From: an uncultured Bacteroidota bacterium
GTDB lineage: Bacteria > Bacteroidota > Bacteroidia > Flavobacteriales > Flavobacteriaceae
DNA: 64,000 nt
Direction of reading: 5' to 3'
NCBI GenBank assembly: GCA_902598295.1
Contig: CACKBA010000001.1
Span: forward strand, 55,498-119,497
Part shown: positions 1-64,000 of the stretch, in pieces
Layout of the letters: each line of letters starts with the position of its first letter
Position numbering within the stretch: the first letter of the stretch is position 1
The notes under the pieces: model-generated
Seen by the model: only the letters and a program-made list of their open reading frames with translations
Databases searched by the model: none
Told to the model about the DNA's origin: nothing
Made by a program: the position numbers and the translations under genes

Positions 1-1090
1 AGAAATTAATACCCTTAAAGTACTCATTGCCCTCCCAAAGCAATTTTTTTTCAGATTCATTTAACTTAAAATAGGGTCTGTGTATTGGAAAATTGAATTT
101 TTGTGAATTATTTACAAGTAAGTCTTTATACTTACTAAGTTTTTGCCCTCTCCACGGAGCTATGCATTCTTCATAAACTGAAAGACCAGTATTAGGAATT
201 ACTAGTTCAGGGTCAATTCCCATTATATCGCCATATCCATTACAATTACTACAAGCTCCATATGGATTATTAAAACTGAATAAATGTTCAGTTGGTTTCA
301 TAAACTTTATACCATCTTGTTCAAATTTTTTTGAAAATACTTTATAATGATTATCCTTTAAACTTTTAATGTACATTTCATCATTACCTTGATAAAATGC
401 ATTTTCAATTGAGTCCGTTATTCGGTCTGAATAATCTTTGTCAGTTTTATAAATTGACCTATCAACAACTAGAAAGAGGTTTTCTTTTTTCTCTGAAATA
501 AAATCTTCAATCTGATAGATTTTTCCGTCTGATTCAATACGAGCATAACCCTCATCTGAAAATAATTTAAGATATTTTTGTAAACCAATACTTTCAGGAC
601 AAAAGAGTTTTGCCATTATTAAAAACTTATCTCCTTCACAAAAAGTATTTATATAGTTGACAACTGTGCTGACATTATCTTTAACAACTTCTTGGTTTGT
701 AATTGGGCTATATGTTTTACCAACTCTTGAATATAACAACTTTATGTAATCATAAATTTCTGAGCTTGTACCAACTGTAGACCTCGGGTTTGAATTATTT
801 ACTTTTTGCTCAATAGCAATTGCAGGAGATAATCCTTGTATTTTTTTAACTTTCGGCTTTTTAATTTTTCCAAGAAATTGTCTTGCATAAGATGATAAGC
901 TTTCGATGAATCTTCTTTGACCTTCTGCAAATATTGTGTCGAAAGCTAAACTTGATTTACCAGACCCCGAAAGACCTGTAATAACTATTAATTTTTTCTT
1001 TGGAATATTAACATTTATATTTTTAAGATTATGCATCTCTGCACCTTCAATTGTTATTTGCTCTTTTATTTTTTTTTCTTTAACAGACAT
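1..1090 (-). CDS. uvrA: UvrABC system protein A, N-terminal part (runs off left edge)
   Basis: Reverse-strand translation MSVKEKKIKEQITIEGAEMHNLKNINVNIPKKKLIVITGLSGSGKSSLAFDTIFAEGQRRFIESLSSYARQFL...; Walker A GLSGSGKSS and UvrA signature. Confidence 0.95.
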   Translation of the reverse strand, partial: MSVKEKKIKEQITIEGAEMHNLKNINVNIPKKKLIVITGLSGSGKSSLAFDTIFAEGQRRFIESLSSYARQFLGKIKKPKVKKIQGLSPAIAIEQKVNNSNPRSTVGTSSEIYDYIKLLYSRVGKTYSPITNQEVVKDNVSTVVNYINTFCEGDKFLIMAKLFCPESIGLQKYLKLFSDEGYARIESDGKIYQIEDFISEKKENLFLVVDRSIYKTDKDYSDRITDSIENAFYQGNDEMYIKSLKDNHYKVFSKKFEQDGIKFMKPTEHLFSFNNPYGACSNCNGYGDIMGIDPELVIPNTGLSVYEECIAPWRGQKLSKYKDLLVNNSQKFNFPIHRPYFKLNESEKKLLWEGNEYFKGINF

Positions 1091-1091
1091 T

Positions 1092-2294
1092 TTATTTAAC
1101 AATCCAAATATATGGGTCTATGGCTTTTGTGTTATTGAAAATACTAAACTGTAATGTTGATTTAGAACCGTCTTTTGGATTAAATACTTTTCCTATTTTT
1201 TGCAAAGCAGTAACATTTTCTCCCTTTTCAACATAAACTTCAGCAATATTTTTGTAGGCTGTAATATAACTTCCGTGTTGAATCAATACAGTAATATTGC
1301 TACCCTTAAACTTTAGTATTGATAATACTACTCCATTAAACACTGTTCTTATTTCAGCGTCTTTTGTAGTAGCAATAACCAATCCGTTGCTTTGAATTTT
1401 GGTTGTTCTGACAACAGGGTGGGGTTGTAATCCGAATTTTTGGATAATCGCGCCTCTCTCTACGGGCCAAGGCAAATTACCCTGGTTTGCGCTAAACTTT
1501 TCAGAAAGAGCCCTTGCTTCAGGTGTTAATTTAAATATGTTATTATTCGGTTCATTATTAGATTTTCTGATAGCTTCTTTTATTAGGCGATCGATTTCTT
1601 TATCAAGGTTTTTTGATATTTTTTGCTTTTCGTCTATTTGATTTTTATATGATATTTCTTTTCGTTTGAGACCAGTAATCATTAGTTCTTTTGAGTTTTC
1701 TTCGACTTTGAGTTTTTTTCTGCTTTGCTGGTTTTGTTTTAATAATTTGTTTTTTTGGGTCTTCAATGAATTTAAATCTTCCACTTTTTTAGCCAGTAAC
1801 TTAACGGAGTTTGTAATTTTAAGAGCAACACTTTTTCTGTCTTTAGAAAACTGATTTATGTATCTGGAACGTTTTAATGCCTGTAAAAAATCCTCTGACG
1901 AAAGTAAAAACATTAACCTGGACTCTTTGAGCTTGCTTTTATAAGAATTATTAATCATTAATGCGTATTGTTCTCTAACTTTTTTTATCTCTTTATTAAG
2001 AAAGTCAATTGAGTCATTTTTTTTATCAATTTCCGTTGTAACCATATTAATTTGCTGATTAGTTAATTTGATTAACTCCTCATTTTTTGAGATTTTGATT
2101 GCTAAGTTTTCTAAATCGTTGTATGCAATTTTAGTTGTCCTGGAATTGTTAAACAACAAGGAGTTTATATTCTCTATTTCTTTTTTAATTATTAACCTTT
2201 GATTTTCAAGTTGTTTAATTTTAGGGGTTTGTGAAAAGGTTGTGCTGCAAAAGAAAACTATAGATATTAGACAATATGATTTGAGTTTTGACAA
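1092..2294 (-). CDS. EnvC-like murein hydrolase activator, coiled coil plus degenerate LytM/M23 domain
   Basis: Signal peptide, long coiled coil, C-terminal LytM-like domain without intact HxGxD/HLH metal ligands. Confidence 0.8.
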   Translation of the reverse strand: MSKLKSYCLISIVFFCSTTFSQTPKIKQLENQRLIIKKEIENINSLLFNNSRTTKIAYNDLENLAIKISKNEELIKLTNQQINMVTTEIDKKNDSIDFLNKEIKKVREQYALMINNSYKSKLKESRLMFLLSSEDFLQALKRSRYINQFSKDRKSVALKITNSVKLLAKKVEDLNSLKTQKNKLLKQNQQSRKKLKVEENSKELMITGLKRKEISYKNQIDEKQKISKNLDKEIDRLIKEAIRKSNNEPNNNIFKLTPEARALSEKFSANQGNLPWPVERGAIIQKFGLQPHPVVRTTKIQSNGLVIATTKDAEIRTVFNGVVLSILKFKGSNITVLIQHGSYITAYKNIAEVYVEKGENVTALQKIGKVFNPKDGSKSTLQFSIFNNTKAIDPYIWIVK

Positions 2295-2321
2295 TTTTAG
2301 AAATTCGAATCTATCAATATA

Positions 2322-2759
2322 TCAATTAGTACCGGTACTACCAAACCCGCCTGAAGATCTTTTTGTTGTTTTTAACTCTACAGAATTTTCCCAATTAGCT
2401 TTAATTATCGATGTAAAAACAAGCTGAGCAATTCTATCAGATGGATTTATTTGAAATGGAGTTTTTGATGAGTTAAATAATATTACCCCTATTTCTCCTC
2501 TGTAATCTGCATCTATTGTGCCTGGTGAATTTAAAACTGTGATGCCTTTTTTTAATGCAAGTCCACTTCGAGATCTAATCTGGGCTTCATATTGCTCCGG
2601 AATTTCTAAAAATATTCCTGTAGGAACCAACAATCTATCGCCAGGGTGCAAGGTGATTTGAGAAGGAATGAAAGCTCTAAGGTCCATACCTGATGACCCG
2701 CTTGTTTGGTAAGATGGATTTTGATTATTAGACTTGTTGATTATCTTAATTTTCATCAA
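2322..2759 (-). CDS. dut: dUTP diphosphatase
   Basis: SSGMDLRA, RSRSGLALKKGI, GTIDADYRGEIG, RIAQLV, RSSGGFGSTG motifs. Confidence 0.95.
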   Translation of the reverse strand: MMKIKIINKSNNQNPSYQTSGSSGMDLRAFIPSQITLHPGDRLLVPTGIFLEIPEQYEAQIRSRSGLALKKGITVLNSPGTIDADYRGEIGVILFNSSKTPFQINPSDRIAQLVFTSIIKANWENSVELKTTKRSSGGFGSTGTN

Positions 2760-3616
2760 CCATTCAGCGCTTCAGCTCCGGAAACAATTTCAAGAATTTC
2801 ATTTGTAATAGCCGCTTGCCTTGCTTTATTGTATGTCAAAACCAGTTCACTTTTCAACTCACTTGCATTATCTGTAGCTTTGTGCATTGCTGTCATTCTT
2901 GCACCATGCTCTCCCGCAAATGAATCCCTTATTGCTTTAAATAGTTGGATTTTTAATGACTTAGGCACCAAATCTGAAACGATTTGTTCCATAGAAGGTT
3001 CAAAAATATAATCAGATAAAGCTTCGGAATTAGTTGGTGCAGAGATCGGTAGAAATTGCTCGGAAATCGTTGTTTGATTAGCGGCATTCTTAAAAGTATT
3101 ATAAATAAGTTCTACGTGGTCGTACTCCCCGTTTGAAAATAATTCTATTACAGTATCAACAATTTCTGACGTCTCATCATAATTAATATTCTCAAAAATA
3201 TTACTGTGATTTGAGATTACCTTTTCTGTTTTAGATATTATATCGTTTGCTTTTTTTCCAATGATTAAGAAACTGAAATTTGACTTTGAAAAACGTGGTT
3301 CATTTTTCATTTTGACAGCTTTCTTAATAACATTAGAATTGAATGCACCACAAAGTCCTTTGTTTGAACAAATTGGAATTAAAAGAACATTTTTAATGGT
3401 TCTGTTTTCTGACAACTGAGACACACTGGAGGATGAGATTATTTCATGGAAACTTGACATTAATTCACCTAGTTTTTCAGAATAAGGCCTCATCGCAGTA
3501 ACTGCATCTTGTGCTTTTTTTAACTTAGCTGCCGAAACCATTTTCATTGCACTAGTAATCTTCATTGTTGAGGTTACTGATGAAATTCGGTTTCTTATCT
3601 CTTTTAAATTAGGCAT
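2756..3616 (-). CDS. atpG: F0F1 ATP synthase subunit gamma
   Basis: MPNLKEIRNRISSVTSTMKITSAMKMVSAAKL; C-terminal YNKARQAAITNEILEIVSGAEAL. Confidence 0.96.
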   Translation of the reverse strand: MPNLKEIRNRISSVTSTMKITSAMKMVSAAKLKKAQDAVTAMRPYSEKLGELMSSFHEIISSSSVSQLSENRTIKNVLLIPICSNKGLCGAFNSNVIKKAVKMKNEPRFSKSNFSFLIIGKKANDIISKTEKVISNHSNIFENINYDETSEIVDTVIELFSNGEYDHVELIYNTFKNAANQTTISEQFLPISAPTNSEALSDYIFEPSMEQIVSDLVPKSLKIQLFKAIRDSFAGEHGARMTAMHKATDNASELKSELVLTYNKARQAAITNEILEIVSGAEALNG

Positions 3617-3621
3617 GAAAA

Positions 3622-5199
3622 TTATTCATAAGATGATGTTAGGTCTGCTGCTACGCTTTCCAGGGTTGATAAAACATTGTCCGTAAGTTTACCTTGTTTA
3701 ATCGTATCTAAAGTTTTTCTATGTTTTAAGTTCATAAGCTCTAAAAAATTCTTTTCAAACTCTTTGATTTTATCTACGGGCACAGATTTTAAAAGATTTT
3801 TTGACCCTAAGTATATAATTGCTACTTGATTTTCGACAGTAAATGGGTCATTTTGCGCTTGCTTTAAAATTTCAACATTTCTTTTCCCTTTTTCGATTAC
3901 ACTTAGTGTTACAGGATCTAAATCAGATCCAAATTTTGCAAATGCTTGTAATTCCCTAAATTGAGCTTGATCAAGTTTTAAAGTACCTGCAACTTTTTTC
4001 ATTGATTTAATCTGAGCTGAACCTCCAACTCTTGAAACAGAGATACCAACATTAATTGCAGGTCTTACTCCTGAGTTAAATAGATCTGATTCAAGAAAAA
4101 TTTGTCCATCTGTAATAGAAATAACATTTGTGGGTATATATGCAGAAACATCTCCTGCCTGTGTCTCTATAACTGGTAATGCAGTCAATGAACCGCCTCC
4201 TTTTACGACTGGTCTCAAACTTTCGGGGAGGTCATTCATTTTTTTTGCAATGCCATCATCATTGATAACTTTAGCTGATCTCTCCAGTAGTCTTGAGTGT
4301 AAATAAAAAACATCCCCAGGATATGCTTCACGACCCGGCGGCCTTCTCAAAAGAAGTGAAACTTCTCTATATGCAACAGCTTGCTTTGATAAATCATCGT
4401 AAATAATTAGTGCAGGTCTTCCGGTATCTCTAAAATACTCCCCAATTGCAGCACCTGCGAAAGGGGCGTAAACTTGCATGGGAGCTGGATCGGAGGCGTT
4501 TGCAGCTACTATGGTTGTATAAGAGAGTGCTCCTTTTTCTTCAAGGGTTTTTGCTATTCCTGCAACTGTAGATGCTTTTTGACCAATTGCAACATAAATA
4601 CAATACACAGGCTCTCCAGCATCATAAAATTCTTTTTGATTGATTATTGTATCAATACATACAGTTGTTTTTCCAGTTTGTCTATCTCCAATCACCAACT
4701 CTCTTTGGCCTCTTCCAACAGGTATCATTGCATCAATCGATTTTATTCCTGTCTGTAGAGGTTCATTAACGGGTTGTCTGTATATCACACCTGGCGCTTT
4801 TCTTTCAAGAGGCATCTCATACATTTTACCTTTAATTTTTCCCTTACCATCAATTGGTTCTCCAAGTGTATTAACAACCCTGCCCACAACACCATCACCA
4901 ACATTAATCGAGGCGATTCGTTCAGTTCTTTTTACAGTATCCCCTTCTTTTACATCCTTAGATGGACCTAAAAGTACTACACCTACATTGTCCTCTTCAA
5001 GATTTAGTACAATACCTTCCATGCCATTTTCAAACTTCACCAATTCTCCATATTGTACATTTGAAAGACCGTAAACCCTGGCTATTCCATCTCCTACTTG
5101 AAGAACGGTTCCGACCTCTGCTAGTGATGGTCCAATATCGGATCCTGTTAATTGTTTTTTTATAATTGCTGATATTTCAGCTGGTTTTATATCTGCCAT
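3622..5199 (-). CDS. atpA: F0F1 ATP synthase subunit alpha
   Basis: GDRQTGKT P-loop, full-length alpha subunit. Confidence 0.98.
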
Positions 5200-5202
5200 A
5201 AT

Positions 5203-5748
5203 TTATTGTGTTGATGTGTTTAAAAACTCTTGCTCTAAATTTTTCAATTGTTGTTTAAAGCTAGCATCATATTGCTTATCGCCCACTTTTAGTATAAAGC
5301 CTCCAATTAGGTTTTTATCTACTTTATTCGTGAGATGTACATTTTTAGATGTTAAAGATTCTACCTTAGATTTGATTTCCGCCAGCAGTTCATCTGAGAG
5401 TTTAGCAACTGAAACTAAAATAACATTTTGGTTGCCCATTTTTTCATTGTAAAGATGAACAAAGCACTTAGCGACATCGTCAAACAAATCGATACGCCCA
5501 CTATTCATAAGATGATAAAGCAGATTTGTTGAGTTGGTTGACAAATGAGGAAACACCATTTTCAGAGTTTCTGCTTTGTCCGTGTCTTTTATAACTTTTG
5601 AGTCGATAAACAGTTTTAGCTCCTGTGATTGTTCAAAGGCTCTTTTGACGGAGTTCATGTCTTTAAACATTATCCCTAAATCATTTTCTGATTCTGTAAT
5701 GCTCAAAAAAGCTTTTGCATATCTATTTGCAGCTCGAGTGTTTATCAT
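5203..5748 (-). CDS. atpH: F0F1 ATP synthase subunit delta
   Basis: RAANRYAKAFL; position in atp operon. Confidence 0.92.
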   Translation of the reverse strand: MINTRAANRYAKAFLSITESENDLGIMFKDMNSVKRAFEQSQELKLFIDSKVIKDTDKAETLKMVFPHLSTNSTNLLYHLMNSGRIDLFDDVAKCFVHLYNEKMGNQNVILVSVAKLSDELLAEIKSKVESLTSKNVHLTNKVDKNLIGGFILKVGDKQYDASFKQQLKNLEQEFLNTSTQ

Positions 5749-6245
5749 TTAAGTTTAACGTCTTTTATTAATTCTTTTACAATTTTCATTTGTTTATCGT
5801 CATCTGAAAGCTTTTCTTTAATAAGCTTTTCAGCAATTTCAATTGATAGTGTAGCTACTTGTTTTTTAATTTCTGAAACAGCAGCTTCTTTTTCAGACTT
5901 TATAGAGTCATTGGCATTGTCAATGATTTTCTGAGCTTCAGTTTTTGCCTCAGACTTAGCCTCTTCCAAAATTGACTTCTTAAGGTTACTCGCTTCTTTT
6001 AAGATATTATCGCGTTCAATTTTTGCTTCTTTAAGAACCTTGTCATTACTGGCTTTTAGGGTCTTTATTTCTTCTCTTGCTTTTTCAGCAGACTCTAAAG
6101 CGTTTTTTATACCTTCCTCTCTATCATTAATTGTATTAAGTATAGGAGTCCATGCATATTTTTTCAACAACCAGATTAGTAACAAGAATATCACGGTTTG
6201 CCAAAAAAACAAACCAATTGAAAACTCTTCAATTAATTTTTCCAT
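5745..6245 (-). CDS. atpF: F0F1 ATP synthase subunit b
   Basis: N-terminal TM plus charged helix; operon position. Confidence 0.93.
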   Translation of the reverse strand: MEKLIEEFSIGLFFWQTVIFLLLIWLLKKYAWTPILNTINDREEGIKNALESAEKAREEIKTLKASNDKVLKEAKIERDNILKEASNLKKSILEEAKSEAKTEAQKIIDNANDSIKSEKEAAVSEIKKQVATLSIEIAEKLIKEKLSDDDKQMKIVKELIKDVKLK

Positions 6246-6260
6246 ATGAGTTAAAAATTA

Positions 6261-6467
<207 letters not shown>

Positions 6468-6482
6468 TTAAATTTATTCATC

Positions 6483-7568
6483 TTAATGTTCAGTTTCACC
6501 ATGCTCCTCTACAGCAAATCCAAAATACAAAGCAGATAGCATAGTAAAAATGTACGCTTGTAATAACGCTACTAAAATTTCAATAATTGAAATGAAAAAA
6601 GCAAGCACAAAAGACAAGCTACTCCCAATCCAATTTTGAAAAACAAACATCAACCCTATTAGGCTGTACAGCACGATATGTCCAGCCTGAATGTTTGCAT
6701 ATAAACGTATTAGTAGTGAAAAAGGCTTTATAAATAAGCCTAAAAATTCGATTGGTGCCAATATTATTTTTAGTGGAATTGGCACACCCGGCATCCAGAA
6801 AATATGACCCCAATAATTTTTATTTGCTGTTAGGTTTGTAAGTAAAAACGTCAATAAGGCCAACGAAAATGTTACCGCTATGTTTCCCGTTACATTAACA
6901 CCTAATGGAGTTAATCCCAACATGTTCAAAAACCAAATGAAGAAAAAAACAGTTAGCAAATAACTCATGTAGTTTTTATACTTTTTTTCTCCAATTCCAG
7001 GTATTGCAATTTCATCCCTGACATATAAAATTATGGGTTCTAAGAACCTACCTATCCCAGCAGCAATGCCGTTATTTGTTGAGTATGATCTCGCAAGTGA
7101 GTTAAATAAAAATAACATCAAAAAAGAAACGAGAAGGATAGTAACAATATTTTTTGTAATTGAAAAGTCCAAAGGTTTTTCGTTTGTGATTTTACCATTT
7201 TCGTCTTTCAAAATATCACCATTAGCATTTGTTTTGTAGATTTTATTATTGTCATAATTCATTCTATAAAAACTTTCATTGTCGGCCACTACCTCTTTGC
7301 CATGTTTAAAATCAGAAGACATAAAAATCTTAAGACCATTATCGTACAGAATCACAGGCAAAGGGAGCTCTATATAAACTTTTTTACCATCAGCTTTTGT
7401 GTATGATGTTAAATAAAAACTGTGAGAGTCTTTTAGGTGATGGGTTATGTATTTTTTTATCTCTGTTTTTTTGTCTTTCTTTTCAACCGAAGATTCTGCG
7501 GAAAAAGCAGTACAAAAAGCAAGTGTTGAAAATAGAGTTACAAAGAGAAATTTTTTTGAAAAAAACAT
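6483..7568 (-). CDS. atpB: F0F1 ATP synthase subunit a (long Bacteroidota-type N-terminus)
   Basis: C-terminal FSLLIRLYANIQAGHIV; ~100 aa N-terminal extension typical of the phylum. Confidence 0.95.
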   Translation of the reverse strand: MFFSKKFLFVTLFSTLAFCTAFSAESSVEKKDKKTEIKKYITHHLKDSHSFYLTSYTKADGKKVYIELPLPVILYDNGLKIFMSSDFKHGKEVVADNESFYRMNYDNNKIYKTNANGDILKDENGKITNEKPLDFSITKNIVTILLVSFLMLFLFNSLARSYSTNNGIAAGIGRFLEPIILYVRDEIAIPGIGEKKYKNYMSYLLTVFFFIWFLNMLGLTPLGVNVTGNIAVTFSLALLTFLLTNLTANKNYWGHIFWMPGVPIPLKIILAPIEFLGLFIKPFSLLIRLYANIQAGHIVLYSLIGLMFVFQNWIGSSLSFVLAFFISIIEILVALLQAYIFTMLSALYFGFAVEEHGETEH

Positions 7569-7627
7569 TCCAGATTTTCTGTAAAATATATGCCTGCAAA
7601 GTTAGAACAATTAGTTAGAAAATAAAG

Positions 7628-7861
7628 CTATTTGTGAAGTTTATTTACTTGCTTATAAACAATATAAAACGCTAGAATAAACCCTAAAAAAGTTAATGAA
7701 AACGTGAATAGTTTGTCAAAATTATAGTATGCATCCAACCATTTTCCAAGTCTGGAAAACAGGAACATAATAATCCCCATTTCAAAACTAATTACAACAA
7801 AAACCAATAAAGGATTAGGCTGTTTTTTCAGACTGTGGTTTGTTTTCAGTTTTGCCTTCAA
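7628..7861 (-). CDS. AtpZ/AtpI family small membrane protein
   Basis: 77 aa, two TMs, upstream of atpB. Confidence 0.75.
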   Translation of the reverse strand: MKAKLKTNHSLKKQPNPLLVFVVISFEMGIIMFLFSRLGKWLDAYYNFDKLFTFSLTFLGFILAFYIVYKQVNKLHK

Positions 7862-8219
7862 CAGCCTTTAACTGTTTTCCTGATTTCATTGATATTGAAG
7901 CGTCTACCTGAGCGCCTTCCTCAACTGAGAGTTTTCCAGTAATGATATCCCCTTGAATTAATGATTCTGACATTAATGAAAGAACTTCAATAACTTCAAT
8001 TTTTCCTGATATTGATCCAGAAATATCTGCGTTAGAACAATTGATTTTGCCATTAATTTTACCCGATTTTCCGACAACAACTTTTCCTGTGGTTGTGATA
8101 TTTCCCTCAACAACACCATCAATCCTAAAGTCTGCCTCCGAGAAAATGTCTCCTATAATTTTTGTTGATGATTCAATAATATCAACAGAGGGTGATGAAA
8201 AAAACTTATTATCTGCCAT
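7815..8219 (-). CDS. Bactofilin (polymer-forming cytoskeletal protein)
   Basis: DFRIDGVVEGNITTTGKVVVGKSGKINGKINCSNADISGSISGKIEV beta-helix repeats. Confidence 0.9.
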   Translation of the reverse strand: MADNKFFSSPSVDIIESSTKIIGDIFSEADFRIDGVVEGNITTTGKVVVGKSGKINGKINCSNADISGSISGKIEVIEVLSLMSESLIQGDIITGKLSVEEGAQVDASISMKSGKQLKAVEGKTENKPQSEKTA

Positions 8220-8222
8220 AAT

Positions 8223-10565
8223 CTAATTTTTGGTTATATCTAATGTTTTAAATATCAGCATATTAATGTACTGGGGCGTCGAAAATACAAAATATTTATT
8301 GTTTGACAATATTTTTTTGTTTTGGGTAATTGAATTGGCAAACTTTTCAGCATCTACCCTATCAGCGAAACCATATTTCACCATTATATATGAATTGTTT
8401 TGATATGGTTCTTGAACGAAACCATACTTGTTTGATAGTTCTAATACACGGTCCCTGTTGTCAGCAAAAACCAAAACATACTGATTGTCATCATACAAAA
8501 CTTTATTTTTTTCTACAACACCCTGAATATGTTGGATTTTTTTAGAAAAATAGTCAGACATCTCAGGGTATAAAACACTGATATTTTTTAATTCTTTCAA
8601 ATACTCATTTGGTTTGTAAATCTTTCCAAATATATCCAACCTTTGTTCATACAAACTAAACCTAAAATCTCTGCTAGCCGACAAGTTAATTAACGAGTCG
8701 ATTACATTCAGCGCATGAAGGTGTTTGTTTGAAGAAATTGTTTCTTTTATGTTTTTTAACAAAGAGTCTTTGATGGTTTCCGATAAAATCTCTGATTGTT
8801 GATTACTTAGAAAATTTGCATATTGAGACTTAGGATAATTTGATGTAATAAAATTTTTAATCTCCAATGCTTTTTGTGGATTGCTTAATTGATTTGATGA
8901 ATATATTTGATATAAATAAAATTTGCTTTGAAGGTATTTTTTTTCGTCTACTTTTCCTTTTAATTCAACTTTTGACAAAGCCTCTTCAGAACTTGTTTTA
9001 TCATTGAAATACTCATATAAGTACAACCCCAACTTTGATAGATTTTCATTAGAAATATCTAGAAGGCTATCTTTTTCTTTTGTTGACCGCGGTAAGTCGT
9101 TGAACGATTTTAATTTTTTGTTAGGACTTTGTTTGATTTCATTTTGTAGACCTGCACTTAATGACTCGACAGAATTAACTCTCCAATTATCAACATTTGA
9201 GCGACTACCCCATTTGATTAAAAAAATCCTTTTTCCATTTTGGATAGCAAGACCATTATCAAAATAAAATGAACTAAGATTTTGATTTGAATAAGTAGTG
9301 TTTTTATCTAAAACTCTATTTGATTCTTTTTCTTTATTTAATAGAATTATATTGATTTCTTCATCGGAAAATTGGCTCATGTAAATTAATGAGTCGATTT
9401 CTTTGTTTTGTTTAACTAGGTCTGAGATTAAATTCAACTTCTCTCTTTGTTCATTTAAAACAAGGTATGACTTTGAATTGGTATCGTAATAAGTTATAAG
9501 TGTGTCCAAGTAATTTGATGAGCTCAAGTATTCTTTGTTTTTTAATTCATTTAAAAAAAGTTCATTATATGCATTAATAAACAAGTTTTTATCTTTTTCG
9601 TTAATTCTAATTGCCTGCTTTAAAAGTTTTTTTGCTTTGTCTTCTTCATTTATTAGCAATAGTTTTTTTGCGTTATAATAATTTATTCTTGGAACATGGT
9701 CAAAACTTCTTATGTCTGAGCTCAACTTCGTAAAATCATTTTCGTTTGATTCTTTGTTAAGGTTTAAGTTAAAAAGCTTGGAGTTAACTACTATACCTGA
9801 GGATTTATTCTTGTGCAGATTTATTGCTTTAGTGAAATAAACTTTTGATGAATCTTTTTGTCCCTTCTGCATGTATACTTGACCCAATATAAAACTTGAC
9901 CTTGCGTTCTGATTTTTATCCTTTGAAAAATTTATAGAACTTTTTAAGTTAAAAATTAATGAGTCGTATTCTTTGCTTGAATAATTAATTTCAGATTTTG
10001 CTAAATATAGTTTTGATTTATATTCGTTTGTAATTGACTCTTTATTTATTGCTTGGTCAACTATTGAGTGTGCCAAGTTTTTCTGTCCTAAATTAGAGTT
10101 AATTAATGCTTTCCAGTATATTGCTTCATACCAAACCTGTGATGTTTTTTCCTGTTTGGTTATGTAGTTAAATGCTTGTAATGAAGAAATAAACCTTTTA
10201 TCATAAAATCTAGATTTTCCTAATAGCAAATACGCTTTATTTATGTAATCAGAATCTAGGTTGTTTTCGTTTCCAAACTTTTGAATGACTTTTATTGCTT
10301 TTTCTTCAGATCTCGTAAAATTTTTTGTTGGATAGTCAGATTCAAGTTCCAAAACATTATTCTGCTTAATTGGAGGCAGAATTTCCCAATAGTTTTCAGT
10401 GTACAAATCTTCAAGCTTTTTTACTCCTTCATCAAGAAAAAGATTGCCATTATATAAAATATTGTATTTAGCTTTTATTGGTTTTAAAGAAATAAATGAT
10501 TCTTTTTTAGAGGAGCATGAAATAATTAATGCTGTAAAGAAAATAAAGCTAAGTCTTTTATACAT
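8223..10565 (-). CDS. TPR lipoprotein, SprE/PorW-like (gliding / type IX secretion)
   Basis: Lipobox LIISCSS, TPR repeats, length and synteny next to bactofilin/atp genes as in gliding Flavobacteriia. Confidence 0.6.
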   Translation of the reverse strand: MYKRLSFIFFTALIISCSSKKESFISLKPIKAKYNILYNGNLFLDEGVKKLEDLYTENYWEILPPIKQNNVLELESDYPTKNFTRSEEKAIKVIQKFGNENNLDSDYINKAYLLLGKSRFYDKRFISSLQAFNYITKQEKTSQVWYEAIYWKALINSNLGQKNLAHSIVDQAINKESITNEYKSKLYLAKSEINYSSKEYDSLIFNLKSSINFSKDKNQNARSSFILGQVYMQKGQKDSSKVYFTKAINLHKNKSSGIVVNSKLFNLNLNKESNENDFTKLSSDIRSFDHVPRINYYNAKKLLLINEEDKAKKLLKQAIRINEKDKNLFINAYNELFLNELKNKEYLSSSNYLDTLITYYDTNSKSYLVLNEQREKLNLISDLVKQNKEIDSLIYMSQFSDEEINIILLNKEKESNRVLDKNTTYSNQNLSSFYFDNGLAIQNGKRIFLIKWGSRSNVDNWRVNSVESLSAGLQNEIKQSPNKKLKSFNDLPRSTKEKDSLLDISNENLSKLGLYLYEYFNDKTSSEEALSKVELKGKVDEKKYLQSKFYLYQIYSSNQLSNPQKALEIKNFITSNYPKSQYANFLSNQQSEILSETIKDSLLKNIKETISSNKHLHALNVIDSLINLSASRDFRFSLYEQRLDIFGKIYKPNEYLKELKNISVLYPEMSDYFSKKIQHIQGVVEKNKVLYDDNQYVLVFADNRDRVLELSNKYGFVQEPYQNNSYIMVKYGFADRVDAEKFANSITQNKKILSNNKYFVFSTPQYINMLIFKTLDITKN

Positions 10566-10604
10566 CTGGATTAATTCTAAAATATTTCATATCATTGCAC
10601 GAAT

Positions 10605-10892
10605 ATGGCAGACACTACAAATGTAACAGTAATTTTAGATGATGAAAAACATGAGTTTGTCATTGATTCTGATAAAACTATCTTGGATGGTGCTTTAGAG
10701 AACGGAATTGATGCTCCACATTCATGTCAAGGGGGCATATGTACAACTTGTATTTGCAAGGTTGTTTCAGGTAAAGCTCAAATGGAGGATGAGTATGCGC
10801 TCTCTGATGAGGAGCAAGACGAAGGGCTTGTGCTTGCTTGTATTTCAAAACCATTAAGTGGTGAAATAATAATAGATTTTGATGATGTTTAA
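10605..10892 (+). CDS. 2Fe-2S ferredoxin
   Basis: CQGGICTTCICKV...LACISKP cysteine pattern of plant-type 2Fe-2S domain. Confidence 0.9.
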   Translation: MADTTNVTVILDDEKHEFVIDSDKTILDGALENGIDAPHSCQGGICTTCICKVVSGKAQMEDEYALSDEEQDEGLVLACISKPLSGEIIIDFDDV

Positions 10893-10909
10893 CCCGTCGT
10901 GCTTGTAAT

Positions 10910-11266
10910 TTAAATAAACCCTTGTTCTTCTAAAGTTTCATTAACCATCTCATTTATTGTTTTATTAAACCCGTAATAAACACCAAATAAAACCAGAATT
11001 AGCTCATATTTAAAAGGAATTGGAAGAATATCTGGCAAGTAGTATTCCTGCACAAAGTACCAGAAACTTAATGAAAGTGTGTGTTGTAACCTTAACAAAA
11101 AGCGCATACCTACTACCTGAGATTTATTAGACAACATACTAAGTGGTAGCGCCAAAATAACACAAGGGATATTAAGTATAGGACTAATTATTGATGCCGG
11201 CATAAATATTAACATTTGTGCTATAGGATTATTTTCCCATCTATCTTCGTCTTTCTTAAATTTCAT
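10910..11266 (-). CDS. Hypothetical membrane protein
   Basis: 118 aa ORF with hydrophobic segments. Confidence 0.5.
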   Translation of the reverse strand: MKFKKDEDRWENNPIAQMLIFMPASIISPILNIPCVILALPLSMLSNKSQVVGMRFLLRLQHTLSLSFWYFVQEYYLPDILPIPFKYELILVLFGVYYGFNKTINEMVNETLEEQGFI

Positions 11267-11289
11267 TTTTATACCACCTTGAGTACAAT

Positions 11290-12120
11290 TTATCCTTGAA
11301 TTTTATCTATTAAATCTTTAATAGCGCTTTGATAAACTTCTGAATCATTATCCTTAAGATAAGGACTAATACAGGGGATTTCTGACTCAATATAGTCGAA
11401 AGGGAAAGAGTGAGAGTAATTGTTTGATGCTAACCAGCCAATTAAGCTACCATCTTTAAACAACAAATGTGATGAATAATAAAGATTACCTTCTTCTTCT
11501 TCTGCATCCTCATCTCTTATTAATTCATTACCATTTACATATACTGAGTGTAATAAATTAAATCCACAAAATCCACAGCTATACATGACAGAATGAAAAT
11601 TAGCTATACCTGTTTGAATTTTAAACTTTGGTTCATTAGTATAGTCAACATGGTCAAAATCAGTTTTGATTTCTTTTACTAATTCACCTTTTGCTTTGAA
11701 ATAAAGATCCATTGTTCGAACACTAATAACCTCAAATCCGTTAGAAGATAGTTCTATTTTTTTCGCTGGTTTAAAATCTGGGTTAGGCTCAAAATTTTCA
11801 TCTTCTGGGAGAACAAAAGCCCAGTTTTTTGTTGAGTAAGAATAAGTATCGCCTGATTCCTCGATATCCTCATAGTATATTAAACCATTTTTATGGAATT
11901 CCTCATTAATATCCATGAGATCTATCAAATATGAAGAACCTATATATGTTTGTCCAAAGTTTCCTGCCATTTCCTCAAATAGGTTATCATTTTCAAGAAG
12001 TAATTTTAGTTCATCTATCATTTCTGACGATAACTTACCTATTGAGACCTCTGCCCCTAAATATTCGCTTGGACTTCCTTCAGGTTCACTATTTCTTGCA
12101 ATAAATATCTTTTCTTTCAT
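11290..12120 (-). CDS. Hypothetical protein
   Basis: 276 aa acidic ORF, no recognised domain. Confidence 0.6.
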   Translation of the reverse strand: MKEKIFIARNSEPEGSPSEYLGAEVSIGKLSSEMIDELKLLLENDNLFEEMAGNFGQTYIGSSYLIDLMDINEEFHKNGLIYYEDIEESGDTYSYSTKNWAFVLPEDENFEPNPDFKPAKKIELSSNGFEVISVRTMDLYFKAKGELVKEIKTDFDHVDYTNEPKFKIQTGIANFHSVMYSCGFCGFNLLHSVYVNGNELIRDEDAEEEEGNLYYSSHLLFKDGSLIGWLASNNYSHSFPFDYIESEIPCISPYLKDNDSEVYQSAIKDLIDKIQG

Positions 12121-12175
12121 TATAATATGAATTAATAATTTTAACGAAAAAAATAGTAAAAATATTTGATAACAT

Positions 12176-13222
12176 CTATTGTAACCCGTGATTGTTTAAA
12201 ATTCTTTCAACTCTTGCCAAAACATCGTTATAATTTATTGTCCGCATTGCGTCCTCATATCCTTTAAGTTCCTTGTCCCCATAAATTGAATTTGGAATTA
12301 AAGGGTACCTCTCTCTATCAACACACAGTTGGTTGTCAGGGTTTGAATTAAAAGTTGTGAAACCTGTGTATGGGTGTGTTAACCCCCACAATGTGATGAC
12401 CGGGACATTATAAATGGACGCTATATGACCATTGGCAGAGTCCATTGAAATCATTAAGTCTAGGTTAGAAATTAATGCAATTTCATTTTTGAACCCACCT
12501 GCAGTTAAACATGAGTAAACATTCTTAAATGCTTTAGACCATTTTTCAATTATATCCATTTCGAATTTGCCAAATCCAAACAAAAAAACTGTGTGTTTTT
12601 GATCTAAAAAACCAACTATTTTTTGCATTAAATCTAAAGGATATGTTTTTGTTAAATATCTTGCAAAGGGTGCAATTCCTATAATCCTTCGGTTTGTTAA
12701 TGAGATGGTTTCCGTGTTTAATCTGAAGTTTTTAGATCCAGGAAAAGAGTGGTCTTTAGTTAAGTCAATATCAAAATCAAGTCTATTAAACACCTCTTGA
12801 TAATTAAAGTGAATGGATGTTAACGGTTTGAATATTTTATTCTTTTTTCTTGTTAGTGCTTTTCTGTCGTTTCGTTTTTTGTCAACTGAGACAACTTTGT
12901 GAAATGATAATTGAAATAAAAATTTTAAAAATTTTGTTCTTAGAACATTGTGAAGGTCTGCGATTTTAGCTGGGTTCGTTTTTTTCAAATCTTTGAACAA
13001 CCTAAGAAGACCTAAAAACCCTTTATGTCTTGTTTTAAAATCGGCTTCAAAAAATGTAATGTTGTTGAATTCTGCAAAAAAAGGCTCAAACTTTTTTCTA
13101 GTTACAAAAATAAATTTTTCGTTTGGGTATTTTTTTTCAAGACATCTAAGAACTGGGATTGTCATTACAACATCTCCCATTGATGAAAATCTAAGAATTA
13201 AAGTGTTTTTCTCATTACTCAT
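12176..13222 (-). CDS. Glycosyltransferase family 9 (heptosyltransferase-like)
   Basis: LILRFSSMGDVVMTIPVLRCLEKKYP; ISMDSANGHIASIYNVPVITLWGLTHP. Confidence 0.9.
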   Translation of the reverse strand: MSNEKNTLILRFSSMGDVVMTIPVLRCLEKKYPNEKFIFVTRKKFEPFFAEFNNITFFEADFKTRHKGFLGLLRLFKDLKKTNPAKIADLHNVLRTKFLKFLFQLSFHKVVSVDKKRNDRKALTRKKNKIFKPLTSIHFNYQEVFNRLDFDIDLTKDHSFPGSKNFRLNTETISLTNRRIIGIAPFARYLTKTYPLDLMQKIVGFLDQKHTVFLFGFGKFEMDIIEKWSKAFKNVYSCLTAGGFKNEIALISNLDLMISMDSANGHIASIYNVPVITLWGLTHPYTGFTTFNSNPDNQLCVDRERYPLIPNSIYGDKELKGYEDAMRTINYNDVLARVERILNNHGLQ

Positions 13223-13826
13223 TTTGTGAATAAAGCTCTGGATTTAGAGATTCATCATTGTACATTTTCATTTGTTTGTAAGTAGCTATTCTTACTTTTC
13301 CTTTTGAAATGTTCTCAAACAATTGATCTATTGCCGTAGATAGGTTTGTTTTTTGTTCCATTAAAACTCCCAACTTTATTGAGCATTTTTTTCTATGATT
13401 ATCAGATGCTGAATCTCTTTCAGCTTCCTCTTTCATATGATATATTTTTAAAGACAAAATAGATAACCTATCAACCGCCCAAGCTGGTGTTTCTGTGTTT
13501 AAAATTGAATCTTTTTCATAGGTTTTAACTGAATATTTTTTAAAAAAATACTCGTCCAACTCTTCAACCATGTCGGTCCTGTCCTGGTTGCTAGAATCGA
13601 TTCTTCTTTTAATTTTTAAAGCTTCTATCGGTTCAATATTGGGTTTTCTTATAATGTCTTCTAGATGCCACTGAACCGTATCAATCCAACACTTATCGTA
13701 AATAATTTTTTCAAGCGATGTAGAATCTTTAAATGGGTTTTTGTTTTTGGCGTGGACAGAGTTCTCCAAATGATAGTCATCAATCGCTATTTTAAATACT
13801 TTATTGCACGTTGAACTTACTGACAT
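13215..13826 (-). CDS. DUF4254 family protein
   Basis: 203 aa, coupled to GT9 as usual in Bacteroidota; WHLEDIIRKPNIEP. Confidence 0.75.
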   Translation of the reverse strand: MSVSSTCNKVFKIAIDDYHLENSVHAKNKNPFKDSTSLEKIIYDKCWIDTVQWHLEDIIRKPNIEPIEALKIKRRIDSSNQDRTDMVEELDEYFFKKYSVKTYEKDSILNTETPAWAVDRLSILSLKIYHMKEEAERDSASDNHRKKCSIKLGVLMEQKTNLSTAIDQLFENISKGKVRIATYKQMKMYNDESLNPELYSQNE

Positions 13827-13863
13827 TTATAATTAAATATATAAACTATAAACAAAATTAGAT

Positions 13864-13871
13864 TAAATTTG
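13864..13871 (+). promoter_or_regulatory. Bacteroidota -7 element TAAATTTG
   Basis: Matches TAnnTTTG, 13 nt upstream of ATG at 13885. Confidence 0.55.
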
Positions 13872-13884
13872 CATTGCATTTGTT

Positions 13885-14115
13885 ATGGAAGTTAAAGATT
13901 TGTTTGCGGCAATTGAATTTCTATTCGTAGAGGTTTTATTTATTCCTTTTGATTTTATCCGTTTGGAAATCTCTAATTGGCTTTTTCAAAATGCTATCAA
14001 TTTCTCCCTGATACTAGTTATAAGTGGTGCTCTTATTTATTGGACACTCCAGTTGTTAAAGTTTGACAAGTCTGGAGATGAAAATAAAGATGTAACGGCT
14101 CACTCTTTCCTATAA
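13885..14115 (+). CDS. Small flavobacterial membrane protein (DUF6341-like)
   Basis: 76 aa, MEVKDLFAAIEFLFVEVLFIPFDFIR; TAnnTTTG promoter upstream. Confidence 0.7.
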   Translation: MEVKDLFAAIEFLFVEVLFIPFDFIRLEISNWLFQNAINFSLILVISGALIYWTLQLLKFDKSGDENKDVTAHSFL

Positions 14116-15381
14116 GTCAAATCCAATATCTTTACGAAAAGTCTTTCCTAGAAAGTCTATTTTATTTATTGTGTTGTATGATTTTTTTAATGCATCTTTC
14201 ATTTTGGTTGCGGATGACACTACAGACAGTACCCGCCCCCCATTGGTATATATATTATTGTCTTTTTTTGTAGTTCCAGCATGAAATATGATACTTTCAG
14301 TAATATTATCAAGACCTGTTATTAGTTTTCCTTTTTCATATTTTTCGGGATATCCACCCGATGCTAAAACAACATTTGTATAGCTTTTCATGTCAAAATG
14401 AAAATCTAACTTATCTAAGGTTTGGTTTTCACAGGAAGTTAAAATGTCTACAAAATCATTTTTTAATCTAGATAACACGACTTGTGTTTCAGGATCTCCC
14501 ATTCTAACATTATATTCAATAACATATGGTTCATTTTTAACATTTATCAAGCCAATAAAAATAAAACCCTTATAATCCATATTCTCTTTTTTAATTCCCT
14601 CAATAGTGGGTTTTATAATCTTATCCTCAATTTTTTTCTTAAGTTTTTTGTCCAAAAAAGGTACGGGTGAAACTGAACCCATCCCGCCAGTATTAAGCCC
14701 TGTGTCGTTTTCACCTATCCTTTTGTAATCCTTGGCATATGGCAAAACTTTATAATTTTTTCCATCAAACAAAACAAAGCATGACATTTCAATTCCGTCA
14801 AGAAATTCCTCAACAACAACCGTATTTGATGATTCTCCAAACTTGCCAAATATTAACAACTCCTCTAACTGAATTTTTGCTTCATTTAAATCATCAATTA
14901 TTAAAACCCCTTTACCCGCTGCAGGTCCATCAGCCTTTAAAACATAGGGTGGTTTAATAGTCTCTAGGTAGTGCTGAGCAACCTCTATTTGACCTCGTCT
15001 AAATGACCTGTATTTTGCAGTAGGTATATTATATTTTGACATAAATTTTTTTGCAAAATCTTTACTACCCTCTAGTTTTGCTCCCTCCTTTGAAGGACCT
15101 ATAATTGATGTTTTTTTTGTTAAAGGGTCTCTTTTTAAAAAATCTTGAACCCCGTTAATCAAAGGGATTTCAGGACCAACCAATACCATATCAATTTTCA
15201 ATTCAATCACTTGTGATTTAATGAATTCGAAATCCTCCTTTTCTGTATATATGGGTGTGGAAAGTTCTGCTGCTCCAGCATTTGGGTTTATTGAGAATAA
15301 TTTAACTGTCTTTTTGGACTGGTTCAATTTCCATATAAATGCACTTTCTCTAGCTCCAGAACCAATGATTAATATGTTCAC
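14110..15381 (-). CDS. purD: Phosphoribosylamine-glycine ligase
   Basis: MNILIIGSGARESAFIWKL; VGPEIPL; NVRMGDPETQVVL. Confidence 0.96.
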   Translation of the reverse strand: MNILIIGSGARESAFIWKLNQSKKTVKLFSINPNAGAAELSTPIYTEKEDFEFIKSQVIELKIDMVLVGPEIPLINGVQDFLKRDPLTKKTSIIGPSKEGAKLEGSKDFAKKFMSKYNIPTAKYRSFRRGQIEVAQHYLETIKPPYVLKADGPAAGKGVLIIDDLNEAKIQLEELLIFGKFGESSNTVVVEEFLDGIEMSCFVLFDGKNYKVLPYAKDYKRIGENDTGLNTGGMGSVSPVPFLDKKLKKKIEDKIIKPTIEGIKKENMDYKGFIFIGLINVKNEPYVIEYNVRMGDPETQVVLSRLKNDFVDILTSCENQTLDKLDFHFDMKSYTNVVLASGGYPEKYEKGKLITGLDNITESIIFHAGTTKKDNNIYTNGGRVLSVVSSATKMKDALKKSYNTINKIDFLGKTFRKDIGFDL

Positions 15382-15397
15382 AAAATAAAATTAAAGC

Positions 15398-16909
15398 TTA
15401 ATTTTTAGATTCTGTTTTTTTAATGTACTTATTTAAACCATTAACAAAATCTCTGTTATTTGATAACCTTGGGACCTTGTTTTGTCCGCCAAGTCTGCCC
15501 AAAGATTTCATGTAGTTTTTAAATGATCCCGTCGGCACACTGATTACCTTTAATGGTTGTAAAACCTTTCCGTCTACCAAGTCTTTATAATATATATTTT
15601 GACTCTTCATTTCAGAATCAACAATTTTCGAAAATTCGTCTGTAACCATAGTGCTTTTATCAAATTCAACCCACCATTCATGATGAGGTAAATCAGGCTT
15701 TGGAACATCAATCATTGGGGCAACTGTAAACTCTTTGACCACTAATTTTGTTTTGGCTATTGCATGTTTTATGCTTTGCTCTACTTCAGAGGATATGACA
15801 TGTTCTCCAAATGCTGATATATAGTGCTTGTATCTTCCTGTTACAATTATTTTTGGAGGATTAATTGATTTAAACATGATGGTGTCGCCGGTATTATAGG
15901 CCCACAACCCTGCGTTTGATGAAATTATCATTACGTAATTTTTATTGAGCTCTACCTGAGAGAGGTTCAAGCGCCTAAACTGTTTTTTGTCAAACTGATT
16001 AAGCTCCACAAACTCATAAAAAATTTCAGAATTATACTGCAAAAGAAGTGCGGGGTCATTTTGGTCGTTTTGGTATGCAAAAAACCCTTCTGATGCAGGA
16101 TAATATTCAATTGTATTGATTTCTTTACCAATGAGTTTTAAGAAAATTCTTTTGTATGGCTCGAAGTTTACTCCGCCATAAACAAATAAAGAAAGGTTCT
16201 TGAATATTTCTATTACTTTCTCTTTTTTTTTGTTTTGCAATAACCTTTCAAAATACATCTGGACCCATGAAGGTATTCCACCAACAACCCTAAGGTCTTT
16301 ATTAAATGTTTCTTCACAGATGGCGTCAATTTTAGATTCCCAGTCATCAATTGAGTTAGTCTTCATTGTTGGTAAATTTCTGGCTTGTAAATATTTTGGC
16401 ACATGATGAGCCACTATTCCTGAGAGTCTTCCAATTAAAACTCCTTTCATTTCTTCTAGAACTGGTGAACCTTGAATAAAAATATTTTTGCCATTTAAAA
16501 AGTCACTGCGCCCTGTTTGTTTTATATAAAAGAGTATTGCGTCCCTTGATGAGTTTACATGAAAGGGTAGTGATTCTTTTGTAATAGGAATAAACTTAGC
16601 GCCACTTGTTGTTCCAGATGTTTTTGCTAAATATTTGGGCTTACCTGGCCAAAGTATGTTTTCTTTACCTTTTTGGATGTCTTTTATATAGTGTTTAATG
16701 GATTCGTAATCCCTGATTGGAACTTTTTTCTTAAAGTCCTCATAATTTGAGATGTTGGTGAATTCGTGATCTCTTCCAAATTTTGTGTTTACAGCTTTTT
16801 TAACCAAACGACGGAGTATATCGTCTTGAATTTTAATGGCTTTTGAGTGTGTTTTTTGAATTTTATTAACTCTAAAATGAGCCACAACTTTTGCTATAAG
16901 ACTAATCAT
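15398..16909 (-). CDS. GH3 auxin-responsive promoter family protein (acyl-acid-amido synthetase-like)
   Basis: KTSGTTSGAKFIPIT; YYPASEGFFA. Confidence 0.9.
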   Translation of the reverse strand: MISLIAKVVAHFRVNKIQKTHSKAIKIQDDILRRLVKKAVNTKFGRDHEFTNISNYEDFKKKVPIRDYESIKHYIKDIQKGKENILWPGKPKYLAKTSGTTSGAKFIPITKESLPFHVNSSRDAILFYIKQTGRSDFLNGKNIFIQGSPVLEEMKGVLIGRLSGIVAHHVPKYLQARNLPTMKTNSIDDWESKIDAICEETFNKDLRVVGGIPSWVQMYFERLLQNKKKEKVIEIFKNLSLFVYGGVNFEPYKRIFLKLIGKEINTIEYYPASEGFFAYQNDQNDPALLLQYNSEIFYEFVELNQFDKKQFRRLNLSQVELNKNYVMIISSNAGLWAYNTGDTIMFKSINPPKIIVTGRYKHYISAFGEHVISSEVEQSIKHAIAKTKLVVKEFTVAPMIDVPKPDLPHHEWWVEFDKSTMVTDEFSKIVDSEMKSQNIYYKDLVDGKVLQPLKVISVPTGSFKNYMKSLGRLGGQNKVPRLSNNRDFVNGLNKYIKKTESKN

Positions 16910-16915
16910 AGGTTG

Positions 16916-17770
16916 TTAAAAAATAATAAAGTCTTCTGGGTTTATAGGACCGTTTGAATCCCAAAGCTCAAAATGTAAATGAGGACCACTGGTTAATTCA
17001 CCTGTATTTCCAGATAGAGCAACAACCTGACCCTGCTTTACATAATCTCCTGTTTTAACTTTTGAAAGATAGTTGTGTTTGTAAACACTTGTGAGTTGGT
17101 CTCTGTGATATAGAATGACTGTATGCCCCGAGTCAATTGTCCATTCTGAAAGTAAGACAATGCCATCAGCTATGGCTTTTACTGGAGTTTGTTCTTTTAA
17201 AACAATGTCCACTCCGTAATGCTTAATCGATGTGTTGAATGATTCTATAATTATTCCTCTTACAGGGGGTGTCATTTCTAAATCTAGTTTTTGGGTTTCA
17301 GTCTCAATAACATTAAACCTGTCTTCTCTTTCAACAATTTTTCTAAGAATTGAATCTTCAGCCTTTAAACTCATGTCTAATTGCGAAAGATCTACGCTTA
17401 TCCTTTGACTTTCGTTTGCGTATATGTTCTTGTACTCTTCTCCATTTATCGTTTTGAAAACAGATTCCAAATAGTTATCGTTTGTTGACAATTGATTTAT
17501 TAAAGAGTCTAGTTTTTCCAGGTTATTTATTGCTTGTACCCTCATTTTTGTTGTGTCATATCCGGGGATGTATTCACGAACTGGAGTGAAAAAAATGATA
17601 ACTGTTGTAATTGATATAATAATTAGAGAAATAAATGTACCTATTAAAAACACATTAGACCTTGAGAGTTTGAGTGAAAACTTTTCCTCATATGTTTTTT
17701 CCTCTTGAATGACTAACCTGTAATTTTTAGACTCCTTTCTTTTTACGTTCTTTTTTTTTGCATTTTCCAT
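16916..17770 (-). CDS. M23 family metallopeptidase
   Basis: HYGVDIV ... SGPHLHFELW, intact zinc ligands; N-terminal TM. Confidence 0.9.
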   Translation of the reverse strand: MENAKKKNVKRKESKNYRLVIQEEKTYEEKFSLKLSRSNVFLIGTFISLIIISITTVIIFFTPVREYIPGYDTTKMRVQAINNLEKLDSLINQLSTNDNYLESVFKTINGEEYKNIYANESQRISVDLSQLDMSLKAEDSILRKIVEREDRFNVIETETQKLDLEMTPPVRGIIIESFNTSIKHYGVDIVLKEQTPVKAIADGIVLLSEWTIDSGHTVILYHRDQLTSVYKHNYLSKVKTGDYVKQGQVVALSGNTGELTSGPHLHFELWDSNGPINPEDFIIF

Positions 17771-17860
17771 CTAGAACAACAAATATAACAAACCGTAAGT
17801 TTTGCATTACAATCAATGAAAGAGTAAATTTTATTTTTAAATTAGCACTAAATATTTAGT

Positions 17861-18043
17861 ATGAACTTGTATTTACTATATGCAATTGGACCTTGGCAGA
17901 TTATTATCATTTTATTTGTGGTGCTCCTTCTTTTTGGTGGAAAGAAAATTCCTGAGTTAATGAGTGGTTTTGGCAAGGGAATAAAAGAATTTAAAAAAGC
18001 TACTAAAGAGGAGGAAAAAGAAGAAAATAAAGATTCTAATTAG
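17861..18043 (+). CDS. tatA: Twin-arginine translocase subunit TatA/TatE
   Basis: 60 aa, [33 protein letters not shown]. Confidence 0.92.
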
Positions 18044-19013
18044 ATTCTTTTCTAAAACTCAATGACTTAATAATTGCTTCTAACTCAATAACATTATCCC
18101 TTTTTCTTTTTGATGGCGCAAACACAAATCCTTCTATAAAAAGCACCCTATTGTTTAATTTGTCTTCGACTAAATAATTTAAAAACGGTCCCCCCATAAA
18201 ATCTCCTTGAACCTCCCATGTTCCTCTGGTTTCTAGCATTTTTGTTCCATAATAGTTTACCTTTTTTTGATAAGGCAAATACTCTTTTTCGCTCATCATA
18301 AAACTTTCTGGATTTCTGCCTGGCAAAAAAACTTTACCAATCGAGTCTCTTAGTTTTATTACGTCTGATATGGTATAGTTGAAAATATTTTTTTTATCTA
18401 AAATTTCTGTTATGACAATGTTTGAATGACCTTTTTGAATTGGTTTTTGATACCAAATAAAGTTTTGGTCTTGTTTGTATAAACTATAGGCAGATGGCAT
18501 TTTCATATCTATTAAAAAATCCTCCATAGCGCTTATATCTTTTAGAGGAGATTTTAGAATTCTTCTTTTGTTTTCCTCAATTTCACCACTTGTAAACTTG
18601 TTTATTGCTTCTTTATTAGATTCATCTAACTGATTTAAAATGGATTGTGTGTTGTTGCCCTTTATCTCAAGATAAATTTGTGGTCTTGCGTATTTGTCCT
18701 TTTCAAAAAAGAATTCAGGATTGGAAGTTTTATTAATGAATATGATATTTCGACTTGATCTTGAAAAACCACTAAATGTTTCATATGGCATTTGCTTCAA
18801 TGTGAATCTTTCTTCTATTTGCGGAAGTCCCTCATATTCATCTGCGTATAAACTTCTTATTTTATCTCCTATTTTGTTATCCCAATTATCTTTATCAATC
18901 ACGACTGTTATTGAATTAATTCTTGCAGAAGACTCTGGTTTATAAACAGTCTTGTTGTCCTCACAAGATTGAAGAAAACATCCTATAAAAATAACAAGTA
19001 CGTATTTTTTCAT
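18036..19013 (-). CDS. DUF4837 family lipoprotein
   Basis: Lipobox FLQSC, 325 aa, [17 protein letters not shown]. Confidence 0.7.
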
Positions 19014-20191
19014 TTTTTGAGTGCACTAATTCCTGGTAAAATCTTGCCTTCTAAGCTCTCAAGCATTGCTCCTCCACCAGTAGAGACATAGCTTACTTCG
19101 TTTTCTAAATTGAACTTCTTAACTGCAGCAACTGAATCTCCTCCCCCCACCAATGAAAAAGCACCACTTTTTGTGCTTTCTGCTATTGCTATACCTATTT
19201 CTTTAGTTCCTTTAGAAAAACTTTCTAACTCAAAAACCCCCACCGGACCGTTCCATAAAATGGTTTTTGAGGACATAATAATTCGTTTAAATTTTTCTAC
19301 TGATTCAGGTCCTGAATCTAAACCTTCATATTCATTAGGAATTGAGTCAATTGGAAATATTTTTGATTCAGCCCCCTCTTTAAACTCCTTTGCACAGACA
19401 ACGTCAACTGGAAGGTGAATTTTTGTGTTTTTTTGCTTTGCAAGTTCTATAATGCCCAATGCTTTTTCCATCATTGAATCCTCATGTATGGATAAGCCAA
19501 TTTTTCCTCCCAATGCTTTAATAAAAGTAAATGACATTCCGCCGCCAATTATTATATCGTCAACTTTATCTATTATGTTTTCAATTATTGGAATTTTGGA
19601 AGAAATTTTCGAACCGCCTAGAACAGCAAGGATGGGAGAGTTTCCGTTGTTCATGACTTTTTTTAAAGCAAGGACTTCCTTTTCAAGTAATTTTCCAAAA
19701 AACTTATTTTCAAAGTATTTTGCAACAACTGTTGTTGAGGCGTGCGGTCTATGAGCGGTCCCGAATGCATCATTAACAAAACAGGTTGCAAGTTTTGATA
19801 ATTTTTTCGAAAATTCATCATCACCCTCTGTTTCTTCATTGTAAAAACGGAGGTTTTCTAAAAGCAAAACCTCTCCCATCAATAAATTGTTTGACATCTC
19901 TTCTGCAATTGACCCTACACAATCTTCGCAAAATTTAGTTTCTATTTTTAAAAGGCTGTCAAGTTCTGCTTTTATTTGAATTAATGAAAATTTATCTTCA
20001 AATCCATTGGGTCGTCCAAGATGGCTCATTAATATACATGCGCCTCCATCTTTAATAATTTTTGATATTGTTGGAATAGCAGACCTGATTCTTGTTGAAT
20101 CAGTAACCCTTCCGTTTTCAAGAGGAACATTAAAGTCGACTCTAATGAGTGCTTTTTCATCTTTAAAATTAAAATCGCAAATCGTTTTCAT
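19010..20191 (-). CDS. pgk: Phosphoglycerate kinase
   Basis: RVDFNVPLENGRVTDSTRI; SHLGRPNG; VGGGDSVAAV; STGGGAMLE. Confidence 0.97.
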   Translation of the reverse strand: MKTICDFNFKDEKALIRVDFNVPLENGRVTDSTRIRSAIPTISKIIKDGGACILMSHLGRPNGFEDKFSLIQIKAELDSLLKIETKFCEDCVGSIAEEMSNNLLMGEVLLLENLRFYNEETEGDDEFSKKLSKLATCFVNDAFGTAHRPHASTTVVAKYFENKFFGKLLEKEVLALKKVMNNGNSPILAVLGGSKISSKIPIIENIIDKVDDIIIGGGMSFTFIKALGGKIGLSIHEDSMMEKALGIIELAKQKNTKIHLPVDVVCAKEFKEGAESKIFPIDSIPNEYEGLDSGPESVEKFKRIIMSSKTILWNGPVGVFELESFSKGTKEIGIAIAESTKSGAFSLVGGGDSVAAVKKFNLENEVSYVSTGGGAMLESLEGKILPGISALKK

Positions 20192-20245
20192 TATAGCTTC
20201 AAATATATGCTATTTGTTAGTTTTAAATATTAAATTTAGTGGATA

Positions 20246-21265
20246 ATGGAAGTCCAAAAAATAAGCGATGAGTTAGAGGGAATAGTTGAGTCTAAAAGAA
20301 TTCCCAATGCATTAATTTTTGAAGCTGATGGTTCAAACTCTGAATTGGAAATGTCCTTAGAGTTTGCAAAAAAAATACTATTATCTAAGGAGACAGACCC
20401 TGTCAATCAAAACAAGATTATTAGGGGGATACAGTCCCTTTCATATCCAGACCTACACGTTGTGTTTCCGATACCAATTTCAAATAATAAAAAAAAGGAC
20501 CTCTATGATTACCATTTTAAAAGTTGGGCTGAAATGGCTGTAAAAAACAACATGAAGGTTTCTCTTTCTAAGTGGAAAGACGCAATTTCTTATGGAAACA
20601 AACAACCAATAATTAACATCGATTCTGTTAGGTCTTTGATTAAAAAACTGTCGGTTTCTTCTTTTTATTCAAATTATAGGGTTATAATTTTTTGGATGGC
20701 AGACAAAATGAATGAAGATGCTGCTAACATGTTGCTTAAAACAATTGAAGAACCGGGACGTGAAACTATATTTTTATTAATAGCTGAGGACCTTAGGAAT
20801 ATTTTACCAACTATAATTTCAAGGTGCCAGGTTGTTAATACGGGTAGTGTAATAACCAAAGACTATGATGGTTTAGAAAACAGTGAGTTTGAATCTTTGT
20901 TCAGCAACTTGATGAGAAGTGCTTTTCAGGCTAATAAAAACCCGAAAAGTTTAGCGGAACTTGTAAACTGGTCAAGAGATGTTGGCAAGATGGACAAGCA
21001 AGATGCGCAAAGTTTTTTTAAGTTTTCAATTGAGCTTTTAAGACAGGCTTATTTAAAAAACATGGAAATTGAAGAACTTGTTTCGTTTACACCTTCAACA
21101 GAATTTAATTTTGAAGCGTTTTCAAAATTTATAACACAAAATAACATTGAGGGGTTAAGTTCCGGTTTTGAAAATGCGATTTACGAGTCTAGTAGAAACA
21201 TCAAGTTGTCTATGATTGCCACAGACATTGCTTTTAAAACAACAAAGTTGATCCATGGGGGTTAA
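20246..21265 (+). CDS. holB: DNA polymerase III subunit delta'
   Basis: YPDLHVVFPIPI; MNEDAANMLLKTIEEP; ISRCQVV. Confidence 0.85.
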   Translation: MEVQKISDELEGIVESKRIPNALIFEADGSNSELEMSLEFAKKILLSKETDPVNQNKIIRGIQSLSYPDLHVVFPIPISNNKKKDLYDYHFKSWAEMAVKNNMKVSLSKWKDAISYGNKQPIINIDSVRSLIKKLSVSSFYSNYRVIIFWMADKMNEDAANMLLKTIEEPGRETIFLLIAEDLRNILPTIISRCQVVNTGSVITKDYDGLENSEFESLFSNLMRSAFQANKNPKSLAELVNWSRDVGKMDKQDAQSFFKFSIELLRQAYLKNMEIEELVSFTPSTEFNFEAFSKFITQNNIEGLSSGFENAIYESSRNIKLSMIATDIAFKTTKLIHGG

Positions 21266-21500
21266 AAAAAACAAGAAAAACAAAAACGATAAGCTTTACA
21301 AATATGTCGTTATATATATTGGAACTATTTTTATGATGGTATCACCTTTTTTTATTGACTCGAATGAAGGCAAGGTTGGAATGCTGATTGGACTTGCTTT
21401 AATAACAATTCAAACACAAAAAACGAAACAATACAATCTTTCTCTTCTAAATTTTGTTGGTTTTTGTGGATACCTATATTCACTGATCAAAGGACTTTAA
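21255..21500 (+). CDS. Small membrane protein, hypothetical
   Basis: 81 aa, overlaps holB end; hydrophobic segments. Confidence 0.6.
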   Translation: MGVKKNKKNKNDKLYKYVVIYIGTIFMMVSPFFIDSNEGKVGMLIGLALITIQTQKTKQYNLSLLNFVGFCGYLYSLIKGL

Positions 21501-21519
21501 CGCACAATGTATTAGAAAA

Positions 21520-21675
21520 ATGAGGACAAGGAACAACGACTGCTTAACTACAACTTTAATAGTTTTGATATCAGTGCTTGGAATATTTATGTTATTTACT
21601 GTAAGTTATCTTTTTGCTGTGGCTTTAATTTTGGTTTTGTTCGCGCGATTCATTTACAAAACATTTAACAACTAG
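21520..21675 (+). CDS. 51-aa membrane protein candidate (below the supplied ORF cutoff)
   Basis: MRTRNNDCLTTTLIVLISVLGIFMLFTVSYLFAVALILVLFARFIYKTFNN* read directly. Confidence 0.45.
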   Translation: MRTRNNDCLTTTLIVLISVLGIFMLFTVSYLFAVALILVLFARFIYKTFNN

Positions 21676-21710
21676 TACAAAATCCTCCTACTCCAAAGAA
21701 GAAATTAAAA

Positions 21711-22304
21711 TCAATTGGGTTCGTCTTTAGTTTCTAGATATATATTTAGTAAATCTTGTTCAAATTTGTATAGCATATCATGCCAGTTTTCTTCATAAAA
21801 ATCATCTTCCATTGCTTTATCCCAATCATATTCTTTATGAAAATCTTCTATTTTATCATAAGATGTGTCTCCATAAACAAATGCACCACTTGGGTTATAG
21901 GTTTCATCTTCGTAAGTTCCTGTAATATAACAATTCTCATCAACCTTTTGAAGTTCATCTCTTAATCTTTCTAAGAACGATGTTGGTACAGACCAAGCAC
22001 TTCTTAATATAATATTACAATACTCTGGTAAATCTCCATGGTCATACTCTACATACATCCACTTCGGACCGATAATAGAATCCCACAATTCGTTTGATGG
22101 GAAATCAACTTCCCTATCCCAATTTTCTTTTGTGGTTTCATTATTATAGGTAAAGTTAGTTCCTTCAAGATTGTTAATTACATCAAGAGCAGTGGCTTCA
22201 TATTGTTTTCCACTATCATCATACTTGAAGATTTCTTGTAATCGTTCTGCTACCTTTTCACTACTTGAGTGTACAGTAACATAAGTTCTCATTTCATTTG
22301 CCAT
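21711..22304 (-). CDS. Hypothetical protein, possibly YubB/Api92 (DUF1281) ferredoxin-like fold
   Basis: GPKWMYVEYDHG..SAWSVPTSFLERL..ITGTYEDE..PSGAFVYGD resembles the KW..aWspP..y.de..G pattern. Confidence 0.45.
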   Translation of the reverse strand: MANEMRTYVTVHSSSEKVAERLQEIFKYDDSGKQYEATALDVINNLEGTNFTYNNETTKENWDREVDFPSNELWDSIIGPKWMYVEYDHGDLPEYCNIILRSAWSVPTSFLERLRDELQKVDENCYITGTYEDETYNPSGAFVYGDTSYDKIEDFHKEYDWDKAMEDDFYEENWHDMLYKFEQDLLNIYLETKDEPN

Positions 22305-22389
22305 AACTTAATGTATTTTAACTGACTGTTTCGTGATCTTTATTTCTAATTCAAAGGAAAATAAGTAAATTTAGGTTATTAAAAAAACC

Positions 22390-22788
22390 ATGATACTAAA
22401 TTGCTTCACAAAACATGTTAGTCATTTTGAAAATCCAAACGAAATGACTCACTCTTTTCAAGAAGTATTGAATTATTTAAGTAGTATATGTCCATTAATT
22501 GAGGATTCCGACTCTGTAAATATAGGAGATACGGTTTTATCAATTTTGGTTTTCGCGGATTTTTCTAACTCTGAGGTTGATGTTGAAGGTAGAATTTGGT
22601 TTAAATTTGAAGAAAGCCTGGAAAAATTAATAGCCTACTGTAATGAATTTGATAATAGAATTGATCAGTCAAATTTAAATTATAATGTAATAACTGAATC
22701 ACTAATAAACTTATCTAGCAAATTTAACTTTGAGTGGAATCGGAAGGTGTTGATTGACGATAACGGAACTGCGGTGCCCTTTTCTTAA
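22390..22788 (+). CDS. Hypothetical protein
   Basis: 132 aa ORF. Confidence 0.5.
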   Translation: MILNCFTKHVSHFENPNEMTHSFQEVLNYLSSICPLIEDSDSVNIGDTVLSILVFADFSNSEVDVEGRIWFKFEESLEKLIAYCNEFDNRIDQSNLNYNVITESLINLSSKFNFEWNRKVLIDDNGTAVPFS

Positions 22789-22796
22789 ATAACTTA

Positions 22797-23009
22797 ATGA
22801 AAAAAAAGACAATAAAATACTTTGTAATTGCTTTGTTACTTTTGTTTGCCTGCTACTTATTAAAGGACAACATACAGCCTGCGGTTGATAAAATTGTTGA
22901 TTTTTCAAAGACGCATGAAGATAGAAAAAGAGAGGGGGTCAAAAATTGGAAAGAAAAAATTGATTCAAAAATCGAGGAACGGAAAAAAGAAAGAGAGGCA
23001 TCAAAATAA
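22797..23009 (+). CDS. Hypothetical small protein with N-terminal TM
   Basis: 70 aa, TM then charged helix. Confidence 0.5.
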   Translation: MKKKTIKYFVIALLLLFACYLLKDNIQPAVDKIVDFSKTHEDRKREGVKNWKEKIDSKIEERKKEREASK

Positions 23010-23132
23010 ACGCTTGTTGCATATAAAACATTTTGTATAATAAAAAACTTCTATAGTTTGTGTTTAAGAAACGAAACTATTTTTTTAGATACAATATTGG
23101 TTAGAGGGGGTAAAAACCCTTAAAAACGTTTA

Positions 23133-23948
23133 TTAACTCGTTTTTTCGAAAATAAATATATTTGAACTGTACTCTTTGGAAAAAAACGCCAATAGATTCG
23201 AAAAAACACCGACAAAAAAACCAAATAGAAAAAACATTTTTGTTCCCTTATATTTTTCAGATAAAATTGAAACATAAACCGAATCTAACCACATTGGTTT
23301 TGTCAATAGGTGTTTAAATCCGTGTTTTTGAACAGTTTTTAAAACCCCTTTTTTATTAAAATGGAATCTATGCCTAGGGACATCATATGCCGCCCAAAAA
23401 CTCTTGTAATGTTTTGCGTCAAAAGAGTCGTGGTTTGGTACTGCCACAATCAATATTCCTTTGTCTTTTAAGAGTTTTCTACACAACATTAAAGTTTGAT
23501 TAACGTCATTAATATGCTCCAGTGAATGCCAAAAGGTTATGGTATTAACAGGGCTTGAAAGAGACTCAAGTTTATTATATACTTTAATGTTTTTAGCCTC
23601 TAATTCTTTATGGGCGGCTGTTATAACATCTACTCCGCAAACCTCAAAGCCTGCTTTTTTTGCAGACATAAGAAAACCTCCTCTACCACAACCAAAGTCC
23701 AAAATCGACTTTTTATTTTTTGAAAACCTTGATGTCAGTTTTACCTTTCTCCAAACCATGAATCGAGAAGAAACATCATAAAACATAGACAATAATGATT
23801 TGGAACTTTTGTGTGAATGGTAGTTTTTTGAATCGTAATAAGACCTGAGATCTTTAGCGTTTATTTTGGGCAGGGTTGTGAGCACACCATCTGAAACTTT
23901 TTTTATTTCAAATCTTTCACCTGTCAAAAAATGGTCTTTAACTATCAT
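23133..23948 (-). CDS. Class I SAM-dependent methyltransferase
   Basis: ILDFGCGRGGFL; HSLEHINDVNQTL; LIVAVPNHDSFDAKHY. Confidence 0.88.
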   Translation of the reverse strand: MIVKDHFLTGERFEIKKVSDGVLTTLPKINAKDLRSYYDSKNYHSHKSSKSLLSMFYDVSSRFMVWRKVKLTSRFSKNKKSILDFGCGRGGFLMSAKKAGFEVCGVDVITAAHKELEAKNIKVYNKLESLSSPVNTITFWHSLEHINDVNQTLMLCRKLLKDKGILIVAVPNHDSFDAKHYKSFWAAYDVPRHRFHFNKKGVLKTVQKHGFKHLLTKPMWLDSVYVSILSEKYKGTKMFFLFGFFVGVFSNLLAFFSKEYSSNIFIFEKTS

Positions 23949-23958
23949 TTATAATTTT

Positions 23959-23974
23959 TGTTCCACGTGAAACA
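23959..23974. promoter_or_regulatory. parS-like ParB-binding site (15/16)
   Basis: TGTTCCACGTGAAACA directly after the mnmG stop. Confidence 0.75.
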
Positions 23975-23975
23975 G

Positions 23976-25847
23976 TTATCTACCCATAAAAACCAACATG
24001 GCGCTTATATCTGCGGGCGATACACCGCTAATTCGGGATGCTTGGGAAAGAGACACAGGCCTAACCTTGTCCAGTTTTGACTTTGCCTCGGAAGACAAAC
24101 ATTTCAATCTAGAATAGTCAAAACTTGTTGGTATAGAAATGTTTTCTAACGCCTTTAATTTTTCTGCATTTGAACTCTCTTTGTCAATATAACCTGAGTA
24201 TTTGACTTGAATTTCCACTTGCTCAATGATTTCTTTCTGCACATTATTTTCTGTTATGTAGTTTGAAACGGAGCTGATGGTGGATATGTCGCTGAAAGCA
24301 AGTTGGGGTCTAGAAAACAATTTGAAGAGTTTCATGGACTGTGAAATAGGGGAAGATCCTTTTTGGATAAGAATCTCGTTAATTTCGTCAGGCTTTATGC
24401 TTAGGTTTTTAATGAAAGACATCATGTGTTCTGTTTTTTTCTTTTTAGATAAAACAATAGACATCCTGTCGTTTGACGCCAACCCTATGTTATTGGATAT
24501 TTCCGTTAAACGAAGGTCTGCATTGTCTTGTCTTAAAAGCATTCTAAACTCTGCTCTTGATGTAAACATTCTATAAGGTTCTTCAGTGCCTTTTGTTATT
24601 AAGTCGTCTATCAGAACCCCAATGTAAGCCTCATTTCTTTTTAAAACAAACGGTGGTTTTTTGCAAATCTTCAAGGAAGCGTTTATTCCTGCCATAAGAC
24701 CTTGAGAAGCAGCCTCCTCATAACCGGTTGTTCCATTAATTTGACCAGCAAAAAAAAGACCATCAACGAGTTTTGTTTCTAATGAGTGTTTAAGTTGAGT
24801 TGGAGGGAAATAATCATATTCTATAGCATAACCAGGTCTAAAAAACTTAACGTTTTCAAATCCAGGAACAGACTTTAACGCTTTATACTGCACCTCTTCA
24901 GGCAGCGAGGTTGAAAAACCGTTTACATAAACCTCGACAGTATTCCATCCCTCAGGTTCTACAAATATTTGATGTCTGTCTTTTTCTGAAAACCTGCTGA
25001 TTTTATCTTCAACCGATGGGCAATACCTAGGACCGACGCTTTTTATTCGTCCATTGAACATTGGTGATCGATCAAACCCTTCTCTCAAAAGATCGTGGGT
25101 TTTATGGTTTGTGTATGTCACATAACAACTTCTTTGGTTGGTTAAAATAGGGGATGAGGGCAAATAAGAGAATCTTCCTGGGTTGGTGTCTCCCGGTTGC
25201 TCTTCCATTTTGTTGTAGTTCAGTGTTCTGCCATCAACTCTTGGTGGTGTTCCGGTCTTCATTCTTCCAGAAACAAAACCCAAAGAGGTTAGGTTTTCTG
25301 TAATTCCAAAAGAGGCTTTTTCACCAACCCTTCCTCCTCCAAATTGTTTTTCACCAACATGAATAAGCCCATTAAGAAAAGTGCCGTTTGTAAGTATTAC
25401 TGTTTTGGATTTAATTTTTAGACCAAGTTGGGTAACAACACCTTTTATTGTTTTTTTGTCAACAAGCAAACCAACAACGGAGTCTTGATAAAAATCCAGG
25501 TTTGGCGTTTCTTCCAACAACTCTCTCCATTTTTTAGAGAACATCATTCTGTCAGATTGTGCGCGGGGACTCCAAACAGCGGGTCCTTTAGACTTGTTGA
25601 GCATTTTAAATTGAATGGCAGAATGGTCTGTGACAATTCCGCTGTAACCACCAAGGGCGTCAATTTCTTTGATTATCTGACCTTTTGCTATTCCACCCAT
25701 AGCGGGGTTGCAAGACATTTGGGCAATGTTTTGAAGATTCATTGTGATCAAAAGGGTTTTGGAACCCATGTTTGCGGCGGCGGCAGCGGCCTCACTTCCT
25801 GCATGACCGGCACCAACTACTATTATGTCGTACTCTTCATTGAACAT
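23976..25847 (-). CDS. mnmG: tRNA uridine-5-carboxymethylaminomethyl(34) synthesis enzyme MnmG
   Basis: DIIVVGAGHAGSEAA; CNPAMGGIAKGQ; TGYEEAASQGLMAG. Confidence 0.97.
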   Translation of the reverse strand: MFNEEYDIIVVGAGHAGSEAAAAAANMGSKTLLITMNLQNIAQMSCNPAMGGIAKGQIIKEIDALGGYSGIVTDHSAIQFKMLNKSKGPAVWSPRAQSDRMMFSKKWRELLEETPNLDFYQDSVVGLLVDKKTIKGVVTQLGLKIKSKTVILTNGTFLNGLIHVGEKQFGGGRVGEKASFGITENLTSLGFVSGRMKTGTPPRVDGRTLNYNKMEEQPGDTNPGRFSYLPSSPILTNQRSCYVTYTNHKTHDLLREGFDRSPMFNGRIKSVGPRYCPSVEDKISRFSEKDRHQIFVEPEGWNTVEVYVNGFSTSLPEEVQYKALKSVPGFENVKFFRPGYAIEYDYFPPTQLKHSLETKLVDGLFFAGQINGTTGYEEAASQGLMAGINASLKICKKPPFVLKRNEAYIGVLIDDLITKGTEEPYRMFTSRAEFRMLLRQDNADLRLTEISNNIGLASNDRMSIVLSKKKKTEHMMSFIKNLSIKPDEINEILIQKGSSPISQSMKLFKLFSRPQLAFSDISTISSVSNYITENNVQKEIIEQVEIQVKYSGYIDKESSNAEKLKALENISIPTSFDYSRLKCLSSEAKSKLDKVRPVSLSQASRISGVSPADISAMLVFMGR

Positions 25848-25848
25848 A

Positions 25849-26271
25849 TTATGTTTGTTTCACGTGAAACATCTTTATTGCCTCTGTTTCTTTTTGTGTC
25901 ATGATTGATTTTTCTTTTTTTGTTTTGTCATTGTATCCCATAATATGCAACAATCCATGTGCCATAACTCTTTTTAGTTCCTCATCAAAACTAACACCAA
26001 ATGTGTTTGAGTTTTCAAGAACCCTGTCTATACTTATGGCAATGTTTCCTGATATTTTATTCCCCTCAAGCTCTCCAAAAGCAATAACGTCGGTGAAATA
26101 GTCGTGATTTAGGTGTTTTTTGTTCATGGCTAGAAGCTCTTCGTCATTTACAAACAAAAACACAAGTTCATGAATTGAAAAATTTTCAGCAAGGGACACG
26201 TGTGTTAACCATCTTGAATAACCGTCGTGGTTTTCGAGATGAAAATCTGTATTATAAACAAAATCAATCAC
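25849..26271 (-). CDS. ybeY: rRNA maturation RNase YbeY
   Basis: MAHGLLHIMGYND; DVIAFGELEG. Confidence 0.93.
   Translation of the reverse strand: MIDFVYNTDFHLENHDGYSRWLTHVSLAENFSIHELVFLFVNDEELLAMNKKHLNHDYFTDVIAFGELEGNKISGNIAISIDRVLENSNTFGVSFDEELKRVMAHGLLHIMGYNDKTKKEKSIMTQKETEAIKMFHVKQT
25856..25871. promoter_or_regulatory. parS site, perfect 16-bp palindrome
   Basis: TGTTTCACGTGAAACA; encodes FHVKQ in the C-terminus of YbeY. Confidence 0.88.
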
Positions 26272-26332
26272 TTAAAATTTTTCTGCAAATATATAAGGTC
26301 CAAACATATTATAAAAAAGGTCTACGATTTTA

Positions 26333-26340
26333 TATATTTG
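26333..26340 (+). promoter_or_regulatory. Bacteroidota -7 element TATATTTG
   Basis: Matches TAnnTTTG, 5 nt before the GTG of the AlkB-like gene. Confidence 0.5.
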
Positions 26341-26344
26341 CCGT

Positions 26345-27394
26345 GTGAAAGACCTAAAATATTTGGCTGCCTACACCATCCCTTTGGCGTGTGTTATTTC
26401 GTTTATGTCTAACGGGGTTTTGACTTATTCTGCAGTGATTTACGCATTTGTTGTAATTCCAATAATGGAGTTAATTGTGGGAGAAGACAATAAAAACTTA
26501 AGTGAGGAAGACATAAAGAGTCGGGGTGTAAACAAAGTTTTTGACATAATGCTTTACATGAATGTTCCGATAGTTTATTCCATGATTTTTTGGGGTTTTT
26601 ATATAGTTGCCAATAACAACTACACGGTTTTTGAAATAGTTGGAATCACTCTTTCAGGTGGTGTTCTGCTTGCCACAAACGCAATAAACGTTGCTCATGA
26701 ATTGGGTCACAGATCTTCTGTCTTTGAAAAAACATTATCCAAAATATTGTTGCTGCCATGCCTTTACATGCATTTTTTTATTGAACATAACTTTGGACAC
26801 CACACAAATGTAGGTACACCAAAAGACGGGGCGTCAGCAAGGTACAAACAAAGTGTATATGGTTTTTGGTTTACATCTGTAACAAAACAATATATAGATG
26901 CTTGGGTAAAACAAAAAGAACTCTTAAGTCGCTCGAAATCAGGGTTTTACTCAATAAAAAACGACATGCTTTGGTATCTGATTATTCAGGGTCTATACCT
27001 CTACGGCGTGTGGTTTGTCTTTGGTGGTGCGGCATTAGTTTTTTGCATATGCATTGGTGTAATTTCCTTTTTATTTCTTGAAACCATAAACTACATTGAG
27101 CACTATGGTTTAAGGCGAATCAAAACTGAATCTGGGAGATACGAAAGAGTTCAAACATGTCATTCTTGGAACTCCAACCACAGCATTGGCAGAATAGTTT
27201 TATACGAACTGACTCGTCACAGCGATCACCATTACAAATCGTCTAAAAAATATCAAATTTTGGACTGTTATGATGAAAGCCCACAACTCCCATATGGATA
27301 CCCAACATCTATTCTTCTAAGCCTTGTTCCGCCATTATGGTTTAAAATAATGAACAAGCGTGTTCCTGAAAGAATGAAAAAAATTAAGGACTAA
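26345..27394 (+). CDS. alkB: Alkane 1-monooxygenase / membrane fatty acid desaturase-like di-iron enzyme
   Basis: His boxes HELGHR, HNFGHH, NYIEHYG, HSDHHYK in a multi-TM protein. Confidence 0.88.
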   Translation: MKDLKYLAAYTIPLACVISFMSNGVLTYSAVIYAFVVIPIMELIVGEDNKNLSEEDIKSRGVNKVFDIMLYMNVPIVYSMIFWGFYIVANNNYTVFEIVGITLSGGVLLATNAINVAHELGHRSSVFEKTLSKILLLPCLYMHFFIEHNFGHHTNVGTPKDGASARYKQSVYGFWFTSVTKQYIDAWVKQKELLSRSKSGFYSIKNDMLWYLIIQGLYLYGVWFVFGGAALVFCICIGVISFLFLETINYIEHYGLRRIKTESGRYERVQTCHSWNSNHSIGRIVLYELTRHSDHHYKSSKKYQILDCYDESPQLPYGYPTSILLSLVPPLWFKIMNKRVPERMKKIKD

Positions 27395-28926
27395 TGCCCA
27401 ATCATGTTCGTGTTAGGTTTGCGCCAAGTCCTACCGGCCCCTTACATGTCGGGGGATTAAGGGCTGCTCTTTATAATTATTTACATGCAAGGAAAAATAA
27501 TGGAAGTTTTGTTTTAAGGGTTGAAGACACAGACAAAAAGAGAGAAATCAAAGGAAGTTATGAATACATTGAAGAGTCCTTAAGGTGGTGTGGATTGACG
27601 CCTGATGAATCACCCTTGTTGGGTGGGGATTATGGCCCATACAAACAGAGTGAGAGAAAAAGTTTTTATAAAAAACAGATTGATGTGCTTATTAAAAACG
27701 GTAGTGCCTACTATGCTTTTGATAAGGCGGAGGAGTTAGAAAAGCACAGAAAAAATCATGAAAAAAAAGGAAAGAAGTTTGTTTATAATGCACACAACAG
27801 GCTAAAGCTAAAGAACTCTCTGTCTCTAGACAAAGAAAAGGTTAACGAGTTGTTAAAAAACGGCAACTATGTGGTGCGTTTTAAAATGCCTGATGAAAAA
27901 ACCATTTTTTGTAATGACGAAATTAGGGGAAAGGTTAGTGTTTCGAGCAAGGAACTTGACGACAAAGTGCTTTTTAAATCAGACAAAACGCCAACATATC
28001 ATTTTGCAAATGTGGTTGACGACTACATGATGAAGATTACACATGTGATTAGGGGAGAAGAATGGCTACCCTCTCTTCCGCTTCATGTTCTTTTATATAA
28101 ATCCTTTGGTTGGGAGCCCCCTTTATATGCACACATACCTTTAATTTTAAAACCTAACGGCAAAGGCAAGTTGTCAAAAAGGGATGGGGAGAGTTTTGGT
28201 TTTCCTGTCTATCCAATCAAATGGAAGGACGTTGTTAATGTTAGAAGAGCAGCTGCTTTTGAAAAAGGATTGCCGTATGGTGAAGAAGCAAAAGACAAAA
28301 CATACCCCGGGTTTAAAGAGTTTGGAATACTGCCTGAAGCCCTCATAAATTACCTCGGTTTGTTGGGGTGGTCTAAACAAGACAATAAAGAGGTTTATTG
28401 TTTGTCTGATCTGGTGGGGTCTTTTGAGATTAAGTCTATTGGAAAAAGCGGGGCTAAGTTTGATTTTGAAAAACTTATTTGGCTAAACTCACAACACATA
28501 CAAAAAATGTCCTCTGAAGAAGTTGTTAAAAGAGTTTCGTTGTTAAACCCCAACAGCAAGTTTAATGTCACAAAAAAGGTTGTTGATTTGATTAAACCTC
28601 GTTTAGAGCGGTTAGCAGATATTGATGTTGAGTTTGGTTACTTGTTTGAGTCTCAAAAACGTGACCCAGCACTAGAGAAAAAACTATTAAACAACGACGC
28701 AAAAACTTTTTTAAAAGATTATTGTGATGTGCTTGAAAAAAACTTTGAGAACGCATCACAACTTAAAGAAGACCTTGGTCGGTGTTCCAAAATTGGGTTT
28801 GGCAAGTCAATGGGGGCGGTGAGACTTTGTCTTGTTGGAAAACTAGCAGGGCCTGATCTGTTCGAGCTGATGTTGTTTTTAGGGAAAAAAGAAGTTTTGA
28901 AAAGAATCGGGTCTGTTGTTGTGTAA
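27394..28926 (+). CDS. gltX: Glutamate-tRNA ligase
   Basis: RVRFAPSPTGPLHVGGLRAALYN; GKLSKRDG. Confidence 0.97.
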   Translation: MPNHVRVRFAPSPTGPLHVGGLRAALYNYLHARKNNGSFVLRVEDTDKKREIKGSYEYIEESLRWCGLTPDESPLLGGDYGPYKQSERKSFYKKQIDVLIKNGSAYYAFDKAEELEKHRKNHEKKGKKFVYNAHNRLKLKNSLSLDKEKVNELLKNGNYVVRFKMPDEKTIFCNDEIRGKVSVSSKELDDKVLFKSDKTPTYHFANVVDDYMMKITHVIRGEEWLPSLPLHVLLYKSFGWEPPLYAHIPLILKPNGKGKLSKRDGESFGFPVYPIKWKDVVNVRRAAAFEKGLPYGEEAKDKTYPGFKEFGILPEALINYLGLLGWSKQDNKEVYCLSDLVGSFEIKSIGKSGAKFDFEKLIWLNSQHIQKMSSEEVVKRVSLLNPNSKFNVTKKVVDLIKPRLERLADIDVEFGYLFESQKRDPALEKKLLNNDAKTFLKDYCDVLEKNFENASQLKEDLGRCSKIGFGKSMGAVRLCLVGKLAGPDLFELMLFLGKKEVLKRIGSVVV

Positions 28927-28985
28927 TTAGCTTGGTTTTCATAGTAATTTTTTCTTGAAAATTCGTAAATTATAAGGAAAAAACT

Positions 28986-29972
28986 ATGGGATATCTTCTT
29001 ACGCCAATCATACTACTTACTCTATTAGCGCTAATCTTTGGAACCTTTTTTATTGTTAAACAACAATCGGCAGCAGTTGTTGAAAGGTTTGGAAAGTTTC
29101 TGAGCGTTCGCCACTCTGGCCTTCAAATTAAAATTCCGCTTGTTGACAATGTAGCAGGAAGACTAAGTTTAAGAATCCAACAGCTTGATGTTGTTGTAGA
29201 AACAAAAACAAAAGACGACGTTTTTGTAAAGATCAAAGTTTCTGTACAGTACAAAGTTATAAAAGACAAGGTGTACGATGCTTTTTATAAACTTGATTTT
29301 CCACAGGACCAGATTACCTCTTACGTTTTTGACGTTGTGAGAGCAGAGGTTCCTAAGATGATATTGGATGATGTTTTTGAAAAGAAAGACGATGTGGCTG
29401 TGGCTGTTAAAACTGAGTTAAATGATGCAATGTTAAATTATGGTTTTGATATAATCAAGACCCTTGTCACAGACATTGATCCAGACGCTCAGGTTAAAGA
29501 CTCGATGAACAGGATTAATGCCTCTGAAAGAGAAAAGGTTGCTGCTCAATTTGAGGGAGATGCTCAAAGGATTTTAATTGTTGAAAGAGCAAAGGCAGAA
29601 GCAGAAAGCAAAAGGCTTCAGGGTCAGGGTATTGCAGACCAAAGAAGGGAAATTGCGCGCGGTCTAGAAGATTCTGTAAAGGTATTAAACGGAGTGGATA
29701 TCAACTCTCAAGAAGCCTCTGCCCTTATTGTTGTTACACAGCATTATGATACCCTACAGTCCGTGGGGTCTACTAGTAATAGCAACCTTATCTTGATGCC
29801 AAACTCTCCTCAAGCAGGGTCCGAGATGTTGAACAATATGGTCGCTTCATTTACTGCCAGCAACCAGATTGGAGAAGAAATGAAAAAGGCAAAAAAAGCA
29901 AAAGAAACGGTGCTAAACCAGAATGTACCAAAGAAAGACAAACCAATCCCTCCGCCTGAAGAACAAGTTTAG
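28986..29972 (+). CDS. SPFH/Band 7 family protein
   Basis: FIVKQQSAAVVERFGKFLSVRHSGLQIKIPLVD; INASEREKVAAQFEGDAQRI. Confidence 0.9.
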   Translation: MGYLLTPIILLTLLALIFGTFFIVKQQSAAVVERFGKFLSVRHSGLQIKIPLVDNVAGRLSLRIQQLDVVVETKTKDDVFVKIKVSVQYKVIKDKVYDAFYKLDFPQDQITSYVFDVVRAEVPKMILDDVFEKKDDVAVAVKTELNDAMLNYGFDIIKTLVTDIDPDAQVKDSMNRINASEREKVAAQFEGDAQRILIVERAKAEAESKRLQGQGIADQRREIARGLEDSVKVLNGVDINSQEASALIVVTQHYDTLQSVGSTSNSNLILMPNSPQAGSEMLNNMVASFTASNQIGEEMKKAKKAKETVLNQNVPKKDKPIPPPEEQV

Positions 29973-30277
29973 TGGAAAATCTTAGCAGGTTTAAAGAGTT
30001 GGCCGCACAACACAACACAGAAGTTGTGTTAGAAAAAACCAAAGACTGTGATTGGTTTTTTTATGAGGAGGATGGTGCTTGTGGATACCCCTTACAAATA
30101 TCTACCCCAAATGAAAGCGACTTGGTGCCGTCCGAACACATCTATAGTGCAATTGAAGAAAGTGTTTGTGCTTTAGCCGAAGTGATAATGAGCCCAGATG
30201 TTAACAAGGTTTACTTTAATTCTGAAGAGTTGCTGGACTCTTACTTTGATGAACTAGAGGGCGAGTTGGGGGTTTAG
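29972..30277 (+). CDS. Hypothetical protein
   Basis: 101 aa, start overlaps the SPFH stop codon. Confidence 0.55.
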   Translation: MENLSRFKELAAQHNTEVVLEKTKDCDWFFYEEDGACGYPLQISTPNESDLVPSEHIYSAIEESVCALAEVIMSPDVNKVYFNSEELLDSYFDELEGELGV

Positions 30278-30317
30278 GGTTTGTCCTCGCTTGAGTTGGT
30301 TATTATAACATCTAGCT

Positions 30318-30536
30318 TTAGTAACCCGTTAAAGCTAAAAAAAATATAGCTAAGATTAATATAGCGATTATTGTTTTCCAGTACCATTTCTTAATATAAG
30401 TGTCTTCATAAACTAATAAATGAAACACAAAACTTAAACCCACAAGAAATAGCAAACCAAGCGTTTCTAGAACACTAAATTCCATTAGGGGATATTTATT
30501 GTCATAATATGTTTCAGGATTTTGAAGGAAAGTCAT
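30318..30536 (-). CDS. Hypothetical small membrane protein
   Basis: 72 aa, two hydrophobic segments. Confidence 0.5.
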   Translation of the reverse strand: MTFLQNPETYYDNKYPLMEFSVLETLGLLFLVGLSFVFHLLVYEDTYIKKWYWKTIIAILILAIFFLALTGY

Positions 30537-30571
30537 TTAGCAAATAAATTATAAAACAAATAAACCTCCAC

Positions 30572-32248
30572 TTAATGTTGAGGCTTTTGTTTTTTCCAGT
30601 TGTCTCTAAGAGAAACTGTTTTGTTAAAAACCATTTCTTTTGGGTTTGAAGAACTGTCCATTATGTAATACCCTTTTCTTTGAAACTGGAAAGAGTCGCC
30701 GGGTTCGGACTTACACATTTCAAGTTCGGCAACAGCAAATGTGACTGACATTGAATTGGGGTTAAGAATTTTGTGTAACTCTTCTGACAGAAACTGCCCA
30801 GGTGCAGGATGCTCAAAAAGGCGGTCATACTCGCGTATTGTTATTTGAGTGTTTTTTGTAGAGGAAACCCAGTGAAGTGTGCCTTTTACTTTTCTTTTAC
30901 TTTCCTCAGACCCTGAACCGCTTTTACTTTTCGGATCATAGGTGCACTCAACCTCTTCAACAACACCTTCTTTGTTGTAGATGACGTTGTTGGCTTTGAT
31001 GATGTACGCGCCTTTAAGCCTTACTTCGTTTCCTGGTGAGAGTCTGAAAAACTTCTTCGGCGGGTTGTCGCTAAAGTCTTCTCTTTCAATAAAAACTGTT
31101 TTGGTAAAAACCATCTGCCTGGTACCTGCTGATGAATCTTCTGGATTGTTTTCTACAACAAGAGCTTCTTCATGCTCTTCTTCAAGGTTTGTAATCGTTA
31201 TTTTAATAGGGTTTTGTACAACCATCATTCGGTTGCACTTTTTGTTTAGATCTTCTCTAACACAAAACTCTAAAAGAGACATTTCTATAACGTTTTCTCT
31301 TTTAGCAACACCGGCGGCCCTTACAAAGTTTTTCAAAGATTCTGGGGTATAGCCCCTTCTCCTTAAACCTGAAATCGTTGGCATTCTTGGGTCATCCCAA
31401 CCGTCAACAATATTGTTCTCCACCAAATACAAAAGTTTTCTTTTTGATGTAATTGTGTGGCTTAAGTTAAGTCTGGCAAACTCTCTTTGTTTGGGTCTAA
31501 TTCTTTTTGGGTCAACAATTTGGTCTAGAAACCAGTCATAAAGTTCTCTGTGTGGTTTAAATTCCAAAGTGCATAATGAGTGTGAAATTTGTTCTATATA
31601 GTCTGACTCACCATGTGTCCAATCATACATTGGAAAAACAACCCAGTCGTTTTTTGTTCTTGGGTGAGATTCGTTAAGAACTCTATATATTACAGGGTCT
31701 CTCATGAGCATGTTTGGAGACGACATATCTATTTTAGCCCGCAAAACATGTTGTCCAGGCTCTACGCCCCCTTCCTTCATTTGTTTAAAAAGCTTGGTGT
31801 TTTCTTCTACGGTTCTTTTTCTAAAAGGACTGTTTTTTCCAACTTCTTTGGGCGTGCCTTTTTGTTCTGCAATTTGTTCAGATGTTTGAGAGTCGACGTA
31901 AGCCTTTCCTTCATTAATTAGTTTTATTGACCATTCGTACAACTGTTGGAAATAATCAGAGGCATAGCACTCTTCATCCCAAGAATAACCAAGCCAGTTT
32001 ACATCTTTTTTTATTGCGTCAATATATTTTTGGTCTTCGTTTTCTGGGTTTGTATCGTCAAATCTAAGGTTTATTTTTGCTTTGTATTTTTTCGCTAACT
32101 CGAAGTTTAAAACAATTGCCTTAACGTGACCAATGTGAAGAAAACCGTTTGGTTCAGGCGGAAACCTAAAGCACAACTTGCTTGGGTCAAAACCGTTTTG
32201 CAGGTCGTTGTCGATAATTGTCTCTATAAAATTTCTTGAACCGTTCAC
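30572..32248 (-). CDS. glnS: Glutamine-tRNA ligase
   Basis: RFPPEPNGFLHIGHVKAI; class I synthetase; ends near 3' catalytic/anticodon domains. Confidence 0.95.
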   Translation of the reverse strand: MNGSRNFIETIIDNDLQNGFDPSKLCFRFPPEPNGFLHIGHVKAIVLNFELAKKYKAKINLRFDDTNPENEDQKYIDAIKKDVNWLGYSWDEECYASDYFQQLYEWSIKLINEGKAYVDSQTSEQIAEQKGTPKEVGKNSPFRKRTVEENTKLFKQMKEGGVEPGQHVLRAKIDMSSPNMLMRDPVIYRVLNESHPRTKNDWVVFPMYDWTHGESDYIEQISHSLCTLEFKPHRELYDWFLDQIVDPKRIRPKQREFARLNLSHTITSKRKLLYLVENNIVDGWDDPRMPTISGLRRRGYTPESLKNFVRAAGVAKRENVIEMSLLEFCVREDLNKKCNRMMVVQNPIKITITNLEEEHEEALVVENNPEDSSAGTRQMVFTKTVFIEREDFSDNPPKKFFRLSPGNEVRLKGAYIIKANNVIYNKEGVVEEVECTYDPKSKSGSGSEESKRKVKGTLHWVSSTKNTQITIREYDRLFEHPAPGQFLSEELHKILNPNSMSVTFAVAELEMCKSEPGDSFQFQRKGYYIMDSSSNPKEMVFNKTVSLRDNWKKQKPQH

Positions 32249-32255
32249 TATAACC

Positions 32256-32858
32256 TTATTTTATCCGAGGGGCTGAGGGGGAGGTTTTGTCTTTGTTTTT
32301 AAAGTCGTCAGTTTTTCGTTTAATATACTGTTGGAGTTCCTCCTCTGACATGCGTCCTTCTCGTTGTTGTTTAATATATTGTTGGAATTCCTCCTCTGAC
32401 ATGTCTTTAATACCAAGTTCTTCCATAAGAGCGTCTACAACTAATTCTTTATCTTCTTTGTTTAAAGAATGGATGTCGTCTTTTTCCGGATTAAGTGGGT
32501 TCCACAACTCCCTCGCTTTAGGGTTATTAGAGTACGCAGAAGCTGATTTGTTTTTTGTTTTTTTTGTTGTTTCTTTTTTTGTTTGTGTTCCGTTTTTAAA
32601 CCACAGGTAAAAATGAGGAATCACATTCGTAAAAACAGAAATTGGAAAAAGAACCAATATGTTTTGAAAAAAACCCCATGCGGCCCAGGCAATAACAGCG
32701 TTTTCTCCAAAACCAAGCGATCGTGACCTTTTGTATGCGTTTACAGATTGTAAATACAAACCAACTAGTATTATTGACAAAAACGAGTTTATAAAAAACC
32801 TTATAAAATACGTGTTGCCGCTAATGTATTCAGTGTCAAATGAGAAATATTTTTTCAT
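32256..32858 (-). CDS. Hypothetical membrane protein with charged, repeat-bearing C-terminus
   Basis: Two TMs then MSEEEFQQYIKQQREGR / MSEEELQQYIKRKTDDF tandem. Confidence 0.6.
   Translation of the reverse strand: MKKYFSFDTEYISGNTYFIRFFINSFLSIILVGLYLQSVNAYKRSRSLGFGENAVIAWAAWGFFQNILVLFPISVFTNVIPHFYLWFKNGTQTKKETTKKTKNKSASAYSNNPKARELWNPLNPEKDDIHSLNKEDKELVVDALMEELGIKDMSEEEFQQYIKQQREGRMSEEELQQYIKRKTDDFKNKDKTSPSAPRIK
32318..32403. repeat. Tandem duplication, period 51 bp (17 aa)
   Basis: gtttaatatactgttggagttcctcctctgacatg / gtttaatatattgttggaattcctcctctgacatg. Confidence 0.85.
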
Positions 32859-32910
32859 AAAGTTAAGTTAGCAAATTGTTATAAATTCGCGTTTATATAG
32901 AATTAAAATA

Positions 32911-33267
32911 ATGAGAGTTCTTGTAAACAATATAAAAACATATTCTTACCATGGTTGTCTAGATGAAGAAGGGGTTATTGGATCCGACTATCGTGTTGAT
33001 GTTAAGGTTGATGTTGAAAACAGACTTGCTCAACAAACTGATGACCTTTCTCAAACCGTTGATTACTCTGAAGTGACAAAAATAGTCGTTGAAGAAATGG
33101 GGATAAGATCAAGGTTAATTGAAACTGTTGCGGCACGAATTATTAGAAGAATTCACAAAGAATGCAAGCACTCTACCTCAGTCGATGTGTCTGTAACAAA
33201 AATCAACCCACCTATTGAGGGTGATGTTGAAACTGTATGTGTAGTTTTAAATTCGTCAGATATTTAA
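32911..33267 (+). CDS. folB: Dihydroneopterin aldolase
   Basis: TYSYHGCLDEEGVIGSDYRVDV; VDVSVTKINPPIEGDVETV. Confidence 0.9.
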   Translation: MRVLVNNIKTYSYHGCLDEEGVIGSDYRVDVKVDVENRLAQQTDDLSQTVDYSEVTKIVVEEMGIRSRLIETVAARIIRRIHKECKHSTSVDVSVTKINPPIEGDVETVCVVLNSSDI

Positions 33268-33274
33268 AAATTCT

Positions 33275-33282
33275 TACTTTTG
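33275..33282 (+). promoter_or_regulatory. -7 element TACTTTTG upstream of tRNA-Cys
   Basis: Matches TAnnTTTG 10 nt upstream of the tRNA. Confidence 0.5.
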
Positions 33283-33292
33283 AAGCCCTAAA

Positions 33293-33363
33293 GGCACTGT
33301 GGCCGAGTGGCTAGGCAGAGCTCTGCAAAAGCTTGTACAGCGGTTCGAATCCGCTCGGTGCCT
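33293..33363 (+). tRNA. tRNA-Cys (GCA)
   Basis: Acceptor GGCACTG/CGGTGCC, T-arm GCGGTTCGAATCCGC, anticodon loop CTGCAAA, discriminator U. Confidence 0.95.
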
Positions 33364-33364
33364 C

Positions 33365-33388
33365 AACCCCTTTTTGAAGGGGTTTTTT
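33365..33388 (+). terminator. Rho-independent terminator after tRNA-Cys
   Basis: AACCCCTT-TTTG-AAGGGGTT followed by a T run. Confidence 0.85.
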
Positions 33389-34001
33389 ATAGCCCCTTAG
33401 TGATAAGCACAACCCCAAATATTAATATCAAAACATTTAATCCTTGTCTTATATAGAAAAGAACCTGGTCGGTAAGTTTTGATTTAAGTCTGCTTGAAAG
33501 AAAAAATTTTATTATGTTGATTATAAGATAGGTTCCCACTGAAACAAAAAAGAAAGTCCATATTTTAACTGGGCTCATCTCTACTTTGGGCCCGAACCAA
33601 ACGATAACACCTGCCCAAACAACGAGATAAGAAATGTTAATGATGTTGAGCAAAAACCCTTTAACAACATATTTAAAAAGTTTTGTTTCTTTGACAGCCT
33701 CTGCTTTTGTTAAGTTGTTTTTTTTTACTGCATTATTCGCAAAAGAAATTGTAGAATAAACCGCAAGTATAACCCCTCCCAGCAAAAAAAGGGCAGGCTG
33801 ATTTTCTTCAGTTGCTATTTTGCTAGCGCCAAAATAAGCTAAAGAAAAGAAAATTAGATCTGACACAACTACACCAACGTCCATAAAAATAGCTTGTTTT
33901 ATTCCGCGGGTAATGCTTGTTTCAAGCAAAATAAAAAAAATGGGGCCGAAAGAAAAAGAGAGAATAAACCCAAACACCAGTGCGTCAATATAATCAGCCA
34001 T
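33387..34001 (-). CDS. LysE family transporter
   Basis: FGFILSFSFGPIFFILLETSITRG, multi-TM. Confidence 0.85.
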   Translation of the reverse strand: MADYIDALVFGFILSFSFGPIFFILLETSITRGIKQAIFMDVGVVVSDLIFFSLAYFGASKIATEENQPALFLLGGVILAVYSTISFANNAVKKNNLTKAEAVKETKLFKYVVKGFLLNIINISYLVVWAGVIVWFGPKVEMSPVKIWTFFFVSVGTYLIINIIKFFLSSRLKSKLTDQVLFYIRQGLNVLILIFGVVLITKGL

Positions 34002-34044
34002 TGTCTTTAATAGTTAAATAAAATTACTCTTTTATTAGAACTAT

Positions 34045-34824
34045 TTAAAAACTTCTTATAAAAGATATGGCTCTAACATTAAACTCTTCGGGTTGGTCTA
34101 TGTTGACTACATGTCCGGAGTTTTTTATTACTGAAAGTTTCGCTCGTTTGTGTTCTTTTGCAATTTTTTTAACCCCCGGCAAAAACATATAATCTTCGCT
34201 ACCCATTAAATAAAGCGTGGGTATTTTAATGTCTACTTGACTAAACAACTTTAAAAGAGGGTTTAGGTCTGCGGTAAGCTTATACCATCTCATGAACTCC
34301 TTTTTATATAACTTTATAGCCTCCCTTACAAACAACAGTCTTGACTCTAAGTGGTTTTTTTTTGGCATTATTATATAGGCAAAAAACTTGTATATCCACA
34401 TGTATGGAAAGATTGACTTAAAAGCATTTCCGAGTTTAATCAAAACTTTTGACCTAAAATTAAGTTTCATTATTGCTCCTGCCATCACCATACTTTTGAT
34501 TCGTTTTGGATAAGTTTCTGCAATTTGTCTAATAAGAATTGTTCCTAGAGAAATGCCAACAAAATGTGAGGACTTGATTCTTTCCTTGTCAAGAACTTCT
34601 ACGATATCTTGTGCCAAAAACTTGAAAGTATATTTTTTTTTAAAACTATTATAAAGAGAGGGTTTTGATTTTCCATGACCCCTTAAGTCAATCATTAAAA
34701 CATTGAAGTGTCTGGCAAACTCTCTTAATTGTTTATACCAAATTGACGAACTTCCTCCCGCTCCGTGCACAAAAGTTACCCAAGTTTTTGATTTTGTATT
34801 GAAGTGTTTCGTGTAGTGTATCAT
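34045..34824 (-). CDS. Alpha/beta hydrolase
   Basis: FVHGAGGSSSIW; DLRGHGKS; HFVGISLGTIL nucleophile elbow; SGHVVNIDQPEEF. Confidence 0.9.
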   Translation of the reverse strand: MIHYTKHFNTKSKTWVTFVHGAGGSSSIWYKQLREFARHFNVLMIDLRGHGKSKPSLYNSFKKKYTFKFLAQDIVEVLDKERIKSSHFVGISLGTILIRQIAETYPKRIKSMVMAGAIMKLNFRSKVLIKLGNAFKSIFPYMWIYKFFAYIIMPKKNHLESRLLFVREAIKLYKKEFMRWYKLTADLNPLLKLFSQVDIKIPTLYLMGSEDYMFLPGVKKIAKEHKRAKLSVIKNSGHVVNIDQPEEFNVRAISFIRSF

Positions 34825-34867
34825 TAGTTGATTAAACCTTTATTTAATTAAGTCAAGGTTTGTGCCA

Positions 34868-36964
34868 TTATTGTTTGCTTATTATTTTAAAATCTATGTG
34901 TTTTTTTTCAAGGTCTGTTTTTTTAACCCTTATAAAAACTCTGTCTCCAAGACAATATTCTTCTTTAGTGTTTTGTCCGATTAGTGTATTTGTCTTAAAA
35001 TCATACACAAAATAATCGTCAGGAATGTCTTTCATTTGAACAAACCCCTCGCACTTATTTGATACTATCTCAACAAAAACACCCCTTTCATTAATACCCG
35101 ATACAATACCAAGGAATTTTTCGTTTAAACGATCTGACATGTATTTTACCTGCATTAACTTAGTAGAAGCTCTTTCAGCTTTAGTCGCCAATTCCTCCCT
35201 TTGACTACAATGAAGACATTTTTCTTCAATGTCTTTATCGTGAAACGTTTCCTTTTTTAAAATTGAAAAAAGTATTCTGTGAACCATTAAGTCTGGGTAT
35301 CTTCTTATTGGGGATGTAAAATGAGAGTAGTTTTCAAATTTTAATCCGAAATGACCGATATTTTGAGAGCTGTATTTTGCTTTACTCATTGCCCGTATCA
35401 CCATCATATCTATCACGTTTTTTTCTGGTTTACCTTCACATGATTTTAATAGGTTGTTGATTTCTTTGTTTATGTTTTTCGAGTTAATAAGCCTGTTGTT
35501 GTATCCAAGGTTTTTAATAAATCTTTCTATTTCTATAAGTTTTTTTTCATCCGGAAGATCATGGACTCTATAAACGCCTGTTTTTGTAGTTTCTTTAATT
35601 TTAGTGGCAACCGCTTTGTTTGCCAGGAGCATAAACTCTTCGATTAAAAAGTTTGCTTCTTTTTGTTTCTTTATTTTAAACCCTGTTGGGTTTCCCTTGT
35701 TGTCAACATTAAACCTTACTTCTTCTTTGTTGAAAAAAATAGAACCTTTGTCTTCTCTTTCTTTTTTTAAAGATTTTGATATTAAATAAAGCTGTTTTAT
35801 TGAATCGAAAAGTTTTTTGCTTACTTTTTTTTCTTTTCCAACAATAGTTTTCTCTGCTGGTATTTTACTTTCTTTATTTTTTATAATGTGTTGAGCCTCT
35901 TCATAAGAAAACCTTTCGTCTGAAACTATAAGAGATTTACAAAACCGTATGTTTTTAATTTTATGGTTTTTACTAAAAACAAAAAAAACAGAAAAAACAT
36001 TCTTTTTTTCTTTAGGGTTTAATGAACATAGGTCGTTCGATAGTCGTTCCGGAAGCATTGGAACCACTCTGTCCGCTAAGTATACGCTTGTTGCTCTATA
36101 AAATGCTTCTTTATCTAATTCTGTTTTTCTTTTGACATAATGAGAAACATCTGCTATATGTACGCCCACCTCCATTTCATCATCACTGTTTTTTTCAAAA
36201 GAAAGTGCATCATCGAAATCTTTTGCATCATCCGGATCAATTGTAAATGTTAATTTATTAATATGGTCTTCTCTGTATTTTTCTAACTCTATTTCTTTTT
36301 TTATACTGTTTGTTTCTTGTTCAACTACTTCTGAAAAAACATATGGAAGAGAAAATTCTTCTAATATTGCGTGAGTTTGTGCTTCACTATCGCTTGCTTT
36401 ACCAATAACTTTTAACACCTCTCCTTCAGGATTTTCATATCTCCAGTCTTTAAATCTTATTACTACTAAATCTCCTTTCTTTGCTAGCTTATCTTCAACA
36501 ACAAAACGCTCATTTTGTTTTCTAATAAAAACGCTTTTTGTGTTTTTGTTTATTTCTACTTCTCCAACAAATTTTTGATCAGTTCTTTCTTTTATTGATA
36601 AAATGTTAATCTTTCCTTTTTTATTTATAAAATAAAAAACCTTGTCATTTTCGAAAAAACCTTCTGTTTCTTTTCTGTTCACATCCAGTTCGACTGATGA
36701 TTCAAAATCAATTAGTTTTCTTTTTCTTTTACCTATTATCCCTGTCAAAAAAACAGATTCTTTTCTAAAACTATACTTGTCGTGTTCCTTTATGTTAATG
36801 CATTTTTTTAAGAAGAGGTTTTTCAATAAATCTTTAATAAAAATTGAATCTATCTTTACGTTTAGAAAAAAACTTACTTGTTTTATATTAAAAGTTTTCT
36901 TCTGGTTCTCAAAGAACAACAGAGCTGCTTTTTTTTCTAATATGTTTAAGTTTATTTTATTCAT
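34868..36964 (-). CDS. rnr: Ribonuclease R
   Basis: TIDPDDAKDFDDALSF; VHIADVSHYV; YSHFTSPIRRYPDLMVHR; C-terminal S1 domain. Confidence 0.95.
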   Translation of the reverse strand: MNKINLNILEKKAALLFFENQKKTFNIKQVSFFLNVKIDSIFIKDLLKNLFLKKCINIKEHDKYSFRKESVFLTGIIGKRKRKLIDFESSVELDVNRKETEGFFENDKVFYFINKKGKINILSIKERTDQKFVGEVEINKNTKSVFIRKQNERFVVEDKLAKKGDLVVIRFKDWRYENPEGEVLKVIGKASDSEAQTHAILEEFSLPYVFSEVVEQETNSIKKEIELEKYREDHINKLTFTIDPDDAKDFDDALSFEKNSDDEMEVGVHIADVSHYVKRKTELDKEAFYRATSVYLADRVVPMLPERLSNDLCSLNPKEKKNVFSVFFVFSKNHKIKNIRFCKSLIVSDERFSYEEAQHIIKNKESKIPAEKTIVGKEKKVSKKLFDSIKQLYLISKSLKKEREDKGSIFFNKEEVRFNVDNKGNPTGFKIKKQKEANFLIEEFMLLANKAVATKIKETTKTGVYRVHDLPDEKKLIEIERFIKNLGYNNRLINSKNINKEINNLLKSCEGKPEKNVIDMMVIRAMSKAKYSSQNIGHFGLKFENYSHFTSPIRRYPDLMVHRILFSILKKETFHDKDIEEKCLHCSQREELATKAERASTKLMQVKYMSDRLNEKFLGIVSGINERGVFVEIVSNKCEGFVQMKDIPDDYFVYDFKTNTLIGQNTKEEYCLGDRVFIRVKKTDLEKKHIDFKIISKQ

Positions 36965-37254
36965 TAAGGATTTTGTAAAATTATATCATATTTGAATTGA
37001 ATTTTTAAAAATTAACAATTGTTATCAATCATCATTATAATAAAACTTAAATAGAAATATTAATGATAATGATTGCATGTTAATATATACAATAAATAAA
37101 ACCACTTTTTAAATTTCAGAGGTTATTAAAAGTATATAAACAAACTTATTTATATTAAAAAACCTCATTTACAACAACTTAAACACGATATTAAAAAAAC
37201 AAAAAGATAAAAGGAGTTGATAAATTAAAATAAATCTTATGTCAATAATTAGCG

Positions 37255-37262
37255 TAAATTTG
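37255..37262 (+). promoter_or_regulatory. -7 element TAAATTTG upstream of rpiB
   Basis: Matches TAnnTTTG. Confidence 0.45.
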
Positions 37263-37330
37263 TTAAAAAAGGTTAATAAAAAAAGGGGTATAAACAAAAA
37301 CAAAACTTATAAACAATTACTTATAACCTT

Positions 37331-37768
37331 ATGAACATATTATTAGCAAATGATCACGCCGGAACATCCTTGAAAAAGGAAATAAAAAATATACTAGAAA
37401 GTAAAGGATATAATGTAACAAACCTAGGTTCTGACAATGAGGAAAGTGTAGATTATCCCGATTATGCTCATCCGGTTGCAGAGCAAGTAGCCAAAGACGA
37501 AAGTTTAAAAGGAATCATAATATGCGGGAGTGGTATAGGAGTAAGTATGGCGGCGAACAAACACAACGGCGTAAGATCTGCTCTTTGTTGGAACAAAGCA
37601 ACAGCAAAACTTTCTAGAGCCCACAACAACGCCAATGTTTTGTCATTGCCAGCAAGGTTTTTAAACAAAGAAGATGCAATTGAAATTGTTGAAACATTTC
37701 TAAACACGGAGTTTGAAGGTGGAAGACACGAAAGAAGGGTTGATAAAATCAACAAAAAAAACTCATAA
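37331..37768 (+). CDS. rpiB: Ribose 5-phosphate isomerase B
   Basis: NDHAGTSLKKEI; GIIICGSGIGVSMAANK. Confidence 0.92.
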   Translation: MNILLANDHAGTSLKKEIKNILESKGYNVTNLGSDNEESVDYPDYAHPVAEQVAKDESLKGIIICGSGIGVSMAANKHNGVRSALCWNKATAKLSRAHNNANVLSLPARFLNKEDAIEIVETFLNTEFEGGRHERRVDKINKKNS

Positions 37769-37769
37769 A

Positions 37770-38207
37770 ATGCAACTGGTTTTTAAAAAATGGGAAGAAC
37801 TTTCTAAAGAGGAGGTTCAAAGTATATTTAGTTTAAGGTCTGAAGTTTTTATTGTGGAACAAAACTGCCCTTATCAAGATATAGATGGAAATGATGAAAA
37901 AGCAGACCACCTTTTATTGTATGAAAACAACAACCTTTGTGGATATACAAGAATATTTCCAAAAAACACCTATTTCAAAGAAGCTTCATTTGGAAGAACG
38001 GTTGTTAAAAAAACTCACAGAGGCAAAGGTTATGGGCATGCTTTAGTAAAAGAATCTATAGGGTTTTTAAAAAATAAAAAAGAAAACAGCATTAAGATTT
38101 CAGCCCAATCATATTTGATAAAATTCTATTCATCACACGGCTTTGTAGCTAGAGGAGAGGAGTATTTAGAAGATAACATACCACACACAGCAATGTTTTT
38201 TGAATGA
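37770..38207 (+). CDS. GNAT family N-acetyltransferase (ElaA-like)
   Basis: LFSLRSEVFIVEQNCPYQDIDGND; internal ATG at 37770 preferred over 37713. Confidence 0.88.
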   Translation: MQLVFKKWEELSKEEVQSIFSLRSEVFIVEQNCPYQDIDGNDEKADHLLLYENNNLCGYTRIFPKNTYFKEASFGRTVVKKTHRGKGYGHALVKESIGFLKNKKENSIKISAQSYLIKFYSSHGFVARGEEYLEDNIPHTAMFFE

Positions 38208-38725
38208 AAAAAATAATTTTTATAATAACACTTCTTCCTTTCTTGTGTTTTACTCAACTCACAGAAGATCAAATTAAAGCACTTGAAATTCATAACTATG
38301 CCAGAAAACAAGTAGGTTCAACTCCGCTCGTGTGGTCAGAAAAACTTGAAAAACAAGCACTTCTTTATGCAAAAATATTGGCAAGAAAAGACAATAAACA
38401 AAACATGAAACACAGTCAAACAAATGACGGGGAAAACATGACATATTCATACTCTGCAGAAATTAGAGATGGAGTTGTAGTTCCAACATTCTCCTCTAAC
38501 CCCTTGACAGAAGCTTCAATTGGTTGGTATGAAGAGATAAAAGACTATAGATATTCTAAAATTAAAAAAATAAGAATTGGACGCCCCGTTGGTCATTATA
38601 CACAAATGGTGTGGAAAAACACCAAAAAAGTAGGTATAGCTTATGCTATTTCAAAAAAAGGTTCAGTTTATGTAGTAGCAAGATATTTTCCTGCAGGTAA
38701 CCTTATAGGTAAACACCCTTATTAA
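38204..38725 (+). CDS. CAP/SCP domain secreted protein
   Basis: HNYARKQVGSTPLVWSEKLEKQA; HYTQMVWKNTKKVGIA. Confidence 0.9.
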   Translation: MKKIIFIITLLPFLCFTQLTEDQIKALEIHNYARKQVGSTPLVWSEKLEKQALLYAKILARKDNKQNMKHSQTNDGENMTYSYSAEIRDGVVVPTFSSNPLTEASIGWYEEIKDYRYSKIKKIRIGRPVGHYTQMVWKNTKKVGIAYAISKKGSVYVVARYFPAGNLIGKHPY

Positions 38726-38785
38726 AAAGAAAAAATTAACAGACATTTTATAAATTAAAGAACATTAATAGTAGGTTAAGAAAAA

Positions 38786-40048
38786 ATGAGCAAAAAAAAA
38801 GAGAAGAATAATTATTTAGAACCAGGGTTTATTCAAACATTAAAAACGTTTTGTAGAACCAACAAAATTAACTTCGTTGACGACTACAGATTAATAAAAA
38901 AAAGCAAACTAAAAAACACACCTTCATTAAGAGATATTACAAATTTTTTTGGCGGTAACACTGCAGCAAAAAAATATCTTAATGAAAAAATTGGATTAAT
39001 AAAAAGAAATGATTTTGAAAACCCTCAATATATCTACAAAATAAAAGAATGGTGTAATAAAAACAAAATAAAAACAATTAATGATTTTAAACAAAACACA
39101 AACGGTTTTAAAAAGGAAAGAATACCAACCTACCCGAAGTTAAAAAGGATTCTTGGCAATAAAACGAAAGAATTCCTAATTAACAAAATAGAGCTCCTTT
39201 CCTCTTCCTCCAGAGAAAAGTTTTTACAGGAAGAGTTTATAAATAAAATAAAAAAACACCTAACAAAGAACAACATAGTTTATGCTTCTGATTATGATAA
39301 GAAAAGAGATAAAAGTTGGATGCCAACAAGAGAAAGGTTTAGGCAGGTGCTTGGAGCAAATTTCGTTTATAAAAAACTTGGACTAAAAGCAAAAAAAGGA
39401 AAGAACAAAAACTACACAAACATAGAAGACTTAAAAACCCTTCTCAAAAGCGAAGAAATATATTCAGTTATTGAGTATAAATCATTTAAAGAAAAATACG
39501 ACCTATCAAATGAGACACCATTACCACCAACACATATGATTTCAGGAGGTTTTGCAAAACTCTTAGGGTTATCAAAAAAGGAGTTAAAAGAAAAAAAAAT
39601 AAAAAAAACTTATTTTAGTTATAAAACCAAAAATCTAAAAACCACAGACATAAAAGAAAAAAAAATAGAACTTATTACAAAAGACACTTCTTTGGATAGA
39701 TCAAAAAAAATGTACTTGCTTTTAATGTTTTTTGATGAAAACGAAATAACCTATAACCTTGAATCCCTAGCAACACTTGTAAAAGACAATTACCCAAACT
39801 GGAACACTTTTAGAACCAACTACTACACCATAAGAGCAGATTTGATAAACTTAGGGATTATAAAAGGAAAGATTAAACAAATGCACCACATCACCAATGA
39901 AGAGGAAAAGGAAATTATAAGATTATACAAAAAAGGGCACAACCCAACTCAAATTGCAGAATGGATTAGAACAAGTTCTTTGAAGAGAGAAAACTACCCT
40001 GGCGTAGTAAGGGTCTTAAGAAAACACAACTTAATAAAAGAAAAATGA
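38786..40048 (+). CDS. Tandem-repeat putative DNA-binding protein (homing-endonuclease-associated-repeat-like modules plus C-terminal HTHs)
   Basis: Four ~55-60 aa units ending at lG/iGL; C-term ITNEEEKEIIRLYKKGHNPTQIAEWI HTH. Confidence 0.6.
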   Translation: MSKKKEKNNYLEPGFIQTLKTFCRTNKINFVDDYRLIKKSKLKNTPSLRDITNFFGGNTAAKKYLNEKIGLIKRNDFENPQYIYKIKEWCNKNKIKTINDFKQNTNGFKKERIPTYPKLKRILGNKTKEFLINKIELLSSSSREKFLQEEFINKIKKHLTKNNIVYASDYDKKRDKSWMPTRERFRQVLGANFVYKKLGLKAKKGKNKNYTNIEDLKTLLKSEEIYSVIEYKSFKEKYDLSNETPLPPTHMISGGFAKLLGLSKKELKEKKIKKTYFSYKTKNLKTTDIKEKKIELITKDTSLDRSKKMYLLLMFFDENEITYNLESLATLVKDNYPNWNTFRTNYYTIRADLINLGIIKGKIKQMHHITNEEEKEIIRLYKKGHNPTQIAEWIRTSSLKRENYPGVVRVLRKHNLIKEK

Positions 40049-40464
40049 GCACATTTAACAAAGATGTTTTTATGGAAAACATCGCAAACAGACTGAACAT
40101 AGAAAAAGTAGAAAAAAGCGTAAAATATAAATTCTTTAGAAGCGACCTTGACTTTAGTCTGAACTTTTTGCTTACTCAAAAAAAAGAGAGACTAGGTGTG
40201 CATATAATATATCAGTTTACAACAGGCACTTCGTCCAACAAGATACCTTATTTTCTAAACAAGTTTGAGCAAATGCACCATCCAGTGTTGTTAATTTATG
40301 TAGAAGACAGGATTAGACACGGCGAAAGGGCTTCTCACGAAATGATAAATATGGTTATAACCAACAAATATGGTTGCTACATTGATTATGATAATGACGA
40401 ACAAAAAATAAGACAAGGAGAAGAGATATTGTTGGCAAAAATAGAATACCTGCTAAAAATTTAA
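40045..40464 (+). CDS. Small protein resembling a PD-(D/E)XK nuclease core with altered active site
   Basis: ATGA overlap with upstream gene; VHIIYQFTTGTSSNKIPYFLNKFE resembles the EvKyQ..GTaeeKipy.l motif of small nucleases. Confidence 0.35.
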   Translation: MSTFNKDVFMENIANRLNIEKVEKSVKYKFFRSDLDFSLNFLLTQKKERLGVHIIYQFTTGTSSNKIPYFLNKFEQMHHPVLLIYVEDRIRHGERASHEMINMVITNKYGCYIDYDNDEQKIRQGEEILLAKIEYLLKI

Positions 40465-40509
40465 ACCAAAATCAATTTCACAGGGAGATACAAATCAACA
40501 CTACGGTTT

Positions 40510-42159
40510 TTAAACCTTTTCTGTTGACTCAGTTGTGATGCCCAGATCACCGTAGGTCTTTAATTCAAAGTTATAGTTGTTATCATTAGAGTCTTTTTGC
40601 TGGTTTATGTTTTCAATAACACCAGCAGCCCAGGACGGGTGACTAGGCGCAATTAATCGAGCCTGTGACGGACTCGCACTGTTGCCCAACTGCTGTTGAT
40701 CATAAACATAACCATCCCAATACATTTTTAATTGGTAAATATCTAACAATTTACTACACTTCTTTTTTAATTCACACAAGACCACTTCCCCATCGCCATT
40801 AACCATATATAGGTCTAGGTTTCCAATTGATTTCAACGTAGCTAAATCTTTTAACTGTCCAAAAACCGGAAACTGTTCAGTGGCTGTTTTAGGCCCCGAC
40901 CCAGCACTGGCTTCATTAAGGGTTTTTAACTGCTGCATAACCTTCTTTTGCAACACGCTTTCGTTGACCCCACCACCAGTTCCACCGCCACCAGTTCCAC
41001 CGCCACCAGTTCCGCCACCACCAGAATTTGGATCATCATATTTTGGGATGAATTTTACAGGAAATATTGAAGCTATCTTCCTAAGAATCTCTTTGTAGGT
41101 TTTGTCATTTTCAACAAAACCTGTTTTGGTGGTGCTGGTCCTTGGTAAATCAGCCCTCTCTCCAACAATGTCTATTTCCCCCCAAAAAGAGTTAAAGGCG
41201 TTGTTTCTCTTTTTACCCCAAACCTCTTCAAACAAAGACGCGGCAAGCAGCCTTCCGTTTACTCTTATTTCACAACCCTGAGAAGACATGTTATGTTTAT
41301 AATACTTAAACCTTTTTTTACAATCAGCACCGTTGGGGTATTTATAAAAACTATAATCAACACTCAGTTTGCCAACATTAAAACTACCAGGGTTGTCTAA
41401 AGTATCATCCGGATTAGACGGCGTTACAAGTTCTGCGTCTTCGGGAAAAACCTTCTCTAATTTGAAGTTACTGGTCAAATTATTGGATATTGACGTAACT
41501 GTAATGTTAATGTTGTGCTCTTCTAGAAAAGGTCTATAAATCACAGACAACTCTTCTACAAGATCCTTTACTTTCTTGCCAAACTTTGTGCCTCTAGTGG
41601 AAATGCTTTTGAACAAGTCGTATTCACAACCAAAACGGATGTATGTGCCGCCTGGCGTGTTATAATCGCCCGGCCATTTTTCTTTTTTTGTTGATCCTTC
41701 AAAATTTTCATTAGCATTAAAAGTCATTTTCCAAGGCGCTTTTACAATATTAACCAAACCTTTATCATATTCTTCGCTGGTTCTACTATACACCACCCAA
41801 TCATCGTTGTTTTGGTTTGCGGTTGAAAGGGCGTTTTTTAAACCAAACCCATGTTCGTTCAAAAACGAATCTGTTTTGTGCTTCCTGTTCTTCATTCCAA
41901 GATTAAAAGCGTCAGTAAAATCCTTAATTCCAGAACCAGTGTCTTCAATTGTTGTTTCAACCTTATTGTCATTAAGCTTGTGGTTTACTGTAATCTGGAT
42001 GTCTTTTTTGTGGAGCTTTGGGTTAGCCAGAAAGTTTGAGATACTGTTGTCAACCAGTTCACAAAGTAGAGATGTAAAATTAAAGTGGTTTTTTCCAAAA
42101 GACCTCCACATCTCCTGTGACTCAGGCCTTACTTCTATGCTAAACTTTGATTCTGCCAT
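40510..42159 (-). CDS. MORC/MutL-like GHKL ATPase with C-terminal PD-(D/E)XK-like domain
   Basis: CELVDNSISN, EDTGSGI, NEHGFGLKNAL (Bergerat fold); GGGGT linker; LDLYMVNGDGEVVLCELKKK. Confidence 0.75.
   Translation of the reverse strand: MAESKFSIEVRPESQEMWRSFGKNHFNFTSLLCELVDNSISNFLANPKLHKKDIQITVNHKLNDNKVETTIEDTGSGIKDFTDAFNLGMKNRKHKTDSFLNEHGFGLKNALSTANQNNDDWVVYSRTSEEYDKGLVNIVKAPWKMTFNANENFEGSTKKEKWPGDYNTPGGTYIRFGCEYDLFKSISTRGTKFGKKVKDLVEELSVIYRPFLEEHNINITVTSISNNLTSNFKLEKVFPEDAELVTPSNPDDTLDNPGSFNVGKLSVDYSFYKYPNGADCKKRFKYYKHNMSSQGCEIRVNGRLLAASLFEEVWGKKRNNAFNSFWGEIDIVGERADLPRTSTTKTGFVENDKTYKEILRKIASIFPVKFIPKYDDPNSGGGGTGGGGTGGGGTGGGVNESVLQKKVMQQLKTLNEASAGSGPKTATEQFPVFGQLKDLATLKSIGNLDLYMVNGDGEVVLCELKKKCSKLLDIYQLKMYWDGYVYDQQQLGNSASPSQARLIAPSHPSWAAGVIENINQQKDSNDNNYNFELKTYGDLGITTESTEKV
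40968..41023. repeat. 15-bp in-frame minisatellite encoding (GGGGT)n
   Basis: Repeats of accgccaccagttcc on + strand. Confidence 0.9.
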
Positions 42160-42968
42160 TATTTATAAAGTTTATATTTTTTTGGTATCTCTCTCTTTCT
42201 GAGACGCCCCCGTATTAAATTTACATATTTCTTTTGAAGTTCTGCGGTAATAAAGTTTCTTTTTCCATCCACACAAACCTCACATTCAGACCCACTTCCC
42301 CCGAATAAAACCAAAACATTATCCCCAGGTTCCGTACAAGCATATATAAGTTTTTTAGAAACTGCTTTAGGAATTTGAGCAGCGTGAATGGTTTTTTCTT
42401 TACTGACATTCTTCACAAGATTATTTTCAAACCAACTATAAGGCATTCTTCCCTTAGACCCCTCTTTTATCAGCTTTAAAATTCTTTTGTCTTTTGGGTT
42501 TTTATAGGGCTCAGCAACATTATCCCTATAAAACTTGTTTTTTTTAGACTTTGTTATGTGCAGAATGCTTCTGTGAGCACGAGTAAACTTCCTTTTGCTC
42601 ATTCCAAAATTATAAGGATAAACCCAAACATACTCTTCAACCATATGAGCAGCCGAACCAGAAGCCTCAAGACACCTCACCCTTAAGTGGGCATTTGGTT
42701 GGGGATAGTTCATCATCATAATGTTTCCATCAGGCTTTAACACCCTTAAACACTCATCAGTTAGACTTATGTACCAATCTAAATAATCCTCAAACTTGGT
42801 TGTGTAGTTCCTCCCATCATAAACAATGTTTACGTTGTAGTCGGGGTCACCATAAACCATATCAACAGAATTGTCAGGCAACTTTTTCATCAGATCCATG
42901 ACGTCGCAATGGTGCACCTTGTTTATATATTTTTTAGGCAGTTCTTTTGTCACACCTAAATATCGCAA
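42159..42968 (-). CDS. Site-specific DNA methyltransferase, beta-class (N6-adenine/N4-cytosine)
   Basis: N-terminal motif IV VYGDPDYN and C-terminal motif I NVLVLFGGSGSE in beta order. Confidence 0.8.
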   Translation of the reverse strand: MRYLGVTKELPKKYINKVHHCDVMDLMKKLPDNSVDMVYGDPDYNVNIVYDGRNYTTKFEDYLDWYISLTDECLRVLKPDGNIMMMNYPQPNAHLRVRCLEASGSAAHMVEEYVWVYPYNFGMSKRKFTRAHRSILHITKSKKNKFYRDNVAEPYKNPKDKRILKLIKEGSKGRMPYSWFENNLVKNVSKEKTIHAAQIPKAVSKKLIYACTEPGDNVLVLFGGSGSECEVCVDGKRNFITAELQKKYVNLIRGRLRKREIPKKYKLYK

Positions 42969-43004
42969 TTTGATTTAATAAAAACTAATTACAAAAATTG
43001 GACT

Positions 43005-43208
43005 TTACCAACCTATTTTCTTGTCGACAACCTCAACCTCAAACCTAGGGTCCTTGATTTTTCTGTCAATTTTACACCATCCAGACCTTACGTAGATTTG
43101 AGTGGCGCATTCATGAAAAATGATGGAGTTGGTCATTCCAAATCCTACTGGCACCCCCAAGTCCTTAAACCTCACCTTAAACGTAACCTCTCCACTAAAC
43201 CTTGCCAT
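43005..43208 (-). CDS. Hypothetical 67-aa protein
   Basis: ORF upstream of the methyltransferase on the same strand. Confidence 0.5.
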   Translation of the reverse strand: MARFSGEVTFKVRFKDLGVPVGFGMTNSIIFHECATQIYVRSGWCKIDRKIKDPRFEVEVVDKKIGW

Positions 43209-43323
43209 GCCACCTCCCCCTCATCATTTCAGCATAAAGCCGAAGACTTTCTTTGTCAATTGACATTGCTCTTTTTTTTGTGTTTTTCACAAAACGTATT
43301 TGAATTTTTTTATGTTTCTTCAT
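43195..43323 (-). CDS. 42-aa basic peptide candidate
   Basis: MKKHKKIQIRFVKNTKKRAMSIDKESLRLYAEMMRGRWHGKV*; overlaps the start of the 67-aa ORF. Confidence 0.4.
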   Translation of the reverse strand: MKKHKKIQIRFVKNTKKRAMSIDKESLRLYAEMMRGRWHGKV

Positions 43324-43449
43324 TTTATTACAATTTAAATTAAACTGCAACAAGAGAATTTAGGATTTCTCGTTATTTTGGGAGCCCCGCATTCTAAACC
43401 ACCGTGCAACGAGCTGTCGGTTGGTACGCATTTGCGTTCTTGATGCACT

Positions 43450-43457
43450 GCAAATAT
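43450..43457 (-). promoter_or_regulatory. -7 element TATATTTG on minus strand
   Basis: CAAATATA on +; reads toward the 42-aa/67-aa/methyltransferase/GHKL operon. Confidence 0.45.
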
Positions 43458-43551
43458 AGTTTAAAAACAATTAAGGATGTAATAGCAAGCGGTTTCCTGA
43501 ACAGACCGAATAAATATGCTGTAAATTAACTAATTTTATTACATCAAAAAT

Positions 43552-44688
43552 ATAAAGTTCATAGATTTATTCGCTGGCATTGGAGGGTTTCACCAAGCCT
43601 TAAGCAACCTCGGGGGGTATGAATGTGTTTTTGCGTCCGAGATTGATAAAAACGCTGCGGCAGTATACGAAAACAACCACAAACTCAAACCAGCAGGAGA
43701 CATTACAAAAATTGACGCCAAAGACATTCCAAAACATGAACTTTTATGCGCAGGGTTTCCTTGTCAACCATTTTCAATTGGTGGACACAAAAAAGGCTTC
43801 GAAGATACGAGAGGAACCTTGTTTTTTGATATTGCAAGAATAGCAGACCATCACAAAACGCCTTATTTGATTTTAGAAAACGTTCCAAATATTGTTTCTC
43901 ACGACAACGGAAACACCTACAAAACAATTTTAAGAACACTCAAAAAACTAGGATATTCTATTGACGAAAAACCTTTAATCATTAGCCCTCACAACCTTGG
44001 AATTCCCGTCTACAGACCACGCACTTTTTTCTTGTGCGTAAGAGGAGGGGGGTCACCAGTCAAAATAGATGTTCCAAAAGTTAACTTCAAGCCTGACGAG
44101 ATCAGTTCGTACTTCAGGTTTAAAAAAACCAAAGACAAGAGTTTGTACATGAGCGAATATGAATTGAAGGTTTTGAAAATGTGGGACGAGTTCTATAAAC
44201 TTATTGACATAAAAACAGTAGGCTTTCCAATATGGTATAATTCTTTTTTTGAAGACGAAATAGACGAGGACCACCAACCTTGGAAAAAAACCGCTATGAG
44301 AAAAAGCAGAGAGCTTTATCTAAGGAACAAAAAAAAGATTGACATCTGGCGAAAATCATATGAAAACTTAGAATGGGTTGTCCCAACTCATAAAAAATTT
44401 GAGTGGCAATGTGGCGCAGATTGTAAGGGGGTTTTTGACGGCTTGATACAGTTCAGACCGTCAGGAATAAGGGTAAAACGCCTCAATTATTTTAGTACGC
44501 TAGTGGCAATGAATCATCCTCAAATAGTTGGACCAATCGGAAGGAGATTAAGTTCAGACGAAACAAAGCTTTTACAGTCGTTTCCAAAATCATTTAAGCC
44601 TCACGAAAAAAGACCAATAGCACTTAAGCAGTTTGGAAACGCAGTAAACGTTAAGGTTGTCGAATATCTGGTAAAAAAAATGATGTGA
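43552..44688 (+). CDS. DNA (cytosine-5)-methyltransferase; start codon non-canonical or lost
   Basis: (ATA)KFIDLFAGIGGF, GFPCQPFS, ENVPN, RPRTFF, RRLSSDETKLLQSFP, KQFGNAVNVKVVEYL; open from stop at 43531. Confidence 0.88.
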   Translation: MKFIDLFAGIGGFHQALSNLGGYECVFASEIDKNAAAVYENNHKLKPAGDITKIDAKDIPKHELLCAGFPCQPFSIGGHKKGFEDTRGTLFFDIARIADHHKTPYLILENVPNIVSHDNGNTYKTILRTLKKLGYSIDEKPLIISPHNLGIPVYRPRTFFLCVRGGGSPVKIDVPKVNFKPDEISSYFRFKKTKDKSLYMSEYELKVLKMWDEFYKLIDIKTVGFPIWYNSFFEDEIDEDHQPWKKTAMRKSRELYLRNKKKIDIWRKSYENLEWVVPTHKKFEWQCGADCKGVFDGLIQFRPSGIRVKRLNYFSTLVAMNHPQIVGPIGRRLSSDETKLLQSFPKSFKPHEKRPIALKQFGNAVNVKVVEYLVKKMM

Positions 44689-45917
44689 GCAATAGAAAAA
44701 AAACAAACGAACCCCGAACCCCAGACCTCACAAAATCACAAAAACAATTCTTCGAATTTTTTAGCAAACTCGGGGAAGTAAAAAAAAAGAGACCAGGAAT
44801 ATTGTTCAAAACACAAAACGCAGAGCACTTAATTTTATTTAAAAACGTTACCTATTTAGGGCACCCACACCCCTTTTTCAAAAAAAGAATTCAAATCCCA
44901 GGAACCTGGAAAGTGCACATGTCTAGCCCAAAAACCATTATCCTAGGCGTCTATACTCAAACGAAACAAAAAGAAGACGAGTTAATTGTGGTTTACGCAA
45001 ACGCAGATTTTGTAAACAAGAAAGCAAATAACTCTTCTGCACATATTTACACTAGCGACTTGAAAAAAGCAGATTCAGAAGGGTACTTCAGTAAGGTCGA
45101 TAAAAAAAACAACTTTGTCCAGGTTTTCAAAAAAAACGAATTTGTCAAATTCATTAAAAACCTATCAAAAGACACAAATAAAACACTTACTCTAAACGAC
45201 CAAAAAGAATGGTACCAAAACTTTTCAGACAAGTTTTATCAAAAAAACATAAAAACAAACCCTAAAAAGGTGTGTATGGATTACGCAAAAACCATCTTAA
45301 ACAAGAACTGGAACGGAAAAACAGCATACAATGAAATGGTCAAAGCAAATTACCGAAACATGCTACAAGCAGAGTGGCCGGGTTTTTACAATGAGTTTCT
45401 TTTTGAAAAATTCATAAAAAGAGAAAGTCATGACAAGACCGTTAGCGTGCACAGCAAAGATACAGAATTAGATCTCGACCTTACTTTTTTAAAAAACACG
45501 GAAAAAGTTTTTCTTGGGGATTTGAAAACTCACACAACAGCAACGGGGGCAATAATAACCAATGACCAAAATGTTATTGACAAGGCAGTTAAAAAATATG
45601 GAAAGGTTTGGTTTTTTGTGGTTGAGCACGATACAGAAAAAGACATAGACCATGAGCTTATAGTCAGAGACCATTGGAATAAACTAAAAAAAGAGAAAGG
45701 AGTAGGAAACCCCACTGCCAACTACGCCAACAGAATGAAAAATAACGTAACAATAAAAAACGTATTAATTCTTGAGATTACCACTGACAACCACCGGTAT
45801 TTATCAGACTTTCAAAGAGGCATGTTAAACAGCAACGGCACACCAAGAGCGCCGAAATATAAAATCAACAAAAAAGACATTGAACACTTCGTTTACTATA
45901 GATTAAAGGGTGATTAA
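44685..45917 (+). CDS. Putative type II restriction endonuclease (PD-(D/E)XK-like)
   Basis: GTGA overlap with C5-MTase; NEFLFEKFI...ELDLDLTFLKNTEKVFLGDLKTH. Confidence 0.65.
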   Translation: MSNRKKTNEPRTPDLTKSQKQFFEFFSKLGEVKKKRPGILFKTQNAEHLILFKNVTYLGHPHPFFKKRIQIPGTWKVHMSSPKTIILGVYTQTKQKEDELIVVYANADFVNKKANNSSAHIYTSDLKKADSEGYFSKVDKKNNFVQVFKKNEFVKFIKNLSKDTNKTLTLNDQKEWYQNFSDKFYQKNIKTNPKKVCMDYAKTILNKNWNGKTAYNEMVKANYRNMLQAEWPGFYNEFLFEKFIKRESHDKTVSVHSKDTELDLDLTFLKNTEKVFLGDLKTHTTATGAIITNDQNVIDKAVKKYGKVWFFVVEHDTEKDIDHELIVRDHWNKLKKEKGVGNPTANYANRMKNNVTIKNVLILEITTDNHRYLSDFQRGMLNSNGTPRAPKYKINKKDIEHFVYYRLKGD

Positions 45918-46008
45918 TCAAAGAGAATCACCCAGAATCCTTCTATAGTATATCATCGATATTTTTAAAAACCTGATCAAACATGTTTATTAAAATTAAA
46001 TTTTTTTT

Positions 46009-46029
46009 AGAAGAAACGTAATTTCTTCT
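46009..46029. terminator. Stem-loop between convergent genes, possible terminator
   Basis: AGAAGAAA-CGTAA-TTTCTTCT. Confidence 0.35.
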
Positions 46030-46090
46030 TGAATTAAACTCCATCAAGAACAATCACCATTTAAAAAAATATAATTCTTTAACACCGCCA

Positions 46091-46402
46091 CTATTCAATT
46101 ACCTTCAAATCTATTAAGCCACCTAATTTAATTTCCCTGACCTCACCTGTTATAGCATTGATGCAATAAACCCTATTTCTACCATCATCAGTAGGATTTT
46201 GAATAGACCAAACATGGCTTTCGGGAATTGAGTATTGAGATGAATTATATGTTTTTTCACTAGTAAAACCAGTGATAATTGAGATAAAACCTATAACAGC
46301 AAAAAGGCCAATTGTTATTTCTTTGATATTTTTCATTGTATTATTATTTAAGTTATTAATACAATTTACACATATCCAAACTCTATTTAACTCCAGAATC
46401 AA
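46091..46402 (-). CDS. Hypothetical protein (likely start at internal Met, ~46336)
   Basis: MKNIKEITIGLFAVIGFISIITGF TM start. Confidence 0.5.
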   Translation of the reverse strand: MILELNRVWICVNCINNLNNNTMKNIKEITIGLFAVIGFISIITGFTSEKTYNSSQYSIPESHVWSIQNPTDDGRNRVYCINAITGEVREIKLGGLIDLKVIE

Positions 46403-46724
46403 AGTTTTTTACCAGAGACTCCAGAGCGTCTTTTAAATCGCTAGAGGAAATGATTTCTTTTGAGGTGTATATTAAAAAAAACGAAACCCCTTTTTTAATC
46501 GTGTTTGTCCTAATATAGAGCTGAAGTTGCTCTCTTAACCTCCTTTTAATAAGGTTTCTGCTTACAGCAAGTGGAAAGTTTTTCTTTGGTACAGCTAGCC
46601 CATAACACGATTTGTTATCATTAAAGTTGTAGAATTTTATTGAAATGTTACTCCCTCTTAATAAAGTGCCTTTTTCAAATATTTTCTCAATTTTCTTTTT
46701 GTCTTTAATCGGCTTTAATTTCAT
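46383..46724 (-). CDS. rnpA: Ribonuclease P protein component
   Basis: AVPKKNFPLAVSRNLIKRRLREQLQ. Confidence 0.93.
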   Translation of the reverse strand: MKLKPIKDKKKIEKIFEKGTLLRGSNISIKFYNFNDNKSCYGLAVPKKNFPLAVSRNLIKRRLREQLQLYIRTNTIKKGVSFFLIYTSKEIISSSDLKDALESLVKNFDSGVK

Positions 46725-48571
46725 TCAAAAGAAATTGAATTATCAGCGCTGTTCACGTCGGCCAGTCTTTTTGATGGATCAATTTCAATCTTCGTTATCC
46801 CTTTGTTTCCATCAACCACAAAAGAATACTCTGGCGTTACCCAATTCCATGATTCAAGAAGCTTAATTTCAGACAACGAGTTTTTATAAACAGGGTGTTC
46901 AAGTTTTTGGTCTATTATTGCTTTTGAGCTAGAGTCATCCAGGTATAAAAGATCGTTTGGAATGTAATACATTTTAGAACTTCCATCTTCAAATGTAACC
47001 ACAACATCAAGCGGCATTGGAATGCGTCCTTTTCTTTTGATTTTTACAGCCCTGTTTGGTATAACATCTGAAATATCCAAAGTGTAATCAATCTTGTTTG
47101 CAGTTCTTGTCCAGTCGTTTAAATACCACTCCAGTTCGACATTAGAAACTTTTTCAGCCACACGTTTAAAATCATTTGGCGTGGGGTGTTTGAATTTAAA
47201 GTCTTCATAATACCTTTTTATTGTCTTTTTAAGACTTTCCTCTCCAATTATATATCCCAGTTGAGCCATGAAAACAGAACCTTTGCTGTATGCGCTAGCA
47301 CCGTATGCAAAATTAAAATCATACCTGTCTGAGTGAACGGTTTGAGGTTGTTCAACACCAGAATTGGCAAGTGCATAATACCTTTCATAGCTGCTCTCGT
47401 TTGGAAACTTCGGACTAACCCCATTTACATAGTTTATAGAATGTGACGTTGCATATTCCGTAAAACCTTCATCCATCCAAGGGTGTTTTGCCTCATTTGT
47501 TGCCAATACATGCTGGTGCCAAGCGTGAGACATTTCGTGCGCAGTAACCCCAAGCAAACTAGAGTATGGTCTTTCGCCAGTTATCATTGTACACATTGCA
47601 TACTCCATTCCCCCATCACCCCCTTGAATAATTGAATATTGTTTCCAAGGGTAAGGACCAATGTTTTGCTCAAAATATTCCAATAGTTTTAACGAGTCTC
47701 CTTGCAGTTTTTTCCAATCATCCACATTAACCGTCGGCTTGTAAAAAAAGTGTAAATCAACCCCAGTCTCTGATGTGACAATATCGTGTGTGTATTCAGG
47801 ATCTGCCGCCCATGCAAAATCATGGACGTTTGGAGCATAAAATTTCCAAGTGAGAGTTTCTTTGTTTTTTGACTTGGTCTTTTTTGCATAACCATGCCCA
47901 ATTTCATCAGCATTCATTAAATAACCTGTTCCCCCAACCACATAGTTTTTATCGATAGTGATGTCAACCGTATAGTTTCCCCAAACACCATGAAACTCAC
48001 GAGCGATATAAGGGTTTGGGTGCCAGCCTTCAGAATCATATTCACACAACTTTGGAAACCACTGAGTCATGGTAAGATGCACCCCCTCTTTACTCATTTT
48101 TCCAGAACGCCTAATTTGCTTTGGAACCTGCCCTTCAAACTTCATATCTAAAGTAGTTTTTTCACCTGGCAGAAGAGGTTTGTCAAGTTTTGCCAAAAGA
48201 ATGGTTTCTCTTTGACTAATGTCAAGTGTTCTTCCATTTTGTTTTAAAGAAAGAACATTCAATTCTCCAAAGTCTTTTTCTTCAAGTTCAAAAATTCTAC
48301 TTCCAACACGCCTATCGGGATCTCTAATTGTACGAGACCTTACATCCATTTGGCTTCCAGGCCTAAAAGCATTAAAAAACAAATGATAATAGACCTTTGT
48401 AATTGTATCTGGTGAATTGTTGGTGTATACAAGCTCCTGTTCGCCATTAAAAGAGAAATCAGAAACATCCATCTCAAAGTCCATGTAGTATTCAGCATGT
48501 TGTTGCCAGTACTGACCCTGACCCTTGAGTATAGGAATAAACAACAAAAGAAGTATCAAAAATTGTTTCAA
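46721..48571 (-). CDS. M1 family metallopeptidase
   Basis: TAHEMSHAWHQH...WMDEGFTEY. Confidence 0.93.
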   Translation of the reverse strand: MKQFLILLLLFIPILKGQGQYWQQHAEYYMDFEMDVSDFSFNGEQELVYTNNSPDTITKVYYHLFFNAFRPGSQMDVRSRTIRDPDRRVGSRIFELEEKDFGELNVLSLKQNGRTLDISQRETILLAKLDKPLLPGEKTTLDMKFEGQVPKQIRRSGKMSKEGVHLTMTQWFPKLCEYDSEGWHPNPYIAREFHGVWGNYTVDITIDKNYVVGGTGYLMNADEIGHGYAKKTKSKNKETLTWKFYAPNVHDFAWAADPEYTHDIVTSETGVDLHFFYKPTVNVDDWKKLQGDSLKLLEYFEQNIGPYPWKQYSIIQGGDGGMEYAMCTMITGERPYSSLLGVTAHEMSHAWHQHVLATNEAKHPWMDEGFTEYATSHSINYVNGVSPKFPNESSYERYYALANSGVEQPQTVHSDRYDFNFAYGASAYSKGSVFMAQLGYIIGEESLKKTIKRYYEDFKFKHPTPNDFKRVAEKVSNVELEWYLNDWTRTANKIDYTLDISDVIPNRAVKIKRKGRIPMPLDVVVTFEDGSSKMYYIPNDLLYLDDSSSKAIIDQKLEHPVYKNSLSEIKLLESWNWVTPEYSFVVDGNKGITKIEIDPSKRLADVNSADNSISFE

Positions 48572-49422
48572 ATCAGTTCAGAGAGTTTAAGTTTTTTATC
48601 AATACGAATTCCTTTTTCGGTTTTTATAAGTGATGCCAACTCAACATTAGAGTCGTGTTCAAAAAGTAAGAAAATGTTGTTTTCAAAACAATGGTTTAGA
48701 AACTTTTCTTTCTCGCCCAAAGACAACAAAGGTCTGACATCATAGCCCATAATATAAGGAAGCGGAATGTGTCCGTGAGTGGGTATAAGATCAGCAGCGT
48801 ATGCTATTTTTTTATCACCACAAGTAATTATTGGAACCATTTGTTTTTCTGTGTGACCGTCAACAAAAAGAACATCAAACCCTAAATCGATACTTGTTAA
48901 ATAATCAGACGGATTTTTTTCAACATATTTAAGTTGTCCAGACTCCTCAATTGGAAGAATATTTTCTTTTAAAAATGATGCCACCTCTCTTTTGTTTGGT
49001 TTGGTAGCCCAACCCCAATGCTCTTCGTTGCTCCAGTAGGTAGCGTTTTTAAAAGTAGTTTCAAGTGACCCATCTTTTGTTCTGGATACTGCACCCCCAC
49101 AATGGTCAAAGTGCAAATGTGTTAGAAAAACATCTGTAATATCATTAAGATGAAACCCTGACTGATTCAATGATGACCTCAGAGTTTCTTCTCCCCATCT
49201 GTAGTAGTATCCAAAAAATTTTTCACCTTGTTTGTTCCCCATGCCCGTATCAATCAACACAAGCCTTTTCCCATCTTCTATCAGCAGACATCTTGCTGAC
49301 ATTTCAATCATATTGTTTGAGTCCGCCGGGTTTGTTTGTTGCCAGATACTTTTTGGAACCACACCAAACATAGCACCTCCGTCTAGTTTGAATTTTCCCG
49401 CCTCAATTGCATGTAGTTTCAT
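48568..49422 (-). CDS. MBL-fold metallohydrolase
   Basis: THLHFDHCGG; VDGHTEKQMVP; FEHD. Confidence 0.92.
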   Translation of the reverse strand: MKLHAIEAGKFKLDGGAMFGVVPKSIWQQTNPADSNNMIEMSARCLLIEDGKRLVLIDTGMGNKQGEKFFGYYYRWGEETLRSSLNQSGFHLNDITDVFLTHLHFDHCGGAVSRTKDGSLETTFKNATYWSNEEHWGWATKPNKREVASFLKENILPIEESGQLKYVEKNPSDYLTSIDLGFDVLFVDGHTEKQMVPIITCGDKKIAYAADLIPTHGHIPLPYIMGYDVRPLLSLGEKEKFLNHCFENNIFLLFEHDSNVELASLIKTEKGIRIDKKLKLSELI

Positions 49423-49423
49423 A

Positions 49424-51598
49424 TCATTTAATGGTTAGTCGTAAAACAGAGCAAGCAGCTTTTTTTACAAATCTATCTTCACCGGAACCAAACAACACAC
49501 GTATCCAGTTGTCTTTCTCAGGAGTTCCTAAAATTAACAAATCATAGCTGGCTGATTCCTCAGAAATTGCTTCAACCGGGTTGTTGCTTTTGATGATTTT
49601 TACAACTGATTTTGATTTTGTTTCCGATATTAATTCTATAGAGCTTTTCTCTGTTCTTTTGATTTTCTGATTGTTAGCAGATTCAGACACGATGTTTAAA
49701 AGTGTAAGTGATGCACCAAAGTGTCTACAAATTTTATCAGCAACATCTATAAAGCGCTTATTTCTTCTTCCCGGTCGTACGGCAATTAAAACTCTTGAAA
49801 AACTTCTCACCCCATTATCTTTAAATAAAGCAAGACTCGAGTTCACATTTCTTAAAAGCCATCCGATGGGATTCCCAATAAATATACCAGAACTTTCTCT
49901 ACCATCCCACTCCATAACCAACCATTTACATGCGCTTTGCCCTGTAATGTTGTTGATGGAGTTCGCAACATCATGAGTTGTTAAGCTTTCATAGGACACA
50001 TCAATGTTTTTTGTCTTTTTTAATGCCAGCACCCGTCTTTTTTTCGATTCTGATATAGGAGAATTAATATCAACAGCCTCTAAAAAAGTTTGATTTGGAA
50101 TTTCAATAAGGTCAACAGTGTTTAGTTTTGACCTATCATTAATGGATGCAGCAATTTCAACCAGCATTTCGGTTGAAGTTTCGTCTCCTAACAAGGGGAC
50201 GACAATTTCTGCATCCGCATCTGTTACCTCCTCATAGTTGTCGTTTTTATTTGAGGATTTGTTGTTTGAAGACGAAGACCCCTTGAATAAAAAAGATAAA
50301 ATACCATAATTTGATATCACACCACTTCTGTCACTATTTCTACCATATACAAGAAAGATTAACAACCCAAGAACAAAAACCCCAAAAACAGAAATGATGG
50401 GCATTATGCCCAAAAAGGCAAGAAGAATAATACCACTGAAAATACCAAAGAGTTGTACATAAGGATATAGCGGAGATCTGAAAGAAGGCCTATACCACTG
50501 CGCATTGGTTTCTCTGAGTACAATCACGGACAATTCATTAAAAATAAACATGAGAACCTTAAAAGCACTAGCTAGTTTGGCAATTTTTATAACATCGAGA
50601 TATATAATTGCAAGACCAATCAGCAAAGAGGTTGTTAAAATTGCAGCCACAGGAGTCATGAACCGGGAGTTTACCAATCCTAAAAACCCAGGCATCATTT
50701 TGTCCTTAGCCATAGCAAAAGGAAAACGAGATGAAGCCAAAACCCCAGAGTTCGCCATCGACATTAAGGTTATAACACCAACAACAGCCGCAAAATACCC
50801 AAAGTAGTCACCCCCGATTGTTTGAAACAAAGTGTGAATAGGTTTGATGTCTGTGGACAAAACAGATTGGTCGATATTTCCAACCAACACCAAAGCAACC
50901 AAGACATAAACTGTGGTAATTAAAAGCAAGGAGATAATCATGGTTCTGGGCAGATTCTTTTCAGGATTTTTAATTTCTCCAGCCACTGCAGCAATTTTAG
51001 TAACTCCTGCATATGAAATATACAAGAAAGCAACCCCCGCAATAAAACCGGAATTGCCATCTGAAAAAACAGGGTCCATTAACCTGGAATCAAACGAGTT
51101 AAATCCAAAAAAAACAATCGTTATTAGTGACAACACACTAATTGTAACTATAATCAGTTGTGTTTTTTCAACCTTTTTTACCCCAAATACATTTAATAGA
51201 AGAATGAAAAGCAATGCCAACAAGGCAATGTATTTTGTGTATGATTCATCGACCTCTATCAAAACATACAGATAAAAACTAAGACCAACCAATGAAAAAG
51301 CACTCTTTAAAAGAAGAGACAACCAAAGTCCAATCCCAGCAATAGTACCAAATAAAGGCCCAAATGCCCTCTCGATGTATACGTATGTTCCTCCAGATTT
51401 GGGCATTGCTGTGGCCAGTTCAGACTTTGACAAAACAGCAGGAAGAATACATAGGGCAGCAACCAGAAAAGCAAGCCAAACAGATGAACCAGTAATACCA
51501 ACAGCAAGTCCTGGTAGAACAAAAATACCACTGAGCATCCCACCAACACTAACAGCAATTGCTCCAGGCAGAGAAAGGGTTCTTTGTAGTTTTTTCAT
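49424..51598 (-). CDS. APC family permease with C-terminal universal-stress-like domains
   Basis: 12-TM-like permease N-terminus; C-terminal ILGTPEKDNWIRVLFGSGEDRFVKKAACSVLRL. Confidence 0.88.
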   Translation of the reverse strand: MKKLQRTLSLPGAIAVSVGGMLSGIFVLPGLAVGITGSSVWLAFLVAALCILPAVLSKSELATAMPKSGGTYVYIERAFGPLFGTIAGIGLWLSLLLKSAFSLVGLSFYLYVLIEVDESYTKYIALLALLFILLLNVFGVKKVEKTQLIIVTISVLSLITIVFFGFNSFDSRLMDPVFSDGNSGFIAGVAFLYISYAGVTKIAAVAGEIKNPEKNLPRTMIISLLLITTVYVLVALVLVGNIDQSVLSTDIKPIHTLFQTIGGDYFGYFAAVVGVITLMSMANSGVLASSRFPFAMAKDKMMPGFLGLVNSRFMTPVAAILTTSLLIGLAIIYLDVIKIAKLASAFKVLMFIFNELSVIVLRETNAQWYRPSFRSPLYPYVQLFGIFSGIILLAFLGIMPIISVFGVFVLGLLIFLVYGRNSDRSGVISNYGILSFLFKGSSSSNNKSSNKNDNYEEVTDADAEIVVPLLGDETSTEMLVEIAASINDRSKLNTVDLIEIPNQTFLEAVDINSPISESKKRRVLALKKTKNIDVSYESLTTHDVANSINNITGQSACKWLVMEWDGRESSGIFIGNPIGWLLRNVNSSLALFKDNGVRSFSRVLIAVRPGRRNKRFIDVADKICRHFGASLTLLNIVSESANNQKIKRTEKSSIELISETKSKSVVKIIKSNNPVEAISEESASYDLLILGTPEKDNWIRVLFGSGEDRFVKKAACSVLRLTIK

Positions 51599-51705
51599 CA
51601 GTTAAAATAAATATAACCAAACCTTTAAATAATAAATAATAATAGTTTTAAAATTATGTACAATTGATTAATTTCAACACCTCACTTAATTCGAACTAAC
51701 TAAAT

Positions 51706-53073
51706 ATGAAAAACCTAACATACATCTCCGTATTTATTTTAATGTTTGCTTCTTGTCAAACATTAAAAGTAACTAGCGAATACCTTTCTAGTCCACCGAA
51801 TGCTATTCCTAAAACTGCTTTGTCAACAGAAGCAGATAGAAACAATTGGCAACACCTAGACCCCATCACCGACAGTGTGCCAGGCATGAGTGTTGATAAG
51901 GCATATAATGAAATAATTAAGGACTTTAAAGGAAAGCCAGTGGTTGTTGCTGTGCTAGACTCAGGGATAGACATTGGCCACGAAGATTTAAAAGATAATC
52001 TATGGAAAAACAAAAACGAAATAGCAGGAAATAACATTGATGACGATAAAAATGGTTTTGTTGACGATGTTTATGGTTGGAATTTTTTGGGTGAAGCCTA
52101 TTATGAGCAGTTAGAGTTAACAAGACTTCTTGCCAAAGGTGTTGATTTTCCAGAGAAAGAAGCTGCACAGAAAGATTATGACAAGCGACTTTCCGAAGCT
52201 AGAGGAGAAGAGACATTAAAATACTACTTGAACTATGATTTTAAGGGTAGAACCACAGGTGATGACCCAGATAACTTTGATGAAATTTATTATGGAGACA
52301 ACAATGTGATGCACTCAAGACCTGATGAATCTCACGGAACACACGTTGCAGGAATTATTGCTGCTGAAAGAAATAATAGTATTGGGGTAAAAGGGGTTGC
52401 GAATAATGTTCAAATCATGAGTTTAAGAGTCGTTCCTTACGGCGATGAATATGATAAAGATGTTGCGTTGGGAATTATATATGCTGCAGACAACGGCGCA
52501 GACATTATCAACACAAGTTTTGGCAAAGGGTTTTCTCCACACAGTGATAAAGTAAGAGAAGCGATTGCATATGCAGCCTCAAAAGACGTCCTTATAGTAA
52601 ATGCTGCGGGTAATGACAACAATGATCTAGATGCTATTCCAGCTTATCCTAATGACTCTTATAAAAATGGACCAGAGGTTTCAGACAACTTCATTACTGT
52701 CGGAGCACTTAGTCCATTTATGGGTAAAGGTCTTAAAGCGAGTTTTTCGAACTATGGAAAGATTAATGTAGATGTTTTTGCGCCAGGGGTTTTAATTCAG
52801 TCTCTTGTTCCAGAGGATGAATATGCTAGATATAGCGGGACTTCTATGGCCTCTCCATGTGTGGCTGGTGTTGCGGCCGTACTTAAGTCATACTTCCCAA
52901 AACTAAAAGCACATCAACTGAAAAAAATTATAATTGAATCAGGAATTGAAGTAAACTCTAAAGTCCGACTTAGCATGATGGAAGAAATTGGATTTCAAGA
53001 AATATCAAAATCAGGGAAAATGGCTAACTTATATAACGCATTGATATATGCTGCAAAAAAAGAATATAAATAA
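51706..53073 (+). CDS. S8 family serine peptidase
   Basis: VLDSGIDIGHEDL; ESHGTHVAGI; SGTSMASPCVAGV. Confidence 0.95.
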   Translation: MKNLTYISVFILMFASCQTLKVTSEYLSSPPNAIPKTALSTEADRNNWQHLDPITDSVPGMSVDKAYNEIIKDFKGKPVVVAVLDSGIDIGHEDLKDNLWKNKNEIAGNNIDDDKNGFVDDVYGWNFLGEAYYEQLELTRLLAKGVDFPEKEAAQKDYDKRLSEARGEETLKYYLNYDFKGRTTGDDPDNFDEIYYGDNNVMHSRPDESHGTHVAGIIAAERNNSIGVKGVANNVQIMSLRVVPYGDEYDKDVALGIIYAADNGADIINTSFGKGFSPHSDKVREAIAYAASKDVLIVNAAGNDNNDLDAIPAYPNDSYKNGPEVSDNFITVGALSPFMGKGLKASFSNYGKINVDVFAPGVLIQSLVPEDEYARYSGTSMASPCVAGVAAVLKSYFPKLKAHQLKKIIIESGIEVNSKVRLSMMEEIGFQEISKSGKMANLYNALIYAAKKEYK

Positions 53074-53079
53074 CCTAAA

Positions 53080-55848
53080 ATGAAATTTGAAAACAACTTT
53101 AGCAAACATTTGGTCACATTACTTATGCTTATTCCGCTTTTTGTCTTTTCACAAAAAGAATATTTTCCAACCAATAGTGGGGTAAAGGTTGTTAATGAGC
53201 CCTATAAAGCTTTTGTTAATGCTACAATTGTTGTTAATTCAGAGAAGACCATTGAAAACGGGACAATTATTTTTAGGGATGGAAAAATAATTAATGTTGG
53301 CAAGGGTATTAAGATGCCCAAAAACACCATTATTATTGACCAAAAAGATAAATTCATCTATCCTTCCTTTATAGAAACAACGTCATCAATGTCTATTAAA
53401 GAAGCCAAAAGACTGGCGTATTCTACCAGAAGCGCCATGTATGGTCCAACTAGAGAAGGTTTTTATTGGAATGACCACATACTAAGTGACTATAAAGCAT
53501 ATCTAGATTATAAATATGACAGCAGCAAAGCCAAGGAACTAAGAGCTTCTGGTTTTGGGGTTGTAAACACACACCGTTCCAATGGAATTCATAGCGGCAC
53601 AGGAATTCTTCTTGCTTTAAGTGACTCATCAAATGAAAATCAAAGGGTTTTATCAAACAACAGTACAGAGTTTTACTCTTTTAACAGAAACGCCCTTTCA
53701 AATCAGTCCTACCCTACATCAATAATGGGAAGCATGGCTCTCATAAGACAGTTTTTCCACGATTTAGAGTGGTATTCGGCAGGTCAGGCTAAAAATAAAG
53801 ACTATGCGATTGAAACTGCGATAAAAAACAAGGCTATGCCTAAAATTTGGAATTCAGGATCAAATTTAAATTTTTTAAGAGCATTAAAAATATCCAAAGA
53901 ACTTGATATTCCGTTTGCTGTAGTTGGATCTGGACTTGAATACATGGATTTAAACGCAGTACTTAAGTACAAAAACAAACTGATTATCCCTGTTAATTTT
54001 CCGGCGGCCTATGACGTTTCAGACCCAGATTTAACAAAAAAAATAAGTCTAGGTTCTTTGAGAGAGTGGAATCAGGCTCCTTCCAATCTGTATATACTGG
54101 AAAAAAATAACATTCAATTTTCTGTTACATCCAGTGGTTTAAAAAAGAAATCAGAATTGCTACCCAACATTAGAAAAGCTATAAGAAGAGGGTTGTCGAC
54201 AAAATCAGCACTAGAAGCCCTTACTGTTAACCCCGCCTTAATTTTAAAAATAAAGGGAGTTACAGGTGAATTAACCAAAGGATCATACGCAAACTTTTTG
54301 GTTACCTCAAAACCAATTTTTGATGAGAATTCAGAGATTTATGAAAATTGGGTAATTGGAGTAAAACATGTTGTTAAAAAAGAAATTAAACCAACATCAA
54401 AAAATAAACAAGTTGTTAACGACACAGTTAAAAAAGCAGATAAAAAAATAAAAGCAATCGATTTTGTGCCAGTAACCTTCCCAAACAAAGCTTACGGAAA
54501 CAAAACAGTTCCACAGTCAGAAAATATGATTATCCGTAATGCAACTGTTTGGACAAATGAGGCAGAAGGCATACTTCAAAATACGGATGTTGCAGTTTCA
54601 AATGGTGTAATTGTTGCAATTGGACAAAACTTACAGAATAATAATAACTCAAGAGAAATTGATGGGACAAATAAACACTTAACATCTGGAGTTATTGACG
54701 AACATTCACACATTGCCGCATCATCAATAAATGAATCGGGTCATAATTCCTCAGCAGAGGTTACTATTGCAGATGTCATAAACCCCAACGACATATCAAT
54801 TTATAGAACACTTTCAGGTGGAGTTACAACTATTCAAATTCTACACGGGTCAGCTAATCCAATTGGAGGGCAATCAGCCATTGTAAAATTAAAGTGGGGA
54901 GAAACTGCAGAAAACATGTTGATGAAGGATGCGGCAAAGTTCATCAAGTTTGCCCTTGGTGAAAACGTAAAACAATCCAATTGGTCAAGTTACTCACGAT
55001 TTCCTCAATCTAGAATGGGTGTCGAGCAGGTTTACGTGGACTTTTTCCAAAGAGCAAAAGAATATGGTGAGCAGTGGGATAAATATAATAGCCTTCCTAA
55101 AAGGACTAAATCTAAAACACCAAAACCTCGATATGATATTGAAATGGAGGTCGTTTGGGAAATATTGAGGGGAGAGAGACATATTTCATGTCACTCTTAT
55201 GTTCAAAGTGAAATCAACATGCTAATGAAAGTTGCAGAAAGTTTTGGAATTAAAATAAATACATTTACGCATATCCTTGAGGGATACAAAGTTGCCACAA
55301 AAATGGCCAAACATGGAGCAGGAGGGTCATCTTTCTCTGATTGGTGGGCGTATAAATACGAGGTTATAGACGCTATACCGTACAATGGACCTATTCTTAC
55401 TGAGGCAGGTGTAACGGTTGCTTACAACTCTGATAATGCAGAAATGATAAGACGTTTAAACCAGGAAGCAGCAAAGGCAGTAAAATATGGAGGCTTAAGT
55501 GAAGAGGAAGCCTGGAAGTATGTGACATTAAATCCCGCAAAGCTTTTAAGAATTGATGATAAAGTAGGAAGCATCGCGCCTGGGAAACATGCAGATTTAG
55601 TGATATGGTCACACAATCCACTTTCAATTTATGCCGTAGCAGAAAAAACAATTATCGAGGGTGCTATCTTTTATGATTACATGAAGTTGGATGAAAAAAT
55701 TAAACACAATGAAAAAGAAAGAGAAATTATTATTACCCAACTTAAAGAGGCCAAAAAGAGCGGAGCAAAGACACAACCAGCCCCTGTAATTGACAAAAGA
55801 TATTTTGAATGTGAAACAATTGATATAGTTAATGAAAATGTACAATAA
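53080..55848 (+). CDS. Two-module amidohydrolase family protein
   Basis: Second module GVIDEHSHIAAS, YNSDNAEMIRRLNQEA; first module lacks HxH. Confidence 0.88.
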   Translation: MKFENNFSKHLVTLLMLIPLFVFSQKEYFPTNSGVKVVNEPYKAFVNATIVVNSEKTIENGTIIFRDGKIINVGKGIKMPKNTIIIDQKDKFIYPSFIETTSSMSIKEAKRLAYSTRSAMYGPTREGFYWNDHILSDYKAYLDYKYDSSKAKELRASGFGVVNTHRSNGIHSGTGILLALSDSSNENQRVLSNNSTEFYSFNRNALSNQSYPTSIMGSMALIRQFFHDLEWYSAGQAKNKDYAIETAIKNKAMPKIWNSGSNLNFLRALKISKELDIPFAVVGSGLEYMDLNAVLKYKNKLIIPVNFPAAYDVSDPDLTKKISLGSLREWNQAPSNLYILEKNNIQFSVTSSGLKKKSELLPNIRKAIRRGLSTKSALEALTVNPALILKIKGVTGELTKGSYANFLVTSKPIFDENSEIYENWVIGVKHVVKKEIKPTSKNKQVVNDTVKKADKKIKAIDFVPVTFPNKAYGNKTVPQSENMIIRNATVWTNEAEGILQNTDVAVSNGVIVAIGQNLQNNNNSREIDGTNKHLTSGVIDEHSHIAASSINESGHNSSAEVTIADVINPNDISIYRTLSGGVTTIQILHGSANPIGGQSAIVKLKWGETAENMLMKDAAKFIKFALGENVKQSNWSSYSRFPQSRMGVEQVYVDFFQRAKEYGEQWDKYNSLPKRTKSKTPKPRYDIEMEVVWEILRGERHISCHSYVQSEINMLMKVAESFGIKINTFTHILEGYKVATKMAKHGAGGSSFSDWWAYKYEVIDAIPYNGPILTEAGVTVAYNSDNAEMIRRLNQEAAKAVKYGGLSEEEAWKYVTLNPAKLLRIDDKVGSIAPGKHADLVIWSHNPLSIYAVAEKTIIEGAIFYDYMKLDEKIKHNEKEREIIITQLKEAKKSGAKTQPAPVIDKRYFECETIDIVNENVQ

Positions 55849-57145
55849 GATTTTTTATATAATATTTTTAGCAATGTTTTTGGCTGTTCATTCCCAACAA
55901 GTTCCAGGTAAAAAACAATCAAAAAGCACACTTATAAGTTACGGAACCATTCATTTAGGAAATGGAGATCTTTTAGAAAACGCTTTTGTTGGATTTGATG
56001 AGGGTAAAATAACTTATGTTTCAACTGAGCCACCAGACATCAATTATGAAATCATTATTGATGCCAGAAATAAACATATTTATCCAGGATTTATTGCGCT
56101 TAACACCAGTTTGGGGCTAGGTGAAATCGATGCCGTTAGAGCAACTATTGACGATGATGAAATTGGTGATTTTTTACCGCATGTAAGATCAATAATTGCA
56201 TATAACGCAGAGTCAAAAGTTGTAGAGACAATGCGAATGAATGGAGTGTTGATTTCTCAAATTGCTCCAAATGGAGGAATAATAAGCGGTTCATCATCTG
56301 TTGTACAATTGGATGCTTGGAACTGGGAAGATGCTGTTATTCGCTATGATCAAGGCATCCACTTAAACTGGCCGTCTCCCTATTCTAGGACCGGATATTC
56401 CTACTACAGAGGTCCATCCATAATCAAAAAGAGCGACAAATATGACTTAAATGTAGAGGAGATTAAAAACTTCTTTGATTCGTCTAAAGCATATCTAAAC
56501 GAACCTAACCCAAACCCAGTTAGTTTACCCTACAAGGCAATGGCACCCGTCTTCAACGGAAATGCGACAATCTTTTTACATGCTGATGATGCAAAACAAA
56601 TAAAGGACGGAGTAAGGTTTCTTCAAGACCAAAAAATTAAAAACATTGTAGTAGTTGGGGGAACAAACTCATTGGGCGCTGGAGACTTTTTAGCAGACAA
56701 TAATATTAAAATTGCATTAGAGCAACCCCATAACCTACCTTCGATGGAAGATGAGGATGTAAAATCTAGATTTAGACTTGCTTCTCAACTTATTAATAAA
56801 GGTGTAACGGTTGCTGTTGACGCAACTGGCGAAATGACAAGGATGAACACAAGAAATCTTCCTTTTTTTGCAGGAAGTTTTGCTGCTTACGGTGTTGAAA
56901 AAGAGAAAGCAGTTGAATCAATTACCCTTAATGCGGCAAAAGTTTTAGGCATTGAGGATAATTATGGTTCAATTGAAGTTGGCAAGAGTGCCACACTGTT
57001 CGTTTCTCATGGTGATGCTCTCGACATGAGAACCAATAACTTGTCTCATGCATACATTGATGGTCGATCAGTTTCATTAGAAACAAACCAAACCAAATTG
57101 TGGCAACGATACAAGAAAAAAGTCGAAGAAGAAAAATCTAATTAA
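55832..57145 (+). CDS. Amidohydrolase family protein, degenerate metal site
   Basis: GFIALNTSLGLGEIDAVRAT; C-terminal AAKVLGIEDNYGSIEVGKSATLFV. Confidence 0.85.
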   Translation: MKMYNKIFYIIFLAMFLAVHSQQVPGKKQSKSTLISYGTIHLGNGDLLENAFVGFDEGKITYVSTEPPDINYEIIIDARNKHIYPGFIALNTSLGLGEIDAVRATIDDDEIGDFLPHVRSIIAYNAESKVVETMRMNGVLISQIAPNGGIISGSSSVVQLDAWNWEDAVIRYDQGIHLNWPSPYSRTGYSYYRGPSIIKKSDKYDLNVEEIKNFFDSSKAYLNEPNPNPVSLPYKAMAPVFNGNATIFLHADDAKQIKDGVRFLQDQKIKNIVVVGGTNSLGAGDFLADNNIKIALEQPHNLPSMEDEDVKSRFRLASQLINKGVTVAVDATGEMTRMNTRNLPFFAGSFAAYGVEKEKAVESITLNAAKVLGIEDNYGSIEVGKSATLFVSHGDALDMRTNNLSHAYIDGRSVSLETNQTKLWQRYKKKVEEEKSN

Positions 57146-57767
57146 ACTTTTTTAGTGTTTTAATATCTTCTATTATTTGCATCATTTCAAGCTTTAAAGT
57201 TCCGTTGTATATGCCGCGTATGCGCAATTTTTTATCAACGAGCAAGAAATGCTCAGTGTGTAAAAAGTCAGAACTATCTTTTGTAAAACCAATTTCTTCC
57301 TCCGCAAAATAAGATTCTCTTGCAAGTTTGTATATTTTCTTTTTGTCACCTGTTAGAAAGTTCCAATTGGAAGAGTTTTGAGTGAACTCTTTTTTATAGC
57401 GCTTTAAAAGCTCAGGACTATCTATCCAAGGGGTTACAGTAAAAGAAACCAACTGAACACCTTCATCATTTTCAAATTCATTTTCAATTTTTGTCATGTT
57501 GGTTGTCATAACAGGACAAATATTTGTACAAGAAGTAAACATAAAATTTGCAACATGAATTTTACCAACTAAATCCATGCTACCAAAATCTTCTTCATTT
57601 TGATTAGTAAACACAAACTCTTTTATAATGTGTATCTCCGATTTTGGTTCTTCAAAAATTGGTGTAAAATCAGGAGAGTTGTAAAAAGGCAAAGCCTCTT
57701 TATTTTCATAACACGAAATAATAAAACAACAAACTATAAATAATTTAAAAAATTTTTTCACTTGCAT
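57138..57767 (-). CDS. SCO family protein (SCO1/SenC/PrrC)
   Basis: FMFTSCTNICPVMTTNM CxxxC; LHTEHFLLVD. Confidence 0.92.
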   Translation of the reverse strand: MQVKKFFKLFIVCCFIISCYENKEALPFYNSPDFTPIFEEPKSEIHIIKEFVFTNQNEEDFGSMDLVGKIHVANFMFTSCTNICPVMTTNMTKIENEFENDEGVQLVSFTVTPWIDSPELLKRYKKEFTQNSSNWNFLTGDKKKIYKLARESYFAEEEIGFTKDSSDFLHTEHFLLVDKKLRIRGIYNGTLKLEMMQIIEDIKTLKKFN

Positions 57768-58314
57768 TCACACAGTTTTTTGTTCCCAACAATCCATATC
57801 TTCGGTTGTTTTTAATCACGTAGTTTGACTTTATTTTTCCGTCTAAATACCAGGTCTTTTGACTACCTTTTTCATAACCATGATAATAATTTAACTCTTC
57901 AATCAATACCCCATCACCCGTCCATATCCTGTTTGTTCCATGATACTCGTCGTCAAAAAAATTAAACGAAAAATTTTTATTTCCGTTAGCATAAAAACCC
58001 TGATATTTTCCCTCTTTTTTTCCATTTTTAAAAAATCTTTCTTCTTTTAAAACACCGCCAGGATAGAATTTTTTCCAAACACCATGCTTTAGACCAGCTT
58101 TATAAAACTCAATAGAAGCAGTATCTTCATTTTCATACGTTTCATATACAAAACCTGTATAGGGACTTTTATTAAACTCAACCACTCTTTTTCTTAAATC
58201 AAGATTTTCAGAATCTTTTTTAACAATAGAAGGGGTGCTACAGGCAGTTAACCCGATGGCGAACATTAAACTACTGACTAACTGTACCAGGCGTTCCATA
58301 GTATCCGCTACCAT
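57745..58314 (-). CDS. MORN/YwqK-repeat lipoprotein
   Basis: GVWKKFYPGGVLKEERFFKNGKKEGKYQGFYANG; lipobox IGLTACS suggests an internal start. Confidence 0.75.
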   Translation of the reverse strand: MVADTMERLVQLVSSLMFAIGLTACSTPSIVKKDSENLDLRKRVVEFNKSPYTGFVYETYENEDTASIEFYKAGLKHGVWKKFYPGGVLKEERFFKNGKKEGKYQGFYANGNKNFSFNFFDDEYHGTNRIWTGDGVLIEELNYYHGYEKGSQKTWYLDGKIKSNYVIKNNRRYGLLGTKNCVNASEKIF

Positions 58315-59107
58315 TTAAATATGGGTCATCTGCAGTTGTGTGATAGTGATAAATACCCTCAGGAAAATCCGATGTTGCGTGGCTATGGCCATGGTATTCA
58401 TCTAGGTCGGAGCTATTAATTGTTCTACCGCTTTCTTGAGGTCCATATACAGGAAAACCGTCCAAAAGGAAACCAATAAGCCCATCCTTGCCGTGATTTT
58501 GAGTAAGCCAGAAAGGTTCCATATGATAGTGATAGCGTCCATTTCTGCCATTTTCTTGTCCAGGCCCCATGGGAGCAGGATGCCCATTATATTGATCAAA
58601 TGAATTAACCTCTCTAGTCAAAGGTTGGTTCATGCCCGCATATTGATTGTAAAACGGAACACCGTTTAAAGAGACTCCAATTTCACCCATTCTTGTCGGG
58701 TTGTTTCCGTTCCCTTTTCTAGGACGAATAGGTATTTTAAATGTTAACGATAAAGCCGAAATCCGATTAGGATTAAGGTTGAAGTTGGTAACAAATGGAT
58801 TTGAACCATCATAATCAGCATATTTTTCATTCTCCCATTCTGTGCCCAAGAAATAGGGGCTTTTATGATCGGGCACACCATTAGTGCTGATATAAACAAA
58901 TCCCCCATCGATATAAATATCACTGGTTGTTTTATAAATTTTTTGATAAACACTTAATGGTATTGTAACATCGTTGGCAGTCTCACCTTCATTATTAGTT
59001 TGTCCATTATCATTATCGTTACAAGACAAAAAGAAAAAAATAAAAGGCATAATATAAATTGCTTTCATACAATATAAATGGTTTAAAATCAAATTAAAGT
59101 TAGTCAT
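58271..59107 (-). CDS. YHYH domain protein
   Basis: [11 protein letters not shown]...[10 protein letters not shown]...GIYHYHTT; lipobox FLSC. Confidence 0.88.
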
Positions 59108-60896
59108 TTAGTTTTAGTACTGCCATGAAAGCCTGTTGCGGGATTTCAACATTACCAATTTGTCTCATTTTCTTTTTCCCTTTTTTCTGGTTTTCAAGAA
59201 GTTTTCTTTTCCTTGTTATATCACCACCATAACACTTAGCAGTAACATCTTTCCTAACAGCTTTTACTGTCTCCCTTGAGATAATTTTTGCTCCGATTGC
59301 GGCTTGAATAGGGATATCAAACTGTTGCCTTGGAATCAGTTCTTTTAGTTTTTCACAAATTTTCTTACCCATGGAGTATGCGTTATCAAAATGAATTAGA
59401 GCAGATAAAGCGTCAACCGGATTCCCGTTCAATAAAATATCAAGTTTAATAAGTTTGGATTGCTTAAACCCAATGGGACTATAGTCAAATGAAGCATATC
59501 CTTTAGAAATAGATTTTAGTCTGTCATAAAAATCGAAAACAATTTCGGCCAAAGGCATGTCAAAAATAAGTTCTACTCTTTGAGTCGTCAGGTATGTCTG
59601 GTTTTTGAGGATTCCTCTTTTTTCAATGCAAAGATTCATAACTGGACCAACAAAATCTGATTTAGTTATTATAGAAGCATTAATATATGGTTCCTCGACA
59701 CGATCAAGATATGTAGGTTCGGGTAAGTCAGAGGGGGTATTAACAATGATATTATTAACAGCATCCTTTTTAGTATAAGCGTGGTATGAAACATTTGGAA
59801 CGGTTGTTATTACGGACATATTAAACTCTCTTTCAAGCCTTTCTTGTATTATTTCAAGGTGAAGCATGCCTAAAAAACCACACCTAAAACCAAAACCTAA
59901 AGCGGAGGAGTTTTCAGGACTAAACACCAATGAAGCATCATTTAACTGAAGCTTTTCAATTGAAGACCGCAAATCTTCATAATCATCCGTGTCAACCGGA
60001 TATATACCTGCAAATACCATTGGTTTAACCTCTTCAAAACCAGACACCGCCTCAATTTCCTTTGCTTTGGCATCAACAATTGTGTCTCCAACCTTTACTT
60101 CCTTGGCGTTTTTTATTCCAGTAATCAAATAACCCACATCCCCACAACCTATTTCATTTTTTGGGATTTGTTTTAAACTTAGGGTACCAACTTCATCAGC
60201 AAAATAATTTTTATTTGTAGCTAAAAATTTAATTTCTTGCCCTTTTTTAATTTTTCCTGAAAAAACCCTAAAATAGATTTCAATGCCTCTAAACGGATTA
60301 TATACTGAATCAAAAATCAAAGCTTTTAAATTCTCCTCACTTGATTCTTTTGGTGCAGGAATTCTATTAACTATTTCTTCTAAGACTACATCAACACCTT
60401 CACCTGTCTTTGCGGAAACTTTTATTATTTCTTCTAATTTACAGCCTAACAAATCAATTATGTCATCCGATACTTCATCAGGTTTTGCAGACGGAAGATC
60501 AATTTTATTTAATACAGGGATAATTTCTAAATCATTTTCTAATGCCAAATAAAGGTTAGAAATGGTTTGAGCCTGTATGCTTTGAGCAGCATCTACAATC
60601 AACAAAGCACCCTCACATGCAGCAATTGACCTTGAAACTTCGTAAGAGAAATCTACATGGCCCGGTGTGTCAATAAGGTTTAGTGTATAGGTTTGACCAT
60701 TTTGGGTATATTCCATTTGAATAGCATGGGATTTTATTGTAATTCCTCTTTCTCTCTCTAGGTCCATATCATCAAGTAACTGATCCTGCTTGTCTCTGTC
60801 AGAGATTGTTCCAGTAATGTCAAGTAGTCGGTCAGCAAGAGTACTTTTTCCGTGATCTATATGTGCAATAATGCAAAAGTTTCTAATCAGGCTCAT
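59100..60896 (-). CDS. lepA: Elongation factor 4 (LepA)
   Basis: [34 protein letters not shown]. Confidence 0.97.
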
Positions 60897-60951
60897 TGGG
60901 ATTTACAAATATAAATTAATTAATGCCTTTTCAGTCTAAAAGATATTAGTT

Positions 60952-60959
60952 TAAATTTG
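60952..60959 (+). promoter_or_regulatory. -7 element TAAATTTG upstream of dusB
   Basis: Matches TAnnTTTG, 7-8 nt before the ATG at 60967. Confidence 0.55.
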
Positions 60960-60960
60960 C

Positions 60961-61962
60961 GTGAAAATGGTAAAAATTGGAGACATAGAACTTGGAAAAT
61001 TTCCTTTACTGTTAGCTCCCATGGAAGATGTTAGTGACCCTCCCTTTCGAGCACTTTGTAAAGAAAACGGGGCGGATGTTGTTTATACAGAGTTTATCTC
61101 TAGTGAAGGCTTGATTAGAGATGCTGCTAAAAGTGTAATGAAGCTAGATATTTACGAAAAAGAAAGGCCTGTGGGTATTCAAATCTTTGGAGCCAATCTA
61201 GATTCAATGCTTAAGTCCATTGATATAGTGGAAAAAACAAACCCAGATATTATTGACATAAACTTTGGGTGTCCTGTAAAAAAAGTAGTTTGCAAAGGTG
61301 CTGGTGCTGGCATTTTAAAAGACATTGATAAAATGGAGTTGCTGACAAGAGAAATGGCAAAAAGAACAAAACTCCCTGTAACCGTAAAAACCAGGTTGGG
61401 ATGGGATGAAAAAACAATTAAAATAGTTGAAGTTGCTGAGAGAATACAAGATGCTGGAGCAAAGGCAATAACCATACACGGAAGAACTCGTGCGCAAATG
61501 TATAAAGGTAGCGCAGACTGGTCCTTAATTTCAGAAGTAAAAAATAACCAGAGAATGAAAATACCGGTATTTGGAAATGGAGATGTAAACACCCCTGAAA
61601 GAGCAGTAGAAATGAGAGATGAATTTGGTTTGGATGGAGCCATGATTGGTAGAGCATCAATTGGTAATCCGTGGTTTTTTAACCAGGTTAAGCATTACTT
61701 TAAAACAGGTGAACATTTGCCTCCTCCCTCTATAAACGAGAGAATTGAAATGGCCGAGAAGCACCTTAGAATGTCTATAGATTGGAAGGGAGAAAAGTTA
61801 GGTGTTCTCGAAACAAGAAGACATTATTCAAATTACTTTAAAGGGATTCCTGATTTTAAAAAATATCGAAATATAATGGTGACTACTGACCATTCCGATG
61901 AATTACTACTCTTGTTTAGCGATTTAAAAAAACAATTTGCCTCTCAACCGGTTTTTATTTAA
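60961..61962 (+). CDS. dusB: tRNA dihydrouridine synthase DusB
   Basis: LAPMEDVSDPPFRALCKENGADVVYTEF; NFGCPVKKV; IHGRTRAQMYKG. Confidence 0.95.
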   Translation: MKMVKIGDIELGKFPLLLAPMEDVSDPPFRALCKENGADVVYTEFISSEGLIRDAAKSVMKLDIYEKERPVGIQIFGANLDSMLKSIDIVEKTNPDIIDINFGCPVKKVVCKGAGAGILKDIDKMELLTREMAKRTKLPVTVKTRLGWDEKTIKIVEVAERIQDAGAKAITIHGRTRAQMYKGSADWSLISEVKNNQRMKIPVFGNGDVNTPERAVEMRDEFGLDGAMIGRASIGNPWFFNQVKHYFKTGEHLPPPSINERIEMAEKHLRMSIDWKGEKLGVLETRRHYSNYFKGIPDFKKYRNIMVTTDHSDELLLLFSDLKKQFASQPVFI

Positions 61963-63139
61963 TTTTTTTTGAGGCAAGAGCCCCTAAGTAAGAAGAAAAA
62001 ATAGAAACAAAAAAAGCGCAAACCATCATAATTACAATGTTTTCTATTTTTAATGAAACAGGGTAAGGTATGTCAAGTCCTGGAATTGATATTATAGAAT
62101 AATTTGCTTGAATAAGGATTAAAGTTGTTGAGACAAGCAGACCTATTACTAAACCACTAAAATTAATTAGCATACCGTTTTTTAAGAATATTTGAAAAAC
62201 CTCTCCTCTGTTCATACCTAGAGCTTTAAACGTTTTAATATTGTTCTCTTTTTCAATAATTAACATTGAAACTGCAGCAACAACATTGAAGGCAGAAATT
62301 AAAACAATAAAGAACATGATTGCAATTACAATCAGCCTCTCAGACTGCATTATTTTATAAAGCGTCTCATTTTGTTCTTTGTGAGTCAAAACGCTTATAT
62401 TAGGCAATGCTTTTTCTATTTTCTTTTTCACGTCATTTGAATTACCAGTAGTTTTTAATAAAACTTCACTATAAGTGTTTTTTTCATAACCAAATAATTT
62501 AGAAGCAATAGGTAAACTTACTACAACTCTATTTTCATTGTCGTCGTTCCTGGTCCTAAAAACACCATTTGAAACCAACCACTCAGAGTTACTAAAAGGT
62601 TGAATAAAAAAGTTTAAGTAATCACTAGAAAGGGTACTAACTAGATATTGACCAGAACTATTGTATAAAGTCAAATCAAGTTTTCGCGACAACGAACTGC
62701 TCGTGTAAGAAGTGTAATTATTAAGCTCTGCAAAAGCTCCCACAACCATTATGGAATCAATTAATATAACCTTTTCAAACTCACCATCGACACCTATGAC
62801 TTCAGCAAATTCAGTTTTATTTCCATTTTGAATCACAGCTTTTCCTATAATTATTTTAGAAACATTTGAAACACCTTCAGTTTCTCGGATTAATTTAATA
62901 TCACTCTCTGTTATTTTAAGCACCTTACCTGATGCGGGTCTCAATTTTATATCAGGATCAAAGGATTTAGAAAACGACAAGGAATATTCTTCTAATCCAG
63001 AAAATACAGAAAGAATAGTTAGGAAAGAAAAGTTAGCTATCGCAAGAACTAAAACAGAAAAAATAGAGATAATATAAACTATATTATAGTTTTTTCTAGA
63101 GAAAAAATATTTTAAAGCAATGAAGTCAGTTGGTTTCAC
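61955..63139 (-). CDS. ABC transporter permease (FtsX/LolE-like)
   Basis: N-terminal TM, periplasmic domain, FNVVAAVSMLIIEKENNIKTFKALGM. Confidence 0.88.
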   Translation of the reverse strand: MKPTDFIALKYFFSRKNYNIVYIISIFSVLVLAIANFSFLTILSVFSGLEEYSLSFSKSFDPDIKLRPASGKVLKITESDIKLIRETEGVSNVSKIIIGKAVIQNGNKTEFAEVIGVDGEFEKVILIDSIMVVGAFAELNNYTSYTSSSLSRKLDLTLYNSSGQYLVSTLSSDYLNFFIQPFSNSEWLVSNGVFRTRNDDNENRVVVSLPIASKLFGYEKNTYSEVLLKTTGNSNDVKKKIEKALPNISVLTHKEQNETLYKIMQSERLIVIAIMFFIVLISAFNVVAAVSMLIIEKENNIKTFKALGMNRGEVFQIFLKNGMLINFSGLVIGLLVSTTLILIQANYSIISIPGLDIPYPVSLKIENIVIMMVCAFFVSIFSSYLGALASKKIK

Positions 63140-63141
63140 AA

Positions 63142-63507
63142 TTATTTCTTGATTGGATTTTCTCCTCCATTTTTAATTACATTTTCTATTTTTTCTATGT
63201 AATCAAGGGAATCATCTATCAAAAAATTAATTTCAGGCATTACTCTGAGTTGACCACGAACTAAAGAAATAAACTTCCTTTTAATTTCAAACTTATTCTT
63301 AACCAAAAAACTAAGCAATTCAGTGGTTTTTCCAGATGGAAAGACACTTAAAAAAACTTTTGATTGACTTAAATCTGACGTTGTTTTGACCTTGGTAACG
63401 GAAACTAAGACACCCTTAAAAACTCTATTTCTTAAAAAAGAGTCTATGATTACACCAATGTCTTTTTTGATAAGTGTTGAAACCTTTTTTTGTCTTTGAG
63501 AATCCAT
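63142..63507 (-). CDS. rbfA: Ribosome-binding factor A
   Basis: DSQRQKKVSTLIKKDIGVII; LRVMPEINFLIDDSLDYIEKIENVI. Confidence 0.9.
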   Translation of the reverse strand: MDSQRQKKVSTLIKKDIGVIIDSFLRNRVFKGVLVSVTKVKTTSDLSQSKVFLSVFPSGKTTELLSFLVKNKFEIKRKFISLVRGQLRVMPEINFLIDDSLDYIEKIENVIKNGGENPIKK

Positions 63508-63513
63508 GAGACT

Positions 63514-64000
63514 TTATTCAATCTTGGTAACCCTTAAAGTATTAACCTGACCTTTTTCCTTAATTGGCATGGCTGCTAAATTAATTACAAAATCACCCCT
63601 TTTAATATACCTTCTTTGGAGAGCCAATTCATTAACCTCCTCAACAGTTTTATCAGTGCTCTCAAGTTTGTCATAAAATATACATTTAACTCCCCAAAGG
63701 AGATTAAGTTGAGACAAGATTCTAATATTTGAGGTAAACACAAGAACCAGTGATTTAGGTCTGTAAGAAGATATTTCCCAACCTGTATACCCGCTATTTG
63801 TTAAAGTACAAATCGCGGATGCCTTTATGTTGTCTGCCAGTAGTGCAGCGTGATAGCATATAGAATTTGTAATTAACCTTTCTTTGCTAATGTTTACAGC
63901 CCCAGTTTCTACTATGCCAAACTCTGCATTCTGAACACTAGAAATAATTTTGCCAATCTTTCTTACAACCTCACATGGGTACTTGCCAACAGATGTTTCA
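63514..64000 (-). CDS. pyk: Pyruvate kinase, C-terminal part (runs off right edge)
   Basis: ETSVGKYPCEVVRKIGKI; ICTLTNSGYTGWEISSYRPKSLVLVFT. Confidence 0.9.
   Translation of the reverse strand, partial: ETSVGKYPCEVVRKIGKIISSVQNAEFGIVETGAVNISKERLITNSICYHAALLADNIKASAICTLTNSGYTGWEISSYRPKSLVLVFTSNIRILSQLNLLWGVKCIFYDKLESTDKTVEEVNELALQRRYIKRGDFVINLAAMPIKEKGQVNTLRVTKIE

What the first reader, a model, noticed from the sequence alone, without database searches (positions are those of the whole stretch)
38786..45917. Compact composite R-M/defence-type island between a CAP-domain gene and rnpA
Seven or eight ORFs in ~7 kb, almost all nucleic-acid-related: repeat/HTH protein + small nuclease-like protein (+ strand), convergent with a beta-class MTase + GHKL ATPase-nuclease operon (- strand), then a C5-MTase + putative endonuclease (+ strand). 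ATGA, TAATG and GTGA overlaps indicate coupled translation within each module. Housekeeping genes flank both sides. Two MTases of different chemistry next to three nuclease-like ORFs suggests at least two R-M-type modules, possibly interlocked.
Basis: partly seen in the sequence, partly recalled or inferred. Interest (0 to 1): 0.75.

Follow-up and report, generated by a model that had tools for sequence, protein, structure and literature searches.

The report
R-M hotspot around a SAM riboswitch
The same kind of switch-plus-small-protein unit recurs next to restriction systems or integrases in related bacteria.

Summary
The island is real and is a restriction-modification (R-M) hotspot. It holds (i) a beta-class N6/N4 MTase coupled by a TAATG overlap to a paraMORC3-like GHKL-ATPase/PD-(D/E)XK nuclease, (ii) a C5-MTase plus an MTaX1-type REase, and (iii) an orphan HTH-repeat protein plus PDDEXK_11 pair with no homologue found. 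In five other genus genomes the site next to rnpA carries other R-M systems (four) or none (one). Nine genus genomes without the cassette there have none.

Of 23 genus genomes, all six with an intact cassette carry a DNA MTase within 1.5 kb, at two different loci; one of the other 17 has one. Across the family, SAM-I/IV switches in front of a transporter are never near MTases or integrases (0/17). Those not in front of it often are (15/29: ten R-M/DISARM, five integrase).

R-M and hotspot: firm. Whether the switch controls the R-M operon, and what the small proteins do, is open. I rate it a new variant of a known kind.

The parts
38786..40048 (+). 420-aa basic protein: about four imperfect ~65-aa repeats, then a C-terminal helix-turn-helix-like end
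   Evidence: Repeats: r1-r2, r1-r3, r2-r3 and r1-r4 beat all 300 shuffles; r2-r4 and r3-r4 do not. No family match above cut-off; no relative in phages, plasmids or viral contigs, one marginal hit in 200 family genomes
40045..40464 (+). 139-aa PD-(D/E)XK-like protein (PDDEXK_11), ATGA-coupled to the previous gene; catalytic status uncertain
   Evidence: Pfam 24.7 bits vs cut-off 23.7; no relatives found
40510..42159 (-). GHKL ATPase + Gly-rich (GGGGT)n linker + C-terminal PD-(D/E)XK-like nuclease; paraMORC3-like restriction subunit
   Evidence: HATPase_c_3 4e-8; N/G1/G2 motifs ELVDNS, DTGSGI, EHGFGLKNA and nuclease motif D..ELKK..QLKMYWD; 29-34% identical homologues; literature match PMC2292703
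42159..42953 (-). beta-class N6/N4 DNA methyltransferase (DPDY variant of motif IV, FGGSG motif I), probable GTG start
   Evidence: PF01555 9e-35, PADLOC PDLC03337 5.9e-92; 80-82% identical homologue L004/L129
43005..43208 (-). sORF2, 67 aa, conserved small protein of unknown function
   Evidence: 9 of 348 relatives, every one with the riboswitch directly upstream
43195..43323 (-). sORF1, 42 aa, conserved small basic protein overlapping sORF2
   Evidence: Conserved in G021, G009, G019, G012, order-swapped in G017, and behind a riboswitch in another genus (G559/L151)
43338..43451 (-). SAM-I/IV riboswitch aptamer (Rfam hit 43364-43451) plus the 3' strand of P1
   Evidence: RF01725 51.9 bits; only copy in the genome; P1 and pseudoknot covariation; TAnnTTTG-type promoter just upstream (inference)
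43552..44688 (+). C5 cytosine DNA methyltransferase, motifs I, IV, VI, VIII, X intact, apparent ATA start codon
   Evidence: PF00145 2e-74; frame and motifs
44685..45917 (+). Type II-like restriction endonuclease with N-terminal MTaX1 domain, GTGA-coupled to the C5-MTase
   Evidence: MTaX1 1e-19, PADLOC REase_II PDLC03409 9e-40

Best explanation
This is an R-M integration hotspot beside rnpA. It is built around a resident cassette: promoter - SAM-I/IV riboswitch - sORF1 - sORF2. Two independent R-M systems flank the cassette. Downstream on the same strand is a beta-class MTase with a GHKL-ATPase/nuclease as restriction subunit. Divergently upstream is a C5-MTase with an MTaX1 REase. A third HTH-repeat/PDDEXK pair sits at the far edge. 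Shown: the domains, the riboswitch structure, the conservation of the small ORFs and the turnover of R-M systems at the site. Inferred: each MTase protects host sites and its partner cuts unmethylated DNA, the GHKL protein by ATP-driven looping or clamping coupled to its nuclease domain. Also inferred: when SAM is scarce the riboswitch (an OFF switch, as in its superfamily) releases the small ORFs. Because no terminator separates sORF2 from the MTase here, read-through would also raise the MTase-GHKL operon at low SAM (this last step about 0.35 likely).
For: Family matches and motifs. Riboswitch: 51.9 bits, 93.5% of cells paired with changes on both sides of four pairs. R-M turnover at the same site: G021 two C5-MTases + REase, G009 C5-MTase + REase (PDLC03479 9e-187), G012 type I + DUF262-like gene, G019 a C5-MTase downstream, G007 nearly empty. 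Nine genus genomes without the cassette at this site have no R-M between GNAT and rnpA. Terminator hairpins follow sORF2 in G009, G012 and G007 but not in G000 or G019, where an MTase follows directly. Relatives of this MTase pair with a classical REase (PDLC03513) instead of a GHKL protein, so R subunits have been exchanged.
Against: No transcript or methylome data. G000 and G019 share a 28-base element (TTTTTATTAAAT..AATT.CGATATTTA) just before their MTase starts; it may be a separate promoter, in which case the riboswitch need not control the MTase. The C5-MTase lacks a normal start codon. The catalytic residues of the PDDEXK_11 protein are not clear. The genome is a 75%-complete MAG.
Confidence: 0.77

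Rival explanations
1. Functional-partner reading: the SAM riboswitch and its small proteins belong to the defence island. They sense SAM depletion, which leaves host DNA under-methylated or signals a phage SAM-degrading enzyme, and then restrain restriction or trigger a back-up response.
For: Genus: all 6 genomes with an intact cassette have a DNA MTase within 1.5 kb, at two different loci (rnpA and tRNA-Met); 1 of the other 17 has one (Fisher 7e-5, not corrected for relatedness). Family: transporter-type SAM-I/IV loci 0/17 near MTase or integrase; other SAM-I/IV loci 10/29 near R-M or DISARM and 5/29 near integrases. G007 has no R-M there, a frameshifted sORF2 and no sORF1. Phage SAM-degrading enzymes as counter-defence against R-M are known (PMC7877911, abstract).
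Against: G492 and G536 carry riboswitch-sORF2 with no R-M within 5 kb. The downstream proteins fall into several unrelated families, so no single effector is implied. G016 has R-M without the cassette. Shared residence in hypervariable sites explains much of the pattern.
Confidence: 0.2
2. Bystander reading: the riboswitch cassette is an ordinary methionine/SAM-homeostasis accessory operon that happens to sit in plastic regions where R-M systems also land. (This is compatible with the best explanation; it says the two have no functional tie.)
For: G492 and G536 lack R-M in cis. SAM-I/IV in this family often controls a NhaC-type transporter. Five other cassettes sit beside integrases, not R-M. 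A terminator isolates the cassette in several genomes.
Against: In G017 the cassette lies with R-M in a different site that is empty in the relative G020, so the two may travel together. Presence tracks R-M within the genus.
Confidence: 0.45
3. The whole 38786-45917 interval is one multi-part defence system acting together.
For: Compact, coupled ORFs; nearly all parts nucleic-acid-related.
Against: Other genomes carry single, unrelated R-M systems at the site; GHKL homologues occur without the other genes; this MTase has other partners elsewhere.
Confidence: 0.04

Closest known systems
paraMORC3 GHKL-S5-RE-fold proteins in R-M operons (Iyer, Abhiman and Aravind 2008, PMC2292703)
   Same: GHKL ATPase with C-terminal PD-(D/E)XK-like domain; Bacteroidetes; beside a DNA methylase or standalone
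   Different: Minimal two-gene pair with a beta-class N6/N4 MTase, no helicase; Gly-rich (GGGGT)n hinge; the family assignment rests on the published description, not on a profile
Type II R-M with C5-MTase + MTaX1 REase (PADLOC PDLC03272 / PDLC03409)
   Same: MTase and REase domain content and coupled order
   Different: Apparent ATA start codon of the MTase; REase only distantly related to the profile
SAM-I/IV riboswitch RF01725 (Weinberg 2010, PMC2864571)
   Same: Aptamer core, P1-P3 and pseudoknot; marine bacteria
   Different: Stands before two unknown small proteins in an R-M hotspot rather than before a transporter or methionine genes
Chromosomal defence hotspots / genomic plasticity regions
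   Same: Different defence cargo between the same housekeeping neighbours; one near-empty site
   Different: A metabolite-riboswitch cassette is the constant element of the occupied site

Membership tests
SAM-I/IV riboswitch (RF01725) | Covariance-model score over the curated cut-off | tested here: met
   51.9 vs 41.1 bits; 8 of 23 genus genomes over cut-off
SAM-I/IV riboswitch (RF01725) | Conserved P1-P3 helices and pseudoknot with compensatory changes | tested here: met
   26 pairs, 93.5% of cells paired; changes on both sides in P1 and the pseudoknot; slid controls 27-47%
SAM-I/IV riboswitch (RF01725) | Binds SAM and regulates the downstream gene | not testable with these tools
   Needs in-line probing and a reporter assay
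Type II-like R-M, beta-MTase module | MTase with SAM-binding and catalytic motifs | tested here: met
   PF01555 9e-35; DPDY at 41 and FGGSG at 222, same variant in homologues
Type II-like R-M, beta-MTase module | Adjacent cognate endonuclease of the same specificity | tested here: inconclusive
   GHKL-nuclease adjacent and coupled, but homologous MTases use a different REase; specificity not testable
paraMORC3 | N-terminal GHKL domain with N, G1, G2 motifs | tested here: met
   HATPase_c_3 4e-8; ELVDNS, DTGSGI, EHGFGLKNA
paraMORC3 | C-terminal RE-fold domain with E-D-ExK | tested here: inconclusive
   D..ELKK..QLKMYWD present and shared with L064; fold not modelled
Type II R-M, C5-MTase module | C5-MTase motifs I, IV, VI, VIII, X | tested here: met
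   FIDLFAGIGGF, GFPCQPFS, ENVPNI, YRPRTF, GNAVN
Type II R-M, C5-MTase module | Adjacent REase | tested here: met
   PDLC03409 9e-40 and MTaX1 1e-19
Defence hotspot | Same flanking genes, variable cargo, empty site in relatives | tested here: met
   G007 near-empty; G009, G012, G019 and G021 different R-M; nine other genus genomes without R-M there
DISARM / Druantia | DrmA/DrmB or DruE helicases with the MTase | tested here: not met
   No such genes in the interval; the DruM/DrmM hits of the C5-MTase are generic

The most novel reading that the evidence does not exclude
Flavobacteria carry a mobile class of SAM-riboswitch-controlled small-protein cassettes that functionally accompany SAM-consuming defence systems (R-M, DISARM): an RNA sensor of SAM depletion that adjusts restriction or fires a back-up response when SAM falls, for example through a phage SAM-degrading enzyme.
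Probability: 0.15. Interest if true: 0.87.

Novelty: new variant of a known kind. Interest (0 to 1): 0.53.

Why it matters
R-M systems depend on SAM, yet no metabolite-sensing RNA has, as far as the paper searches here show, been tied to them. A riboswitch cassette that recurs beside R-M, DISARM and integrases in several genera makes a direct question testable: do hosts or mobile elements read SAM levels to manage DNA methylation and restriction? It also supplies several short, conserved, unannotated protein families with a predicted regulator and a genomic context.

Tried and rejected
Phage or plasmid origin of sORF2: no match in phages, plasmids or viral contigs; no exact match of the riboswitch core in viral contigs. 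sORF2 fold: AlphaFold model weak (pLDDT 63) and Foldseek gave nothing, so no function is read from it. Solved-structure hits to the GHKL protein are to its Gly-rich linker (scFv linkers) and were discarded. HTH-repeat and PDDEXK pair: no relatives in plasmids or viral contigs, none of the HTH-repeat protein in phages; one weak hit in G508 was not followed. First C5 profile was contaminated with a REase through an ORF-lookup slip; rebuilt and rerun. DISARM membership of the window: rejected, no drm genes. The single genome-contig scan went to the MTase and found one relative.
Full report
OBSERVATION. The ORFs and overlaps described are present. Domain searches give an N6/N4 MTase (PF01555 9e-35; PADLOC MTase_II 5.9e-92), a GHKL ATPase, a C5-MTase (2e-74), an MTaX1-type REase (1e-19; PADLOC REase_II 9e-40) and a marginal PDDEXK_11 protein (2e-5, 24.7 vs 23.7 bits). 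Catalytic motifs of both MTases and the N/G1/G2 motifs of the GHKL protein are intact. The GHKL protein's C-terminus carries D..ELKK..QLKMYWD. The same block occurs in a 34% identical protein in an integrative element (L064: DLY..EGKKD..QLKMYWD). The domain order matches paraMORC3 as described by Iyer et al. 2008 (PMC2292703), including the note that some members stand alone; Lactiplantibacillus plasmid homologues also have no MTase beside them, one lying near a Sau3AI-type REase gene.

WHAT WAS MISSED. Between the two MTase modules lies a SAM-I/IV riboswitch (43364-43451, minus strand; 51.9 bits against a cut-off of 41.1), the only one found in the genome. It is followed by two small ORFs, 42 and 67 aa. 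An alignment of ten such RNAs supports P1-P3 and the pseudoknot: 93.5% of cells paired, changes on both sides of four pairs, slid controls 27-47%. The 67-aa protein is found in 9 of 348 relatives, always with the riboswitch directly upstream. The 42-aa protein is conserved in five genus genomes, lies after the 67-aa gene in G017 (order swapped) and recurs behind a riboswitch in another genus (G559). Conservation in two gene orders argues that both are real proteins.

SYNTENY. In the genus, the order RNase R - RpiB - GNAT - (CAP or another secreted protein) - X - rnpA is kept. In the clade with the window's genome, X holds the cassette plus different R-M systems. G021 has two C5-MTases and a REase, G009 a C5-MTase and a REase (PDLC03479 9e-187), G012 a type I system with a DUF262-like gene, and G019 a C5-MTase downstream of the cassette. 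G007 has no R-M, a frameshifted sORF2 and no sORF1. The G007 frameshift is in an A-run and could be an assembly error; G492 and G536 also lack sORF1. G019's GNAT side is not on its contig. Nine genus genomes without the cassette at this site have other genes or almost nothing between GNAT and rnpA, and no R-M. G017 carries the cassette elsewhere: between AddB and a PorP-like gene with a REase and a double C5-MTase. In its relative G020 that site holds only a tRNA-Met-like sequence (read from the sequence, not run through ARAGORN), and in G016 another R-M without the cassette.

PRESENCE TEST. Strong DNA MTases were sought in all 23 genus genomes (type I HsdM not searched genome-wide). The six with an intact cassette all have one, within 1.5 kb of the riboswitch (the adjacent one of G012 is its type I HsdM). 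Of the other 17, only G016 has one. Fisher gives 7e-5. This ignores relatedness, and the genomes are incomplete. Outside the genus, G492 and G536 carry riboswitch-sORF2 without R-M nearby but have N6/N4 MTases elsewhere. The MTase of G492 is the 80-82% identical homologue of the window's MTase.

FAMILY CONTROL. RF01725 occurs in 42 of 301 sampled family genomes. Where it precedes a NhaC-type transporter (17 loci), no MTase or integrase lies within 7 kb. At 29 loci where it does not, a DNA MTase lies within 3 kb in nine, DISARM drmA/drmB plus Vsr in one, and a tyrosine integrase within 2 kb in five others. Fisher 2e-4; with the genus's rnpA site counted once, 9e-4 for both classes together and 0.03 for defence alone. 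The layouts at G797 (C5-MTase divergent from the riboswitch) and G470 (riboswitch - two small genes - HTH - two C5-MTases, one strand) resemble the window's two sides. Limits: the integrase profile was built from those same loci plus one, the classification was made after looking, some riboswitch hits were not examined, and several contigs end early. The downstream small proteins form several unrelated families shared between genera; those tested have no Pfam match over cut-off.

MECHANISM. Most likely each MTase marks host sites and its neighbour cuts unmarked DNA. Relatives of the beta-MTase use a classical REase (PDLC03513), so the GHKL-nuclease looks like a swapped restriction subunit. Its ATPase and hinge suggest ATP-driven looping or clamping before cleavage (inference after Iyer et al.). 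The riboswitch should be an OFF switch at high SAM (general knowledge of the SAM-I superfamily). A terminator hairpin follows sORF2 in G009, G012 and G007 but not in G000 or G019, where an MTase follows directly, so read-through could tie the MTase operon to SAM. Against that, G000 and G019 share a 28-base element just before the MTase start, matched without mismatch only in these two genus genomes, which may be a local promoter. I put riboswitch control of the MTase operon at about 0.35.

VERDICT. An ordinary kind of locus (an R-M hotspot) with an unusual constant element. The R-M part is well supported. The recurring link between SAM-riboswitch small-protein cassettes and SAM-dependent defence or mobile elements was not found in the papers searched. 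It is correlative, from small numbers, and the functions of the small proteins are unknown.

Noticed in passing
43552: The C5-MTase frame opens with (M)KFIDLFAGIGG at an ATA codon with no ATG/GTG/TTG upstream; sORF2 of G536 (L031/L034) also reads ATA where relatives have ATG. Rare AUA starts, or substitutions in MAG consensus.
   Followed up: partly
about 40950-41030: The GHKL protein carries a natural (GGGGT)n linker, so like engineered scFv linkers that PDB searches return antibodies.
   Followed up: no
L103:11959-12138 (G020), L022, L107, L108: A second R-M/integrase hotspot of the genus at a tRNA-Met-like gene between AddB and a PorP-like gene: empty in G020, R-M in G016 and G017, tyrosine integrase in G012.
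   Followed up: partly
L107:6787-7182 and L022:10834-11232: A 133-aa membrane-protein-like gene is 96% identical between G016 and G017 although neighbouring housekeeping proteins differ far more: probably recent transfer with R-M cargo.
   Followed up: no
L119, L125, L126, L127, L130, L117 (small ORFs near the riboswitch): A ~90-aa protein family (GW.G.R..YL.AL type, two subgroups) recurs behind SAM-I/IV riboswitches in several genera; a ~240-aa family (MKTVFTKxEGV) does so in L117, L121 and L122.
   Followed up: partly
L035-L061: In many family genomes SAM-I/IV precedes a ~435-aa NhaC-type transporter, probably a methionine or related transporter.
   Followed up: no
window 46091-46402: 103-aa unannotated ORF between the island and rnpA, TM-like stretch near its start, no family match.
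   Followed up: no
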